From the NCBI RefSeq assembly GCF_014251315.1, contig NZ_CP059185.1, forward strand, positions 19,017-83,016: a stretch of DNA of 64,000 bases. Reading direction: 5' to 3'. Both the position numbers and the translations under genes were made by a program. Shown here piece by piece: positions 1-64,000 of the stretch (position 1 is the stretch's first letter; the number at the start of each line of letters is the position of its first letter). The notes under the pieces are model-generated. The model did not search any database and was not told where the DNA came from. It saw only the letters and a program-made list of their open reading frames with translations. This DNA is from Blattabacterium cuenoti (GTDB taxonomy: Bacteria > Bacteroidota > Bacteroidia > Flavobacteriales > Blattabacteriaceae).

Positions 1-437
1 ATTTTTCTTTTTCTTCTGATTATGAAATCAGTTTTTTTTCTATAAAAAATAAATTTCAAAAAAAAGGTAAAAATCGTTACGATTATTTTTTCTTCGATCA
101 AAAAAATTATGCAAAATATTCAATACCAGTTAATTTAGAAATTGATTTTCATTCTAATTATGAAAAAAATTGTTTCAACAAAAAACAATTTGTTCATACT
201 TTTTTAAATTTTAATGGATCTATAAATATTACAAAATATTGGAAAATCAGTTTTAATGCAGATTACGATTTATTAAAAAACAAAATAATATTAGCAAATA
301 TTATTTTTGATAGAGATTTAAGAAGCTTTGATATGAGTTTTAATTGGATGTTTGTAAAAAATTCTTCCTGGTCTTTTTTTATAGGATTGAAAGATCCTAA
401 TTTTAGGAATGTTATACAGTACAATGAAAAAAACTAA
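1..437 (+). CDS. LptD-like outer-membrane LPS assembly protein, C-terminal part
   Basis: An open frame enters from the left edge (codons begin at positions divisible by three) and stops with TAA at 435-437. It gives about 144 residues of alternating polar and aromatic beta-barrel-like sequence. A stretch resembling flavobacterial LptD C-termini includes FDRDLRSFDMSFNWMF. LptD proteins insert lipopolysaccharide into the outer leaflet of the outer membrane. The neighbours support the call: RidA follows 6 bp downstream, then an OstA/LptA-like gene, an arrangement I associate with flavobacteria. The N-terminus is outside the window. The family call rests on a short barrel fragment plus context, so another outer-membrane barrel is possible. 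Confidence 0.6.
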   Translation, partial: FSFSSDYEISFFSIKNKFQKKGKNRYDYFFFDQKNYAKYSIPVNLEIDFHSNYEKNCFNKKQFVHTFLNFNGSINITKYWKISFNADYDLLKNKIILANIIFDRDLRSFDMSFNWMFVKNSSWSFFIGLKDPNFRNVIQYNEKN

Positions 438-443
438 TTAATC

Positions 444-827
444 ATGATACCAAAAAAATTTTCAATAGAAAAAATTCCATCCTATGGTCCATATAATACA
501 TGTGTTCTTGTTGGAGGTTTTTTATTCATTTCCGGTCAAATAGCTGTAGATAAAAATACTGAAAAATTAATTTCAGATAATATAGAAATGGAAACAAGAA
601 AAATTATGGAAAATATAAAAATTATTCTTTCAGAAAATAGAATAGGATTTCAAAATGTTGTCAAAACATCTATTTTTGTAACAGACATAAGTTTTTTTTC
701 TAAAATCAATAATGTATACTCTGAATTTTTTCATGAAGGAAGTTATCCAGCTAGAGAAACTATACAAGTTTCTGCTCTTCCTAAAAATGCTAATATTGAA
801 ATATCTTTAATAGCATACAAGAATTAA
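444..827 (+). CDS. ridA: RidA family enamine/imine deaminase, copy 1
   Basis: A complete 127-residue protein of the YjgF/YER057c/UK114 family, whose trimers hydrolyse reactive enamine/imine intermediates released by PLP enzymes. The conserved arginine that binds the substrate carboxylate is R104 in YPARETIQV, and E119 lies in the conserved NIEI strand. Length is normal for the family (about 125-130). The start is ATG, 6 bp after the LptD-like stop. The gene is identical to 2445-2828, so the encoded proteins are the same. A class III PLP aminotransferase lies nearby at 4511, a fitting though not proven source of substrates. If the duplication is real, the cell has two intact ridA genes. Confidence 0.93.
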   Translation: MIPKKFSIEKIPSYGPYNTCVLVGGFLFISGQIAVDKNTEKLISDNIEMETRKIMENIKIILSENRIGFQNVVKTSIFVTDISFFSKINNVYSEFFHEGSYPARETIQVSALPKNANIEISLIAYKN

Positions 828-849
828 TTATGTTTATTTATAATTAATT

Positions 850-1959
850 GTGAAATATGTATTTTTAATTTCTACTATTATTTTTTTATTCTTAAACAGA
901 ACGTATTCTAATTCTGTTAATAAAGTAAGAAAAACAGTACAAATAATTCATGCTGATCTAATACAAAATAATGATCAGAACCAAGCTTTTGTTTTAATAG
1001 GGAACGTTCATCTAAAATATGATAAGTATCATCTTTTTTGCGATAAGGTTATATATAATAATGATAAATATTATGGATATGGAAATGTAAGATTAGAGTC
1101 AGGAAAAAATAAAATAATATCTCAAAATATAGTAGGAAATTTTTTTGATTTTCAATTGTCAGGGAAAGTTGTTCTATATCAAGGAAAAATCAAATTAACA
1201 GCGGAAATTATTCATTACAATTTTCAAAAAAAATTACTTCAAGCTATTAACGATGTTGTTTTGTTTTTTGATAAAATCAAATTAACTACTAATATATTAA
1301 AATATAATTTCATACTAAATCAAATTTCTTATAAAGAAAAAAGCATTATTCATTATGGAGATTATATTATATATAGTAAAGAAGGTTTTTTTGAAATTAA
1401 TAAAAAAAAGATAGAGTTAAAACATGAAATTAAATTAATTAGCAATAATTATACTGTATATGCAAAGTCATTAGAATATTTATTAAAACAAGATCAAGTA
1501 AATTTTTATAACACTGCTATTGTAGTGCAAAATAAAAATATTAATAATTTTATTTATGCTAAAAAAGCACTATTCTCATTTCGGAAAAAAATATTTTTAT
1601 TTAAAAATTATGTAAGTATTCATTATAATGATAAAATAATGAGAGGGGAATATTTATTTTTTGATCAGAAGAAAAAATATGGATTTATTAATAACCTTTT
1701 ATTAGAAGATTCAAAAAAAAAATATTTTTTGATGAGTGAATATGGAAAATTTGATTTTGATTCTGGTTCTTTAATTTTAAAAAATAATCCAAAAATCGTA
1801 AAAATATTAAAAAATAATTCTGTTTTTATTTATTCAAATATTTTAAAAATAAATGTAAGAAAAAATCATACATATTCAATTCAAGCTTTTTCTGTAAAAA
1901 GCTTTTTTTTGAATGAATCTATTCAAGGAAAATGTGACTTTAATAGAAGGCAGGAATAA
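850..1959 (+). pseudogene. Truncated OstA-like gene (left duplication copy)
   Basis: The frame starts with GTG at 850 and encodes a signal-peptide-like N-terminus (KYVFLISTIIFLFLNRTYS) followed by LptA/OstA-type beta repeats. It is identical to the full-length copy at 2851 for 364 codons. At the duplication junction it switches to five unrelated codons (NRRQE) and stops at 1957-1959. It therefore lacks the last 183 residues of the 547-residue protein. Part of the OstA-like beta-jellyroll could still fold and be exported, but loss of a third of the protein makes a pseudogene the better reading. If the duplication is an assembly artefact, this entry disappears. Confidence 0.85.
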
Positions 1960-2438
1960 ATTTTTATAAAAAAGAAAAAGAAAATAAAATAATATATTTT
2001 GATTTTTCTTTTTCTTCTGATTATGAAATCAGTTTTTTTTCTATAAAAAATAAATTTCAAAAAAAAGGTAAAAATCGTTACGATTATTTTTTCTTCGATC
2101 AAAAAAATTATGCAAAATATTCAATACCAGTTAATTTAGAAATTGATTTTCATTCTAATTATGAAAAAAATTGTTTCAACAAAAAACAATTTGTTCATAC
2201 TTTTTTAAATTTTAATGGATCTATAAATATTACAAAATATTGGAAAATCAGTTTTAATGCAGATTACGATTTATTAAAAAACAAAATAATATTAGCAAAT
2301 ATTATTTTTGATAGAGATTTAAGAAGCTTTGATATGAGTTTTAATTGGATGTTTGTAAAAAATTCTTCCTGGTCTTTTTTTATAGGATTGAAAGATCCTA
2401 ATTTTAGGAATGTTATACAGTACAATGAAAAAAACTAA
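1942..2438 (+). pseudogene. 5'-truncated LptD-like fragment (right duplication copy)
   Basis: From 2002 the sequence repeats 1-437, ending with TAA at 2436-2438. The bases 1942-2001 continue the same reading frame upstream (K-A-G-I-N-F-Y-K-K-E-K...), so they probably also come from the LptD-like gene. The fragment has lost the rest of the gene, because the OstA copy is joined directly in front of it. In this frame TAG occurs at 1944-1946 and there is no useful start codon for most of the fragment, so it should not be translated. An intact lptD could not contain that TAG, which points to an indel or filler bases at the junction. Confidence 0.8.
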
Positions 2439-3942
2439 TTAATCATGATACCAAAAAAATTTTCAATAGAAAAAATTCCATCCTATGGTCCATATAATAC
2501 ATGTGTTCTTGTTGGAGGTTTTTTATTCATTTCCGGTCAAATAGCTGTAGATAAAAATACTGAAAAATTAATTTCAGATAATATAGAAATGGAAACAAGA
2601 AAAATTATGGAAAATATAAAAATTATTCTTTCAGAAAATAGAATAGGATTTCAAAATGTTGTCAAAACATCTATTTTTGTAACAGACATAAGTTTTTTTT
2701 CTAAAATCAATAATGTATACTCTGAATTTTTTCATGAAGGAAGTTATCCAGCTAGAGAAACTATACAAGTTTCTGCTCTTCCTAAAAATGCTAATATTGA
2801 AATATCTTTAATAGCATACAAGAATTAATTATGTTTATTTATAATTAATTGTGAAATATGTATTTTTAATTTCTACTATTATTTTTTTATTCTTAAACAG
2901 AACGTATTCTAATTCTGTTAATAAAGTAAGAAAAACAGTACAAATAATTCATGCTGATCTAATACAAAATAATGATCAGAACCAAGCTTTTGTTTTAATA
3001 GGGAACGTTCATCTAAAATATGATAAGTATCATCTTTTTTGCGATAAGGTTATATATAATAATGATAAATATTATGGATATGGAAATGTAAGATTAGAGT
3101 CAGGAAAAAATAAAATAATATCTCAAAATATAGTAGGAAATTTTTTTGATTTTCAATTGTCAGGGAAAGTTGTTCTATATCAAGGAAAAATCAAATTAAC
3201 AGCGGAAATTATTCATTACAATTTTCAAAAAAAATTACTTCAAGCTATTAACGATGTTGTTTTGTTTTTTGATAAAATCAAATTAACTACTAATATATTA
3301 AAATATAATTTCATACTAAATCAAATTTCTTATAAAGAAAAAAGCATTATTCATTATGGAGATTATATTATATATAGTAAAGAAGGTTTTTTTGAAATTA
3401 ATAAAAAAAAGATAGAGTTAAAACATGAAATTAAATTAATTAGCAATAATTATACTGTATATGCAAAGTCATTAGAATATTTATTAAAACAAGATCAAGT
3501 AAATTTTTATAACACTGCTATTGTAGTGCAAAATAAAAATATTAATAATTTTATTTATGCTAAAAAAGCACTATTCTCATTTCGGAAAAAAATATTTTTA
3601 TTTAAAAATTATGTAAGTATTCATTATAATGATAAAATAATGAGAGGGGAATATTTATTTTTTGATCAGAAGAAAAAATATGGATTTATTAATAACCTTT
3701 TATTAGAAGATTCAAAAAAAAAATATTTTTTGATGAGTGAATATGGAAAATTTGATTTTGATTCTGGTTCTTTAATTTTAAAAAATAATCCAAAAATCGT
3801 AAAAATATTAAAAAATAATTCTGTTTTTATTTATTCAAATATTTTAAAAATAAATGTAAGAAAAAATCATACATATTCAATTCAAGCTTTTTCTGTAAAA
3901 AGCTTTTTTTTGAATGAATCTATTCAAGGAAAATGTGACTTT
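2002..3942. repeat. Tandem duplication, right copy
   Basis: This is the second copy of bases 1-1941, offset by exactly 2,001 bp. The encoded RidA and the first 364 OstA codons are identical in both copies, including third positions and A/T runs. In a genome this AT-rich, silent sites would be expected to drift quickly. The duplication is therefore very recent, kept identical by gene conversion, or produced during assembly. Unlike the left copy, this one runs on into an intact OstA-like gene. Confidence 0.95.
2445..2828 (+). CDS. ridA: RidA family enamine/imine deaminase, copy 2
   Basis: This copy is base-for-base the same as 444-827 and encodes the same 127-residue protein, with R104 and E119 intact. 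It is preceded by the truncated LptD-like fragment instead of a whole gene, so any promoter that lies upstream of lptD would not be next to it. It is followed 22 bp later by the intact OstA-like gene. Expression would depend on readthrough from the left copy or on a promoter inside the repeat. Confidence 0.92.
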   Translation: MIPKKFSIEKIPSYGPYNTCVLVGGFLFISGQIAVDKNTEKLISDNIEMETRKIMENIKIILSENRIGFQNVVKTSIFVTDISFFSKINNVYSEFFHEGSYPARETIQVSALPKNANIEISLIAYKN

Positions 3943-4494
3943 TTCAATTATGAATCTTCAAATGATTATGTTCAATTTAATGGAAACCCCATATTTTGGT
4001 TTCAGAACCGACAAATTACTGGTAAAATCATATATGTTCATTTTTTCAAAAATGAAAATAATAATTTTTTAAAAAATATAAAAATTGTTAAAAATGTTTT
4101 TTATGCAGAAAAAATAAACTCAAAAGAGTTTAATCAAATAGAAGGTGATATTATGACTGGATTTTTTAATAAAGAAAATTTTTTAGATAAAGTAATGATT
4201 CAAGGAAATATTAACAGTATTATTCATTTTAATAAAATAATTAATAAAATGTCTTGTGGTATTTTATCGATTGATTTAGATGAATCAAAAAAAATAAGAA
4301 AAATTTCTTGTTCAAAAGAAGTTCGTTCGGAATTAATTCCAATAAATAAAGAAACCCCTAATTTATCTGGTTTTTCTTGGAAAGAAAAAGATAAACAAAA
4401 AAATAATGAAAAACTTCTTGTCTATAAAGAAATAGACAAGTATAAAAAAGAAAACTTGTTAGAAAAAGAAGAAATTAAAACTATGATTAAATAG
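2851..4494 (+). CDS. OstA-like LPS transport protein (LptA/OstA domain)
   Basis: A 547-residue protein beginning with GTG, with a hydrophobic N-terminal segment at about residues 3-20 that fits a signal peptide. Repeated short beta strands follow (for example VLIGNVHLKYDKYHLFCDKV, the OstA/LptA pattern of the N-terminal 150 residues), and the last 60 residues are lysine/glutamate-rich. OstA-like periplasmic proteins of Bacteroidota are thought to form part of the bridge that carries lipopolysaccharide to LptD. The LptD-like gene upstream and lptB at 9520 support this role. ATG codons further in would cut the signal sequence, so GTG 2851 is preferred. This is the only complete copy; the left copy stops after residue 364. 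Confidence 0.75.
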   Translation: MKYVFLISTIIFLFLNRTYSNSVNKVRKTVQIIHADLIQNNDQNQAFVLIGNVHLKYDKYHLFCDKVIYNNDKYYGYGNVRLESGKNKIISQNIVGNFFDFQLSGKVVLYQGKIKLTAEIIHYNFQKKLLQAINDVVLFFDKIKLTTNILKYNFILNQISYKEKSIIHYGDYIIYSKEGFFEINKKKIELKHEIKLISNNYTVYAKSLEYLLKQDQVNFYNTAIVVQNKNINNFIYAKKALFSFRKKIFLFKNYVSIHYNDKIMRGEYLFFDQKKKYGFINNLLLEDSKKKYFLMSEYGKFDFDSGSLILKNNPKIVKILKNNSVFIYSNILKINVRKNHTYSIQAFSVKSFFLNESIQGKCDFFNYESSNDYVQFNGNPIFWFQNRQITGKIIYVHFFKNENNNFLKNIKIVKNVFYAEKINSKEFNQIEGDIMTGFFNKENFLDKVMIQGNINSIIHFNKIINKMSCGILSIDLDESKKIRKISCSKEVRSELIPINKETPNLSGFSWKEKDKQKNNEKLLVYKEIDKYKKENLLEKEEIKTMIK

Positions 4495-4510
4495 AATAAA
4501 ATTCTTATGT

Positions 4511-5698
4511 ATGAAAGAATTAGAAAAGGATTTTTTAAAATATCAAACTCAAATCAATCCATTCCCCATGAATATTATGGTAAATCATGCTGATGGGAGT
4601 TATATTTATGGAAAAAATGGTAAAAAATATTTAGATTTTGTATCAGGTGTTTCCGTAAATGTATTAGGACATGGAAATAAAAAAATAAAAGAAGCTATAA
4701 AAAAACAAGTAGATAAATACTTGCATACTATGGTATATGGAGAGTTTATACAAGACCCTTGTGTAAAGCTTTGTAAAAAAATATCAGAAAATATTCCATA
4801 TCCACTTACTACTACTTTTTTAGTAAATTCTGGGACAGAAGCTGTAGAAGGAGCGTTAAAATTAGCGAAGTGTTATACAGGAAGAGAAGAAATTATATCT
4901 TGTAAATGGTCTTATCATGGAAGCACCCATGGTTCTATGAGTATAATGGGATATGAAAATTATAAAAGACCTTTTAGACCTTTGTTACCTTTAGTTAAAT
5001 TTATCACATTTAATCAAATAGAAGAATTAATTAATTCTATTACAAATAAAACGGCTTGTGTCATTTTAGAAACTATTCAATGTTCTGCTGGAATTATTTT
5101 ACCTGATAATTCTTTTTTAAAAGAAGTAAAAAAACAATGTAATGAAAAAAAAGCTTTAATGATACTTGATGAAATCCAAACTGGATTTGGAAGGACAGGA
5201 AAACTTTTTGCATTTGAACACTATGGAATTATTCCTGATATATTAATAATGGGGAAAGGAATGGGGGGAGGAATGCCTATCAGTGGTTTTATTTCATCTA
5301 AAAAAATTATGAAAACTTTTAGTGATATTATTCCTCTAGGACATTTAACTACTTTTGGAGGAAATGCTGTTTCTGCTTCTGCTTCTTTAGCTACTTTAAA
5401 TCAACTTATCGATTCTAATATTATGGAACAAGTATCAGTAAAAGAAAAATGGATTAAAGAATATTTGGTTCATAATGAAATCAAAAATATTCGGGGGAAA
5501 GGTCTCTTTTTATCTATAGAATTAAAAAATAAAAATACAGTGGAAAAGGTTTTAAAAAATTGTCTAAGAAAAGGATTAATATTATTTCGTTTTTTATTTC
5601 ATAGCAACTTCTTACGTATATCTCCTCCATTAACTATCACAAAAAAGGAAATCCAAAAAGGATGTTCTATTATCATAGAAAGTTTAAATAGACTTTAA
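4511..5698 (+). CDS. Class III PLP aminotransferase (acetylornithine / succinyl-DAP aminotransferase-like)
   Basis: A 395-residue fold-type I aminotransferase. Visible signatures are NSGTEA at 106-111 (phosphate binding), D220 in ILDEIQTGFGRTG, and the Schiff-base lysine K249 in MGKGMGGG. TTFGGNA supplies the threonine of the dimer partner. Length matches the ArgD/GabT/ornithine aminotransferase group (about 390-430). In flavobacteria a gene of this family sits downstream of the OstA-like gene, as here with 16 bp between. Candidate roles are acetylornithine or N-succinyl-diaminopimelate transamination in arginine or lysine synthesis. Sequence alone does not fix the substrate, so no symbol is given. 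Confidence 0.85.
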   Translation: MKELEKDFLKYQTQINPFPMNIMVNHADGSYIYGKNGKKYLDFVSGVSVNVLGHGNKKIKEAIKKQVDKYLHTMVYGEFIQDPCVKLCKKISENIPYPLTTTFLVNSGTEAVEGALKLAKCYTGREEIISCKWSYHGSTHGSMSIMGYENYKRPFRPLLPLVKFITFNQIEELINSITNKTACVILETIQCSAGIILPDNSFLKEVKKQCNEKKALMILDEIQTGFGRTGKLFAFEHYGIIPDILIMGKGMGGGMPISGFISSKKIMKTFSDIIPLGHLTTFGGNAVSASASLATLNQLIDSNIMEQVSVKEKWIKEYLVHNEIKNIRGKGLFLSIELKNKNTVEKVLKNCLRKGLILFRFLFHSNFLRISPPLTITKKEIQKGCSIIIESLNRL

Positions 5699-5711
5699 AA
5701 AAATAATGTAA

Positions 5712-6458
5712 TTGAGATTTTTTATTGAATTATCTTATAATGGGAAACATTTTTTTGGATGGCAAATTCAAAAAAAAGTAAGTACAGTAGAGGAAAAATT
5801 AGAATATTGTTTATCAAAATTATTAAAAACACCTATAAATGTCGTAGGCGCTAGTAGAACGGATAAAGGGGTTCATGCTAAACAAATGTTTGCTCATTTT
5901 GATTATGAAAAAGAAATTCGAAACAATTTCGTTGATCGATTAAATATTTTTTTACCTAGATCTATTAAAGTCTTCAGTATTTTTCCAGTAAAAAAAAATG
6001 TTCATGCAAGATTTGATGCTATAAAACGAACATATAAATATTATTTAACACGTGAAAAAAATCCATTTAATGAGGATTTTTCTTGGCATTGTTTATATAC
6101 ACTAAACATTCAAAAAATGAATATGGCTTCAAAAAAACTCATGGAGTATAAGGATTTTAGTTCTTTTTGTAAAAAAAGAAATAAAAACGAAAAAGAAAAT
6201 AATATATGTAAAATTTATCATGCTAGTTGGTCTGAGGATAATAACGTTTTATGTTTTACTATCGAAGCAAATCGATTTTTAAGATCGATGGTTAGAGCTA
6301 TTATAGGCCGTCTTATTGATGTAGGAAGAGAAAAAATTAGTATCAATGAATTCATAAAAATTGTAGAATTCAAAAATTCTGATTCTTGCAAGTTGATAGT
6401 CCCTGCATGTGGTTTATTTCTGACCAATATTCTCTATACAGAAGAGATTTTTTTATGA
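5712..6458 (+). CDS. truA: tRNA pseudouridine(38-40) synthase TruA
   Basis: A 248-residue cytoplasmic enzyme that converts uridines 38-40 of the tRNA anticodon stem to pseudouridine. The catalytic aspartate is D51 in the signature GASRTDKGVHA, and the N-terminus RFFIELSYNGKHFFGWQIQ is typical. The start is TTG at 5712: the only nearby ATG (5706) runs straight into a stop, and the family motif begins right after the TTG. The stop overlaps the start of the exporter gene (ATGA at 6455-6458), so the two are probably translationally coupled. Confidence 0.95.
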   Translation: MRFFIELSYNGKHFFGWQIQKKVSTVEEKLEYCLSKLLKTPINVVGASRTDKGVHAKQMFAHFDYEKEIRNNFVDRLNIFLPRSIKVFSIFPVKKNVHARFDAIKRTYKYYLTREKNPFNEDFSWHCLYTLNIQKMNMASKKLMEYKDFSSFCKKRNKNEKENNICKIYHASWSEDNNVLCFTIEANRFLRSMVRAIIGRLIDVGREKISINEFIKIVEFKNSDSCKLIVPACGLFLTNILYTEEIFL

Positions 6459-8206
6459 AAAAAAATTTTAATAAACAAAAATCATCTTTAAAACAGCTTA
6501 TTAATATTAGTTTAAATTATAAACTAATATTAATATCAACAATTATTACTTCTATATTAATTTCCTTTATTTCAGCTTATCGTCCTAAGTTAATACAAAA
6601 AGCTATAGATATTCATATTCTTTACAAAGATTTTTTGGGGTTGAAAAATATATTGATGCTAATAATTATACTTCTTTTTTTAGAAAGTATATTTCATTTT
6701 GTTTTATTATATCTATCTAATATTTTGGCACAAAATGTGATCGAAAAAATAAGGATTCTTTTATTTGAAAAATTATTACATTTTAAAAATTCTTTTTTTA
6801 ATAAAACTCCAATAGGAAAATTAGTATCTTATTCTGTATCAGACATAGAAACTATAATTGTAATATTTAATGATGGAATTTTACTCGTTTCTGGAGATAT
6901 TTTAAGAATTATTATGATTATCATTATGATGTATACTGTTCATCCAAAATTGTCTTTTATAGTTTTTTTAACTATTCCTTTCATGTATATTATTACTCGT
7001 TTTTTTCAAAAAACGTTAAAGAAAACGTTTCATGAAGAACGTATTCAAACCTCACGTTTGAATAGTTTTTTACAAGAAAATATTATAGGAATGTCTATCA
7101 TTCAACTCTTTCATAAAGAAAAAAAGGAATATTCAAAATTTCAATCCATCAATCGTAAATTAATGAATGCTCATTTTAAAACCATTTTTTATTTTTCTAT
7201 TTTTTTTCCTATAGTAGAAATAATTTCTGCTGTAACCATAAGTATTATCATATTTTATGGAGGATTTCATGCCATTGAAATAGGAAATATTAAACCGGGA
7301 CAAATTATTGCTTTTATTTTTTTTATCTATCTTCTTTTTCGTCCTATGCGACAAATAGCTGATAGATTTAATATTATACAAAGAGGAATAGCCGGAATTG
7401 AGCGTATATTTTCTATATTAAATTCTGAAGAAACTATTATTAATAAAGGAAATTTACGTTTGAAAGAATTAAATGGACATATTGTATTTAATGATGTTCA
7501 TTTTTCTTATATAAATGATGAAATGGTATTGAATGGAGTTTCTTTTGAAATTCAACCAGGAGAAAAAGTTGCAATAGTAGGATCAACAGGTTCTGGAAAA
7601 TCTACGATTACTCATTTGATTTCTAGATTTTATGAAATAAAAAAAGGAGATATTTGTATTGACGGACATTCTATTCAAGATATAGAACTAAAAAACTTAA
7701 GATCTCATATAAGAGTAGTCACACAAGATACTTTTTTATTTAATGATTCGATTATTAATAATATTACTTTAGGAGATCCATCCATTAGTTTTGATCAAAT
7801 AGAAAATATGGCAAAAAAAATAGGAATCCATAATTTTATTACATCATTACCCAATGGATATAAATCCATAGTAAAAGAAAGAGGAAATTTACTCTCTCTT
7901 GGAGAAAAACAATTGATTTCTTTTTTAAGAGTTCAAATGCATCCTTATTCTGTACTTATCTTAGATGAAGCGACCGCTTCCTTAAATAAAGAATTAGAAA
8001 AAATGATTTATCATGCTACAGATCTTTTAACTAAACATAAAACTTCTATTATTATCACTCACCGTCTTTCTACATTAGAAAATGCTGATAGAATATTGGT
8101 TATTGATAAAGGATCTATTGTAGAAAAAGGTACTCATCAAGAATTAATTCAATTAAATGGATATTATTTCGGATTATATAAAGAATCTTTGAATAAAAAA
8201 AATTAA
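6455..8206 (+). CDS. MsbA-like ABC exporter, permease fused to ATPase
   Basis: A 583-residue half-transporter with an N-terminal six-helix membrane domain (about 1-330) and a C-terminal ATPase domain. Walker A is GSTGSGKS at 376-383, Walker B is LILDEATAS with D504-E505, and the switch histidine is in IITHRLST. The ABC signature is LSLGEKQ instead of the usual LSGGQ. Exporters of this class flip lipid A or other lipids or drugs. The nearby LPS-transport genes favour lipid flipping, but the substrate is not determined. The start at 6455 overlaps the truA stop; a longer frame to 6386 would run through truA and lacks family similarity. The 3' end overlaps the convergent SurA-like gene by 4 bp. 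Confidence 0.87.
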   Translation: MKKNFNKQKSSLKQLINISLNYKLILISTIITSILISFISAYRPKLIQKAIDIHILYKDFLGLKNILMLIIILLFLESIFHFVLLYLSNILAQNVIEKIRILLFEKLLHFKNSFFNKTPIGKLVSYSVSDIETIIVIFNDGILLVSGDILRIIMIIIMMYTVHPKLSFIVFLTIPFMYIITRFFQKTLKKTFHEERIQTSRLNSFLQENIIGMSIIQLFHKEKKEYSKFQSINRKLMNAHFKTIFYFSIFFPIVEIISAVTISIIIFYGGFHAIEIGNIKPGQIIAFIFFIYLLFRPMRQIADRFNIIQRGIAGIERIFSILNSEETIINKGNLRLKELNGHIVFNDVHFSYINDEMVLNGVSFEIQPGEKVAIVGSTGSGKSTITHLISRFYEIKKGDICIDGHSIQDIELKNLRSHIRVVTQDTFLFNDSIINNITLGDPSISFDQIENMAKKIGIHNFITSLPNGYKSIVKERGNLLSLGEKQLISFLRVQMHPYSVLILDEATASLNKELEKMIYHATDLLTKHKTSIIITHRLSTLENADRILVIDKGSIVEKGTHQELIQLNGYYFGLYKESLNKKN

Positions 8207-9462
8207 CAGTTAATCTTTACATAATAAGTCTTTTTTAATATTTTTATTGCCCAATTTTTTACTTTATCTTTTTTCTTGATATCTATGACAAAATTTTTTA
8301 ATATAGCATAATCTTCTTCAAAAGAAATGGGTTTAGGTGGAATTTCATCTAAAAATTTGAATAAAATAAATACTTCTTTTCCATTTATAATTTCCTTATA
8401 AGGATTAGTAATTGTTCCTTTTTTTAAAAAAAGGAATGCTTTTTTCATATTTTTAGATAATTGATTTTCATCAATCCAAATTTTATTTTTCACTATTACA
8501 TCTGCTATTTTATTTTGATTTAATACATTAGGTATTTTATCTATATCAATTTTCTGATTCAGAATACGTTTTCTAAATAATTCTGCAAATGATTTCGTTT
8601 TGTCTAATTCATATTTCGAATACTTAGATTTGATTAAAATATGTCTAAAATCAATTTCATCTTTCCTTTTTTTTTCCATTTTTATTAAATGAAATCCTAA
8701 ATCTGTTTCAAAAGGTTCAGATATTTCTCCTTCTTTTAAAGAAAGAACTAAATGCGATAATTTTTTTGAAAGATCGTTTATTTTGATTCCTTTTACAAGA
8801 CCTCCTTGTAATGCTGAAGAATCATCTTCAGAAAATAAAATAGCTTTGGTAGAAAAATCAATATCAGAATGTATTTCTTTTTTGATTTTTTTTAAAAAAT
8901 AAATTATTTTTCTTTTGTTAATTTCGCTTAGTTTAGGGTAAAAAATTATATAAGAAATACATATTTTTTTGGACGTGTAAGGGATTTGTTTCTGTGTTTT
9001 CTTCTTATCAAAAAAATATTTTACTTCTTTAGGAGAAGCTTCTACATTCTCTGTTATTTTATTGTAGTATTTTTCTATATATTGTTGATTTCTAATTTTT
9101 TCAGTTAATTCTTCTAAAAAATTTTTATTTTCAAACTGTATTAAAAACTCTTCTTGATTTATGTATTTTTTTTTCATTTCTGATAAAAATACTTGAGTTT
9201 TTAATTTTAATTCTTGATTATTGATTTGTATACTATTGTCTTTTTTTGCATGATAAAGCATTAATTTTTGAATTAAAAAATCATTTATAACATCAGTATT
9301 GCAAAACAATTTTTTACTGTTCCTGATTTCAGAATCTAAAATAATATCATTTCCAATTATTGCAGAAATACCGCTGATTTTTTCTAAATCAGAAGAATAT
9401 AAAAAAAAATTATATGCACATAAAAATATAATAAAAAAACATTTTTCAATAAAATTTTTCAT
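8203..9462 (-). CDS. SurA-like periplasmic peptidyl-prolyl isomerase/chaperone
   Basis: A 419-residue protein with an N-terminal hydrophobic export segment (FFIIFLCAYNFFLY), a SurA-N-like helical region and a parvulin (PpiC) region whose recognisable stretch is GLVKGIKINDLSKKLSHLVL followed by LKEGEISEPFETDLGFHLIKM. A second, weaker parvulin-like part follows FRHILIKSKYS. SurA proteins escort outer-membrane barrels through the periplasm, which fits the LptD-like and TamB neighbours. ATG at 9462 is preferred; a TTG three codons upstream (9471) is possible. The gene converges on the MsbA-like gene and shares four bases at the stops. Confidence 0.82.
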   Translation of the reverse strand: MKNFIEKCFFIIFLCAYNFFLYSSDLEKISGISAIIGNDIILDSEIRNSKKLFCNTDVINDFLIQKLMLYHAKKDNSIQINNQELKLKTQVFLSEMKKKYINQEEFLIQFENKNFLEELTEKIRNQQYIEKYYNKITENVEASPKEVKYFFDKKKTQKQIPYTSKKICISYIIFYPKLSEINKRKIIYFLKKIKKEIHSDIDFSTKAILFSEDDSSALQGGLVKGIKINDLSKKLSHLVLSLKEGEISEPFETDLGFHLIKMEKKRKDEIDFRHILIKSKYSKYELDKTKSFAELFRKRILNQKIDIDKIPNVLNQNKIADVIVKNKIWIDENQLSKNMKKAFLFLKKGTITNPYKEIINGKEVFILFKFLDEIPPKPISFEEDYAILKNFVIDIKKKDKVKNWAIKILKKTYYVKINC

Positions 9463-9519
9463 CACATACAAATATTCATATTTTTTTTAAAAACAAAAAA
9501 TTTTAAAATCACTGATATT

Positions 9520-10263
9520 ATGACTTTAAAGGTTAAAAATATATATAAAAAATATAAAAATAAACATGTAGTAAAAAATGTTTCAATTCAATTGAATAAA
9601 GGTGAAATAGTAGGGTTAATAGGCCCTAATGGTGCCGGAAAAACGACATCTTTTTACATGATGGTAGGATTAATTAAACCAGATAAAGGAAAAATATTTC
9701 TCTGCAATCAGGATATAACATCAAATCCAATGTATATACGTTCGAAAAAAGGAATCGGATATTTGTCTCAAGAACCATCCATATTTAGAAAATTATCTGT
9801 AAAAGATAACATTTTATGCATATTAGAAATGAAAAAAATTTCGGATCAAAAAAGAAAAATAATAGCAGAAAAATTAATGGAAGAATTAGGATTACAAAAA
9901 ATTAAAAATAACCGGGGGGATCTTATTTCTGGAGGAGAACGAAGACGAACCGAAATTGCTAGATGTTTAGCTATAAATCCTAAATTTATTCTTTTGGATG
10001 AACCTTTCTCTGGGATAGATCCAATTGCTATAGAAGAATTACAAAAAATAATTCTTTCTCTAAAAAAAAAAAATATAGGAATATTAATTACAGATCACAA
10101 TGTACAAGAAATTTTTACAATAACAGACCGTATTTATTTAATGTTTAATGGAAAAATCGTAAAAAGTGGATCCACTACAGAAATTATGCGGGATTCTGTG
10201 GTTAAAAAAATTTATTTAGGAAATCGAATCATAAATTTTAATAAAATAGAAGATGAATCATAG
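9520..10263 (+). CDS. lptB: LPS export ABC transporter ATP-binding protein LptB
   Basis: A 247-residue cytoplasmic ATPase. It has Walker A GPNGAGKT (35-42), a Q-loop in YLSQEPSIFRKLSVKDN, the signature SGGERRRTEIAR, Walker B LLDEPFSGIDP (D160-E161) and the switch ITDH. The SQEPSIFRKL and SGGERRR stretches are typical of LptB, not of amino-acid transporters. LptB powers LPS extraction by LptFG from the inner membrane. Together with the LptD-like, OstA-like and MsbA-like genes it makes an LPS-trafficking neighbourhood. Its end overlaps the next gene by 11 bp, so the two are likely co-translated. The ATG at 9520 directly precedes the conserved N-terminus. Confidence 0.93.
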   Translation: MTLKVKNIYKKYKNKHVVKNVSIQLNKGEIVGLIGPNGAGKTTSFYMMVGLIKPDKGKIFLCNQDITSNPMYIRSKKGIGYLSQEPSIFRKLSVKDNILCILEMKKISDQKRKIIAEKLMEELGLQKIKNNRGDLISGGERRRTEIARCLAINPKFILLDEPFSGIDPIAIEELQKIILSLKKKNIGILITDHNVQEIFTITDRIYLMFNGKIVKSGSTTEIMRDSVVKKIYLGNRIINFNKIEDES

Positions 10264-10897
10264 ATTTGATGGACCAGAAATAGGATTATTTCTTAATGGA
10301 GAAATTCCTCCTTTTTTAGGAAAGGAATTTTCTTTTTATAAAAAAATATTTGCAGTGGATGGAGCATTTTATTATTTAAATGCATTCGGAGTTTCAGTAG
10401 ATTATATTATTGGAGATTTCGATTCTCTTTTAAAAGAGGATATTCCTTTAGATTTAGAAACTCATTTATTCAAAATTTATGACCAAAGATATACTGATTT
10501 TGATAAAGCTTTAAATATTATTTATGATCAAGGATTTTTTAACATAAATGTTTGGGGCGCAAGCGGAATGGAACAAGATCACTTTTTAGGAAATTTATCT
10601 ACAGCTTTAAAATATAAAAATAAATTATCTATTATATTTCATGATAAACATCATTTCTATTTTTTTTCTGATAAAAAAACTTCTTTTTATCAGAAAAAAA
10701 ATAAGAAAGTATCTTTATTTCCATTTCCTAAAGTAGAAGGATTATATACTTATGGACTTAAATATTCCATAAAAAAAGGATTATTAAAAATAGGAGAGAA
10801 TATAGGCATAAGAAATGAAGCTTATAGTCATCAAAATAAAAATAAAATAGAAATAAATTACAAAAAAGGAGAATTATTAATATTTATAGAAAAATAA
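10253..10897 (+). CDS. Thiamine pyrophosphokinase
   Basis: A 214-residue enzyme that makes thiamine diphosphate from thiamine and ATP. Characteristic stretches are VDGAFYYLN, VDYIIGDFDSL and DQRYTDFDKAL, matching the catalytic-domain motifs of ThiN/TPK proteins; the C-terminal part is the thiamine-binding beta domain. The product is the cofactor of SucA (36472). The ATG lies inside the end of lptB (11-bp overlap). Its convergent neighbour mdh begins 33 bp further on. Confidence 0.88.
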   Translation: MNHRFDGPEIGLFLNGEIPPFLGKEFSFYKKIFAVDGAFYYLNAFGVSVDYIIGDFDSLLKEDIPLDLETHLFKIYDQRYTDFDKALNIIYDQGFFNINVWGASGMEQDHFLGNLSTALKYKNKLSIIFHDKHHFYFFSDKKTSFYQKKNKKVSLFPFPKVEGLYTYGLKYSIKKGLLKIGENIGIRNEAYSHQNKNKIEINYKKGELLIFIEK

Positions 10898-10930
10898 AAT
10901 TTCAAAATATTTTATATGTAGTTCAAAGCT

Positions 10931-11848
10931 TTAGAGTTTTTTTATCATACTTCTCACATGATTAGCAGATTTTTTCAAAAGATTATTTTCTTTTTGATTC
11001 AATTGCAGTTCTACAATTTTTTCTATTCCAGATTTTCCTAAAATAACTGGAACGCCTAAATATATATCTTTCAAGCCATACTGTCCTCTTAAAAAAGCAG
11101 AACATGGAAGAATACGTTTAGAATCTTTTAAGATCGCTTCTACCATTTTTACAACAGATGCACTAGGAGCCATCCAAGCAGATGTTCCTAACAAATTTAC
11201 GATTTCTTCTCCTCCTTTTTTTGTTTTTTCAATAATTGCATTATTTTCTTCTTCTGATAAAAATTCTTTTATAGGAATTCCTGATACAGATGTATATCTG
11301 TATAGTGGAACCATAGTATCACCATGTCCTCCTAATAATAAAGATTGTATATCAATAGGGGAAATATTTAATTTTTTTGATAAAAAAAAACGATATCTAG
11401 TAGAATCTAATATTCCAGCCATTCCAATGATACGAGAAGAATCTACTTTAGCAGTCATATAACTTACATATGCCATAACATCTAATGGATTGGATACGAT
11501 GATCAATTTAGCTTTTGGAGAAAAAAAAATAGATTTTTTAGTTACAGAACGAATGATTTCTGCATTAGTCTTAATAAGATCATCGCGACTCATTCCAGGT
11601 TTTCTTGGAATTCCACAAGTAATAATAATGATTTCCGAATTTTTGGATTTCGAATAATCATTGGTAATTCCAAAAACTTCAGTGTTAGATTTGATCATGG
11701 GTAACATTTGAGATATGTCTAAACTTTTACCTTCTGAAAGTTTTTCTATAATATCTAATAAAACAATTTCTTTGACTATATCTTTCTGAGCTAATAAACT
11801 AGCACAAGAAGCACCCACATTTCCTGCTCCAATAATAGTTACTTTCAT
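10931..11848 (-). CDS. mdh: Malate dehydrogenase (LDH-like type)
   Basis: A 305-residue NAD-dependent dehydrogenase that interconverts malate and oxaloacetate in the TCA cycle. The Rossmann motif GAGNVGASCA is at the N-terminus. The substrate-binding arginine lies in ITCGIPRKPGMSRDDL, NAD contacts in VSNPLDVM, and the catalytic histidine is H175 in GGHGDTMVPL. Arginine in the CGIPRKPG loop points to malate, not lactate, as substrate. Length is typical (about 305-320). Transcription diverges from gcvP across a 74-bp spacer. Confidence 0.95.
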   Translation of the reverse strand: MKVTIIGAGNVGASCASLLAQKDIVKEIVLLDIIEKLSEGKSLDISQMLPMIKSNTEVFGITNDYSKSKNSEIIIITCGIPRKPGMSRDDLIKTNAEIIRSVTKKSIFFSPKAKLIIVSNPLDVMAYVSYMTAKVDSSRIIGMAGILDSTRYRFFLSKKLNISPIDIQSLLLGGHGDTMVPLYRYTSVSGIPIKEFLSEEENNAIIEKTKKGGEEIVNLLGTSAWMAPSASVVKMVEAILKDSKRILPCSAFLRGQYGLKDIYLGVPVILGKSGIEKIVELQLNQKENNLLKKSANHVRSMIKKL

Positions 11849-11922
11849 TTTATTTCTTATTTTAAGATAATCTTATTTATCTAAATTTGTAATTTCTAAA
11901 GATAAATACAATTTCTATTTTT

Positions 11923-14814
11923 ATGAAAGAGGATTACGTTAAAAAATTCTATTATAGACATATAGGTCCGTCTTGTGATGAAATTAATAATATGTTAAAA
12001 AAATTAGAATGTTCTTCTATTAAGGATTTTGTAAATAAAACTATTCCCAAAGAAGTACGTTTAAAAAGAAAATTGAATCTTCCAAACTCTATTTCTGAAT
12101 ATCAATATTTAAATCACATTTATAGAATAAGCAAGAAAAATAAAATTTTTCGTTCTTATATAGGATTAGGATATAAAAACACCATAACTCCAAGTGTTAT
12201 TCAAAGAAATATTCTAGAAAATCCTAGTTGGTATACTCCTTACACTCCTTATCAATCAGAAATATCTCAAGGACGTTTAGAAGCTTTAATGAATTTTCAA
12301 ACTATGATTTCAGATTTAACCGGAATGAAAATCAGTAATGCTTCTATGTTAGATGAATCTACGGCTGCAGCTGATGCTATGTTTATGATTTTTCAAGAAA
12401 AAATAAAAAAAAAACAAATAGATAATAATTATTATTTTTTTATTTCGGATGAAATTCTTCCACAAACTTTTTATGTTTTAAAAACAAGATGTTTCGGTTT
12501 GGGGATACATGTCATATATGACAATCATAAAAATTTAAAAAAAAAATATAACAATAAAAAAATATTTGGATTAATAATATCTTATCCTTCTGTTTTAGGG
12601 GAAATATATGATTACACTGAAACAGTTAAATATGCAAAGCATCATAAAATATCAGTAATAGTTTCTACAGATCTTTTATCTTTATCTTTATTAAAACCTC
12701 CTGGAGAATGGGGTGCTGATGTCGTTATAGGATCTAGTCAATCTTTTGGAATCCCTATGGGATATGGAGGCCCTCATGCTGCTTTTTTTTCTACTCATGA
12801 ACAATACAAACGTTTTATTCCTGGAAGAATTATCGGAATATCAGTGGATCAAAAAAATAAAAAAGTCTTTCGTATGGCTTTACAAACAAGAGAGCAACAT
12901 ATCAAAAGAGAAAAAGCGACTTCTAATATTTGTACATCACAAGTTCTTCCCGCTATAATGGCTTCTATGTATGCTTTATATCATGGAAAAAAAGGATTAA
13001 TAGAAATCGCAAAATGTATTCATAAACATGCTAAGAAATTAGAATTTTTACTGATGAATAATATCAATCATCTTTCTCAAGTAAATGTTTTTTATTTTGA
13101 TACTTTAAGAATTAAAACAGATAACATAAGTAAAATAAAAAAAGTGGCAGAACGTAGAAAAACTAATTTTAGATATATAAATAAAAATCATTTAACGATT
13201 ACTCTAGATGAAACAACTAGACAAGAAGACATAAATCATATCTTATCAATTTTTTATGAAGCATACAATAAAAACAAAAAAACGTATAAAAAAATAAAAT
13301 ATCATACCACGAATATTCATAATAAATATAAATTTCCTGTTTTTTTAAAAAGAACTTCTAATTTTTTAGAACATAAAGTTTTTCATAAATTTTATTCAGA
13401 AAATGAGCTTATGCGTTATATCAAAAGATTAGAAAAAAAAGATATATCCTTGATTCATTCTATGATTCCACTTGGATCATGCACCATGAAATTAAATGCT
13501 TCTGCAGAATTATTTTCTTTAAGTCAACATGAATGGAAAAATGTACATCCTTTTGTTCCGGATAAACAAGCGATGGGATATCATTTTGTCATTCAAAATT
13601 TAAAAAAATATTTGAAAGAAATTACTGGATTTTCTGGAGTTTCTTTACAACCCAATTCAGGAGCTCAAGGAGAATATGCTGGACTCATGGTTATCAAACA
13701 TTATCATCATTCATTACAAGAACATCAAAGAAATATAGCATTAATACCTTCTTCTTCTCATGGAACAAATCCTGCTTCAGCAAATATGGCTGGTATGAAA
13801 GTTCTATTAATAGATACAACAAGTGATGGATCTATTAATAGAAACGATTTTTTGAAAAAAGTAAAAGAAAATAAAGATTTATTATCTGTATTAATGATCA
13901 CTTATCCTTCTACTTATGGTATATATGAAAAAGATATTAAGGAAATTACAGATATAATTCATGAAAATGGAGGACAAGTTTATATGGATGGAGCTAATAT
14001 GAATGCTCAAGTAGGGTTAATGAAACCAGCATATTTAGGTGTAGATGTTTGTCATCTTAATCTTCATAAAACTTTTGCTATTCCTCATGGAGGGGGAGGT
14101 CCTGGTATGGGCCCTATTTGTGTAGCTTCACATCTAAAACCTTTTTTACCGAATCATCCTTTTCAAGAAAAAGAAAATAACAAAAAAAACGAAAAAATAT
14201 TAACTATATCCTCTTCTCCATATGGTTCTTCTTTAATTTTAACAATTTCTTATGCTTATATTCGTTTATTAGGGCCAGATGGACTTAAAAAATGTACAGA
14301 AATATCTATATTAAATGCGAATTACATAAAAGAAAACTTAAGAAAGTTTTATAACATATTGTATGTAGGAGAAAACAACACTGTTGCACATGAATTAATT
14401 ATAGATTGTAGAATTTTTAAATCTATGGATATAGAAGTTATAGATATAGCAAAAAGAATGATGGATTATGGATATCATGCTCCTACTGTATCTTTCCCTG
14501 TCGAAGGATGTATGATGATAGAACCAACCGAAAGTGAATCTAAAGAAGAATTAGATCGCTTTATTGAAACTCTTATCAATATAAGACAAGAAATTAAGGA
14601 GATTGAAGATGGTAAATTTTCAAAAAAAAATAATGTATTAAAAAATGCTCCACATAGTATAGATATTTTAACTCAAAATGAATGGAAATATCCTTATAGT
14701 AGAGAAAAAGCAGCTTATCCTTTATATTGGATTAAAGATAGGAAATTTTGGCCACCAATAAGTCGTGTTAATGACGGATATGGAGATAGAAACTTAATAT
14801 GCACATGTATATAA
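11923..14814 (+). CDS. gcvP: Glycine dehydrogenase (decarboxylating), P-protein
   Basis: A 963-residue fused (alpha plus beta) P-protein of the glycine cleavage system. It decarboxylates glycine and passes the aminomethyl group to lipoyl-GcvH. N-terminal landmarks are YRHIGPS and YTPYTPYQSEISQGRLEAL. The PLP lysine is K716 in NLHKTFAIPHGGGGPG, inside the C-terminal half. Length equals that of intact one-chain enzymes (about 950-960), so no domain is missing. gcvT and gcvH are not in the window. The gene is divergent from mdh and convergent with tsaD, with 16 bp between the stops. Confidence 0.97.
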   Translation: MKEDYVKKFYYRHIGPSCDEINNMLKKLECSSIKDFVNKTIPKEVRLKRKLNLPNSISEYQYLNHIYRISKKNKIFRSYIGLGYKNTITPSVIQRNILENPSWYTPYTPYQSEISQGRLEALMNFQTMISDLTGMKISNASMLDESTAAADAMFMIFQEKIKKKQIDNNYYFFISDEILPQTFYVLKTRCFGLGIHVIYDNHKNLKKKYNNKKIFGLIISYPSVLGEIYDYTETVKYAKHHKISVIVSTDLLSLSLLKPPGEWGADVVIGSSQSFGIPMGYGGPHAAFFSTHEQYKRFIPGRIIGISVDQKNKKVFRMALQTREQHIKREKATSNICTSQVLPAIMASMYALYHGKKGLIEIAKCIHKHAKKLEFLLMNNINHLSQVNVFYFDTLRIKTDNISKIKKVAERRKTNFRYINKNHLTITLDETTRQEDINHILSIFYEAYNKNKKTYKKIKYHTTNIHNKYKFPVFLKRTSNFLEHKVFHKFYSENELMRYIKRLEKKDISLIHSMIPLGSCTMKLNASAELFSLSQHEWKNVHPFVPDKQAMGYHFVIQNLKKYLKEITGFSGVSLQPNSGAQGEYAGLMVIKHYHHSLQEHQRNIALIPSSSHGTNPASANMAGMKVLLIDTTSDGSINRNDFLKKVKENKDLLSVLMITYPSTYGIYEKDIKEITDIIHENGGQVYMDGANMNAQVGLMKPAYLGVDVCHLNLHKTFAIPHGGGGPGMGPICVASHLKPFLPNHPFQEKENNKKNEKILTISSSPYGSSLILTISYAYIRLLGPDGLKKCTEISILNANYIKENLRKFYNILYVGENNTVAHELIIDCRIFKSMDIEVIDIAKRMMDYGYHAPTVSFPVEGCMMIEPTESESKEELDRFIETLINIRQEIKEIEDGKFSKKNNVLKNAPHSIDILTQNEWKYPYSREKAAYPLYWIKDRKFWPPISRVNDGYGDRNLICTCI

Positions 14815-14830
14815 GTAAGTAAGATATAAT

Positions 14831-15862
14831 TTAAAATGTTTTAAATTTTGAATATGGGATTACATGAACTGAATCAAATAAATTTCTTTCATATTTAAGT
14901 AATCCTGTAATGGCTATCATAGCACCATTATCCATAGTGTATTTTTTTTTTGGAAGAAAAACTTCGTATTTTGTGTCTTTTGCAAAAAAAGACACAAATG
15001 TTCGTCGAATTTCATAATTCGCCGAAACTCCTCCCGACAAAGCTATTCTAGAAATACCAGTTTTTAAAATAGCTTTTTGTACTTTTTCCAAAAGTATTTC
15101 AGCTGTGATTCTCTGTATAGAAGCACAAAGATCAGATAAATTATGTTTTATAAAAAATGTATTTTTGTTTAATTTTTTTTTTAAAAACTGCAGTACATCG
15201 CTTTTGAATCCACTAAAACTAAAGTCCAGTCCACTTACTGTAGGTTTTGAAAAAATAAATTTTTTGTCATTTCCATTTTTAGAAAAAAATTCGATCATAG
15301 GACCACCAGGATAATGAAACCCCAATTTTCTTGCAATTTTATCTAAAGTCTCTCCTATAGAATCATCTAAAGTAGATCCTAATATTTTCATTTGAAAAAA
15401 ATCATTTACTTGTATGATTTGGGTATGACCTCCACTTATAACTAAACTTAAAAATGGAAATTTTGGATAAGAATTATTAACATTTGCATTTTGTATAAAA
15501 TGAGAAAGAACGTGAGCTTGTATATGATCTACAGTTAATAAAGGAATTTCTAATCCCATAGAAAATGATTTTGCAAAAGAAGCTCCTACCAATAATGAAC
15601 CAATTAATCCTGGGCCTAAAGTAAAAGATACAGCATCAATTTGATATCGATCGATTTTTGCTGAAAAAATAGCTTTTTGAACAGCTTTTGGAATATTTAT
15701 ATCATGTAATCGTGAAGCTAATTCAGGAACAACTCCTCCGTATTTTTTATGAATTTTTTGATGAATAATAATATTAGACAACACATTTCTATTTTGAATA
15801 ATAGAAACACCTGTATCGTCACATGAGGATTCGATTCCAATAATTATCGGTTTTTTTTTCAT
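14831..15862 (-). CDS. tsaD: tRNA N6-threonylcarbamoyladenosine synthase subunit TsaD
   Basis: A 343-residue ASKHA-fold protein that transfers threonylcarbamoyl to A37 of ANN-decoding tRNAs. The N-terminus GIESSCDDTGVSI, the metal-binding histidines H113 and H117 in VDHIQAHVLSH, LVISGGHTQ, LSGGVSANYEIR and DNGAMIAITG are all canonical. TsaD is retained even in very small genomes. Transcription diverges from tamB, with 25 bp between the two start codons. Confidence 0.97.
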   Translation of the reverse strand: MKKKPIIIGIESSCDDTGVSIIQNRNVLSNIIIHQKIHKKYGGVVPELASRLHDINIPKAVQKAIFSAKIDRYQIDAVSFTLGPGLIGSLLVGASFAKSFSMGLEIPLLTVDHIQAHVLSHFIQNANVNNSYPKFPFLSLVISGGHTQIIQVNDFFQMKILGSTLDDSIGETLDKIARKLGFHYPGGPMIEFFSKNGNDKKFIFSKPTVSGLDFSFSGFKSDVLQFLKKKLNKNTFFIKHNLSDLCASIQRITAEILLEKVQKAILKTGISRIALSGGVSANYEIRRTFVSFFAKDTKYEVFLPKKKYTMDNGAMIAITGLLKYERNLFDSVHVIPYSKFKTF

Positions 15863-15887
15863 AAAAAAAATAACAATATCTTTGAAA

Positions 15888-18800
15888 ATGAAGCATGTCT
15901 TTTTCCATCAATTTCAAAAAAAAAGAATCCTTATTTTATTAATTTTATTAGGATTGTTTTTTTTTGCTATTTATCATAAACAAGAAATAGAAAAAAAAAC
16001 TTATACATTTTTTTTGAAAATTTTTTTGAAAAAAGTAAGGAATCATTTAAACGAAAAAATCATTATAGAACATGCCTCTATTAATTTTTTAAAAAAAGAA
16101 CTTATTTTTTATAATGTACAAATTTTAGATCATCATAATTTTCCTTTTATTTATTTATCTAAATGTAAAATATCTATTCATAATTTACTTTATTTTATTT
16201 TTATAAATTCGAAACACTTAAGGATAAAAAATATTTTTGTTGAAAATTCCTCTTTTTTTATAAAAAAATATTTCCGAGAAAAAGAAAATAATATCCTTTT
16301 TTTTATCAAAAATTTTTTGATTCATAAAAAATTAAGTGAATCTAATATTAATCTGGTTACTTGTTCCAAATTCATAATAAATAAATCTTATTTAAAATAC
16401 AAAAATGAAAATTTTCATAACAAAATAAAATATTTTTTCTCTAGTTGTATAAAAAATATTCGAATTGATAATAAAAAAATAAAAGCTTCTATTTTTTCTT
16501 TTAAATCTAAAGAATTAATAAAAAAAAAGAAACTTCCTATTATAGAAAATCTGTTTTGTGATTTAATATATCATTATACTTCAAAATTGGAAGTTCACAA
16601 TTTTTCAATAAAAACATCTAATAGTTATTTAAAAGGATATCTGATCTTATCTCAGAATGAAAATAAAAATGAAAAAAACATACAATGCAAAATTTTTGAT
16701 GGATCAAAATTAGGTTCAGATCTAGGAATTTTTTTTTATAAAAAATGGAATTTTTACTATCAAGCATCTATTCATGGTTATATTCATAGCAAATTGAATA
16801 ATAAAGAAAAAATATTTTTTCTTGACAATTTTTTTATAAAAGATTCACAAAAAAACAAATTATTTGCAAATCAAATTCATATTTATTATGCAAATAAAGA
16901 ATGGAAAAAAATCCAGTTTTTTAAAACTTTTATTCAATTTCATCCTTATAAAATAAAGAAAATAATTTCACATAATTTTGATTCCAAATTTTTTAGATTT
17001 TTTTCAAATCTGAAACAACGTATAATTTATAAAGGAAATTTTTCCTTATCTGAAAAGAATTTAATAAAAATAAGAGGAATTGTAAAATATCACTTTTTTG
17101 TAGCCAAAATATCAACTAATGTTGATTTAGTGAATAACCAATATACAGGTAAAATTTTCATAGAAAAAAAATATCTTTTTCTTTTTTTTAAAGAAAATAA
17201 AGATATTTTTTGGTCTCTGTCAAAAAGAATACCGTTTTATGATACATTATCAAATTTATGTATTATGAATTTTGAAGGAAATTTTTATAAATTTTTTATA
17301 TCTCTATTTTTTTCTTCTCATTTTCATTCAGATTTAGAATATAAAATACATTTTAAAGGAAAAATATTTTCCCATTTTCAAAAAATATATGTTAATATAC
17401 ACAATAAAAATAATCAAAAAAATATTAAAATAATATTTGAAAATCAATCTTTTCAAAAAATCAGTATAAATATATATGATATGATTATTGGTCATATTTA
17501 TAGATTTATAAAACGAAAAAATTCATATAATAAAGAAATAAAACATGTAAACTTTAATTTTTTAGTTAAAAAATCTTTTTTTGATTTTATAAAACCGATA
17601 ATAAAAAATAAAAATACATTTTCTGATATTCAAATTTCAGGAGAAAAAAAAGATAATATATTTAAAATGATATTTCATACAAAAAAAATACAGTTAAATG
17701 AAATTTCCTTTAATAAATTATTTGTAATAGTGGATTCTTCTTTAAAAAAAAAAATACAGATTCATATAGAAAAAATTATTTCCAAAAACTTTTTTTCAAA
17801 AAAAATAAATATATCTGTTTCAAATCAACAAAATTTTTGGATCATAAATTCTAAATTTCTTTTCAAATTTAAAAAAGAAGAATACAAGGAACAGATACTG
17901 AATCTTATATGTAAAAAAGAAGAAAATTTTTTATTTTGTTATCCTTTTCTTTCTAAATTAAATAGAAATGGACATAATTGGTTTACTGATTACAATTATC
18001 ATAATTCGGGAATTATTAAAATTGATTTTATCAATCAAAAATATATTATTGAAAATATTATTTTTCGTTCTGAAAAACAAAAAATTATTTTTAATGCAAA
18101 TTATATTAATAATCAACAAAAAATATTTCAATTTTATCTAAAAAATGTGCAATTAAAAAAAATCATATATAACAAAAATATAGATGGTTTTGCAAATGGT
18201 TTTTTTTTGTGTAAAAATGTTTCTAATCAAATAGAACCTAATATTAATATCGTTATTCAAAATTTTTCAATTGGAAAAACAATTTTAGGAAATTTTTACA
18301 TTTCCTCTTTTCATAAACATAAAAACGAAAGTAATTATGAACTGAATGGAGTTCTTCGAAAAAATTCTTATGATATTTTGAAAATTTTCGGAAATATCAA
18401 AAATGAATCTCAAAATCAATCCAAACTTAATTTGGATATCATAGTTCAAAATTTTAGAATAGATAATTTTTCTTTTTTTTGGAAAAAAATGAATAGTGAA
18501 GTAAGAGGATATTTAACAGGACAGATACAAGTTTTTGGTTATTTAAATGATCTTCATTACTTTGGAAAATTAAAAATTCAAAAATTCGGGATTAGAATCA
18601 ATTCTTCAAATACGGATTATGAAATTAAAAGTCCAGCTTATATCAATATTATTTCCAAATATTGCATATTATCTACTTCTTATTTCATAGATACTAAATA
18701 TAGTACTAAAGGATATATTAATGGTTTTTTTTCACATAAAAACCTTCTTCAATGGAATTTAATAAAACTATCTATCGATACAAAAAATTTGCTTGTTTTA

Positions 18801-19640
18801 GACTCAAATGAAAAACAAAATGATTTTTTATTTGGAAGAATATTTACTCATGGTAAAATTAAAATAACAAAAAAAGAAAACAAAATTTGTATTTCTATGA
18901 ATGATGGAAGAATTTTGAATTCTTCTCATTTATATATCAATCCTAAGAAAATATTAGAATATCAGAAAAAAAATGTATCCGAAAAAAAATTAAATAATTA
19001 CAAAATAAAAAATGATTATTTATTAATAGATATTAAAACTATTATAGATAAAAATACAAAAGTATCAATCTTCTTCAATAAGAATCATTTTTTTGAATTA
19101 AGAGGAAAAGGTTTTCTTTTTATAGAAAAAGCATCCGAAAAAAATATACAAACTAGTGGTAGATTTTTTGTAAAAAATGGATTATATCATTTTTATAATG
19201 ATGAAAAAATTCCAATAAGATTAGAAAAAAAATTCAAAATAAAACCAGGAGGATCTCTTACTTGGAAAAATGATTTTTATCAATCAAATATTGATTTGAT
19301 CGCTTATGATACTAAATATGTATACAACGTGACTGAATATATAGACATAATAAACAATCCAAAATATCATAAAAATATGATACTTACAGAATTAAGAATT
19401 AATATTTATGGTAAAATACAAAGACCTAATATTAATATGGAAATTTTTTTTCCTGGTAGTAATGAATATATCCAAAAAAAATTATCAGAAAAATTTAATT
19501 CTTTTGAAGAAAAAACAATGCAATTTATGTCTGTTCTAATATTAGGGAAATTTCTATTAAAGAATGATATTATAAAAAATTTTTTATATTTTTCTATGTA
19601 TGAAATCATTGTTAAAAAAATTAAAAAATATGTTAATTAA
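15888..19640 (+). CDS. tamB: TamB-like translocation/assembly module protein
   Basis: About 1,250 residues. There is one N-terminal membrane anchor (about residues 12-28, ILILLILLGLFFFAIY), then a long, strongly beta-predicted, lysine/asparagine-rich middle, and a C-terminal TamB (DUF490) domain. That domain contains the landmarks SGRFFVKNGLYHFYN, FKIKPGGSLTW and LRINIYGKIQRPNINMEIFFPGS. TamB proteins span the periplasm and help move lipids or barrels to the outer membrane. It is somewhat shorter than I expect of free-living flavobacterial homologues. ATG 15888 is preferred; TTG two codons upstream is possible. The middle is poorly conserved, and the call rests mostly on the last 350 residues. 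Confidence 0.8.
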   Translation: MKHVFFHQFQKKRILILLILLGLFFFAIYHKQEIEKKTYTFFLKIFLKKVRNHLNEKIIIEHASINFLKKELIFYNVQILDHHNFPFIYLSKCKISIHNLLYFIFINSKHLRIKNIFVENSSFFIKKYFREKENNILFFIKNFLIHKKLSESNINLVTCSKFIINKSYLKYKNENFHNKIKYFFSSCIKNIRIDNKKIKASIFSFKSKELIKKKKLPIIENLFCDLIYHYTSKLEVHNFSIKTSNSYLKGYLILSQNENKNEKNIQCKIFDGSKLGSDLGIFFYKKWNFYYQASIHGYIHSKLNNKEKIFFLDNFFIKDSQKNKLFANQIHIYYANKEWKKIQFFKTFIQFHPYKIKKIISHNFDSKFFRFFSNLKQRIIYKGNFSLSEKNLIKIRGIVKYHFFVAKISTNVDLVNNQYTGKIFIEKKYLFLFFKENKDIFWSLSKRIPFYDTLSNLCIMNFEGNFYKFFISLFFSSHFHSDLEYKIHFKGKIFSHFQKIYVNIHNKNNQKNIKIIFENQSFQKISINIYDMIIGHIYRFIKRKNSYNKEIKHVNFNFLVKKSFFDFIKPIIKNKNTFSDIQISGEKKDNIFKMIFHTKKIQLNEISFNKLFVIVDSSLKKKIQIHIEKIISKNFFSKKINISVSNQQNFWIINSKFLFKFKKEEYKEQILNLICKKEENFLFCYPFLSKLNRNGHNWFTDYNYHNSGIIKIDFINQKYIIENIIFRSEKQKIIFNANYINNQQKIFQFYLKNVQLKKIIYNKNIDGFANGFFLCKNVSNQIEPNINIVIQNFSIGKTILGNFYISSFHKHKNESNYELNGVLRKNSYDILKIFGNIKNESQNQSKLNLDIIVQNFRIDNFSFFWKKMNSEVRGYLTGQIQVFGYLNDLHYFGKLKIQKFGIRINSSNTDYEIKSPAYINIISKYCILSTSYFIDTKYSTKGYINGFFSHKNLLQWNLIKLSIDTKNLLVLDSNEKQNDFLFGRIFTHGKIKITKKENKICISMNDGRILNSSHLYINPKKILEYQKKNVSEKKLNNYKIKNDYLLIDIKTIIDKNTKVSIFFNKNHFFELRGKGFLFIEKASEKNIQTSGRFFVKNGLYHFYNDEKIPIRLEKKFKIKPGGSLTWKNDFYQSNIDLIAYDTKYVYNVTEYIDIINNPKYHKNMILTELRINIYGKIQRPNINMEIFFPGSNEYIQKKLSEKFNSFEEKTMQFMSVLILGKFLLKNDIIKNFLYFSMYEIIVKKIKKYVN

Positions 19641-19730
19641 TTCTATAATCTCTATTTATAAAAAAATTATGAAATTATTTTCTAGATAGAATGGAATAAA
19701 AAATATAAAAATATCTTGAAAAACAAGAAC

Positions 19731-19776
19731 CTATTTTCTTAAATAGAAAGTTTTGTATCTTGGTATTTTTAATACC
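19731..19776 (+). promoter_or_regulatory. Two adjacent small hairpins before the Lrp-type gene
   Basis: The 176-bp spacer between tamB and the regulator contains two perfect 6-bp inverted repeats. CTATTT/AAATAG (19731-19746) has a 4-base loop, and GGTATT/AATACC (19762-19776) has a 3-base loop. They lie 41-86 bases before the preferred ATG at 19817. They could be operator half-sites for autoregulation, which is common for Lrp proteins, or a transcription end for tamB. Neither is followed by a long T-run. In such AT-rich DNA short palindromes also arise by chance. Confidence 0.3.
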
Positions 19777-19816
19777 TTTATTCACAAAAAATAAGAAAAA
19801 ACAAAAATATAAAACA

Positions 19817-20335
19817 ATGATTCTAAGATATAATACAGACGAAATTGACAATACTATTGTCAGAAAACTAAATATAAATGCTAGAACTCCATATACTGAA
19901 ATTAGTAAACAAATCAGTCAAGAAATCAAACCATTATCTGTTGGAACAGTTCATGTTAGAGTAAAGAAATTGGAAGATGCAGGAATCATCAAGGGAAGTA
20001 CTTTGATTATAGGATATGAATCATTAGGCTTTCATTTAATAGCTTTTGTAGGAATTTTATCAGATTCTCGTGAATCTAAATTAGTCAAAGAAGAATTAAA
20101 AAAAATACCAAATATAGTACAACTATATATCACTTCAGGAAAATACAATCTGTTTTGTAGAATTATTGCCAGAGACCCTTCAGATGCAAGAGATGTTATT
20201 TCTAAAATAGGGGAAATCAAAGGAGTACTTAGAACAGAATCTACTATTTGTTTAGAAGAAAGCATAAATGATGAAAATAGATTGTTATCCAATATATTAC
20301 ATAAACATCAAACATCTTATCAAAAAAAAATATAA
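19817..20335 (+). CDS. Lrp/AsnC family transcriptional regulator
   Basis: A 172-residue regulator. The N-terminal winged helix-turn-helix spans about residues 8-60 (DEIDNTIVRKLNINARTPYTEI, then GTVHVRVKKLEDAGIIKGS). The C-terminal ligand-binding RAM domain covers about 65-150, ending ESTICLEESIND. The wording VHVRVKKLEDAGIIKGSTL is that of flavobacterial Lrp proteins, which respond to amino acids. ATG 19817 is chosen; the frame extends upstream to a TTG at 19760, but the added residues are not family-like and begin within a hairpin. It is the only recognisable DNA-binding regulator in the window. Confidence 0.88.
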   Translation: MILRYNTDEIDNTIVRKLNINARTPYTEISKQISQEIKPLSVGTVHVRVKKLEDAGIIKGSTLIIGYESLGFHLIAFVGILSDSRESKLVKEELKKIPNIVQLYITSGKYNLFCRIIARDPSDARDVISKIGEIKGVLRTESTICLEESINDENRLLSNILHKHQTSYQKKI

Positions 20336-20457
20336 TAATATAAAAATTGGGAATTATTATTATAATTTTCTATTATTTCAATATGAAACTTCTTTTCTAA
20401 AGAAAAAAAATCCATTTTTTCGAAAAAATTGTATATCATGCAATTTTTTTTTAGGTA

Positions 20458-20487
20458 ATGGCGAACTTCTTCTTTTTATTTAAGTAA
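20458..20487 (+). other. Nine-codon upstream ORF, near-copy of the next gene start
   Basis: ATG at 20458 opens a nine-residue ORF (MANFFFLFK) whose TAA stop shares its last base with the ATG of the 7TM-HD gene (TAATG at 20485-20489). The 18 bases GTAATGGCGAACTTCTTC around this small start match those around the true start (GTAATGGCTAACTTCTTC) with one mismatch, 29 bp apart. This looks like a local duplication of the initiation region. If translated, the small ORF would hand ribosomes directly to the main gene. Confidence 0.5.
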
Positions 20488-22517
20488 TGGCTAACTTCTT
20501 CAAGTTTTATAATAAATATAATAAAAATATTGCATATAAAATTTTAGTTATAATTGTTGCAATCTTATTGTTGACATTTTTTTTCCCGAAAAAAGAAATT
20601 TTTAAATATGAATTTTCAGAAGGAAAAATTTGGTCTTATGGGAATTTATTTTCTCCATTTAATTTTTTAGTTCCAAAAAATAACCAAGATATAAATTTGG
20701 AAATAAAAAAACTAAAAGAAAATCAAGAAATATTTTGTATTAGAAATGATAAAATAGAAAAAAATATAAAAAGAAAGATAAAAAAAATTTCATTCATACG
20801 AAAATATTACTATAAAATCGTTCATAGAATAATTAACACAATATATAAATATGGATATATAGAGGATTATAATCATTTTTACAAACAAAATAAAACTTAC
20901 ATAATTTTTTTTAAAAAGGATAAAAAGTGGATTTCAATTTTATCCAAAAAAATTTTTACTCACAGAAAAATCAATAATATTATTGAAAAAAATTTTAAGA
21001 TAAAAAGTCCTCGTGTGAGGATTTTAAAAAAAATTTTAAGAAAAATTATCGTTCCCAATTTATTTTATAGTCAATATCATACTGATTTTTTTTTTCAAAG
21101 AAAAATACAATCTATAAAAAAAATTAAATATTCCTTTACAAAAGGAGATAATATTATTAATAATCATGAAATTATAAATAAAAATAAATTTAAAATTTTA
21201 TCCTATTTCAAAAAAGAATATGAAAATAAAGTATGGAATAAGAAAAAGTCCTATTGTCTTGTTATAGGATATTTTTTAATGATAAGTATGATATTCTCTC
21301 TATTTGTATTATATATTTTTTATTTTGAAAACAAAATATTTCATAATAACAGAGAAATTAATTTTTTAGTTATAAATATATTATTAATATCATTAATAAC
21401 CATTACTATTCTAAAATATCATTCTAAAATATTATATATAATTCCTTTTTGCATACTTCCCATCAGTATCCGTGCTTTTTTTAATTTTAACTTAAGTATT
21501 TTTATTCATTTAATAACTATTTTGTTATTATCCTTAATTGTCCCAAATAGTTTTGAATTTATTTTTCTTCAAATCACTGCAGGTTTTTTAGTTATGTTGA
21601 CAAAAAAAAATATTTACAAAATGGAAAATTTATTCATTGCTGCAACAAAAATAACTATTACTTATGTTATTACTTTTATTTTACTCACTTTAATTCGTGA
21701 AGGATCTTTAATAAAAATTTCTTTGTATACTTTTTTTTTATTTTTTTTTAGTGGAATGTTAACTTTATTTGTTCATCCATTAATATTTCTTTTTGAGAAA
21801 TTATTGAATTTAACTTCAGATATTTCATTATTAGAACTATCTGATACCAATACTCCTATATTAAGATTATTATCTCAAAAAGCTCCAGGAACTTTACAAC
21901 ATGTTTTAACAGTAGCAAACATCGCAGAAGAAGCTGCTGTTTCTATTGAAGCAAATTCTTTATTAGTAAGAATAGGTGCAATTTATCATGATATAGGAAA
22001 AATTGAAAACTCTACGTTTTTTACTGAAAATCAACATAATATAACTGACCCTCACGAAAAATTAAGTCCAAGAGAAAGTGCAAAAATTATTTTAGAACAT
22101 GTATCAATAGGAGTTGAACTTGCGAAAAAATATCATTTACCTGATCCTGTTACTGATTTTATACGGACTCATCATGGGAATAGTGTAGTTCATTACTTTT
22201 ATGAAAAACAAAAAAAGATATATCCAAATATAAAAGTGGATAAAAAACAATTTCAATATTCTGGTCCAAAACCATTTTCCAAAGAAACTGCTATTGTAAT
22301 GATAGCTGATTCTGTAGAAGCAGCTTCAAAAAGTATAAAAAATCCATCGACTGATGATCTGAAAAATTTAGTAGAAAATATAATAAAAAAACAAAAAATA
22401 GAAAATCAATTTTCCAATGCAGATATTACTTTAAAAGAAATAGAAAAGGTAAAAGAAGTTCTTAAAAAAAAATTAATGAATATTTATCATACCAGAATAG
22501 AATATCCTGCTCCATGA
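20487..22517 (+). CDS. 7TM-HD family cyclic-dinucleotide phosphodiesterase (PgpH-like)
   Basis: A 676-residue membrane protein. There is one N-terminal helix, an extracytoplasmic region (about 45-255), a bundle of about seven hydrophobic segments (about 262-440) and a C-terminal HD domain. The HD metal residues are H501-D502 in GAIYHDIGK; THHGNS and MIADSVEAASKS are further family landmarks. PgpH-type enzymes hydrolyse cyclic di-AMP. Because that molecule commonly restrains potassium uptake, the Trk genes at the window end are a possible functional partner (inference). The start is set by the TAATG overlap; the protein begins MANFFKFYNK. Confidence 0.85.
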   Translation: MANFFKFYNKYNKNIAYKILVIIVAILLLTFFFPKKEIFKYEFSEGKIWSYGNLFSPFNFLVPKNNQDINLEIKKLKENQEIFCIRNDKIEKNIKRKIKKISFIRKYYYKIVHRIINTIYKYGYIEDYNHFYKQNKTYIIFFKKDKKWISILSKKIFTHRKINNIIEKNFKIKSPRVRILKKILRKIIVPNLFYSQYHTDFFFQRKIQSIKKIKYSFTKGDNIINNHEIINKNKFKILSYFKKEYENKVWNKKKSYCLVIGYFLMISMIFSLFVLYIFYFENKIFHNNREINFLVINILLISLITITILKYHSKILYIIPFCILPISIRAFFNFNLSIFIHLITILLLSLIVPNSFEFIFLQITAGFLVMLTKKNIYKMENLFIAATKITITYVITFILLTLIREGSLIKISLYTFFLFFFSGMLTLFVHPLIFLFEKLLNLTSDISLLELSDTNTPILRLLSQKAPGTLQHVLTVANIAEEAAVSIEANSLLVRIGAIYHDIGKIENSTFFTENQHNITDPHEKLSPRESAKIILEHVSIGVELAKKYHLPDPVTDFIRTHHGNSVVHYFYEKQKKIYPNIKVDKKQFQYSGPKPFSKETAIVMIADSVEAASKSIKNPSTDDLKNLVENIIKKQKIENQFSNADITLKEIEKVKEVLKKKLMNIYHTRIEYPAP

Positions 22518-22566
22518 TTATATTATTTGTTTATTTAACAGATCTACTTTAGATTTGTATCTTTTT

Positions 22567-22651
22567 GGAGAATTGCCGGAGTGGTTAACGGAACAGTTTG
22601 CTAAACTGTCGATGTGTAAACATCGCGTGGGTTCGAATCCCACATTCTCCG
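22567..22651 (+). tRNA. tRNA-Ser (GCT)
   Basis: An 85-base class II tRNA. The acceptor stem GGAGAAT/ATTCTCC pairs perfectly, with G as discriminator. The anticodon loop is TTGCTAA in the stem ACAGT/ACTGT, so the anticodon is GCT. A long variable arm (GATGTGTAAACATC) and the T loop GTTCGAATC are present. No CCA is encoded. It is the first of three consecutive tRNA genes. Confidence 0.97.
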
Positions 22652-22661
22652 CAAAAAATAA

Positions 22662-22736
22662 CGGGGTATAGCGTAGTTTGGTTATCGCGCCTGGTTTGGG
22701 ACCAGGAGATCGTAGGTTCAAATCCTGCTACCCCGA
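22662..22736 (+). tRNA. tRNA-Pro (TGG)
   Basis: 75 bases. The acceptor CGGGGTA pairs with TACCCCG, discriminator A. The anticodon stem CCTGG/CCAGG encloses TTTGGGA, giving anticodon TGG. The T arm contains GGTTCAAATCC. It follows tRNA-Ser after 10 bases. No CCA is encoded. Confidence 0.97.
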
Positions 22737-22745
22737 TTCACGTGA

Positions 22746-22819
22746 GATCACGTGGCTCAAATGGATAGAGCAACTGCCTTCTAAGCAGTAGGTTACAGGT
22801 TCGAATCCTGTCGTGATCA
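22746..22819 (+). tRNA. tRNA-Arg (TCT)
   Basis: 74 bases. The acceptor GATCACG pairs with CGTGATC, discriminator A. The anticodon stem ACTGC/GCAGT encloses CTTCTAA, giving anticodon TCT, which reads AGA/AGG, the arginine codons favoured in this AT-rich DNA. It lies 9 bases after tRNA-Pro. Its last three bases (22817-22819) are also the stop codon of clpP on the other strand. Confidence 0.97.
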
Positions 22820-23488
22820 TTTTTTTCCTTCTAATACTTCATCTATCATTCCATATTCTTTCGCTTCTATAGAGGTCATCCAGTAATCTCTATCTGAATC
22901 TTTTTCTATTTTTTCAATAGGTAACCCTGAATGTTTCGATATGACTTCATAAAGTTCTCTTTTTAATTTTAAAATTTCACGAACTGTTATTTCAATATCT
23001 GAAGCTTGTCCTTGTGTTCCTCCTATAGGTTGATGAATCATGATTCTAGAATGTTTTAATGCAGATCTTTTATTTTTCACTCCTGCACAAAGTAATACAG
23101 CGGCCATAGATGCAGCCATTCCAGTACAAATAGTCGCTACATCTGGTTCTACAATTTGCATGGTGTCATATATGCCTAATCCAGCATAAACATCTCCTCC
23201 TGGAGAATTAATATATATTTGTATATCCTTTATAGGGTCTACAGATTGTAAAAACAATAACTGAGCTTGCACTATATTTGCAACTTGATCTTCTATTGGA
23301 GTCCCTAAAAAAATAACTCGATCCATCATAAGACGAGAAAAAACATCCATTTGAGCTACATTCAATTTTCTTTCTTCAACAATATAAGGAGTCATAAACT
23401 TTATATATTCATCAATTTTTAAGCTACTAATTTTCTTATGTTTTATGGCATACAGCATAAACTCTTTTGATTTTTTATGATAATCCAT
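22817..23488 (-). CDS. clpP: ATP-dependent Clp protease proteolytic subunit ClpP
   Basis: A 223-residue serine peptidase that forms the degradation chamber used with ClpC or ClpX. The catalytic serine is S127 in CTGMAASMAA, the histidine is H152 in HSRIMIHQPIGG, and the aspartate is in DSDRDYWMT near residue 201. YINSPGGDV and QPIGGTQGQASDIEI are standard. ATG 23488 gives an N-terminal extension of about 30 residues before the conserved MTPYIVEE; that inner methionine may be the mature start. The stop codon TGA overlaps the tRNA-Arg end. A likely partner, ClpC, is at 46496. Confidence 0.96.
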   Translation of the reverse strand: MDYHKKSKEFMLYAIKHKKISSLKIDEYIKFMTPYIVEERKLNVAQMDVFSRLMMDRVIFLGTPIEDQVANIVQAQLLFLQSVDPIKDIQIYINSPGGDVYAGLGIYDTMQIVEPDVATICTGMAASMAAVLLCAGVKNKRSALKHSRIMIHQPIGGTQGQASDIEITVREILKLKRELYEVISKHSGLPIEKIEKDSDRDYWMTSIEAKEYGMIDEVLEGKK

Positions 23489-23591
23489 TTATTTTATCTT
23501 TTATGTTGAAAATTTTATTAAAGTTACTTTCTTCTATGTAAAATTTTGCAAAAAAAGTTTATACCATGCATAAAAAATATAGAAATTAGAA

Positions 23592-23609
23592 ACTTTTAAT
23601 ACTAAAAGT
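23592..23609 (+). promoter_or_regulatory. 18-bp inverted repeat directly before the flippase start
   Basis: ACTTTTA at 23592-23598 and TAAAAGT at 23603-23609 form a 7-bp perfect stem around ATAC, two bases before the TTG start at 23611. It could be an operator in the 122-bp divergent spacer with clpP, or a stem that hides the ribosome entry site. A chance palindrome is possible at this base composition. Confidence 0.25.
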
Positions 23610-23610
23610 A

Positions 23611-25077
23611 TTGACTTTGTACAAAAAATTAGCAATACAAACAATTATTTATTCTATAGGATTCATATTTCCAAAAATTGTTAATTATGCTTTTCTAAAA
23701 TTTTTTACTGTTTCTTTTAAAAAAGAAGAATTTTCTCTTTATACAGATATGTATGCATTATCTTTTATGGTTATAGGATTTCTTTCTTTTGGATTAGAAA
23801 ATACCTACTTTAGATTTTTATATAAAAAAAATTATAACAAAGAAATTGTTTTTTCAACGGGAGTTATAATACAATTATTGATAAGTTCTTTTTTTTTAAT
23901 AACTTCTATAAAGTTAATAAAATATATAGCTTATATAGCTGGATATCAAGATCATACAGAATATTTTTTTATGTTTTTTTTGATTATATTTTTTGACACA
24001 ATTTGTATTTTACCGATGGCTTGGCTTCGTGTTAATGATAAACCTTTACAATATTCTATAATAAGTGTAATAAATATCTTGATTCAATCATTTCTAATAA
24101 TATATTTATTCTTTTGTTATGATAATATTTATGTTTATGGGGAAAAAACTTTTTTTATCTTTAAATGGGTTAGTTCTTTTACAGACAAAATAGGTTACAT
24201 ATTTTTTGCAAATATGATCTCTTCTTTAGGCAATTTATTTTTAATACTTCCTATTCTTTTCAAAGAAGTAACTATAAAGAAATTTAATAAAATTCTTGCT
24301 ATAAATATGTTAAGTTATGGTATTCCTATCATGCTAGGAACTATAGCTTTTTCCATTAATGAAAATTTGGATAAAATTTTGATTAAAAGATGTGTTTCAG
24401 ATGAGATTAATGGATCTTATTCAGCTTGTTATAAAATCGCCACTTTTATGAGTCTATATATCAGAATTTTTAAATTAGGAATTGAACCTTTTTTTTTTAA
24501 AAAATCTAAAGATTCTGATGCGATATATTATTATGAAGAAATTACTTACATGTTCATTTTATTTGGATTAATTTTCTATGTGTTAATATGTGGAAACATA
24601 AACATATTTATGAAATTTTTAATTGATAAAAAATATCATGTTTCCATTTCTATTATTCCTATAGTAATGATGGGAAATCTCTTTTTGGGAGTTTATACTA
24701 ATTTATCCATCTTTTATAAGATTTTAGATAAACCTATTATTGGAACTTATATATCCTTAATCGGTGTATTAATCACTTTTTTATTTAATATTATTTTCAT
24801 CATTACTTCTACTAATAATAATAGTTTTATGATTCCTGCTTGGGGTACTTTGATATCTTATGGGACGATGCTAATAGTTTTATACATTTGGGGGAAAAAA
24901 AAATTTTTTAAATTTCGCGATAAGAAAATAAGAAATATTATCATACACTTTTTATTTGCACTTTTTATCGTTTTTGTGATCAAAAAAAAAATGGAATTAA
25001 GCTTATTTTTACAATTTTTATATTTAATAATTATTTTTCTTTTAGAAAAAAAAAGATTTATGAATTTAATCAAATAA
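23611..25077 (+). CDS. Polysaccharide/lipid-linked glycan flippase-like membrane protein
   Basis: A 488-residue protein with about 12-14 hydrophobic helices spread over its length, of the MATE/Wzx-like polysaccharide biosynthesis type. The N-terminus has a helix at about 8-30 with a conserved-looking GFIFPKIVNYAFLKFF, and there is a charged break ISYGTMLIVLYIWGKKKFF near residue 425. Such proteins flip undecaprenyl-linked sugars. The neighbouring sugar nucleotidyltransferase (25480) and the flavobacterial order flippase/dut/nucleotidyltransferase support envelope glycan work. The start is TTG (23611, or 23617); there is no in-frame ATG close to the conserved N-terminus. The substrate is unknown. 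Confidence 0.72.
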   Translation: MTLYKKLAIQTIIYSIGFIFPKIVNYAFLKFFTVSFKKEEFSLYTDMYALSFMVIGFLSFGLENTYFRFLYKKNYNKEIVFSTGVIIQLLISSFFLITSIKLIKYIAYIAGYQDHTEYFFMFFLIIFFDTICILPMAWLRVNDKPLQYSIISVINILIQSFLIIYLFFCYDNIYVYGEKTFFIFKWVSSFTDKIGYIFFANMISSLGNLFLILPILFKEVTIKKFNKILAINMLSYGIPIMLGTIAFSINENLDKILIKRCVSDEINGSYSACYKIATFMSLYIRIFKLGIEPFFFKKSKDSDAIYYYEEITYMFILFGLIFYVLICGNINIFMKFLIDKKYHVSISIIPIVMMGNLFLGVYTNLSIFYKILDKPIIGTYISLIGVLITFLFNIIFIITSTNNNSFMIPAWGTLISYGTMLIVLYIWGKKKFFKFRDKKIRNIIIHFLFALFIVFVIKKKMELSLFLQFLYLIIIFLLEKKRFMNLIK

Positions 25078-25090
25078 ATAAAAGAGAGCT

Positions 25091-25468
25091 TTGCATAAAA
25101 AAATATATGAATCAATTTTAATTGCTAACATAAAAAAATCTGTTTCTATTAATTTTTTGGAAAGAAAATTGATTTCTACAGGTGTTTTTATTAAAATATC
25201 GAAAAATATTAGATATTCTTTTTTTTTGAAAAAAAAATTTATAGAATCTATTTGTATAATTCATCTCACAAAAAGTAAAGAACATATTTCATGCAAAGAA
25301 ATTAAAATAATTGTAATCAACGTTTTTTTTAAAAATATAATGATAGAACCCTATGAAAAATTAGGAGTATTAGATATAATTAAAAATATTGAAATAAAAT
25401 GGAAAAAATGTTCTCTTTTAAATCTAAGCATAAGAGGAAGTAATAATTTTGGAAGTACTGGAATATAA
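25091..25468 (+). CDS. Degenerate dUTPase-like protein
   Basis: 125 residues, shorter than dUTPases (about 144-150). The stretch FLERKLISTGVFIKI matches the dUTPase segment PLERTLVPTGIFIEL, and the C-terminal RGSNNFGSTG matches motif V (RGxGGFGSTG). The position between flippase and nucleotidyltransferase is where flavobacteria carry dut. However, motif I (SAGMDLRAN) is reduced to ESILIAN, motif II (RSG) reads KKK, and motif III (D-x-D-Y-R-G-E) reads roughly E-H-I-S-C-K-E. A stop (25079-25081) blocks any longer N-terminus, and the start is TTG. Catalysis looks lost, although the frame is still open. The identification is inferred from partial motifs plus synteny. Confidence 0.6.
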   Translation: MHKKIYESILIANIKKSVSINFLERKLISTGVFIKISKNIRYSFFLKKKFIESICIIHLTKSKEHISCKEIKIIVINVFFKNIMIEPYEKLGVLDIIKNIEIKWKKCSLLNLSIRGSNNFGSTGI

Positions 25469-25479
25469 AAATAAATGAT

Positions 25480-26502
25480 ATGAAAATTATAATTCCCATG
25501 GCTGGAAAAGGATCACGTCTTCTTCCACATACTTTAAATACTCCTAAACCATTGATGTATATTGCAGGAAAAACAATTTTGAGAAGACTAGTGGAAAGTT
25601 TATCCAAAATTATTCAAGTTTTTTCCATACAAGAAATTATTTTTATTATAGGAAATTTCGGGAATAAAGTTGAAAAACAATTAATCCGATTATCTCACGA
25701 TTTAAATCTTAATCCTATTATATATTATCAAATTATGCCACTTGGAACTGCAGATGCTTTATTAAAAGCTAAAAATTCTTTAACAGGAGAACCAATTCTT
25801 GTTGCTTTTTCTGATTCTTTATTTTATCATAATTCTTTTGATAAAGAAATTACTCATAAAGCAGATAATATTATATGGACAAAAAAAGTTAAAAATCCTC
25901 ATTTATTTGGTATTGTAAAATGTGATTATTCAGGAATTATTACTCATTTTATAGAAAAACCAAATAATTATGTATCGAATCTTGCAATTGTGGGGCTTTA
26001 TTATTTTAAAAATAGTTTACTTTTAAAAAAAGAATTACAATCTATATTTGATCGTAATATTAAAAATGAAGAAGAATATCAATTAACATCTGTTTTAGAA
26101 AATATGAGAATCAAAGGAGAAAAATTTATCAGTAAACAAGTTCAAGAATGGATGGATTTTGGAAATCAAAAAAGAACTATTTATTCAAATTCAAGAATTT
26201 TATCTATTGAATCAAAAAATTCAAAATTGATTCATGAAAAGGTTATGATAAAAAATAGTTTGATTATTGAACCTTGTTCAATAGGAAAGAATACAAGTAT
26301 TGAAAATAGTATTATAGGACCTTATGTTTCAATAGGAAAATATACAAAAGTGGAAAACAGTAATATAAAAAAATCTTTAATTCAAGATTATACAACAATT
26401 CAATACGCAAATTTAAATCATTCAATGATAGGAAATCAATCTATTTACATTGGAGAAAAATCGAAAAAAGTAAGTTTAAGTGATTATTCTGTTTATAAAT
26501 AA
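25480..26502 (+). CDS. Sugar-phosphate nucleotidyltransferase
   Basis: A 340-residue protein. The N-terminal nucleotidyltransferase fold has the signature [19 protein letters not shown] (residues 8-26), with substrate-loop stretches [25 protein letters not shown] and [10 protein letters not shown]. The C-terminal part (about 255-335) is a left-handed beta-helix of hexapeptides ([20 protein letters not shown]). The usual reaction is NTP plus sugar-1-phosphate to NDP-sugar for envelope glycans. Which sugar (glucose, mannose) cannot be told. It starts 11 bp after the dUTPase-like ORF, so the three genes from 23611 may be one transcript. Confidence 0.82.
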
Positions 26503-26549
26503 ATGAAAAATTCATAATTTTTTTTATATTTGATAAAAATTCCATGTGT

Positions 26550-26741
26550 ATGGATTTTATTTTCATTTTTTCTATGCTACTTGGCACTTTTGGAACGACG
26601 GAAATCGTGGTTATTGTAATTCTTGCACTTTTATTATTTGGAGGTAAAAAAATTCCAGAATTAATGAAAGGATTGGGTACTGGATTAAAAGAATTCAAAA
26701 AAGCTTCTGAAGAAAAAGATTCAGAATCAGAAAAAGAATAA
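26550..26741 (+). CDS. tatA: Twin-arginine translocase subunit TatA
   Basis: A small protein of about 63 residues. A single hydrophobic helix ([23 protein letters not shown]) contains the TatA landmark FGGKKIPEL, followed by an amphipathic helix ([17 protein letters not shown]) and an acidic tail. TatA forms the pore for folded proteins with RR signal peptides. ActB (55173) carries such a signal and is a likely client. Possible starts are ATG 26544, 26550 or 26574; the last ([10 protein letters not shown]) matches usual TatA N-termini best, so a shorter protein is possible. tatC is not in the window. Confidence 0.9.
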
Positions 26742-26782
26742 AAATTCTTCTTTCATTTTACGTTTGTTTATTAGTACTTTTT

Positions 26783-26800
26783 TTTCTAAAATTTTAGAAA
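26783..26800 (+). promoter_or_regulatory. Perfect 18-bp palindrome before the lytic transglycosylase gene
   Basis: TTTCTAAAATTTTAGAAA is a perfect palindrome in the 78-bp spacer between tatA and the transglycosylase gene, 19 bases before its ATG. It has no loop and is preceded, not followed, by a T-run, so it fits an operator-like site at least as well as a terminator. No function is known. Confidence 0.3.
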
Positions 26801-26819
26801 CTAATCAAACTAATAAATA

Positions 26820-27923
26820 ATGGGAACGACAACGATAAGAAATATTATGTTTTTTGTGTTCATATTAAAAAGCTTTGTGATTCAATCTGTATCGAAACCA
26901 TTTTTAGAACAAAGAAATGTAATAAACTTTCATAAAAATATTTCTAATCCAAAATTAGATTTAAACAATATATATATCGAAAAATTATGGAAGAAAATGT
27001 TAGGAGGAAAGAAAAAATATTTATCTGGAAGAAAATTATCTCATAATAATAAAAGAAATATTATTATAACCAACATAAATCCTGAAGAGTTAAGACTAAG
27101 ACTTAATCTTCTAAATCAAAAATCTCAAATTAAAATATTGAAATATAATACGATTGTACATGCCTCTGTAGAGAGTTATCTTCGTATGGGGAAATATATA
27201 GAGAGAATCATCTCATTATCAGATTTTTATTTTCCTATGTTTGAAGAAAAACTTGAAAAGTACCGTCTTCCAAAAGAATTAAAATATTTAGCTATTATAG
27301 AGTCAAATTTAAATCCTGTAGTGACTTCTAAAGCAGGAGCGAAAGGTATTTGGCAATTTATGCCTGAAACTGGTAGAATATATAACCTTGATATTAATAA
27401 TATTTACGACGAAAGAAATGATCCTCTCAAATCAACAGAAGCCGCTTGTAGATATTTGAAATTTTTATATAAAAAAATAGGAAATTGGGAATTGGTTTTA
27501 GCGGCTTATAATGCAGGACCAGGAACTGTGGATAAAATATTACAACGTCATAAAAATAGTAAAAACTTTTGGGAATTATGGGAATCGTTTCCAAAGGAAA
27601 CTCAAAATTATATTCCAAAATTTATTGCTATAAATTATATTATGAATTATTATAAGGAACATAATATTTATGCACACTTCTCTTCTCCCTACAAATACAA
27701 ATATAAAGAAACTATATTAATCCCTATAAAAGAAAAAATTTCTATGAAATTTTTTGCTTATAATTTAAATATTTCTTACCAAGATTTGGTCCTTCTCAAT
27801 CCAAAATATCTTGTAGACCTTATTCCTTCTGGTAATAAATTAAGACTTCCGAAAAATAAAATTTTACTTTTTAAAAGAAAAGAAGGATTTTTTTCAATTT
27901 CAAAAAGAATCTATAAAAATTAA
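26820..27923 (+). CDS. MltD-like membrane-bound lytic transglycosylase
   Basis: A 367-residue envelope protein with an N-terminal hydrophobic export segment (about 8-22). The SLT lytic transglycosylase domain spans about residues 130-290, with catalytic E161 in LAIIESNLNP and the family stretches SKAGAKGIWQFMPETGR and AAYNAGPGTVDK. A single LysM-like segment follows near the end (MKFFAYNLNISYQDLVLLNP...). It cleaves peptidoglycan glycan strands with formation of anhydro-muramoyl ends. MltD proteins often have two or more LysM repeats, so this one looks shortened. Its presence indicates that the bacterium still remodels a cell wall. Confidence 0.88.
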   Translation: MGTTTIRNIMFFVFILKSFVIQSVSKPFLEQRNVINFHKNISNPKLDLNNIYIEKLWKKMLGGKKKYLSGRKLSHNNKRNIIITNINPEELRLRLNLLNQKSQIKILKYNTIVHASVESYLRMGKYIERIISLSDFYFPMFEEKLEKYRLPKELKYLAIIESNLNPVVTSKAGAKGIWQFMPETGRIYNLDINNIYDERNDPLKSTEAACRYLKFLYKKIGNWELVLAAYNAGPGTVDKILQRHKNSKNFWELWESFPKETQNYIPKFIAINYIMNYYKEHNIYAHFSSPYKYKYKETILIPIKEKISMKFFAYNLNISYQDLVLLNPKYLVDLIPSGNKLRLPKNKILLFKRKEGFFSISKRIYKN

Positions 27924-27988
27924 TAATCGTACATATTATGTATTATGATAAAAATTAATTTCTTGAAAAAAAATTTATTTTCAAAGTT

Positions 27989-28978
27989 ATGAACGAAAAA
28001 ATTGAACAAAAAAGAAAATCCTTACAACTTGTATTAGAAAAAATGGATAAAATATATGGAAAGGGAATCGTAATGAAAATGGGGGATTCTAATACAGAAA
28101 ATTTTGAAATTATTTCTTCTGGATCTTTAAGTTTAGATATCGCTTTAGGAATCAAAGGGTTTCCAAAAGGTCGTATTATTGAAATATTTGGACCTGAATC
28201 TTCTGGAAAAACAACTTTAGCCTTACATGCAATTACTCAATCTCAACAAATAGGAGGATTTGCAGGTTTTATCGATGCAGAACATGCTTTTGATCGTGTA
28301 TATGCTAAGAAAATAGGAGTGAATATAAAAGAATTAATAATATCTCAGCCAGATAATGGGGAACAAGCACTTGAAATTGTGGATAATTTAATTAGATCTG
28401 GAGTTATTGATATGATAGTGGTTGATTCTGTAGCCGCTTTAACACCTAAAAGTGAAATAGAAGGAGAAATGGGGGATTCTAAAATAGGATTACAAGCAAG
28501 GTTGATGTCTCAAGCTTTGAGGAAGCTAACTTCGAGTATAGGAAAATCTAAAAGCATACTTATATTTATTAATCAATTAAGAGAAAAAATAGGAGTTTAT
28601 GGAAATCCAGAAGTTACAACAGGAGGAAATGCTTTAAAATTTTATTCCTCAATACGATTAGATATACGAAAAGGGAATCAAATTAAAAATGGAGAAAAAA
28701 TATTAGGAAATAGAACGAGAGTCAAAGTCGTAAAAAATAAGTTATCTCCTCCTTTTAGAACGGCTGAATTTGACATTATGTACGGTGAAGGAATTTCAAA
28801 AATTGGTGAAATTTTAGATTTAGGAGTGGATTTAGGAATTATTAAAAAGAATGCATCTTGGTTTAGTTATGGAAATATTAAACTAGGACAAGGAAGAGAT
28901 TCCGTAAAAGAATTTTTAAAAGAAAAACAAAATATCATAAATGAAATACAAAAAAATATATATAAAAATATTATATGA
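27989..28978 (+). CDS. recA: Recombinase RecA
   Basis: A 329-residue DNA strand-exchange ATPase. Walker [10 protein letters not shown] is at 68-76, followed by [12 protein letters not shown], Walker [11 protein letters not shown], and [10 protein letters not shown] with [14 protein letters not shown] for DNA binding and subunit contacts. The C-terminal acidic tail is shorter than in E. coli (352 residues). The gene overlaps the next by 4 bp (ATGA). A working RecA would supply the recombination needed to form or collapse the tandem duplication at the window start. Confidence 0.98.
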
Positions 28979-29751
28979 AAATTACTTTTTTGGGAACTGG
29001 AACTTCTCAGGGGATTCCTGTTATTGGATTTAAACATCCAGTATGTTTATCTAAAAATTCAAAGGATAAAAGGCTTAGAAGTTCTATTTTAATTGAAAAA
29101 GATAAAAAAAATTTTTTGATAGACTGTGGACCAGATTTTCGTTATCAAATGCTAAGAAGTAATCATGAAAAATTAGATGCGATTTTTATTACACATGAAC
29201 ATCAGGATCATATAGGAGGATTAGACGATATAAGACCAATAAATTTTCATATGAATAACCCCATTCCTATTTATGGATTACGTAGAGTTATAGAAAATTT
29301 AAAAAAAAGATTTTTTTATCTTTTTTCGGAAAACAAAAAATCAAATATTTCTAGAATTTCCGTTCATGAATTAGAATTAGATGATTGTAAAAATTTTTTT
29401 TTCGTAAAAAATTATAAAATTTTTCCTTTATCCATATGGCATGGATCTCTTCCTATTTTAGGATTTCGTATAGAAAATTTTGCGTACATCACGGATGCTA
29501 GTGATATACCAATTCAAACGATACAACAATTAAAAGGAATCAACATATTGGTCTTAAATATATTAAGAAAAGTTTCGAATAATCCTTTTTCTATCATGCT
29601 TTCTGAAACTTTAAATATCATTCAAAAAATTTGTCCTAAAAAAACTTATTTGACACATATTAGTCATACATTTGGATTTCACGAAGAAATTGAAATACAA
29701 TTACCTAAAAATGTTTATCTAGCTTATGATAGATTAATTATATATGTCTGA
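28975..29751 (+). CDS. Metallo-beta-lactamase-fold hydrolase (PhnP-like)
   Basis: A 258-residue protein with the metal site [10 protein letters not shown] (H74, H76, D78, H79), an N-terminal [10 protein letters not shown] loop, [14 protein letters not shown] and a later metal-ligand stretch [10 protein letters not shown]. These match the PhnP/RNase-Z-like group of phosphodiesterases often annotated only as MBL-fold hydrolases. The substrate is not known; cyclic phosphate or nucleotide esters are candidates. The ATG overlaps the recA stop (ATGA), suggesting coupling. Confidence 0.82.
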
Positions 29752-29776
29752 ATGAATCAGAAATTAACACAAAAAA

Positions 29777-32700
29777 ATGCAAATATTTAAAAATATCTTT
29801 TTTTCCACAAAAATTACTTCTTTTTTATTTTTATTATTAGCTTTATCTATGGCTACAGCTACCTTTATAGAAAAAAAATACTCCACAGATGTAGCAAAAA
29901 TATTTATTTATGAGTCCACTTGGTTTGAAGGAATCATATTATTTATCATAATAAATTTAATAGGAAATATATGGAAATATAAATTATGGAGTTTTAACAA
30001 AATTCCTTTGTTTATATTTCATTTATCATTTGTATTAATTTTTATTGGGGGGATTTTTTCTAGATATTACAGTTTTGAAGGAACAATGTCGATAAGAGAG
30101 GGAGAAATAAATGGAAAAATTCTTTCCAGAAAAAATTACATAAAATTAAAAATAAGTAAAGGCTCTTACACTAGATTTTATCATGATCCTTACATTTTTT
30201 CTTCTTTTCATAAGAAATATCAAGGTAACTTTGATTTTCAAGGAAATCCTTTGAAAATCAAAGTTATAAATTATATACCATGTGCAAAAATTATTTTTTC
30301 AAAAGAAAAACCAGAAGAAAAAATTATAAAAATAGTTTCAACAAATCAAAAAGGAAGAATAGATTATTTTGTTAAAAATGGAAACATAATAAATATAAAT
30401 GGGATTTTATTTTCTTTTAATAAAGAAATTCCTTTTGGAGTTAGAATTTTTGAGAAAAAAAATAAACTTTACGTAAAGTCATCTTTTTCAGGAAAAAGCA
30501 TTAATATGATAAATAGGAAAATAAGTTTTTTTTCAAAAAATAATTATGACATACTGAAAATAAAACATTTATATCAAACTAAAATAGATCAAAGCCATAA
30601 AATAGTACAATGGGTTATTCCTGAAGGAGTAGTGAAAGGAAAATTAAAATATGTCAAATCATGTTATCATGAAGATAATAATCAATTAAGTGCTATTACA
30701 ACAAAAATTTTTTTTCAGAATCAATCTAAATTAGTAACCTTTTTAGGAGGAAAAAACTCAATAAATATGAGTGCTCCTTATTTTTTTAATAATTATAAAA
30801 TTTCCATTGGATATGGATCAATTTTTTGGAAAATTCCTTTTTTTTTGAAATTGAAAAAATTCAAAGTAGAAAATTATCCAGGTTCTGAATTTCCATCTAC
30901 TTTTATGAGTTATGTAACATTAATAGATAAAAACAATAGGAAAGACTATTTAATTTATATGAATAACGTTTTAAATTATAAAGGATTTCGATTTTTTCAA
31001 TCTGGATATGATCCAGATGGAAAAGGTACTCATTTTTCTGTTAATAATGATTATTTGGGGACATATTTATCCTATATAGGTTATATTTTTATGAGTATAG
31101 GAATGTTTCTTACTTTATTTTGGAAAGGAACTAGATTTAGTTTTCTTAAAAAGAAACTGAAGAATTTAACTTCTAAAAAAAGTCATTCAATCTTATTTAT
31201 TGTATTCTTTTTGTTAAGTGTTATACATAATTCCATATCTGCTCAAATACACGAATTTAAAAAGATTCCTTTAGAAAACGTTTTTGATGCTATTCATATA
31301 CCTAAAAAACATAGTGAAAATTTTGGACGTTTATTAGTACAAGATCATAAAGGTAGAATTAAACCCATTAATACAATCGCTGTTGAATTACTTAGAAAGA
31401 TACATAAAAAAGACTCTGTAGGAAGCTTAGATGCTAATCAATGGTTCATATCTGTACATCAAGATAATATTTTTTGGACAAAAATTCCTTTTATTAAAGT
31501 TGATAAAAAAGGAGGACATAAATTTCTCAATAAAGTAAAAGCAAATCAACAATATTATGTTTCTCTTATAGATTTATATTTTATAGATTCAAGAACTTCA
31601 AAACTTCAATTTGTTCTACAAGAAGATTATAAACAAGCTTTTTCAAAGAGTCCTATTCAAAGAAACGAATATGACAAAGCAGTACTTAATCTTAGTGAAC
31701 GTGTAGGAATAATGCATGAAATTTTTCAAGGAAAGTATATACGTATTTTTCCTATTCCTCATGATATAAATCATACTTGGTCCAGTTGGTTTATATCAAA
31801 CTCAAACAAGTTAAATCTTACAGGTTTATCCATGTTTAATAATTATCTTAAATCTTTGTTATTTTCTCAGAATGAGAAAAATTGGAATATTTCGGATAAT
31901 GAAATTCAAAAAATACGATTATATCAACTCAAACACGCAAAGTCTATTTTGCCTTCAAAAAATAAAATATCTGTAGAAATAATTTATAATAAATTAAATA
32001 TATTTTATGTATTATCTTTTCTGTATGCCTTATTGGGAACAATTATTATCATTAATTCTTTTTTTCTAATATTTTTTAGAAAAAAATATATGTTTTTTTT
32101 TTCTAAAATATTTGTTTTCATTTTATTTATTCTATTTATTTTAAATTTCTTAGGATTAATTTCTAGATGGTATATTTCTGGACATGCTCCATGGACTAAT
32201 GGATATGAATCCGCTATTTTTATTAGTTGGTGTTTAATTGGAATAGGTTTTTTATTTTACAAAAATCAATTTGTTTCAGGAAACACATCTTTAGTTTCAT
32301 CTATTTTGTTAATGGTTGCACATGGAAGCGCTATGGATCCAGAAATAACCAATTTAGTACCTGTATTAAAATCTCATTGGTTGATTATACATGTAGCAAC
32401 AATAACATCAAGTTATGGTTTTTTTTTAACAGGAGCATTTTTGGGATTTTTAGTATTAATTTTTTTTATATTAAAAATGTGTTTTCGTGGTTATAGTGAA
32501 ATAATTCATGTTCATATTGAAAAATTAACTATTATTAATGAAATGTGTTTGACCATAGGGCTTTTTTTATTAACTATAGGAACTTTTCTAGGTTCTGTTT
32601 GGGCTAATAATAGTTGGGGTCGTTATTGGAGTTGGGATCCAAAAGAAACTTGGGCTCTGATTAGCATAATGATTTATGCTTTTGTATTGCACATTCGTTT

Positions 32701-32944
32701 AGTTCCATATTTAAAAAGCATATTTACTTTTAATTTTTTCAGTATATTATCAATCAGTTCTATTTTAATGACTTATTTTGGAGTAAATTATTATTTATCA
32801 GGATTGCATTCTTATGCAAAAGGAGATCCTATCTCTATTCCTTCTTGGATATATTATAGTTTGTTAATTTTGTTAATTATTGCTATTTTATCTTATTATT
32901 CTTATTCATCTGAATTTCATAAAAAAATATATAATAAACAGTGA
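29777..32944 (+). CDS. Fused cytochrome c maturation protein CcsBA (ResB-CcsA)
   Basis: A 1,055-residue inner-membrane protein. The N-terminal ResB/CcsB part has helices at about 10-30, 50-70 and 80-100, then a large periplasmic domain and a helix at about 430-450. The C-terminal CcsA part (about 730-1050) has several helices and the heme-handling WWD motif SWGRYWSWDPKETWALI near residues 945-962. System II synthetases carry heme outward and attach it to CxxCH motifs, here those of ActA and ActE. One-chain fusions of this kind are known from Bacteroidota and epsilonproteobacteria. The stop overlaps the next start by 4 bp (GTGA). Confidence 0.92.
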   Translation: MQIFKNIFFSTKITSFLFLLLALSMATATFIEKKYSTDVAKIFIYESTWFEGIILFIIINLIGNIWKYKLWSFNKIPLFIFHLSFVLIFIGGIFSRYYSFEGTMSIREGEINGKILSRKNYIKLKISKGSYTRFYHDPYIFSSFHKKYQGNFDFQGNPLKIKVINYIPCAKIIFSKEKPEEKIIKIVSTNQKGRIDYFVKNGNIININGILFSFNKEIPFGVRIFEKKNKLYVKSSFSGKSINMINRKISFFSKNNYDILKIKHLYQTKIDQSHKIVQWVIPEGVVKGKLKYVKSCYHEDNNQLSAITTKIFFQNQSKLVTFLGGKNSINMSAPYFFNNYKISIGYGSIFWKIPFFLKLKKFKVENYPGSEFPSTFMSYVTLIDKNNRKDYLIYMNNVLNYKGFRFFQSGYDPDGKGTHFSVNNDYLGTYLSYIGYIFMSIGMFLTLFWKGTRFSFLKKKLKNLTSKKSHSILFIVFFLLSVIHNSISAQIHEFKKIPLENVFDAIHIPKKHSENFGRLLVQDHKGRIKPINTIAVELLRKIHKKDSVGSLDANQWFISVHQDNIFWTKIPFIKVDKKGGHKFLNKVKANQQYYVSLIDLYFIDSRTSKLQFVLQEDYKQAFSKSPIQRNEYDKAVLNLSERVGIMHEIFQGKYIRIFPIPHDINHTWSSWFISNSNKLNLTGLSMFNNYLKSLLFSQNEKNWNISDNEIQKIRLYQLKHAKSILPSKNKISVEIIYNKLNIFYVLSFLYALLGTIIIINSFFLIFFRKKYMFFFSKIFVFILFILFILNFLGLISRWYISGHAPWTNGYESAIFISWCLIGIGFLFYKNQFVSGNTSLVSSILLMVAHGSAMDPEITNLVPVLKSHWLIIHVATITSSYGFFLTGAFLGFLVLIFFILKMCFRGYSEIIHVHIEKLTIINEMCLTIGLFLLTIGTFLGSVWANNSWGRYWSWDPKETWALISIMIYAFVLHIRLVPYLKSIFTFNFFSILSISSILMTYFGVNYYLSGLHSYAKGDPISIPSWIYYSLLILLIIAILSYYSYSSEFHKKIYNKQ

Positions 32945-33741
32945 GTTTTCATTCGTTTTTTTTAAAAAAATATTTGAAAAAAAAAGAAAGTACTCTATTT
33001 AGAGACGCATTTGGGAATTTTCATTTTATAAAACGTTTCTTAATTTTTACTTTTGGATGTATTTCTTATAATCGTTATAATGGATTCAATCAGTTGCATT
33101 TGGAAGGGACTGAATATATAAAAGATTTACCTGATAAAAAAGTTCTTTTTGTATCTAATCACCAAACTTATTTCGCAGATGTTTTTGCTATGTTTCATGT
33201 ATTTTGTAGCGTAAAAAATGGTTTTGTCAATAGTATTAAAAATCCTATTTATCTTTTAAATCCTAAAGTAAATTTATATTATGTAGCTGCGAAAGAAACT
33301 ATGAATCAAGGTTTTTTAACCAAATTATTTACTTATTCAGGAGGTATTATTGTAAAAAGAACTTGGAGAGAAGGGGATAAACAAATTAATCGTCCCGTAG
33401 ATGTATCTGAGATTACTCGTATGGGAATAGCTATTAATGATGGATGGTTAATTACTTTTCCACAAGGAACTACTCAAGCTTTTGCTCCTGGACGAAGAGG
33501 AATTGTTCATGTGATTAGAAAATACAGTCCTATTGTTGTTCCTATTGTAATAGATGGATTTCAAAAAGCTTATGATAAAAAAGGAATTCGAATCAAGAAA
33601 AAAGGAGTTTTACAAAAAATGAAATTTAAAGAACCTATTCAATTAAATTTAGAAAAAGATACAACAAATTCCATTATGGAAAAAATTATGGATGCTATAG
33701 AACAATCACCTAAATATAGATATAGAAAGGATAATTCATAA
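32941..33741 (+). CDS. Lysophospholipid acyltransferase family protein
   Basis: A 266-residue protein of the PlsC-like group that acylates lysophosphatidate or related lipids. Motif I is VSNHQTYFADVFAM: H74 and D80 are separated by five residues, not the usual four. The later block ITFPQGTTQ corresponds to the FPEGT motif, with Q in place of E. GGIIVKR and PIVVPIVIDGF are also family-like. The two departures may be features of this flavobacterial subgroup or a change of function; an alignment would tell. The GTG start overlaps the ccsBA stop. Confidence 0.78.
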   Translation: MSFHSFFLKKYLKKKESTLFRDAFGNFHFIKRFLIFTFGCISYNRYNGFNQLHLEGTEYIKDLPDKKVLFVSNHQTYFADVFAMFHVFCSVKNGFVNSIKNPIYLLNPKVNLYYVAAKETMNQGFLTKLFTYSGGIIVKRTWREGDKQINRPVDVSEITRMGIAINDGWLITFPQGTTQAFAPGRRGIVHVIRKYSPIVVPIVIDGFQKAYDKKGIRIKKKGVLQKMKFKEPIQLNLEKDTTNSIMEKIMDAIEQSPKYRYRKDNS

Positions 33742-33754
33742 ATGCTAAATAATA

Positions 33755-36418
33755 ATGAAATATAAATTGATAAAAGATACTTTTCTCAGTTTTTTTCAAA
33801 AAAAAAAACATAAAATCATTTCTTCTTTTCCTATTTTTTCAAAAAATGATCCCACTCTTCTTTTTATTAATGCTGGAATGAATCCTTTTAAAGATTATTT
33901 TTTAGGACATAAAAAACCTGAATATACGAGAATAGCAAATGTTCAAAAATGTCTTAGAATTACTGGAAAACACAATGATTTAGATAATGTCGGATATGAT
34001 AATTATCATCATACCATGTTTGAAATGTTAGGAAATTGGTCTTTTGGAGATTATTCAAGAAGAGAAACCATAGAATGGGCTTGGGAATTGTTAATTAAAG
34101 TATATAATATTCCTGATGAAAATATTTATGTATCTGTTTTTCTTGGAGATAAAAAAGACGAATTGTCCATGGATAAGGAAACTTTGAGATATTGGAAAAC
34201 CTTAATTAACGAAAATCATATTCTCTTTTTTGGAAAAAAAGAAAATTTTTGGGAAATGGGAACTACAGGACCTTGTGGTCCTTGTTCCGAAATTCATATA
34301 GATTTACGAAACGAAAAAGAAAAAAATATATTACCTGGAAGGTTTCTTATTAATAAAAAACATCCTAAAGTTATAGAAATTTGGAATCTTGTTTTTATAG
34401 AATTTCTACGTAAATCAGATGGAACATTGAAAAAACTTTCTACAAAACATGTAGATACGGGAATGGGATTAGAGAGATTATGTATGATTTTACAAGAAAA
34501 AATTTCCAGTTATGAAACTGATATTTTTTATCCTATTATTCAGGACATAGAATATGATTTAGGAAATGTTTATAATAAAGAGGATTTTCATCAAAAAGTA
34601 TCTATTCGAATTATAGCTGATCATTTAAGGGCTATTGTTTTTTCTATATTGGATGGACAATTACCATCAAATAATGGAGCGGGTTATGTAATAAGAAGAA
34701 TACTTAGAAGGGCCATTATTTTTTCTATCCGTTTCTTATATAAAAAGGAACCTTTTATTTACAAATTTGTAGATTCTTTGGTTAGAGAAATGAAAAGTTC
34801 TTTTCCAGAGTTAGAAAATAAAAAAATATATATCCGAGATCTACTTAAAGAAGAGGAATTATCTTTTTTTACTGTTATTGAAAAAGGAAGTAAAAAAATT
34901 CAATATATAATCAACAAATATAAAGAAAAAAATGAAAAAATTATTGATGGAGGAACAATTTTTAAATTATACGATACTTATGGATTTCCTATGAAATTAT
35001 CTAAAATATTAGTTGAAAAAAATAATTTGCTTATTGATGAAAAATCATTTCAAAAAAAATTGTTGGAACAACAAGAAAGATCAAAAAAAGAAAATAATTC
35101 AATCATAAAAAAAGATTGGATAAAAGTACATAATGATTTTGATGAAAATCAAAGTTTTGTAGGATATGATTTAACAGAGTGTAATATTTTTATATTAAAA
35201 TACAGAGAAGTAGAAAATAAATTAAAAAAAATTCATTACTATGAATTAGTTTTTTCTAAAACTCCTTTTTATCCTGAGGGGGGGGGGCAATTGGGTGATA
35301 CGGGAATCATAGAAAATAAAATTGAAAAAATTGATATTTTTGATACTAAAAGAGAAAATTCTATTATTATACATTGTGTTAGAAAATTACCTTTAAATAT
35401 TTTTTCTTCTTTTAAGGTTATAGTCAATCAAAATAGAAGAGTTAAAATAGAAAAAAATCATACTTCCACTCATTTATTACATTTCGCTTTGAAAAAAGTT
35501 TTAGGAGATCATATTCAACAAAAAGGTTCTTATGTAGGAGATGATTATTTAAGGTTTGATTTTTCTCATTATAAAAAAATAACTATCCAAGAATTGGATC
35601 ATATAGAAAATTTAGTTCAAGAATTAATTTTTTCTGATCTTTTTTTAAAAATAAAAACGTTTGATTCTTTACAAGAAGCTAGAAAACATGCTTTTTTTAG
35701 TGAAAAATTTGAAGATAAATATAAAAAAGAAGTTAGAGTTGTTACTTTTGGACAATCTTCCGAATTATGCATTGGAACACATGTTAAACATACTGGATTA
35801 ATTCAAGTTTTTGAGATATTATCAGAATCTTCTATATCACATGGAATACGTAGAATTAAGGCTATAACTTCTAAAAAAGCAATTCTACATTTGAAATCTA
35901 TTCGTGATCAATATCAATATTTAAAAAAAATGATGAAATATCCAGAATCTCCTATGAAAAGTTTTTCAAATTTGAAAAAATCTAATGAAAAATTAAAACA
36001 AGAAATATCAAAAATATATTCACAAAAAATCAAAATATTAAAAAAAGAATATTCTTTAAAAGCTACAGAACTTTCTTCTATAAAATATATATGTGAAATT
36101 GATTCTTATCAAGAAAAAGAAATAAATATTATGAGAAAAATAGCTTTAGATTTAAGACATGAAATTCATAATTTATTCATGATTATAGGATTTGTAACAA
36201 ATGAAAAAGTAATTATTTTTATATCTATTTCTGATTCTATTATTAAAAAAAATAATGATGTTCATGCTCACAAAATAATATGTAAAATGGCAACTCACAT
36301 ACATGGAAAATATTGGGGGAACTCTTCTTTTGCTACAGCTATGGGAACCAAAAAAAACGGATTGAATTTAGTTTTGAAAGATGCGATTGCATTTCAAAAT
36401 CTCTTGAAAAATAAATAG
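33755..36418 (+). CDS. alaS: Alanyl-tRNA synthetase
   Basis: An 887-residue class II synthetase. The N-terminal catalytic domain has NAGMNPFKDYFLG and TGMGLERL. It is followed by the tRNA-recognition region, the editing domain with Zn ligands H569/H573 (HTSTH) and C672/H676 (CIGTH), and a C-terminal oligomerisation/C-Ala part. Length is full (about 870-880). The conserved PEGGGQ turn is written with a run of ten G (35278-35287), and an eleven-A run lies at 33798-33808 near the 5' end. Both are slippage-prone. Confidence 0.98.
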   Translation: MKYKLIKDTFLSFFQKKKHKIISSFPIFSKNDPTLLFINAGMNPFKDYFLGHKKPEYTRIANVQKCLRITGKHNDLDNVGYDNYHHTMFEMLGNWSFGDYSRRETIEWAWELLIKVYNIPDENIYVSVFLGDKKDELSMDKETLRYWKTLINENHILFFGKKENFWEMGTTGPCGPCSEIHIDLRNEKEKNILPGRFLINKKHPKVIEIWNLVFIEFLRKSDGTLKKLSTKHVDTGMGLERLCMILQEKISSYETDIFYPIIQDIEYDLGNVYNKEDFHQKVSIRIIADHLRAIVFSILDGQLPSNNGAGYVIRRILRRAIIFSIRFLYKKEPFIYKFVDSLVREMKSSFPELENKKIYIRDLLKEEELSFFTVIEKGSKKIQYIINKYKEKNEKIIDGGTIFKLYDTYGFPMKLSKILVEKNNLLIDEKSFQKKLLEQQERSKKENNSIIKKDWIKVHNDFDENQSFVGYDLTECNIFILKYREVENKLKKIHYYELVFSKTPFYPEGGGQLGDTGIIENKIEKIDIFDTKRENSIIIHCVRKLPLNIFSSFKVIVNQNRRVKIEKNHTSTHLLHFALKKVLGDHIQQKGSYVGDDYLRFDFSHYKKITIQELDHIENLVQELIFSDLFLKIKTFDSLQEARKHAFFSEKFEDKYKKEVRVVTFGQSSELCIGTHVKHTGLIQVFEILSESSISHGIRRIKAITSKKAILHLKSIRDQYQYLKKMMKYPESPMKSFSNLKKSNEKLKQEISKIYSQKIKILKKEYSLKATELSSIKYICEIDSYQEKEINIMRKIALDLRHEIHNLFMIIGFVTNEKVIIFISISDSIIKKNNDVHAHKIICKMATHIHGKYWGNSSFATAMGTKKNGLNLVLKDAIAFQNLLKNK
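35278..35287 (+). other. Ten-G homopolymer inside alaS
   Basis: The codons for Glu-Gly-Gly-Gly in the editing-domain motif PEGGGQ use GAG GGG GGG GGG, giving ten G in a row. Elsewhere in this AT-rich window glycine is mostly GGA or GGT. I noticed no other G or C run of this length. Runs like this mutate and slip readily. Confidence 0.95.
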
Positions 36419-36471
36419 ACTAAACTTTGATAGATATTTAAAATGTTTAAATTTGAAGTAAAAAAAAACAT

Positions 36472-39216
36472 ATGAATGATAGATATTCTTTTCTAAATGC
36501 CATTCATTTCAAAGATATAGAATTTCTATATAATAAGTATAAAGAAAATCCTAATTCAATAGAACCAAGTTGGAGTGCTTTTTTTCATGGATTTGATTTT
36601 GGAAAAGAAACCAATGAATATGAAAACGTTATAAAATCAAAAGATGGTATTAATGATATCATACAAAAAGAATTTTTAGTATCTAATTTAATTTACGCTT
36701 ATAGAAAAAGAGGTCATTTTTTTACGAACACAAATCCTATTCGAAAAAGAAGAAAGCATTTTCCTTCTTTAGATTTGATCAATTTTGGATTATCTGAAAA
36801 AGAACTAGATACATATTTTGAAGCTGGAAAATTAATAGGTGTAGGAAAAACTTCATTAAAAAATATAATTAATTATCTAAAAAAGATTTATTGTGGATCT
36901 ATAGGAATAGAATATATGTATATTTCTAATCCTGAAAAAATTCAGTGGATTGAAAAATGGTTTCAAAAAGAAAAATTACAATTTTCTTCAGAAGAAAAAA
37001 AATTTTTTTTGAAAAAATTAAATGAAGCAGTTACATTTGAAAATTTTATTCATACCAAATTTGTAGGTCAAAAAAGATTTTCTATAGAAGGAAATGAGTC
37101 AACGTTACCTGCATTGGAAGAAATGGTTGAATATGCATCCAACAAATATCTAACTGAAGATTTTATAATTGGAATGTCACATAGAGGTAGGTTAAATATA
37201 CTTTCTAATTTTTTTAAAAAAAATTATTCTCAAATATTTAGTGAATTTCAAGGAAAAGAATATAAAGAAAAGACTTTTTCTGGTGATGTTAAATATCATT
37301 TAGGATTTTCTAAAATAAGAAAAACTCGTAAAGGTAGATATGTTGAAATGAATTTGGTTCCAAATCCTTCTCATTTAGAATCTGTAGATGCTATTGTAGA
37401 AGGAATTACGCGCGCTAAAATAGATATTGTTTATAATAAAAATAGTAATTCGGAAAAAATTATACCTATTTTGGTTCATGGAGATGCCGCCTTATCTGGT
37501 CAAGGAATTGTATATGAAGTACTTCAATTATCTCAATTAAAAGGATATAGAACTGGAGGAACAATTCATATCGTAATTAATAATCAAATAGGATTTACGA
37601 CGAATTATACTGAAGGTCGTTCCAGTATATATTGTACTGACATAGCTAAAGCTATTATGGCTCCAGTATTACATATTAATGCGGATGATGTAGAATCTGT
37701 TATTCGAGCTATTTATTTTGCTGTAGATTTTAGAATGCGTTATCATGAAGATATTTTCATAGATTTATTGGGATATAGAAAATATGGACACAATGAAGGA
37801 GATGAGCCTAGATTTACTCAACCTTCTTTATACAAAGCTATTTCTAAACATACTAATTCCTACAATTTGTACAGAAAAAAATTGGTGAAAGAAAAAATTA
37901 TTAATAATGAAGACGTAAAAAATATGGAGAAAGAATATGAAAATACTCTTAATATAAAATATCATGAAGCAAGTAATATTAAATGGAACGTATTAAATTC
38001 TTTTTTAGAAAAAGAATGGAAAGATTTTCCTATAGCGTCTAATCACGAAGATATTTTTAAAAAAGTGGATACACGATTTTCTATAGAAAATATTATAAAA
38101 ATATCCGATAAAATTTTCTCTCTTCCAAAAAAGAAAAAATTCTTTAAGAAAACGGAGTTCATTTTTCAAAAAAGATTGGAAATGATTAAAAAAGAGTTAG
38201 TAGATTGGAGTATGGCAGAATTACTATCTTATGGAACGCTTTTGTATGAAGGAATTCATATTCGTTTATCAGGAGAAGATGTAGCAAGAGGAACGTTTTC
38301 TCAACGTCATGCTGTTGTAAAAACAGAAGAAGAAGAAGAAATTATTCTTCTTAATCAAATTGAACCAAAACAAGGAAAAATACAAATATTTAATTCTCCT
38401 CTTTCAGAATATGGAGTTTTGGGGTTTGATTATGGATATGCCATGTATTCTCCTCATATTTTAACTTTATGGGAAGCTCAATTTGGAGACTTTGTGAATG
38501 GAGGACAAATTGTAATAGATCAATATATTTCTTCTGGAGAAGATAAATGGAAAATTAGAAATGGAATTGTATTATTGTTACCTCATGGATATGAAGGGCA
38601 AGGACCAGAACATTCTTCTGCTCGTATTGAACGTTATTTACAACTTTGTGCTAACAATAATTTATTTTTGGTTAATTGTACTACTCCAGCTAATTTTTAT
38701 CATCTTATTAGAAGACAAATGAAATTAAAATATCGAAAACCTCTTATAGTCTTTACCCCTAAGAGTTTGCTTAGAAATGCGAAATGTTTATCCACAATCA
38801 AAGATCTTTCTACAGGAATTTTTCAAGAAATATTGGATGATCCTCATGTAAAAGATATAAAAAAAATCAAAAAATTAATTTTTTGTTCTGGTAAGATATA
38901 TTATGAATTGCTAAACAAAAGAGAATCTATTCAAGATGAAAAAACCGCATTAATTCGTATAGAACAAATATATCCATTAAAAATAGAAAAAATCAAAGAA
39001 ATTATCAAAAAATATAAAAATAAAAAAGAAATTTTTTGGGTACAAGAAGAACCAGAAAATATGGGATTATGGAGTTTTATTTTAAAAAAAATAAGCAATG
39101 TTATTTCACTCAATTTAATATTAATAGCTCCATTTGAAAGCTCTAGTCCATCTACAGGATCTTATTCTCATTTTTTAAGAATTCAAAATCAAATATTAAA
39201 AAAAGCTTTTCTTTGA
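36472..39216 (+). CDS. sucA: 2-Oxoglutarate dehydrogenase E1 component
   Basis: A 914-residue thiamine-diphosphate enzyme that decarboxylates 2-oxoglutarate and reductively succinylates the E2 lipoyl group. The N-terminal E2-binding motif (FLYNKYKENPNSIEPSW), the ThDP-binding block HGDAALSGQGIVYEVLQ...INNQIGF, and GMSHRGRLNIL are present, as are the C-terminal transketolase-like stretches FSQRHAV and EGQGPEHSSARIERYLQL. Length is typical (about 920-935). sucB follows 38 bp downstream. Its cofactor is produced by the kinase at 10253. Confidence 0.97.
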   Translation: MNDRYSFLNAIHFKDIEFLYNKYKENPNSIEPSWSAFFHGFDFGKETNEYENVIKSKDGINDIIQKEFLVSNLIYAYRKRGHFFTNTNPIRKRRKHFPSLDLINFGLSEKELDTYFEAGKLIGVGKTSLKNIINYLKKIYCGSIGIEYMYISNPEKIQWIEKWFQKEKLQFSSEEKKFFLKKLNEAVTFENFIHTKFVGQKRFSIEGNESTLPALEEMVEYASNKYLTEDFIIGMSHRGRLNILSNFFKKNYSQIFSEFQGKEYKEKTFSGDVKYHLGFSKIRKTRKGRYVEMNLVPNPSHLESVDAIVEGITRAKIDIVYNKNSNSEKIIPILVHGDAALSGQGIVYEVLQLSQLKGYRTGGTIHIVINNQIGFTTNYTEGRSSIYCTDIAKAIMAPVLHINADDVESVIRAIYFAVDFRMRYHEDIFIDLLGYRKYGHNEGDEPRFTQPSLYKAISKHTNSYNLYRKKLVKEKIINNEDVKNMEKEYENTLNIKYHEASNIKWNVLNSFLEKEWKDFPIASNHEDIFKKVDTRFSIENIIKISDKIFSLPKKKKFFKKTEFIFQKRLEMIKKELVDWSMAELLSYGTLLYEGIHIRLSGEDVARGTFSQRHAVVKTEEEEEIILLNQIEPKQGKIQIFNSPLSEYGVLGFDYGYAMYSPHILTLWEAQFGDFVNGGQIVIDQYISSGEDKWKIRNGIVLLLPHGYEGQGPEHSSARIERYLQLCANNNLFLVNCTTPANFYHLIRRQMKLKYRKPLIVFTPKSLLRNAKCLSTIKDLSTGIFQEILDDPHVKDIKKIKKLIFCSGKIYYELLNKRESIQDEKTALIRIEQIYPLKIEKIKEIIKKYKNKKEIFWVQEEPENMGLWSFILKKISNVISLNLILIAPFESSSPSTGSYSHFLRIQNQILKKAFL

Positions 39217-39256
39217 AATTTAAATTATAATAAAATTTTTTTAAAATTTAAATTAT
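39216..39256 (+). repeat. 13-bp direct repeat flanking the sucB start
   Basis: AAATTTAAATTAT occurs at 39216-39228 and again at 39244-39256, the second copy running into the sucB ATG (39255). The 28-bp spacing resembles the 29-bp start-site duplication before the 7TM-HD gene. Because the motif is pure A/T, chance repetition is a real alternative. Confidence 0.5.
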
Positions 39257-40466
39257 GATAATAAAGGTAAAAGTCCCTTCTCCAGGAGAATCAATTACAG
39301 AGGTAGAAGTTTCCACATGGCTCGTAAAAAATGGAGATTATGTTAATAAAGGTCAAATAATAGCAGAAATAGATTCAGATAAAGCTACTTTAGAAATTTC
39401 TGCAGAAGAGAATGGAATAATCACCTTAATGGTAAAAAAAGGAGAAATAGTTAGAGTTGGAGATGTTTTATGTTTGATCGATTCTTCCAAAGAAAAGATA
39501 AAAACACATAAAGAAAAAATTGGTTATAAACATGAACAAGATGTTGAAAAAATGTCTCCTATAAATCTTAAAATACCTTCTCCAGCTGCAAAAAAAATTT
39601 TAAATGAAAAAAATATTTCTATAGAATCTATTCAAGGAACTGGAAAACATGGGAGAATTACAAAAAAAGATTGTATTGTTCATTTAGAAAAAATCCCTTT
39701 TATTTCTGATCGACCTGTTACAACAATGTATAGATCGAAAACAATAACTCCTCTTTCTTCTCTGAGAAGAAAACTTTCCGAAAGATTAGTCTATGTAAAA
39801 AATAAAACCGCTTCTCTCACCACATTTAATGAAGTAGACATGCTAGAAATTTTTCTTATTAGAAAAAAATATAAAGATATTTTTAAGAAAAAACATGGAG
39901 TCAATTTGGGTTTTATGTCTTTTTTCACTTTATCCTGTGTAAGGGCGCTAAAACTTTATCCAGATATCAATGCTATGATTAGTGAAGAAAAAGAAAAAAT
40001 TAATTTTGAATATTACGATATTAGTATTGCTATATCTGGCCCTAAAGGATTAATGGTTCCTGTAATTAGAAATGCTGAGCATTTATCATTTCGTGGAATA
40101 GAACAGGAGATATATAAATTATCAACACGCGTTCATAATGGAACAATTTCTATAGATGATATGACAGGAGGTACTTTCACTATTACTAATGGAGGAGTTT
40201 TTGGATCAATGTTATCAACACCAATTATAAACCCACCACAAAGTGCCATATTAGGAATGCATAAAATAGTGGAAAGACCTGTAGTCATTAATGGATCCAT
40301 TGAAATCCGTCCCATTATGTATTTAGCTTTATCTTATGATCATAGAATAATTGATGGAAGAGAATCTGTAGGATTTTTAGTATCTGTCAAAGAATCTATA
40401 GAAAACCCTATAAGATTCTTGATGGGAGGAAGCGAAGAAAATATTTACAAAAGATTAGAATTATAA
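39255..40466 (+). CDS. sucB: 2-Oxoglutarate dehydrogenase E2, dihydrolipoyl succinyltransferase
   Basis: A 403-residue protein with domains in the usual order. The lipoyl domain (1-75) has the lipoylated K43 in [11 protein letters not shown], the E3-binding domain is at about 108-145 ([13 protein letters not shown]...GRITKKD), and the catalytic domain has H363 and D367 in [26 protein letters not shown] is also canonical. It follows sucA and is very likely co-transcribed with it. Lipoamide dehydrogenase (E3) is not in the window. Confidence 0.97.
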
Positions 40467-40504
40467 AATTCTAGGTTTATTAAAATTATATAACATGAAA
40501 ATTC

Positions 40505-41635
40505 ATGAGAAAAATTTTTATTTTCCTTTTTTCTTTTATTATTTTATTAGGAGGATTAAAGAATCAGAAATCTAAATATAATAATAAAGAAAAATTAAAA
40601 ATTATAAAAGAAGATCAATCATATCCTATTAAACCTATTAATATTATTTTTATGATGCCTTTGTTTTTTAGTTCTTCAGAAATGAATCAGGAAAATAAAA
40701 AATTTAGTGATCATGCTTTATCTTTTTATCTTGGAGCTAAAACTGCTATAGACTTTATCTTTTTGTTTAAAAAACAAAAAATAAATATTAAAATTTTTGA
40801 TACTAAAAATGAAAAAAAGAGGATTATAAACTTTATACATTCATATGATTTATCTAAAACTCATGCTATTATAGGTCCTTTTTTTCGTTCTTCTTTAGAA
40901 GAAGTTGCTAAAAACAATAAAAAAATACCTATTATTTCTCCTTTTCTATCTTCTGACTATTTAAATTTTTATCCTAATATTGTTCAAGCTGAAGCAAAAG
41001 ATATTTATTTAATAGAACCTATTTTGGAAGAAATCAAAATTATTCATCAAAGAAAAAAAATAAAAACTTTATATTTGTTAGGAGAAGATACTTCTAAAAA
41101 AATCACAAATTTCGTAAAAAAAAAATTATTACAATGGAATCTTCATTTTCAAGTTTTTTATTTGGAAAAAAATTTTCCTCATGTTCCTACAAAAAAAATG
41201 CCTTTTTTTGCTGTTTTCTTAGGGGGGAATTCTCTTTTAGGAGAAAAATTCATTGAATTCATTAAAGAATTTCCTGATAAAAAAATTATTCCTTTTGGAA
41301 TAGGTTACAATAATATTTATTATAAAAATATTTCCTTATTGAGAGAATATAAATTTTTATTTACAACTAAATATCATTTCAATGAAAATGATGAAAATAA
41401 AAGAAAAATGTTCCTTTTTATAAAAAAAAAACTTGGAAATCGTTTAAACAAATACCAATTATTGGGATTTGATTTATCTTATGACATATCGTCCAGACTT
41501 CTTGAAAAGAAAAATTTATTTGAAATCATAGATAAAAAACCCTTTTCAGGATTGGTTAGCAAATATAAATATGAAAGAATTTCTGACAAAGGAGGGTATC
41601 TCAATAAAGGATTATGGATTATTCGTTTACATTAA
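40505..41635 (+). CDS. Periplasmic-binding-protein-like (type 1) protein without LysM
   Basis: 376 residues: an N-terminal hydrophobic export segment (about 3-17), a linker, then a type 1 periplasmic-binding fold from about residue 48 (INIIFMMPLFF), with HAIIGPFFRSSLEEVA and KIPIISPFLSSDYL resembling the ligand-binding core of amino-acid receptors. I associate this with the flavobacterial PBP1/LysM proteins (about 600 residues), but no LysM repeat is visible, so the wall-binding part appears lost. No transporter genes adjoin. Function is unknown. The stop overlaps the convergent gene by 4 bp. Confidence 0.55.
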   Translation: MRKIFIFLFSFIILLGGLKNQKSKYNNKEKLKIIKEDQSYPIKPINIIFMMPLFFSSSEMNQENKKFSDHALSFYLGAKTAIDFIFLFKKQKINIKIFDTKNEKKRIINFIHSYDLSKTHAIIGPFFRSSLEEVAKNNKKIPIISPFLSSDYLNFYPNIVQAEAKDIYLIEPILEEIKIIHQRKKIKTLYLLGEDTSKKITNFVKKKLLQWNLHFQVFYLEKNFPHVPTKKMPFFAVFLGGNSLLGEKFIEFIKEFPDKKIIPFGIGYNNIYYKNISLLREYKFLFTTKYHFNENDENKRKMFLFIKKKLGNRLNKYQLLGFDLSYDISSRLLEKKNLFEIIDKKPFSGLVSKYKYERISDKGGYLNKGLWIIRLH

Positions 41636-42192
41636 AATTTTTTTCTAATATAAGGATTAGGTCTATTTATATTTCCTATATTTATCTTTTTCATTTGCAT
41701 TTTTATAATTTGAATTTGATCATGTAATAAACCAGAAATATCCATTTTTTTTGCTTCTAACAGTAAAAATTCAGCTCTTTTTTTATCTCCTTTTGATAAG
41801 GATGCTATTGCTAAATTTAATTTAGCAATAGCTATGTTTTGCTTAAATTTTAGTCCTAAATCTAAAGCCTTCTGCATATAATTTTCTGATTGAAAAATAT
41901 TATTTTCTGAATACAAAATTCCATTTAAAAAATAATAATAAGCCATTTGATTTTGAGTTAATTGTAATTTAGGATTTTTAACGTATCCTAAATATTTTTT
42001 TAATCCTTTCATATCCTTTTTTCGTATTTTAAGAAAGGCTAATAATAAAAATTCATTTCTAAAAATGAAAAATATAGGAATTAAACTTAATAAAAGTAAA
42101 ATATATCCATATAAATAGTTTTTGTTAAAAAATAAGAAAATGGATCCCAAAAAAATAAACAGAAATAATACTATTTTTGAGTATTTACTCAT
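41632..42192 (-). CDS. Small membrane protein with TPR-like repeats
   Basis: 186 residues. Two hydrophobic helices (about 7-22 and 28-45) come first, followed by a cytoplasmic or periplasmic helical part. There, NGILYSENNIFQSENYMQKALDLG and LAIASLSKGDKKRAEFLLLEA have the spacing of two tetratricopeptide repeats. TPRs mediate protein contacts; the partner is unknown. I do not recognise a specific family. The start overlaps the end of the upstream esterase gene by 8 bp, so it belongs to that operon. Confidence 0.6.
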   Translation of the reverse strand: MSKYSKIVLFLFIFLGSIFLFFNKNYLYGYILLLLSLIPIFFIFRNEFLLLAFLKIRKKDMKGLKKYLGYVKNPKLQLTQNQMAYYYFLNGILYSENNIFQSENYMQKALDLGLKFKQNIAIAKLNLAIASLSKGDKKRAEFLLLEAKKMDISGLLHDQIQIIKMQMKKINIGNINRPNPYIRKKF

Positions 42193-42874
42193 GATTCAAA
42201 TTTTGATTAAAACCAGAATAAATATGTTTTTCTTTGATCCAATTGATAAGATCTTGATAATTTATATTATTTAAAGTATGTCCAGATTCATATTCTTTAT
42301 AAAATAAAGAAAGCATTTTTTTTTGTTTTAAAAATTTCAATCCTTTTTTTACCCAATTTATAGGAATTATAGTATCATATTTTCCATGAGATACAAAAAA
42401 TTCTAAATCGTTAAAAAAATTCATTTCTTTTGGTAAAAGACTATATTCCAAATATCCACTTAAAGCGATTACTTTTTTTATTTTTTCAGAATTTTTTAAT
42501 GCTATAGCATAGCTTAAAATAGCTCCTTGGCTAAAACCACATATCCATACTGGACTTTTTTTTAATTGATACTCTTTTATAGCTTCATGTATAAAAAATG
42601 ATATTTTTTCAATAGTTTTTTTAGCCTGTATTATATTAATGAATTTTTTTTCATGATTAAAATCTATGTCATACCAAGAATATTTCTCTTCTCCAAGAGA
42701 GTAAAGCCCTTGAATACTAATTATAAAAAAATTTTCTGGAAGATCTTTTTTAAAAGAAAAAAGATCTTTTTCATTACTCCCGTATCCATGAATCATTAAA
42801 AAAAGTGTATTTTCATTTCCACTTACAGATTTTTTTATGATATGTTTAATAGAAAGTTGATTTTTTAAAAGCAT
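42185..42874 (-). CDS. Alpha/beta-hydrolase, phospholipase/carboxylesterase type
   Basis: A 229-residue soluble hydrolase with a complete catalytic triad: S115 in CGFSQGA, D167 in SHGKYDTIIP and H199 in ESGHTLNN. The IHGYGSNEKDL loop supplies the oxyanion hole. The fold and motif order match the carboxylesterase/lysophospholipase (Abhydrolase_2) group. The substrate is not known. It sits 9 bp after the LolD-like gene and overlaps the TPR-like gene. Confidence 0.82.
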   Translation of the reverse strand: MLLKNQLSIKHIIKKSVSGNENTLFLMIHGYGSNEKDLFSFKKDLPENFFIISIQGLYSLGEEKYSWYDIDFNHEKKFINIIQAKKTIEKISFFIHEAIKEYQLKKSPVWICGFSQGAILSYAIALKNSEKIKKVIALSGYLEYSLLPKEMNFFNDLEFFVSHGKYDTIIPINWVKKGLKFLKQKKMLSLFYKEYESGHTLNNINYQDLINWIKEKHIYSGFNQNLNHE

Positions 42875-42883
42875 AAAATATTT

Positions 42884-43561
42884 TTATTTATCAATCTTGT
42901 ACACTATTCCATTTTCTATTTTTAATTTTTCATCAGCCATATTTGCTAATTGTAGATTATGAGTAACAATTAGAAAAGTTTGTTTTAATTGATGATTAAG
43001 TAAAGAAAAAAAATTATGTAGTTTTTCTGCATTTTTTTCGTCTAAATTACCAGAAGGTTCATCCGCAAAAATAATTTTGGGATCATTTATCAAAGCTCTC
43101 GCTACAGATAATCTTTGTTTTTGTCCTCCAGATAATTCTTCTATTCTTGAATTTTCGTATTTATATAGATTTAATTTTTTTAATAAATTTATAGCTTTTT
43201 TTTTCACACATCCTTTATTTTTTTTTTTTATAAAACCTGGTATACAAATATTTTCTAATACAGTAAATTCAGGAAGAAGTTTAGGGGTTTGAAATATAAA
43301 ACCTATTTTTTGATTTCTTAAAATAGAAAGCTCTTTGTCTGTAAGAGACAATATTTCTTTTTTATTGATTTTGAGAATCGTTTTTATTTCTTTCTTTATA
43401 GTCGGTTTTTCTAAAGTTCCTAAAATATGCAATAAAGTGCTTTTTCCTGCTCCGGATTCTCCCAAAATACATACCATACTGCCTTCTTTTACCATAATAT
43501 TTACTCCTTTTAAAATTTCATCTTTTCCAAAAGATTTGTAAATATTTTTAGCCTGAATCAT
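42884..43561 (-). CDS. LolD-like ABC transporter ATP-binding protein
   Basis: A 225-residue ATPase with Walker A GESGAGKS (34-41), the Q-loop FIFQTPKLLPEFTVLEN, the signature ELSGGQKQRLSVARAL, Walker B IIFADEPSGNLD and the switch IVTHN. These are typical of the LolD/MacB/FtsE cluster. LolD would power release of lipoproteins from the inner membrane, and ActE has a lipobox, so clients exist. The cognate LolC/E permease is not adjacent, so a MacB-type role is not excluded. It is the first gene of a three-gene minus-strand unit. Confidence 0.8.
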   Translation of the reverse strand: MIQAKNIYKSFGKDEILKGVNIMVKEGSMVCILGESGAGKSTLLHILGTLEKPTIKKEIKTILKINKKEILSLTDKELSILRNQKIGFIFQTPKLLPEFTVLENICIPGFIKKKNKGCVKKKAINLLKKLNLYKYENSRIEELSGGQKQRLSVARALINDPKIIFADEPSGNLDEKNAEKLHNFFSLLNHQLKQTFLIVTHNLQLANMADEKLKIENGIVYKIDK

Positions 43562-43647
43562 TTTTTCGTAAATTTATAATTCTTCTTTTTTTCTTGTTTT
43601 TATTATAGACTAAACTAAATTAATAAACTCAAAAAACGTTTCAAAAA

Positions 43648-43665
43648 TAAACTAATTTTAGTTTA
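43648..43665 (+). promoter_or_regulatory. Inverted repeat in the lolD/sucC divergent spacer
   Basis: TAAACTAA and TTAGTTTA form an 8-bp perfect inverted repeat around TT within the 129-bp spacer between the divergent LolD-like gene and sucC, 25 bases before the sucC ATG. It is positioned where an operator or overlapping promoters would be. Function is not shown, and AT richness raises the chance level. Confidence 0.3.
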
Positions 43666-43690
43666 AATTTACTTTTAAAATGATAATTCA

Positions 43691-44893
43691 ATGAATTTAT
43701 ATGAATATCAAGGTAGAGAAATATTGAAATCTTTCTCAATTCAAGTTCCTGATGGAATGTTGGCTTCTTCTCCTGAAGAGGCTGTAAAAATAGCTAGAAT
43801 TTTTTTTGAAAAAACTGAAAAGAAATCTTTAGTTATTAAAGCTCAAATTCATGCTGGAGGAAGAGGAAAGGCTGGAGGTATTCAAATAGCCAAAAATTTG
43901 GATGAAGTTTATGAAAAATCTAAAAATATTTTAGGAAAATTTTTAATAACTTCTCAAACTTCTAAAAAAGGAAAATTAGTTCGAAAAATTTTGTTATCTG
44001 AAGATGTTTATTTTTCAGAATCAAGTACTCCTGTAGAATATTATTTATCCATATTATTGAATCGTGATATAGAGAAAAATATAATTATTTATTCTAGAGA
44101 AGGAGGGGTCAGTATAGAAGATGTTTCAAAAAAAAATCCAAATAAAATATATACAGAAGTAATAGATCCGATATTGGGCCTTCAATCTTTTCAAACAAAA
44201 AAAATCGGTTTTAACTTAGGAATATACAATAATGAGTCTTTAAAAAGTTTTAGTATTTTCTTATTTTCTCTTTATAAAGCTTATATTACTTATGATGCTT
44301 TGTTATTAGAAATCAATCCTTTGATAAAAACATTTGATGAAAAAATTATACCAGTTGATGTAAAAATTATTTTGGATAATAATGCTTTATTTCGTCATAA
44401 AAAATATGATTTAATGCGTGATAGAGATGATATTAGTGTAATTGAAAAAGAAGCTATTGAAGCAAAATTAAATTTTTTAAAGTTGGAAGGAAATGTAGGA
44501 TGTATGGTTAATGGAGCTGGATTAGCAATGGCTACTATGGATATGATTAAATCTTGTGGTGGGGTTCCTGCTAATTTTCTAGATATAGGAGGTTCTGCTG
44601 ATAGAGAACGTGTAGAAAAAGCTTTTTATCTTATCTTAAGGGATAAGTCAGTAAAAACAATATTAATTAATATATTTGGAGGAATTGTACGTTGTGATAC
44701 AGTCGCAAAAGGAATTATAAATTCCTACTCAAAAATTAATCAAGATATTGAAGTTCCTGTAGTTGTTCGTTTACAAGGAACAAATGAAAAAGTAGCAAAA
44801 GAATTAATAAAAAAAAGTTTATTACCTATTTATTCTACTGACACTTTAAAAGAAGCAGCTGATAAAATTCAAGAAATCTTGCATATAAGATAA
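43691..44893 (+). CDS. sucC: Succinyl-CoA synthetase beta subunit
   Basis: A 400-residue subunit with the ATP-grasp N-terminus MNLYEYQGREILKSF, the nucleotide-binding loop QIHAGGRGKAGGI, EINPLIKT and the C-terminal CoA-ligase-like part with NIFGGIVRCDTVAKGI. With SucD it conserves the energy of succinyl-CoA produced by SucAB. sucD is not next to it; the following gene is dnaX, 16 bp away. Length is typical (about 390-400). Confidence 0.97.
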   Translation: MNLYEYQGREILKSFSIQVPDGMLASSPEEAVKIARIFFEKTEKKSLVIKAQIHAGGRGKAGGIQIAKNLDEVYEKSKNILGKFLITSQTSKKGKLVRKILLSEDVYFSESSTPVEYYLSILLNRDIEKNIIIYSREGGVSIEDVSKKNPNKIYTEVIDPILGLQSFQTKKIGFNLGIYNNESLKSFSIFLFSLYKAYITYDALLLEINPLIKTFDEKIIPVDVKIILDNNALFRHKKYDLMRDRDDISVIEKEAIEAKLNFLKLEGNVGCMVNGAGLAMATMDMIKSCGGVPANFLDIGGSADRERVEKAFYLILRDKSVKTILINIFGGIVRCDTVAKGIINSYSKINQDIEVPVVVRLQGTNEKVAKELIKKSLLPIYSTDTLKEAADKIQEILHIR

Positions 44894-44909
44894 AGTTTAT
44901 TTTTTATTT

Positions 44910-46397
44910 ATGAATAAAGTTTTTTCTGTATTATCTGAAAAATATAAACCTTTTAAATGGAGTGAAGTTATAGGACAAAGAGATATCATTTGTATTTTAC
45001 AAAAAGCAATACAAGAAAATCGTTTATCTCAAATTTTATTTTTTTTTGGACCTAAAGGAGTTGGAAAAAATACATGTGCACGAATTTTATCAAATGAATT
45101 AAATTCTTTTTCAGAATCAGAAGATTTTTCTTTAAATAGATTTGAAATTAATGAATTATTAAATAATTCATTAGAATATTTTTATAAAATTGTCAATCAA
45201 TCTCGTTTTTCTCCTAAAATAGGAAAATATAATATATTTATTATTAATGATATACATACTTTTTCTCAATATATTTTCAATTTTATTCTTAAATTCATAG
45301 AAGAAAAACATCCGCATATATTATTTATTTTTTGTGGTTCGGAAGAAAAAGAAATTCCAAAATTGATTCTATCACGTTGTCAAGTTTATGAATTTAAAAG
45401 TATTTCTGTAAAAGAAATTTTTTTACATTTAAAAATGATTGCTCAAAAAGAAAGTATAGAAGTAGAAAATGAAGCATTATTTATTTTATCAAAATATGTT
45501 AAAGGATCTATAAGCAAAGCTATTTACTTGTTTGACAAATTGATTTTGTATAGTGAAAAAAAAATATCCAAAGAATTTTTAATTAAAAAACTAGGAATTA
45601 TTAATATCAAATACTATTTTAAAATAGTAGATTATCTTTTAGATAAAAAAATACATAAAATATTCATTTTACTAGATGAAATTTTACAAGAAAAAATTAA
45701 TTTTTATGATTTAATTATAGGATTAATGAAACATTTCAGAAATTTATTTTTATCTAAAAATTATGAAACAATTTCTATTTTGAAATTTAAAAAAGAGATA
45801 ATATTTTCTTACATTGCACAATCAAAAAAAATATCTCATTTTTTTTTAATAAATGCTTTTAACATTTGTCTTCGTTTGAGAAACGAATATGAAAAATTAA
45901 ATAAAAATCATCGATTAACCATTGAAATTTATCTGATACAATTGGCATATTTATTTTATAAAAATTCTTCCTTAAAAGAAGAAGAAGAAAAAAAAAAAGA
46001 AAAATTTTTTGATTATAAGGATCATGAAAAAATTAAATTTTTACAAGAAAATTGGATAAAATTTGTACAAAAATTTTCTGATAAAATAAATCCTATTTAT
46101 TTATATTTTTTGAAAAATGAAATTCAATTTCAAATTGAAAAAAACAAAATATATTTCATTATTCCCTCTAAATTAGAAAATCACGGTTTTTTGTTAATTC
46201 AAGCACATTTTGTAAAATATTTTAAAAAGAAGTTCAATAATTCACATGTAGAATTTGAAATAGTTAAAAAAAATTCAAATACAATAGAACAATATAATCT
46301 TTTATATCAAAAAAATAAATTAATAGAAACATTAATAGAACGATTGAAATTAAAAATTTCTTCTTCTAAAATACAAGAAGATAAAAAATTTTTATAA
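44910..46397 (+). CDS. dnaX: DNA polymerase III subunit gamma/tau
   Basis: A 495-residue clamp-loader protein. KYKPFKWSEVIGQRDI starts the AAA+ module; the SRC motif is at R156-C157, and a helical collar domain runs to about residue 345. A lysine-rich C-terminal extension follows. Three ATPase positions depart from the family: Walker A reads GPKGVGKN (N54 where S/T is expected), Walker B ends IIND (N113-D114 instead of D-E), and the sequence between them is divergent. No zinc-module cysteines are seen, which I recall also for flavobacterial homologues. An A-run of about 11 at codons 360-363 could allow a shorter gamma form. Confidence 0.9.
   Translation: MNKVFSVLSEKYKPFKWSEVIGQRDIICILQKAIQENRLSQILFFFGPKGVGKNTCARILSNELNSFSESEDFSLNRFEINELLNNSLEYFYKIVNQSRFSPKIGKYNIFIINDIHTFSQYIFNFILKFIEEKHPHILFIFCGSEEKEIPKLILSRCQVYEFKSISVKEIFLHLKMIAQKESIEVENEALFILSKYVKGSISKAIYLFDKLILYSEKKISKEFLIKKLGIINIKYYFKIVDYLLDKKIHKIFILLDEILQEKINFYDLIIGLMKHFRNLFLSKNYETISILKFKKEIIFSYIAQSKKISHFFLINAFNICLRLRNEYEKLNKNHRLTIEIYLIQLAYLFYKNSSLKEEEEKKKEKFFDYKDHEKIKFLQENWIKFVQKFSDKINPIYLYFLKNEIQFQIEKNKIYFIIPSKLENHGFLLIQAHFVKYFKKKFNNSHVEFEIVKKNSNTIEQYNLLYQKNKLIETLIERLKLKISSSKIQEDKKFL
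45988..45998 (+). other. Poly-A slippage candidate inside dnaX
   Basis: After four GAA codons, codons 361-363 are all AAA, making a run of about 11 A before GAA. A one-base insertion or a -1 shift here would give Lys-Arg-Lys-Ile-Phe and then TGA at 46010-46012. A one-base deletion would read on to TAA about 20 codons later. The run lies just after the clamp-loader domains, where known gamma/tau frameshifts occur in other bacteria. Confidence 0.5.
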
Positions 46398-46433
46398 AAA
46401 ATTTTTTATCAAATTATTCTCATTTGTAGAAAT

Positions 46434-46456
46434 GAAAGAGATATTTTCTCTTTTTT
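46434..46456 (+). terminator. Possible rho-independent terminator after dnaX
   Basis: AAAGAGA (46435-46441) pairs with TCTCTTT (46447-46453) around TATTT, followed by three more T. It lies in the 98-bp spacer between dnaX and clpC. The stem is short and AT-rich. It could end dnaX transcription or attenuate readthrough into clpC. Confidence 0.4.
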
Positions 46457-46495
46457 AAGACTTTTTGTAAAAAATATTTTTAATGATTTTAATTT

Positions 46496-48607
46496 ATGAT
46501 TCATCATTATTCGTCAAACGGTATAAAAAAAATTTTTTTCTCTTCTTCTTATTCTGATGAAGATCTTGAAAGTGATAGCTCTTCCTCTTCTTATTCTTAT
46601 GGATCAGGAGGAAGTGGAACAGGTTATTATGGAGGGACTTCAATAAAAAGTAAAACTCCTATTTTGGATAACTTTGGAAGAGATTTGAATTCTATAGCCA
46701 TAGAAGGAAAACTAGATACAGTGGTAGGTAGAGATAAAGAAGTTGAACGTGTATCTCAAATATTGAGTAGAAGAAAAAAAAATAATCCTCTTCTTATAGG
46801 AGAACCTGGAGTAGGAAAATCTGCTATTGCTGAAGGATTAGCATTACGGATTGTACAAAAAAAAGTCTCTAGAGTATTATACAATAAAAGAGTCGTTGTA
46901 TTAGATTTAGCAAGTTTAGTTGCTGGAACTAAATATAGAGGACAATTTGAAGAAAGAATGAAAGCTATTATAAACGAATCAGAAAGAAATGCTGGTTTAA
47001 TTTTATTTATAGATGAAATTCACACTATGATTGGAGCAGGAGGTACTACAGGATCATTAGATGCTTCTAACATATTTAAGCCTGCTCTAGCAAGAGGGGA
47101 TATTCAGTGTATTGGTGCAACTACACTCAACGAATATAGACAATACATAGAAAAAGATGGAGCTTTAGAAAGAAGGTTCCAAAAAATCATAGTGCAACCT
47201 TCTTCTGAAAAAGAAACTATAGAAATTTTAAAAAAAATAAAAGGAAAATATGAAAGTCATCATAACGTTCTTTATACAGAAGAAGCAATAAAAGCTTGTG
47301 TACATCTTACTGTTAGGTATATTGTAGATCGTTTTTTACCAGATAAAGCAATTGATGCTTTAGATGAAGCTGGATCGCGTGTTCATATTAAAAATATAAA
47401 AGTTCCACAAGAAATTGTTCTTTTGGAAAAAGAATTAGAAAGTATTCGGAAAGAGAAATCTAAAGTTGTTAAAAGTCAAAAATACGAAGAAGCGGCACAT
47501 TTACGTGATACAGAAAAACGTATAGAAAAACAATTAATCAAAGCTCAAAAAGAATGGGAGGTATTTTCTAAGAAAAATAAAGAAATTGTATCTGAAGAAA
47601 ATGTTGAAGAAGTGGTATCTATGATGAGTGGGGTTCCAGTAAATAAAATAGCTCAAGCTGAAATGAAAAAATTGAGCAAAATGATAGAAAAATTGAAAGA
47701 AAAAATAGTAGGACAAAATGAAGCTGTGGAAAAAATAGTAAGAGCAGTTCAAAGAAATAGAACTGGATTAAAAGATTCTAGTTCTCCTATAGGTTCTTTT
47801 ATTTTTTTAGGACAAACAGGAGTAGGAAAAACATATTTCGCAAAAATTTTTGCGAAAGAATTATTTGATTCAGAAGAATCATTAATTCGTATAGATATGA
47901 GCGAATATATGGAGAAATTTTCTGTATCTAGATTAATAGGCGCGCCTCCAGGTTATGTAGGTTATGAAGAAGGAGGACAATTAACGGAAATTATACGTCG
48001 TAGACCTTATTCCGTAATATTATTGGATGAAATAGAAAAAGCTCATCATGAAGTATTTAATGTTTTATTACAAATATTGGATTATGGATGTGTAACAGAT
48101 AGTATTGGAAGGAAAATAAATTTTAAAAATACCGTGATTATTTTTACTTCAAATACAGGAACCCAACAATTAAAAGAATTTGGTCAAGGAATCGGTTTTC
48201 ATACTCAAGCAAGAAAATTTAATAATTATATTAATAATGTACTAGAACAAGCCTTAAAACGAACTTTTTCTCCTGAATTTTTAAATAGAATAGATGACAT
48301 TATTATTTTTAATTCTCTAACAAAAGAAGATATATCAAAAATAACTTGTATTGAATTAAAAAAAACAATTATTCATGTATCCAATTTAGGTTATAAATTG
48401 GAATTATTTCCTGAAGTAATAAATTTTATTCAAAAAAGAGGATTTGATCAAGAGTATGGAGCGCGTCCTTTAAAAAGAGTAATAGAAAAATTTATAAAAA
48501 ATCCTATATCGGAATATATAATTAGTGAAAAATTGAAAAAAGGAGATAAAATTTCACTAAAAATGAATGCAAATAGTGATAATGTAGAAGTATTGATTAA
48601 TACATGA
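46496..48607 (+). CDS. clpC: ClpC-type AAA+ protease ATPase lacking the N-terminal domain
   Basis: A 703-residue Hsp100 unfoldase. NBD1 has Walker A GEPGVGKS (102-109) and FIDEIHT, and a middle segment with the UVR-like QKYEEAAHLRDTEKR follows. NBD2 has Walker A GQTGVGKT (439-446), LLDEIEKAH, and the ClpP-contact tripeptide I566-G567-F568. Flavobacterial ClpC is about 840 residues with a double Clp-N domain of about 145 residues; here that region is replaced by about 55 residues rich in Ser, Gly and Tyr. The adaptor-binding part is therefore missing, while the motor and ClpP docking are intact. ATG 46496 is the first in-frame start; no Clp-N remnant is visible upstream. ClpP is at 22817. Confidence 0.92.
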   Translation: MIHHYSSNGIKKIFFSSSYSDEDLESDSSSSSYSYGSGGSGTGYYGGTSIKSKTPILDNFGRDLNSIAIEGKLDTVVGRDKEVERVSQILSRRKKNNPLLIGEPGVGKSAIAEGLALRIVQKKVSRVLYNKRVVVLDLASLVAGTKYRGQFEERMKAIINESERNAGLILFIDEIHTMIGAGGTTGSLDASNIFKPALARGDIQCIGATTLNEYRQYIEKDGALERRFQKIIVQPSSEKETIEILKKIKGKYESHHNVLYTEEAIKACVHLTVRYIVDRFLPDKAIDALDEAGSRVHIKNIKVPQEIVLLEKELESIRKEKSKVVKSQKYEEAAHLRDTEKRIEKQLIKAQKEWEVFSKKNKEIVSEENVEEVVSMMSGVPVNKIAQAEMKKLSKMIEKLKEKIVGQNEAVEKIVRAVQRNRTGLKDSSSPIGSFIFLGQTGVGKTYFAKIFAKELFDSEESLIRIDMSEYMEKFSVSRLIGAPPGYVGYEEGGQLTEIIRRRPYSVILLDEIEKAHHEVFNVLLQILDYGCVTDSIGRKINFKNTVIIFTSNTGTQQLKEFGQGIGFHTQARKFNNYINNVLEQALKRTFSPEFLNRIDDIIIFNSLTKEDISKITCIELKKTIIHVSNLGYKLELFPEVINFIQKRGFDQEYGARPLKRVIEKFIKNPISEYIISEKLKKGDKISLKMNANSDNVEVLINT

Positions 48608-49242
48608 ATTTTTTTTCAAAAAAAAGAAAAATTATTGAAAAAATATTGGATTTTTTATATCCTGATCCAACTAGTACTCTATATTATATAAACGAGTATA
48701 CTTTACTGATATCTATAATATTAACAGCTAGAAGTAAAGAGGAAAGAGTTAACAAAATAACAAAATTTTTATTTAAAAAGATAAAAACTCCAATGGATAC
48801 AATTCGTCTTCCTATTAAAAATATAAAAAATATTATAAAAAATATTGGACTTTATAATATAAAATCTAAAAATATTTATGATTTATCTGTTATATTAATA
48901 AATGAATATAATGGAATTCTTCCTAAAAATATTTCTGAATTAGAATCTTTACCCGGTGTAGGACATAAAACGGCATCTGTTTTTTTATCTCATGTATCTG
49001 ATGAATTTGTATTTCCTGTAGATACTCATATTCATAGAATGATGTTTCGTTGGAAATTAAGCAGTGGAAAAAATGTGAAGCAAACGGAACAAGATGCAAA
49101 ACGTGTTTTTAAAAAAAAAAATTGGAAAAAATTGCACTTTCAAATTATTTCTTATGCTAAAGAATATTCTCCATCTCAAAGATGGAATTCAAAAAAAGAT
49201 ATTATCTATCAAGAACTTTTAAATAAAAATTTACTACCTTAA
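48604..49242 (+). CDS. nth: Endonuclease III-like DNA glycosylase
   Basis: A 212-residue helix-hairpin-helix glycosylase/AP lyase that removes oxidised pyrimidines. Catalytic K122 lies in the HhH motif LPGVGHKTAS and D140 in FPVDTHIHRM. The C-terminus has none of the four cysteines that hold the [4Fe-4S] cluster of E. coli Nth; it ends KEYSPSQRWNSKKDII. That fits a cluster-free flavobacterial subgroup as I recall it, but could also be a local loss. The ATG overlaps the clpC stop (ATGA). Confidence 0.9.
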   Translation: MNFFSKKRKIIEKILDFLYPDPTSTLYYINEYTLLISIILTARSKEERVNKITKFLFKKIKTPMDTIRLPIKNIKNIIKNIGLYNIKSKNIYDLSVILINEYNGILPKNISELESLPGVGHKTASVFLSHVSDEFVFPVDTHIHRMMFRWKLSSGKNVKQTEQDAKRVFKKKNWKKLHFQIISYAKEYSPSQRWNSKKDIIYQELLNKNLLP

Positions 49243-49248
49243 GTATAA

Positions 49249-49602
49249 TTAAAAAGGCAAATCATCAAAATCATCAGAAGATAAAGAAGGAGATGTGATA
49301 GAAGTTTTATTTGAAGTTCCTACAGAACGAGAATGATGTTCTATTCTCCATCCTTGTATGGAATTAAAATATCTGATAATTCCTTCAGGATTTGTCCATT
49401 CCCTTCCTCTAAGATTGATGAAAATTTTTACTTTATCTTTTGGTTTTATATTTTCTAACAAATCCACTTTTTCTTGAATAAATTCAATTAATATATTTTG
49501 AGGATACGCTTCTTCAGTGGTTATAACTATTTCTCTTTTTTGAAATCCACTATCAAATTTTTGAATATCAAACAGTTTTTTTACTATACCTATGATTTCC
49601 AT
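49249..49602 (-). CDS. DUF3127 domain protein
   Basis: A 117-residue protein with an OB-fold-like pattern: MEIIGIVKKLFDIQKFDSGFQKREIVITTEE, then FINLRGREWTNPEGIIRYFNSIQGWRIE, and a Ser-rich tail ending SSDDFDDLPF. The acidic DDLPF ending resembles the protein-interaction tip of single-stranded DNA-binding proteins, so a nucleic-acid role is plausible but untested. DUF3127 is widespread in Bacteroidota. It is the last gene of the minus-strand operon and lies 6 bp from the convergent nth stop. Confidence 0.8.
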   Translation of the reverse strand: MEIIGIVKKLFDIQKFDSGFQKREIVITTEEAYPQNILIEFIQEKVDLLENIKPKDKVKIFINLRGREWTNPEGIIRYFNSIQGWRIEHHSRSVGTSNKTSITSPSLSSDDFDDLPF

Positions 49603-49614
49603 AAAATTTAAAAT

Positions 49615-50559
49615 TTATTTTTTTTTACTGTTATTCTTTTTTTTTTTAAGAGTTTCTCCAATTTGATTAGAAATATTAAATGAAGTAATCATATTGTTTA
49701 ACATTTCACTAGCCGATCCCGGTGAATTAGGTAATAAAATTAAATTAGTATTTCCACTTTCCCCCATAGACTGAAGAGTATCGTAATGTTGTGTAACAAC
49801 GATCAAAGCAGAAGCCTCTTGTGAATTAATTCCTACATTATTTAATACTTCTACTGATTCTAGAATTCCTCTAGCTATTTCTCTACGTTGATCTGCTGTT
49901 CCTTTTCCTTGCAATTTTTTACTTTCAGCTTCTGCTTTTGCTTTAGCTACAATTTTAATTCTTTCGGCTTCTGCTTTATATTCAGCTGCTACTTTTTCTC
50001 TTTCAGCTGTATTAATACGATTCATTGCCTGTTTTACTTGATCGTCTGGATCAAGATCTGTAACGAGTGCTTTAATTATAGAATATCCATAATCTAACAT
50101 AGATCCTTCTAATTCTCCTTTAACGGCAAGGGCTATATGATCTTTTCGTTCAAAAACATCATCTAAACGCATTTTTGGAACTTCTGCTCTAACTACATCA
50201 AATATATAAGAAGTGATCTGAGCATGAGAATTGTCCAATTTATAAAAAGCTTCATATACTTTATCTTTGATGACCTTGAATTGAACCGATACTTTTACTT
50301 TAACAAAAACATTATCTTTTGTTTTCGTATCTACTAATACATCTAATTGTTGAATCTTTAATGTAAGTTTTCCTACTATATTGTCTATAATGGGAATCTT
50401 AAAATTCAATCCAGCATGACGAATACTATGAAATTTTCCCATTCTTTCAAGAATAGCTGCTGTTTCTTGATTTACTATAAAAATAAAACTAGAAAAAATA
50501 GATAAAATCAAAATAGCTAACACTCCATAAAATAGAAAACTGAAAATACTCATATTCAA
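49615..50559 (-). CDS. SPFH/band 7 membrane protein (stomatin-like)
   Basis: 314 residues with one N-terminal membrane helix (about 5-28), then the SPFH domain (NQETAAILERMGKFHSIRHAGLNFKIP, LDVLVDTKTKDNVFVKVKVSVQFKV). An alanine/glutamate-rich coiled-coil follows (ERIKIVAKAKAEAESKKLQGKG), with a lysine-rich end. Such proteins form ring assemblies that organise membrane proteins or restrain proteases. No NfeD partner is adjacent. It lies in a tight operon, 13 bp before the DUF3127 gene and 5 bp after the MIP18-like gene. Confidence 0.88.
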   Translation of the reverse strand: MNMSIFSFLFYGVLAILILSIFSSFIFIVNQETAAILERMGKFHSIRHAGLNFKIPIIDNIVGKLTLKIQQLDVLVDTKTKDNVFVKVKVSVQFKVIKDKVYEAFYKLDNSHAQITSYIFDVVRAEVPKMRLDDVFERKDHIALAVKGELEGSMLDYGYSIIKALVTDLDPDDQVKQAMNRINTAEREKVAAEYKAEAERIKIVAKAKAEAESKKLQGKGTADQRREIARGILESVEVLNNVGINSQEASALIVVTQHYDTLQSMGESGNTNLILLPNSPGSASEMLNNMITSFNISNQIGETLKKKKNNSKKK

Positions 50560-50564
50560 AAAAT

Positions 50565-50879
50565 TTATAACAATCCTAGTTCTAAACGAGCTTCTTCGCT
50601 CATAAATTCCCTACTCCAAGGTGGATCAAATGTTAAAACTACATCAACTTCTTTCACTTTTTGTATAGATTTAACTTTATTCTTAACTTCTAAAGGTAAA
50701 CTTTCTGCTACTGGACAATTAGGAGTTGTTAGAGTCATTATTATTTTAATTTTATTTTTTTCAAAAACTTTAACATCATAAATCAAACCTAATTCATAAA
50801 TATCTACTGATATTTCTGGATCATATATACTTTTCAACACAGAAATGATACGTTCTTCTAACGAACAATCTTTATTCAT
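50565..50879 (-). CDS. MIP18/SufT-like iron-sulfur assembly protein
   Basis: A 104-residue DUF59 protein. Landmarks are YDPEISVDIYELGLIYDV (E22) and TTPNCPVAESLP with the conserved C55. Proteins of this group help mature Fe-S proteins with the SUF system. ActB, with several clusters, is a plausible client in this window. It starts 4 bp after the upstream M16-like gene. Confidence 0.87.
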   Translation of the reverse strand: MNKDCSLEERIISVLKSIYDPEISVDIYELGLIYDVKVFEKNKIKIIMTLTTPNCPVAESLPLEVKNKVKSIQKVKEVDVVLTFDPPWSREFMSEEARLELGLL

Positions 50880-50883
50880 TTCC

Positions 50884-52350
50884 TTATTTATTATTTATTA
50901 AAGATCCAAATTGATCAAAATAACGAATAGGATAACCTAATTTTTTTAGGTTAGGTAATATATCTTCAGCTTTTCCGACAATTATAATTCTACCATTTTT
51001 CGTTAAAAAAAACTTTTTACATGATTGATGTATGTTATCTATAGTAACTGATTCTATTTTATTTAAATAATTTTTATAAAATCCACTTGGAAGATTATTT
51101 TTTAATTCACATATGAAAAGATCACTAATTCTATTAGGATCTTCAAAATCAAGAATAAATTGACCACTCATCTCTTTTTTCTTGATATTTAATTCTTCCA
51201 AAGAAATTTTATTTTCTGTTATTTTCACAATTTCTTCTATAATATCTTTTATAGCTTTTTCTGTCACTTCATTTCTTACTTGAGTATAAACTGAAAAGTA
51301 ACCAATATTTCTATCAGATTTCAAAATAGAATAAGCTCCATATGTATAAGCCTTTTTTTCTCTAAGATTTAAAAATAAACGACTTTGAGGACCTCCTCCT
51401 AAAATTCCATTCGCTAATATAGAAGAAAAATATTCAGGATCATTTTTTTTTAAACAAACCGGACCCCCAAAACAAATAGACGATTGAGTTAAAGAAGGAA
51501 TATCTACTATATTTATTTCTATTTTAGATGGGACCACATATTCCTTAATAAGAATATCATCTGTATATGATTTTTTTTTCCATTTAGAAAAATAAAGATA
51601 ACATAATTTTTCTGCTTCTTTTTTAGATATATCTCCAATAAAAGAAAGATAGGAAATATTTGGAATATAATATTTCTCGTACAATTTTTTTAAATCATGA
51701 AGAGTAATATTTTTAATTGTATCATGAGTTTCGTATTCTCCATAAGGATGATTTTTACCAAAATATAAAATATTTCGTACTCGTTGTAAAATAGCATTTG
51801 GATCCTTTTCTGAAAGATTAATATCTATAATTCTTTGTTTGATTATTTTATCTAATTCTCTAAAATTATCAAATTTACTATTCATCAAAATATCACTCAT
51901 TATAGATACAGACTTCTCCAAGTGCTTTTTCATAGTGAAAATAGATATTTCAGAAAAAGAAGTGTATAAACTACACCCCATATGATCAATAATATCGTCT
52001 AATTCTTCTTTGGTATAATTTTTCGTACCAGAACGAATCATTTGACCAAAAATTTTTTTTATTCCAGCCTTATCTTTCTCTAAAAAGGGTTTGCAATCTA
52101 ACTCTAACCCAATTCTAACTAAAGGAAGTTTATGGTTTTCTACGATTAAAACTTTTAATCCATTTTCCATTTGAAAAAATTTAGGTTTTTCAACATTTAT
52201 AGTCGTCTTTCTTTTAAGAGACCTAGGTGGTATACTTCGATTAAATATATGAGCAAACATAATTATTGTATGAAAAAAAATTATTACAGTAAGGATAATC
52301 TTTACAAAAAATTTATTTTTATTTATCTGTGTTATCGTTATCTGGGACAT
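50884..52350 (-). CDS. M16 peptidase family protein, non-catalytic subunit
   Basis: 488 residues with an N-terminal membrane anchor or signal (about 14-36) and the two-lobed M16 fold (MENGLKVLIVENHKLPLVRIGLEL; GDISKKEAEKL; FGGPVCLKKNDPEYFSSILANGILGGG). The zinc motif HxxEH is absent; the equivalent place reads GIKKIFGQMIRSGT, so the subunit cannot bind the catalytic metal. The upstream gene encodes the active partner, so the two probably form an alpha/beta heterodimer like bacterial two-subunit M16 peptidases. The first 32 bp overlap the upstream gene. Confidence 0.88.
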   Translation of the reverse strand: MSQITITQINKNKFFVKIILTVIIFFHTIIMFAHIFNRSIPPRSLKRKTTINVEKPKFFQMENGLKVLIVENHKLPLVRIGLELDCKPFLEKDKAGIKKIFGQMIRSGTKNYTKEELDDIIDHMGCSLYTSFSEISIFTMKKHLEKSVSIMSDILMNSKFDNFRELDKIIKQRIIDINLSEKDPNAILQRVRNILYFGKNHPYGEYETHDTIKNITLHDLKKLYEKYYIPNISYLSFIGDISKKEAEKLCYLYFSKWKKKSYTDDILIKEYVVPSKIEINIVDIPSLTQSSICFGGPVCLKKNDPEYFSSILANGILGGGPQSRLFLNLREKKAYTYGAYSILKSDRNIGYFSVYTQVRNEVTEKAIKDIIEEIVKITENKISLEELNIKKKEMSGQFILDFEDPNRISDLFICELKNNLPSGFYKNYLNKIESVTIDNIHQSCKKFFLTKNGRIIIVGKAEDILPNLKKLGYPIRYFDQFGSLINNK

Positions 52351-53692
52351 TATATAAACGAACTCTATTATTTTTATTTAAATATTTATTAGCAACTCTT
52401 CTTATATCTTCTATAGTTATTTTTTTATATTTTTTTATATCAGTATTAATTAAATCAGCATTATTATAATATAAATAATAATGAGATAAATTAGCTGTTA
52501 TTCCACTCATAGAATAATTGTCAGAAATAAATTTCTTTTCAAAATAGTTTATTTGTTTTTCCAATTCATATAGTGTTATTCCTTTCTCTTTTAAAAGATC
52601 TATTTCTTCATCTATTATTTTGGTTAATTGATCTAATGTAATTCCAGGATTTATTAATCCATATATAACGAAAATTCCATAATCTTCCATTGTATCTAAA
52701 AACGAACCAGCATAAGAAGCGATTTGTTTTGTATTTACAATATTTTTTATTATACGAGAACTTTCTCCAGAAGACAATATGTGATCAATAATTTTTAATA
52801 CATAAGAATCTTTGCTTGTAAGTTTTGGAACTCTATACGATAAAAACACTCCAGGAACTTTAGTATTTTTATCTACGTAAGTAAAAAATATTTCTTTTTT
52901 CATCGGTTCTTCTTCTATTTTCTTCATTTTAAAATCCATTTTTCCTTTAGGAATAGATGAAAAATATTTTTTAATCAATATTCTAGCTTCATTCATATCA
53001 AAATCACCTGATACAACCAGAACAGCATTATTTGGAACATAGTAAGTTTTATAAAACTCTTGATAATCAGCTTCTGTAGCTGTATCTAAATCTTGATCTA
53101 ATCCAATAATTGGATATTTATATGGATGTTTTTTGAATAACAAAGAAGGAACAATTTCAGAAATTGCTTTTACATATGGTTGATTTTCAATACGCATCTT
53201 TTTTTCTTCTTTTACAACTTCTCTTTGTATATTAATGCTTTCTTCATCAACTTTCGCATGAAGCATTCTTTCTGATTCTAACCATAAAGCTAATGGAAGA
53301 CGATCAGATGGTAATATCTCATAATAACAAGTTTCATCATGATTTGTATAAGCATTATTCTTTCCACCATTAGAGGCTATATATTTGAAATATTCTCCTT
53401 TTTTAACGTTTTTTGAGCCTTCAAACATAAGATGCTCAAAAAAATGAGCAAATCCTGATTTTCCAGGAGTTTCGTTTTTACTTCCTACATGATACAAAAC
53501 GGAAATAGAAACTAAAGGGTGCGTCTTATCTTGATGTAAAATGACATGTAACCCATTTGATAATTTTTCTTCAAAAAATTTAATTTTATATAAATCTTTA
53601 GAATAATTAAAATTTTTGGAACTTAAAAAATTTAATACCATAGTTGCTAACATTAAGAAAATAAAATAAATCCTATTCATTTCATGAAACAA
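52319..53692 (-). CDS. M16 family zinc peptidase, catalytic subunit
   Basis: 457 residues, with a signal/anchor segment at about 6-24. The inverted zinc motif is HFFEH (H83, E86, H87), with the downstream glutamate in EESINIQREVVKEEKKM. VLVVSGDFDMNEARILIKKYF and the C-terminal lobe are typical. The enzyme would degrade peptides in the envelope together with the inactive partner encoded next. It heads a five-gene minus-strand operon and diverges from actA across 123 bp, which contains no clear promoter that I could defend. Confidence 0.92.
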   Translation of the reverse strand: MFHEMNRIYFIFLMLATMVLNFLSSKNFNYSKDLYKIKFFEEKLSNGLHVILHQDKTHPLVSISVLYHVGSKNETPGKSGFAHFFEHLMFEGSKNVKKGEYFKYIASNGGKNNAYTNHDETCYYEILPSDRLPLALWLESERMLHAKVDEESINIQREVVKEEKKMRIENQPYVKAISEIVPSLLFKKHPYKYPIIGLDQDLDTATEADYQEFYKTYYVPNNAVLVVSGDFDMNEARILIKKYFSSIPKGKMDFKMKKIEEEPMKKEIFFTYVDKNTKVPGVFLSYRVPKLTSKDSYVLKIIDHILSSGESSRIIKNIVNTKQIASYAGSFLDTMEDYGIFVIYGLINPGITLDQLTKIIDEEIDLLKEKGITLYELEKQINYFEKKFISDNYSMSGITANLSHYYLYYNNADLINTDIKKYKKITIEDIRRVANKYLNKNNRVRLYNVPDNDNTDK

Positions 53693-53815
53693 AGTTAAAG
53701 ATTAACAAAAGAAATTTACGAATTTTTTTTTCCAAAAAATGGGATTTTTTTCTTTTATTCTATTTTTGTTGTATAAAACAGTTATGAATTCATTATAAAT
53801 AATAATTAGTTTAGC

Positions 53816-55141
53816 ATGAAAAGAATTTCGTTTTTTATTTTCATTTTTTCTTTTTTTTTAATAGGAGAAGGGAAACTAAAAGCTGAGACTGATACAATAA
53901 AAGGAGACGTTGAAAATGGAACTGAACTTTTTAAAAAAAATTGTACAGCATGTCATTCTCTTGATTTAGAAAAAAAAATGATAGGGCCTGCTTTATACGG
54001 TGTTACTGAAAAAAGAAGTCGTAAGTGGTTACACCAATGGATCAGGAATAATAAATCTTTAAGAGAAAATGGAGATAAGGAAGCCATATCAATTTATGAA
54101 GAATATGGAAATATAGAAATGAATGCGTTCCCTCAATTATCTGAAAAACAAATAGATGATATTTTATTTTTCATAAAAAATAAAGATTCGATAAAAAAAA
54201 AAGAGAATCGTAAAATAAATCATTATGAATATGAAACCAATAATGAAGAAAAGCAATTCTTAGTAAAACTAATTATTTTTTGTTTTTTTATTCTATTTTT
54301 AATCTTGCTTTGGATTGTATACAAAATACAAATTTTAAATAGGTTAATCCATAAAAGTGAAGGAAAGACAAAAGTTTCCATTTTTATTTGTATAAAAGAT
54401 TTTATAATAAATGTTTTATATCAAAAAATATTAGGAGATGATAAAAAAAAGTGGTATTTATTTTCTTGTTTTACGGGATTTTTTTTCCTATTGGGGACAT
54501 ATGAAACTTGGAATTTTTTAATGAAAATAGATGTAAATAAAGGATATAAACCTAAACAACCTATTTATTTTTCTCACAAAATTCATTCTGAAATTAATCA
54601 CATTGATTGTCAGTATTGTCATTCCTCGGCAAAATATGGAAAAGTATCTGGAATTCCTTCAGTTAATGTTTGTATGAATTGTCATATTACTATTCATGAA
54701 TATAATGGAGATTATTTGGAAAAAGGAAAAAGTAGAGATGAATATAACAGAGAAATACAAAAAATATATAAAGCTGTAGGATGGAATCCAGAAACAAGAA
54801 AATATTCTGAAAAAACTTATCCTATTCAATGGATACGTATTCATAATATGCCGGATTTTGTCTATTTTGATCATTCTCAACATGTCATTACAGGAGAAAA
54901 AAAGATCAGAAAATTAAAAAAAGTAAATTTAGTTTGTAATGCTTGTCATGGAGAAATACAAAAAATGGATACAGTAGAAATGTCTAATGATTTCACCATG
55001 GAGTGGTGTATATCTTGTCATAAAAATGTTGAGATAGATACAAAAAATAAATATTACAAAGAATATTTTCCAAATAAAAAAAATAAAAAAATAACTGTTG
55101 ATATGATTGGAGGGATTGAGTGCGCTAAGTGTCATTACTAA
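53816..55141 (+). CDS. actA: Alternative complex III subunit ActA, multiheme cytochrome c
   Basis: 441 residues with a signal peptide (about 4-23). A mono-heme cytochrome domain comes first (C43-T-A-C46-H47), then a membrane helix at about 147-168 and another at about 215-232. Five further CxxCH motifs follow (CQYCH, CMNCH, CNACH, CISCH, CAKCH), six hemes in all. Alternative complex III oxidises menaquinol and passes electrons to a cytochrome or oxidase. The extra N-terminal heme domain fused to the pentaheme part is a Bacteroidota arrangement. First gene of actABCDEF. Confidence 0.93.
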   Translation: MKRISFFIFIFSFFLIGEGKLKAETDTIKGDVENGTELFKKNCTACHSLDLEKKMIGPALYGVTEKRSRKWLHQWIRNNKSLRENGDKEAISIYEEYGNIEMNAFPQLSEKQIDDILFFIKNKDSIKKKENRKINHYEYETNNEEKQFLVKLIIFCFFILFLILLWIVYKIQILNRLIHKSEGKTKVSIFICIKDFIINVLYQKILGDDKKKWYLFSCFTGFFFLLGTYETWNFLMKIDVNKGYKPKQPIYFSHKIHSEINHIDCQYCHSSAKYGKVSGIPSVNVCMNCHITIHEYNGDYLEKGKSRDEYNREIQKIYKAVGWNPETRKYSEKTYPIQWIRIHNMPDFVYFDHSQHVITGEKKIRKLKKVNLVCNACHGEIQKMDTVEMSNDFTMEWCISCHKNVEIDTKNKYYKEYFPNKKNKKITVDMIGGIECAKCHY

Positions 55142-55172
55142 ATGAAAGAAAGTAATTAATTTAAAAATTATT

Positions 55173-58157
55173 ATGAAATTTAATAAAAAAGATAAAAAGG
55201 AAAAAATATTAGAAGATTACAATCCTATTAAAAATCTCCTTAAAGGGGAAACATCTAGACGTGACTTTCTTAAATGGTTAGGTTTTAGTACCGCTTCAGT
55301 AACTTTATCCGCATGTAAAGGTCCAGTCATCAAATCTATTCCTTATGTAGTGAAACCTGATAATATAACTCCAGGAGTTCCTAATTATTATGCATCAACT
55401 ATGATTGACTCTTTCGATATTGGAAGTGTATTGGTTAAAACGAGAGAAGGTCGTCCTATAAAAATAGAACCCAATTTTTCTTCTGAATATTTTAATACAA
55501 CTTCTGCTAGAATTCAATCTTCTTTATTATCTCTTTATGATGAAGAAAGATTAAAAAATCCTTTTTTAAAAGGAAAAAAAAGCTCTTGGAAAGAGATAGA
55601 TAATTATATTATTCAAAAATTGAAATATTTATCTAAAACAAAAAAAGATATAATTTTTCTTTCTCATTCTTTTCCAAGTTTTTCTACAAAAAAATTGATT
55701 CAAGATTTTAAAAAAAAATATCCTTATACTAAATGGATCACTTATGATCCAATTTCATATTCCAAAGCTTTAGATGCTTCAGAAAAAATATTTGGAGTTC
55801 GTGGATTTCCTATTTTTGATTTTAAAAAATCAGAATTAATAATTTCCTTTGATGCTGACTTTTTAGGAGATTGGAGTCCAGAAAATATGTCAAAATCTTA
55901 TGCCTCTAACAGAAAACCCAAAAGAGGAATGATACAACATATTCAAATAGAAAGTAATATGACAATAACAGGAGCTAACGCAGATGTTCGTATATCGAAA
56001 AAACCTTCTATTATAAAAAAAATACTGATTGAAGTTTTTCAAAAAATTTTTTTTGGAAAAAAAACTAAAGATAAAAATGCACAAAAAATAGTTTCATTAA
56101 TAAATAAAATGGGATCTAAAAGTGTTATTTTTGCAGATGGAGATCAAGAATCTTATGAATTATCTTTTTTAATTAATAGAAAAATTAATAGTCATGCATT
56201 ACAAAAGGAAAAATATCTTTTTTCAAAAGAAAGTAATGACAATGAATTCAAAAACTTTTTAAAAAATTTAGAAAAGAAAAACATTGGAGGTTTATTTATT
56301 CATAATGTAAATCCTATTTATAGTCTTCCATTATCTATTTCTAAAAAAATAGAGAAATTTATAAAAAAAATACCTTTAACAGTATCTTTTTCTACGAATA
56401 AGGATGAAACCAATGAAATCATGGATGTATTAGCTCCTACTCCTCATTGGTTGGAAAATTGGGGGGATACTTATCCTGTTACTAATGTTTATACATTAAT
56501 TCAGCCTACGATTCAACGTATTTTCAATACAAGACAATTTCAAGATTCTTTAATTATTTGGAGTGGAATTAAAGAAAAGAATTATTATGAATACTTAAAA
56601 AAAACTTGGGAAAAAAATATTATACCCAAATCTAATGTTTTTTCTTTTAACGAAGCTTTATTTCATGGAGTGGTAAAAATTACAAACGAAAAACCTATTT
56701 CAAATAATTTTTCAATTTCAATAGACAAAAAAATACAAGAGTATGAGAAAAATATAGTTCATAAAGAAATAGAAGAAAATTTTGAACTGAGATTATACAC
56801 TAAAATTAGTATAGGAGATGGATATCAATTCAATAATCCTTGGTTACAGGAACTTCCGGATCCTATTACACGTACTACATGGGACAATTATTTAACTATA
56901 TCATTTTTTGATGCGAATAAAATTGGATTGAGAAATTGGAATTCTGGAGATGGATCTTTAAATGGAAACTGCATTGATTTAATTAAAAATAATGAAACAA
57001 TAATCCGAAATATTCCTGTTTTTATTCAACCCGGACAAGCTGTAGGATCTGTAGGTTTATCTTTTGGTTATGGTCAGAAAATAGGAAAGTTATCTAAGAT
57101 CGTTAATGGAAAAAACGCCTACAGAATTTATGAAAATTTTATCGTAATACAAAACAATATACAAATAAAAAAAGTCAATAAAATACATAAATTTGCTTGT
57201 ATACAATTATATAATACAACGGAAGGAAGAAATTTAGTAAAAGAAACAGATTTAGATATCTTTTTAAAAGAACCCAAAAAAAATTGGAATGAAGAAGAAA
57301 AAATTTTAACCCATGAGGGAATGCTTTCTCAAGAAAAAATTTCTATTTGGAATGAAAATTATGAAAAAAAAGAAAAAATAAATGGACATCATTTTAATTT
57401 ATCTATAGATTTAAACGCTTGTATTGGATGTGGTGCTTGTATTATTGCATGTCATTCTGAAAACAATGTTCCTGTTGTTGGAAAAGAAGAAATAGAAAAA
57501 TCTAGAGACATGCATTGGTTACGTATAGATAGGTATTATTTTTCAAATAATAAATCTCAATCTCAAGAAGAAAACATTTATGAAAATCCAAAAATTTCTT
57601 TTCAACCAATTATGTGTCAACATTGCGAACATGCCCCTTGTGAAACAGTGTGTCCAGTTGGAGCGACTTCTCATGGGGAACAAGGTCAAAATATGATGGC
57701 TTACAATCGTTGTGTAGGAACTCGTTATTGTGCAAATAACTGTCCTTATAAAGTAAGACGATTTAATTGGTTTAATTATGCTAATAATCAAAAATTTGAT
57801 TTTAACATGAATAATACTTTAGGAAAAATGGTATTAAATCCAGATGTAGTTGTAAGAACCAGAGGTGTAATGGAAAAATGTTCTTTATGCATACAAAGAA
57901 CACAATATGTTATAGGAATAGCAAAAAAAGAAAATAGAAAAATTAAGAATGAAGAATTTGAAACAGCTTGCAGTGTTTCTTGTCCTACCAAAGCCATTAC
58001 TTTTGGAGATGCGAACGATTCTTCTAGTCTTATTTCTAAAAAAATAAAGGATACTAGATCTTATAAACTATTAGATTTTATAGGAGTAAGACCTAATGTA
58101 TCTTATCTATTGAAAATTAGAAATAAGAAAAAAAATGAAATAGATAAAATGAAATAG
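55173..58157 (+). CDS. actB: Alternative complex III subunit ActB, Fe-S protein with molybdopterin-oxidoreductase-like domain
   Basis: 994 residues. A twin-arginine signal (S28-R29-R30-D-F-L-K) ends in a cysteine at 48. The long first part resembles molybdopterin oxidoreductases (family B1 of ActB, known to lack the cofactor). The C-terminal ferredoxin part has the cysteine groups CIGCGACIIAC, CQHCEHAPCETVC, CVGTRYCANNC and CSLC...CSVSC, consistent with three [4Fe-4S] and one [3Fe-4S] cluster as known for ActB. It sits on the outer face of the complex and moves electrons. TatA (26550) supports its export. Confidence 0.94.
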   Translation: MKFNKKDKKEKILEDYNPIKNLLKGETSRRDFLKWLGFSTASVTLSACKGPVIKSIPYVVKPDNITPGVPNYYASTMIDSFDIGSVLVKTREGRPIKIEPNFSSEYFNTTSARIQSSLLSLYDEERLKNPFLKGKKSSWKEIDNYIIQKLKYLSKTKKDIIFLSHSFPSFSTKKLIQDFKKKYPYTKWITYDPISYSKALDASEKIFGVRGFPIFDFKKSELIISFDADFLGDWSPENMSKSYASNRKPKRGMIQHIQIESNMTITGANADVRISKKPSIIKKILIEVFQKIFFGKKTKDKNAQKIVSLINKMGSKSVIFADGDQESYELSFLINRKINSHALQKEKYLFSKESNDNEFKNFLKNLEKKNIGGLFIHNVNPIYSLPLSISKKIEKFIKKIPLTVSFSTNKDETNEIMDVLAPTPHWLENWGDTYPVTNVYTLIQPTIQRIFNTRQFQDSLIIWSGIKEKNYYEYLKKTWEKNIIPKSNVFSFNEALFHGVVKITNEKPISNNFSISIDKKIQEYEKNIVHKEIEENFELRLYTKISIGDGYQFNNPWLQELPDPITRTTWDNYLTISFFDANKIGLRNWNSGDGSLNGNCIDLIKNNETIIRNIPVFIQPGQAVGSVGLSFGYGQKIGKLSKIVNGKNAYRIYENFIVIQNNIQIKKVNKIHKFACIQLYNTTEGRNLVKETDLDIFLKEPKKNWNEEEKILTHEGMLSQEKISIWNENYEKKEKINGHHFNLSIDLNACIGCGACIIACHSENNVPVVGKEEIEKSRDMHWLRIDRYYFSNNKSQSQEENIYENPKISFQPIMCQHCEHAPCETVCPVGATSHGEQGQNMMAYNRCVGTRYCANNCPYKVRRFNWFNYANNQKFDFNMNNTLGKMVLNPDVVVRTRGVMEKCSLCIQRTQYVIGIAKKENRKIKNEEFETACSVSCPTKAITFGDANDSSSLISKKIKDTRSYKLLDFIGVRPNVSYLLKIRNKKKNEIDKMK

Positions 58158-58175
58158 ATAAAATTATGTTTAATC

Positions 58176-59543
58176 ATGTATGAATCTCCTATAAGAAAAC
58201 CCCTAATTTTAGGAAAAAAAACATTTAAAAATATTACCGATGATATATTAAATCCTGTAAAAAATAAAGCTGGAAATTTATGGTGGATATCTTTATTTAT
58301 CTCTATTTTAGCTTTTTTATGGGGATTAGGATGTATTTTTTATACAATTGGAACAGGGATAGGTGTTTGGGGGTTAAATAGAACAATTAATTGGGCTTGG
58401 GATATAACAAATTTTGTTTGGTGGGTTGGAATTGGTCATGCTGGAACTTTGATTTCAGCTGTATTGTTGTTATTTCGTCAAAAATGGCGATTATCCATTA
58501 ATCGTTCAGCGGAAGCAATGACAATTTTTGCAGTGATCCAAGCTGGATTATTTCCTATTATTCATATGGGAAGACCATGGAATGCACATTGGGTTTTGCC
58601 TATTCCTAATCAATTTGGAACTTTATGGCCAAATTTTAATTCTCCTTTATTATGGGATGTATTTGCGATTAGCACTTATTTTTCTGTTTCTACAGTTTTT
58701 TGGTTTATGGGATTAATTCCAGATTTTGCAATGATACGAGACCGTATATCAAACCCTTTTCAAAAAAGAATCTATAATATTCTTAGTTTTGGATGGGGTG
58801 GAACATCAAGAGATTGGCAAAGGTTTGAAGAAATGTCTTTAATTTTGGCGGGTTTATGTACCCCATTAGTATTTTCTGTACATACCATAGTATCCTTCGA
58901 TTTTTCTACTTCTGTAATTAAGGGGTGGCATAGCACAATATTTCCTCCTTATTTTGTAGCAGGCGCTATATTTTCTGGTTTTGCTATGGTACAAACTTTA
59001 TTAGGCGTAGCAAGAAAAGTTCTTTCTTTGGAAAATTATATTACAAGAAATCATATTGAGTATATGAATATGATTATATTATTAACAGGAGGAATTGTTT
59101 TATTAGCTTATATTTCTGAATTTATTCTGGCTTGGTATTCCGGAAGTCCTTTTGAAAAATTCATTTATTTTTCTGAAGAAGCATCTAAGGGGCCATTTTG
59201 GTGGGCTTTTTGGGCTTTGATTATTTGTAATGTTATTATTCCTCAATTTCTATGGATTAAATATGTGCGAAGAAGTTTTTTTTGGTCTTATGTTATCGCT
59301 ATTATTATAAATATTGGAATGTGGTTTGAAAGATTTGATATTATCGTTTTAAATCTAAGTCATGATTATCTTCCTTCTTCTTGGACTGGTTTTGTTCCTT
59401 CATTTGTAGATGTTGGAATTTTTGTAGGAACTATTGGCTTATTTTTTGTTCTTTATTTATTATATATACGTGTTTTTCCTGTTATTTCACAATCGGAGTT
59501 AAAAACAATATTAAAATCTGATCATAATCATAATAAAAAATAA
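58176..59543 (+). CDS. actC: Alternative complex III subunit ActC, NrfD-like quinol-binding membrane protein
   Basis: A 455-residue polytopic protein with about ten hydrophobic helices. NrfD/PsrC-like stretches are FVWWVGIGHAGTLISAVLLLFRQKWR and AEAMTIFAVIQAGLFPIIHMGRPW. NrfD subunits hold the menaquinol site and may take part in proton movement. It starts 18 bp after actB and ends in TAATG, sharing one base with actD. Confidence 0.94.
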   Translation: MYESPIRKPLILGKKTFKNITDDILNPVKNKAGNLWWISLFISILAFLWGLGCIFYTIGTGIGVWGLNRTINWAWDITNFVWWVGIGHAGTLISAVLLLFRQKWRLSINRSAEAMTIFAVIQAGLFPIIHMGRPWNAHWVLPIPNQFGTLWPNFNSPLLWDVFAISTYFSVSTVFWFMGLIPDFAMIRDRISNPFQKRIYNILSFGWGGTSRDWQRFEEMSLILAGLCTPLVFSVHTIVSFDFSTSVIKGWHSTIFPPYFVAGAIFSGFAMVQTLLGVARKVLSLENYITRNHIEYMNMIILLTGGIVLLAYISEFILAWYSGSPFEKFIYFSEEASKGPFWWAFWALIICNVIIPQFLWIKYVRRSFFWSYVIAIIINIGMWFERFDIIVLNLSHDYLPSSWTGFVPSFVDVGIFVGTIGLFFVLYLLYIRVFPVISQSELKTILKSDHNHNKK

Positions 59544-60064
59544 TGACAATGATATATGTACATGCATTATATAATAATAATAATACGTTAATAAATAGTA
59601 TAAAAATTATACAGCGTCATAATTATATTATACATGAAGTTTATTCTCCTTTTCCTATTCATAATTTAACTGAACTCTTAAAATTAAAAAAAACAAATTT
59701 ATCTTTTTTATCTTTTATATATGGATTTTTAGGTTTTTGCATAGCTTGTGCATTAACTTGGTATACCATGATTTGGGATTGGCCTCAAAATATTGGAGGA
59801 AAACCCTCTTTTTCTTGGATTAGAAATCTTCCTTCTTTCATTCCTGTTATATTTGAATTGTCTATTTTTTTTTCTGCACATTTTATGTGTATTACTTATC
59901 TCATACAATGTCAATTATTTCCGGGACGTATGCCAAAAAATCCGGATTCAAGGACTACTGACAACATGTTTTTAATAGAAATTTATACTGAAAAAAATGA
60001 CGAAAAATTAGTGAATCTATTAAAAGAAAATGGGGCAATAGAGGTTATGATAAAAAAATACTAA
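59543..60064 (+). CDS. actD: Alternative complex III subunit ActD (DUF3341)
   Basis: 173 residues: a short cytoplasmic N-terminal part (IYVHALYNNNNTLINSIKII), then two helices (about 50-75 and 95-120) separated by the conserved WDWPQNIGGKPSFSW loop, and a small C-terminal domain. DUF3341 is the ActD family, a structural subunit of the complex. The ATG overlaps the actC stop by one base. Confidence 0.92.
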   Translation: MTMIYVHALYNNNNTLINSIKIIQRHNYIIHEVYSPFPIHNLTELLKLKKTNLSFLSFIYGFLGFCIACALTWYTMIWDWPQNIGGKPSFSWIRNLPSFIPVIFELSIFFSAHFMCITYLIQCQLFPGRMPKNPDSRTTDNMFLIEIYTEKNDEKLVNLLKENGAIEVMIKKY

Positions 60065-60103
60065 ATCCATTATTAATTATCATACATAAAGATTATAAGT
60101 ATT

Positions 60104-60709
60104 ATGAATAAATATTTTTACGGAATTATTCTTATGATTTTACTGATATTTTTTTTAGAATCTTGTTGGTTTGATAAAACTAAACCTAATGTAGTGTATA
60201 TGCCTGACATGTATTATTCAGAAGCATATGAACCTTATTCAGATCCTGATTTTAATTACAATAAAAAAGCTAAAAAAATTAAAATTCCATTATTTTTAAA
60301 AGAAAAAACTTCTTCATTTTTGCCAGTAAAAGGCACAGTTTCTAGAAGTGATTTATTTTATAATTTAATGGATATCGAAAATAAAGGATTTAATTATTCA
60401 AAAAATATAATTAAAAATCCATTATATAATAAGTATGAAGAAAAAGAAATTACAATAAAAAAAGGAGAAAAATTATATCAAATCAACTGTTCTATATGTC
60501 ACGGAAAAAATGGAGATGGACAAGGAGAATTGGTAAAAAACGAAAAAATTTTAGGAATTCCTAATTACAAAGATAGAGATCTTACTATTGGAAGTGTTTA
60601 TTATGTTATTACATATGGTAAAAATAATATGAATTCTTATGCTTCACAATTAAATGAAATAGATAGATGGAGAGTTTCAGAATATGTTATGTTTTTAAAA
60701 AATAAATAA
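60104..60709 (+). CDS. actE: Alternative complex III subunit ActE, mono-heme lipoprotein cytochrome c
   Basis: 201 residues. A lipoprotein signal ends FLESC with C21 as lipidation site. MPDMYYSEAYEPYS is the usual ActE stretch, and a single heme motif C129-S-I-C132-H133-G follows. The methionine in NNMNSYASQL is the probable distal ligand. ActE accepts electrons from the multiheme subunit and passes them on to an oxidase or soluble carrier. It starts 40 bp after actD. Confidence 0.93.
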   Translation: MNKYFYGIILMILLIFFLESCWFDKTKPNVVYMPDMYYSEAYEPYSDPDFNYNKKAKKIKIPLFLKEKTSSFLPVKGTVSRSDLFYNLMDIENKGFNYSKNIIKNPLYNKYEEKEITIKKGEKLYQINCSICHGKNGDGQGELVKNEKILGIPNYKDRDLTIGSVYYVITYGKNNMNSYASQLNEIDRWRVSEYVMFLKNK

Positions 60710-60711
60710 AC

Positions 60712-61959
60712 ATGTATCAATTTTCTAGAACAAATAAAAAAATTATCATTTTTATAATAATCGTAGGTTTTATTTTCATTTTTTTGGATAAAATATTTAT
60801 TGATAATAAAAAAAATTTTACAATTTTTTCAAAAGAAAAAAAATATTCTATTATAAAAAATCACAACCCTTGTACCGTATTATATATTTCTATTTTTTAT
60901 TTCACTTCTATATCTCTAGGAGCATTGTTTTTTTTAGGGATACAAAATGTTTCACAATCAGGTTGGTCCGTCATTATTCATCCTATTATGGAGGAAATTT
61001 CTTCTTTTATTCCATATGGGGGTTTTATGGTTATTATCATTTTGTTATTAAATACGATGGATATCGTACATATATTTCATTGGATGGATTCCAATTTATA
61101 TAATCCAATTTCTTTAAAATATGACAAAATTATTGCAAACAAAAAAATATTTTTGAATATTCCATTTTTTTTAATAAGAAGTGTAATTTATGTGTCAGTA
61201 TATAGTTTTTTTTATTTAAGTATTAAAAGTATATCTCGTACATTATATATATCACATTCTTTAAATGATTACAAAAAATTATATTCTAGATCTATTATTT
61301 TTGTTATATTTTTTTCCATCATTTCTATATTTATGATATGGGATTGGGTTATGTCTTTAAATCCACATTGGTTAAGCACTTTATTTAGTTGGTATGTTTT
61401 GAGTAGTTTTATTATAACAGGAATAAGTACGATTACAATAATAGCTATTTATCTATCCAAAAAAGGATATTTTCCTTTATTCAATAACAATCATTTACAT
61501 GATTTAAGCAAATATTTATTTTCTAGTAGTTTGTTATGGACTTATCTTTGGTTCTCACAATTTTTACTTTATTGGTATGGAAATATTCCAGAAGAAGTTA
61601 TATATTTTATAAAAAGAGAAAAAATATATAATTTCATTCATTTTTGGATGCTGATTCCTAATTTTATAATTCCTTTTTTTGGATTAATTAGTAGTAAAAA
61701 TAAATCAAATTACAGAATAGTCTTTTCAGTATCTTTAGTCTTACTCATAGGACACTATATAGACATATACAATTTAATAGCTCCAGATGTTAATGAGGGA
61801 ATCAAACTTTGTATATTCGAAGTAATAGGTTCTTTGTTAATAATAGGAGGATTTTTTATTTATATTTTATTTTCAAATTTGAATAAAAGAAAATTAAATT
61901 CTTCTGAAGGGAATCCTTTTTTCAAGGAAAGTAAAAATTACAAATATCCTTATATGTAA
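60712..61959 (+). CDS. actF: Alternative complex III subunit ActF, NrfD-like membrane protein
   Basis: A 415-residue polytopic protein with about ten helices, beginning with one at about 10-27. Family-like stretches are GALFFLGIQNVSQSGWSVIIHPIMEEISSFIP and WDWVMSLNPHWLSTLFSWYVLSSF. It is the second membrane core subunit. It starts 3 bp after actE and closes the six-gene operon. No cytochrome oxidase genes follow; the next genes run on the other strand after 46 bp. Confidence 0.93.
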   Translation: MYQFSRTNKKIIIFIIIVGFIFIFLDKIFIDNKKNFTIFSKEKKYSIIKNHNPCTVLYISIFYFTSISLGALFFLGIQNVSQSGWSVIIHPIMEEISSFIPYGGFMVIIILLLNTMDIVHIFHWMDSNLYNPISLKYDKIIANKKIFLNIPFFLIRSVIYVSVYSFFYLSIKSISRTLYISHSLNDYKKLYSRSIIFVIFFSIISIFMIWDWVMSLNPHWLSTLFSWYVLSSFIITGISTITIIAIYLSKKGYFPLFNNNHLHDLSKYLFSSSLLWTYLWFSQFLLYWYGNIPEEVIYFIKREKIYNFIHFWMLIPNFIIPFFGLISSKNKSNYRIVFSVSLVLLIGHYIDIYNLIAPDVNEGIKLCIFEVIGSLLIIGGFFIYILFSNLNKRKLNSSEGNPFFKESKNYKYPYM

Positions 61960-62005
61960 ATGTTTTAAAATAAAAATTCATTAAAATATTAATAATCAAT
62001 AATTG

Positions 62006-62695
62006 TTATTTTTTATCTTTTACAAAATTCATGATAGATCTGTTAGAACCAAAAAGAGTTAATATATCTCCTTTTTGTAAAACAGTGTTTCCTGTAACTA
62101 ATCCTATAACTTTTCTTGTAGGAGTCCCTTTAGAAGACATTGGATTATTTATATCTCGGATTACAGTAATTAAAGAAACGGAATATTTTTGTGTCAATTT
62201 CAAACTTTTTACAGATTTCCCACTAAAAGAATATGGAGAAAAAACTTCTGCTATAGAATGCTTATTATCTACTCTAAAATAATCTAAAGCATAATTAAAA
62301 GATATTTGTTTAGTTAATCGAAATGCGGCATCTTGTTCTGGATGTATAACATCATTAATTCCCATAGCTTCTAATATTGTATCATGTATTTTTGATAAAG
62401 ATCTACTCACGATTCTTAAATTCTTATACTTTTTTTTAAGGATAGCTGTCGTTACTATTGAGGACCCCTCGTTTTCTCCAATAGCTACAATACCTAAATC
62501 TGCTTGTTTAATAGGCAATACTTTATAAGCCGCTTCATTATTTGCATCCATACATACTACGTTTGCTATATGATCTTTCAATAAATCTACTTTTTCCATT
62601 TTATGATCTATCCCAAATACTTCATGTCCATTATCTGTTAAATTAAGAGCTAAAGATCTTCCAAAATTTCCTAACCCTATAATTATAATTTTCAT
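62006..62695 (-). CDS. Trk/Ktr potassium uptake NAD-binding regulatory subunit
   Basis: A 229-residue cytoplasmic ring protein (TrkA/KtrA). The N-terminal RCK Rossmann domain has GLGNFGRSLA and the acidic residue in GIDHKMEKVDLL; DAAFRLTKQISF and a C-terminal TrkA-C domain (about 140-225) follow. It gates the channel subunit encoded 18 bp upstream on the same strand. At about 229 residues with a single RCK unit it is KtrA-like, not a double E. coli TrkA. Confidence 0.92.
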   Translation of the reverse strand: MKIIIIGLGNFGRSLALNLTDNGHEVFGIDHKMEKVDLLKDHIANVVCMDANNEAAYKVLPIKQADLGIVAIGENEGSSIVTTAILKKKYKNLRIVSRSLSKIHDTILEAMGINDVIHPEQDAAFRLTKQISFNYALDYFRVDNKHSIAEVFSPYSFSGKSVKSLKLTQKYSVSLITVIRDINNPMSSKGTPTRKVIGLVTGNTVLQKGDILTLFGSNRSIMNFVKDKK

Positions 62696-62713
62696 ATTCT
62701 TCTTTATCTTAAT

Positions 62714-64000
62714 TTAATTAATAAGAATATTCCCTCTAGGATACCTATAATAATGATGGGAACCTATTTTATTTTTTCTTAAAAAACCAATCATGACATT
62801 AAAAACTCCTATTCTTCCTAATAACATTAAAAATATTAAAACTAATTTACTTCCGTTTGATAAATTAGAAGTAATACCTAAAGATAATCCTGTTGTGGAA
62901 AAAGCAGAAAAGACTTCAAAAGAAACAGATAGAATATCTTCTTTTGGATCTAAAAGAATTATGATTAATATACTTATGTATATTACCATTAGAGATAGCA
63001 TAATAATTGAAAAAGATAATCGAATAGATTCCGAAGATATTTCTTTTCTTTGTATTTCTAATCTATTTTTTCCTCTAGACAAAGAAATAATATTCATTAA
63101 TGCTAATGCAAAAGTACTCGTCTTTATCCCTCCACCAGTAGAAGCTGGAGAAGCTCCTATCCACATTAAAAAAATAGTAAAAAAAATAGTAACTGGTGTT
63201 AGAGTACTCATATTTAATACATGAAATCCTGCAGTTCTAGATGTAGCTGAAGAAAAAAACGAAGCGATCCATTTACCATGAAAAGAATGATGTTCTGAAA
63301 GAGAAAAATGATACTCACTTATATAATAAAAAAGAGTTCCAAAAAAAAGCAAAAAAAAAGTAGTCAATATCACAATTTTTGTATTTAAAGTTACTACATG
63401 TGCAGGACGTCTAAAATCTTCATCTTTAAAAATTTTTAAAAAATATTTTTTTACAGTTAGCCATATATATGTAAAAAAATTGAACAAAATATTAAAACCT
63501 ATCCCACCCAATATTAATAAAAAAGCAATAATTATCTGCAATAAATAATTAAATCTAACAGATTCTGAATATAATCCTTGACTTAAAGTAGAAAATCCAC
63601 TATTGCAAAAAGCGGATATAGAATGAAAAATAGAAAAAAACAAAATACTATCAGATTCTATTATCTGTTTATTTTTAATAGAAAAATAAATTAATAAAGT
63701 TCCTATAAATTCTACTGTTAAAGTAAACATGACTACTTTTACAGCTAAACTAAGAACGTTACTTGTTGTTTTTGTGTTTAGAAAATTACTAACAAAAATA
63801 GCTTCCTTAAAAGAAAATCCATCTCTGAAAAAATAACTAAAAAAAGAAGTTATAGTTAAAATACCTAGTCCTCCTAATTCTATTAATATAAGTATAAAAA
63901 TTTTTCCTAAATATGTAAAATCCTTAGCTGTATCTAATACGCCTAATCCCGTTACACACACAGCACTAGTAGAAGTAAATAAAGCATCTATAAATGATAT
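62714..64000 (-). CDS. TrkH/KtrB potassium channel subunit (5' end outside the window)
   Basis: The open frame runs to the window edge, giving 429 residues without a start; the first visible residues are ISFIDALFTSTSAVCVTGLG, the first selectivity-filter loop. More filter loops are SAFCNSGFSTLS, SRTAGFHVLNMSTLTP and SAFSTTGLSLG. Many helices and the SPASTGGGIKT stretch are typical. The ATG at 63961 lies inside the first filter loop and cannot be the real start. It forms the ion path for K+ uptake gated by the neighbouring RCK protein. Confidence 0.93.
   Translation of the reverse strand: MSFIDALFTSTSAVCVTGLGVLDTAKDFTYLGKIFILILIELGGLGILTITSFFSYFFRDGFSFKEAIFVSNFLNTKTTSNVLSLAVKVVMFTLTVEFIGTLLIYFSIKNKQIIESDSILFFSIFHSISAFCNSGFSTLSQGLYSESVRFNYLLQIIIAFLLILGGIGFNILFNFFTYIWLTVKKYFLKIFKDEDFRRPAHVVTLNTKIVILTTFFLLFFGTLFYYISEYHFSLSEHHSFHGKWIASFFSSATSRTAGFHVLNMSTLTPVTIFFTIFLMWIGASPASTGGGIKTSTFALALMNIISLSRGKNRLEIQRKEISSESIRLSFSIIMLSLMVIYISILIIILLDPKEDILSVSFEVFSAFSTTGLSLGITSNLSNGSKLVLIFLMLLGRIGVFNVMIGFLRKNKIGSHHYYRYPRGNILIN

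Follow-up and report, generated by a model that had tools for sequence, protein, structure and literature searches.

A 2-kb tandem repeat at the lptD-ridA-ostA locus of a Blattabacterium cuenoti genome: a probable false duplication at a scaffold gap

The analysed window (64,000 bp; C1:19017-83016 of a 633,448-bp single-scaffold genome) opens with a tandem repeat which, judged from the assembled sequence, we consider a false duplication made in assembly or gap closing at a scaffold gap (probability about 0.86). The initial annotation had listed a fresh rearrangement, a population polymorphism and an assembly error without choosing among them. Assembly error is favoured here, and the other two less so, because an N gap ends where copy 1 begins, copy 2 contains the 17 bp needed to close it, the mismatches are clustered at the join, and the duplication is absent from relatives. 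By its size, base composition and gene content the genome is most likely that of Blattabacterium, a cockroach endosymbiont.

The repeat as deposited and its genes

Comparison of positions 1-1941 with 2002-3942 disclosed the same base at all 1941 positions of the deposited sequence, just as initially claimed, with the match breaking at 1942/3943. Chance is excluded as the source of an exact 1.94-kb match between the copies. The accompanying description of a perfect 2,001-bp duplication stands for these 1941 bp. The unit length of 2001 bp holds only if the unit starts at 1942, and the counterpart of 1942-2001 then lies ahead of the window; 43 bp of it can be read, with two mismatches, and the other 17 bp fall in the gap. 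The full unit is thus not shown to be perfect. Features in and around the repeat are listed in Table 1.

Table 1. Coordinates of the repeat copies, the join and the associated genes (window positions)
Feature	Position	Strand	Remarks
Repeat copy 1 (lptD 3' end, ridA, 5' two thirds of ostA-like gene)	1..1941	+	left end adjoins 75-N gap C1:18942-19016
Repeat copy 2, identical	2002..3942	+	runs on into intact ostA 3' part and downstream genes
Join segment, lptD attached to ostA without microhomology	1942..2001	+	mismatches to lptD left flank at 1946 and 1966; 1985-2001 are the 17 bp absent in the gap
LptD C-terminal coding region	3..437	+	continues lptD ORF from left of gap (C1:17182 onward)
ridA copy 1, Rid family detoxifying hydrolase	444..827	+	ORF; identical to copy 2
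ridA copy 2	2445..2828	+	matches PF01042 and TIGR00004
Truncated OstA/LptA-like ORF, 369 aa, ending in junction sequence	850..1959	+	
Full-length OstA/LptA-like gene, 547 aa	2851..4494	+	single copy in 39 relatives

Both ridA ORFs and the one truncated OstA-like ORF reported previously were recovered. The LptD piece at 1-437, described before as a fragment, instead forms the 3' end of a complete lptD split by the gap, and a second LptD C-terminal coding stretch lies within 1947-2438. The previously noted recA was located at 27989-28978 by a TIGR02012 match. It is without a visible substrate for duplication, because microhomology is absent from the join and the 276 kb sampled (44% of the genome) contain no further exact direct repeat of at least 40 bp.

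In that same sample the 2-kb repeat is the only exact direct repeat of this length and the run of 75 Ns is the only gap; each is unique, and the two touch each other. Their adjacency shows a causal link, the direction of which is not given by adjacency, since assemblies can break at real repeats too. Real tandem repeats also tend to break short-read contigs at their edges, and a nearby gap is expected either way. A mobile-element origin of the repeat found no support, in agreement with the initial annotation: the surrounding ORFs are of the housekeeping type, and no inverted repeats were found within window positions 1-8000.

The gap and the lptD reading frame

The 75 Ns lie directly to the left of the window, the first base of which (C1:19017) is the first base after them. 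The left flank of the gap ends inside lptD, and its final 43 bp match window positions 1942-1984 with two mismatches. The 17 bp missing from the gap correspond to window positions 1985-2001, TAAAATAATATATTTTG, an AT-rich lptD tract with contig edges on both sides. When the left flank is joined to copy 2 at 1985, which adds TAAAATAATATATTTTG, a full-length in-frame LptD of 737 codons (with lead-in) is obtained. The rejoined protein can be aligned over the join to 28 relatives, and the alignment with the closest of them (L015 in genome G044) is free of indels there. A single intact lptD-ridA-ostA stretch is complete without copy 1.

In contrast to the 17 bp, 75 real bases in the gap would shift the lptD frame. 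An interpretation of the Ns as masked sequence instead of an assembly gap was rejected for this reason, and because the gap adjoins the only repeat in the sample. The restored reading frame therefore indicates a true gap size of 17 bp, with 75 Ns as a nominal value. The region of the gap is AT-rich (GC 0.13 over 60 bp, among the lowest 6% of the window), which is consistent with coverage dropout. The assembly does not pass without a break from unique sequence on one side of the two copies to unique sequence on the other, since the left side is broken by the gap.

False duplications in draft assemblies are typically marked by gaps between copies, unsupported bridging sequence and read errors (PMC9516828). 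The present case resembles them in its identical adjacent copies, its gap beside the duplicate and its probably false extra genes, and the two mismatches close to the join may be bridging errors of this kind. It differs in that those were described in diploid vertebrates and stem mostly from haplotype divergence, whereas the genome studied here is a haploid, reduced bacterial one. Work on Blattabacterium genomes has been reported to involve contigs elongated iteratively, and mis-assemblies produced by one of the assemblers (PMC4567559).

The join and a candidate route to the repeat

At 1941/1942, ostA (CTTT) passes into lptD (AATAGAAGGCAGG) with zero shared bases. A join between repeats or at microhomology, as looked for in a genuine duplication, was therefore not found, although illegitimate joining needs neither. 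Relative to the left flank of lptD, the join segment carries T to G at 1946 and C to A at 1966. Both changes lie within 25 bp of the start of the 2001-bp unit, and the remaining 1959 comparable bases show no difference; for two later mutations placed uniformly at random over the unit, the chance of both lying in 25 bp is about 1.6e-4. The differences thus most likely arose together with the join, and their position suggests errors of a chimeric read or error-prone joining as the most likely source.

At 1946 the change creates a stop in the lptD frame in place of a tyrosine codon that the aligned relatives conserve. A divergent second strain as the source of the join was rejected: the stop occurs in none of the 28 aligned relatives, and tyrosine at 1966 appears only in three distant ones (L036-L038, about 40% identity), so that no close relative explains the join.

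A false duplication could have been produced as follows. Ordinary reads would break at the AT-rich lptD tract TAAAATAATATATTTTG, where contig edges are seen and read dropout is presumed. A chimeric read or misjoin, to which the zero microhomology and the confinement of the two mismatches to the join both point, would link ostA (after 1941) to lptD (from 1942) and introduce errors there; a mate-pair circularisation junction may also be compatible with it. Extension to the left over this join would pass through the same 2 kb a second time and halt at the same break, so that window base 1 would correspond to base 2002. Scaffolding would then put a nominal 75 Ns ahead of window base 1.

This route was reproduced in a de Bruijn toy assembly of a single-copy locus in which ordinary reads were lacking over the 17-bp tract, one chimeric read crossed the join and the chimeric k-mers could be used once. 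Left extension returned window positions 1-8000 exactly in four settings of read length and k, while omission of the single-use rule made the left end overrun by 90 bp. With an error-free real duplication and no dropout, the graph forked at 1967, which would put a contig edge there, as opposed to the observed one at 2002. The artefact route is accordingly sufficient but not proven, as the toy was given its ingredients.

Related genomes and alternative explanations

The initial annotation pointed to lptD-ridA-ostA in related genomes as a place to look for the duplication, and no counterpart appeared there: two copies of the lptD end, ridA or ostA are present in 0 of 48 same-genus genomes, none of them of the same species. 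Such absence is what a false duplication would predict. Matches to the lptD end were found in 36 of these genomes, to ostA in 39 and to ridA in 41, plus one decayed ridA; all are single except the decayed gene (genome G015), which matches in three pieces. Exact direct repeats of at least 30 bp were not detected in any of 58 loci from relatives.

Some additional features of the locus were observed in this comparison. Besides the fragmented ridA of G015 (C1:19458-19743 of that genome), the gene was not found in G001, G010, G014, G039, G041 and G043 and in G047 it is interrupted by an internal stop; this pattern suggests repeated loss of ridA within the genus. Genome G020 contains a 130-N gap (L069:3116-3245) beside the ridA/ostA boundary, with the duplication absent, and assembly of this locus may be difficult in general. 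In several relatives (matches in G018, G040, G010, G039 and G037) the OstA-like gene is shorter, matches weakly or is interrupted by internal stops, and it was not found in nine genomes, which suggests that LPS-transport genes are eroding in part of the genus.

Two alternatives accept the duplication as biological. The first, which is what the assembled sequence states, is a genuine tandem duplication of 2001 bp, very recent and fixed in the strain, formed by illegitimate joining without microhomology and with small errors at the join. It would be viable, as every gene keeps one intact copy; recA is present, and a repair-born join could explain the clustered changes. Silent-site identity cannot tell a fresh duplication from an assembly error. 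Recent bacterial tandem duplications, whether recA-dependent or illegitimate, likewise show identical head-to-tail copies with one novel join, but here flanking repeats or microhomology are missing, a scaffold gap lies at the edge and relatives offer no support. We regard this explanation as unlikely, given that the duplication is not seen in the 48 relatives, adjoins the only gap sampled and has contig edges away from the expected repeat fork, and that the 17-bp tract is present at the join but lacking from the corresponding position before copy 1. If true, it would mean a young duplication with two ridA genes, a chimeric truncated ostA, and intact lptD and ostA in a reduced endosymbiont genome.

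Bacteria commonly undergo transient tandem duplications, and the repeat could accordingly exist in a part of the symbiont population, as a polymorphism or transient amplification placed in the consensus by the assembler. Low-depth junction reads and a tangled graph with a gap would then be produced. This is less probable still, as it requires changes at the join yet none in 1941 bp, and there is no microhomology or repeat to act as a seed.

Recognition of a false duplication keeps a reduced endosymbiont genome from being wrongly credited with a gene duplication and a second ridA, and makes about 2 kb of the record (C1:18942-20957) suspect for gene counts and alignments. The repeat is in the record but most likely absent from the organism, the chromosome of which probably carries one lptD-ridA-ostA-argD-like stretch with ordinary single copies.
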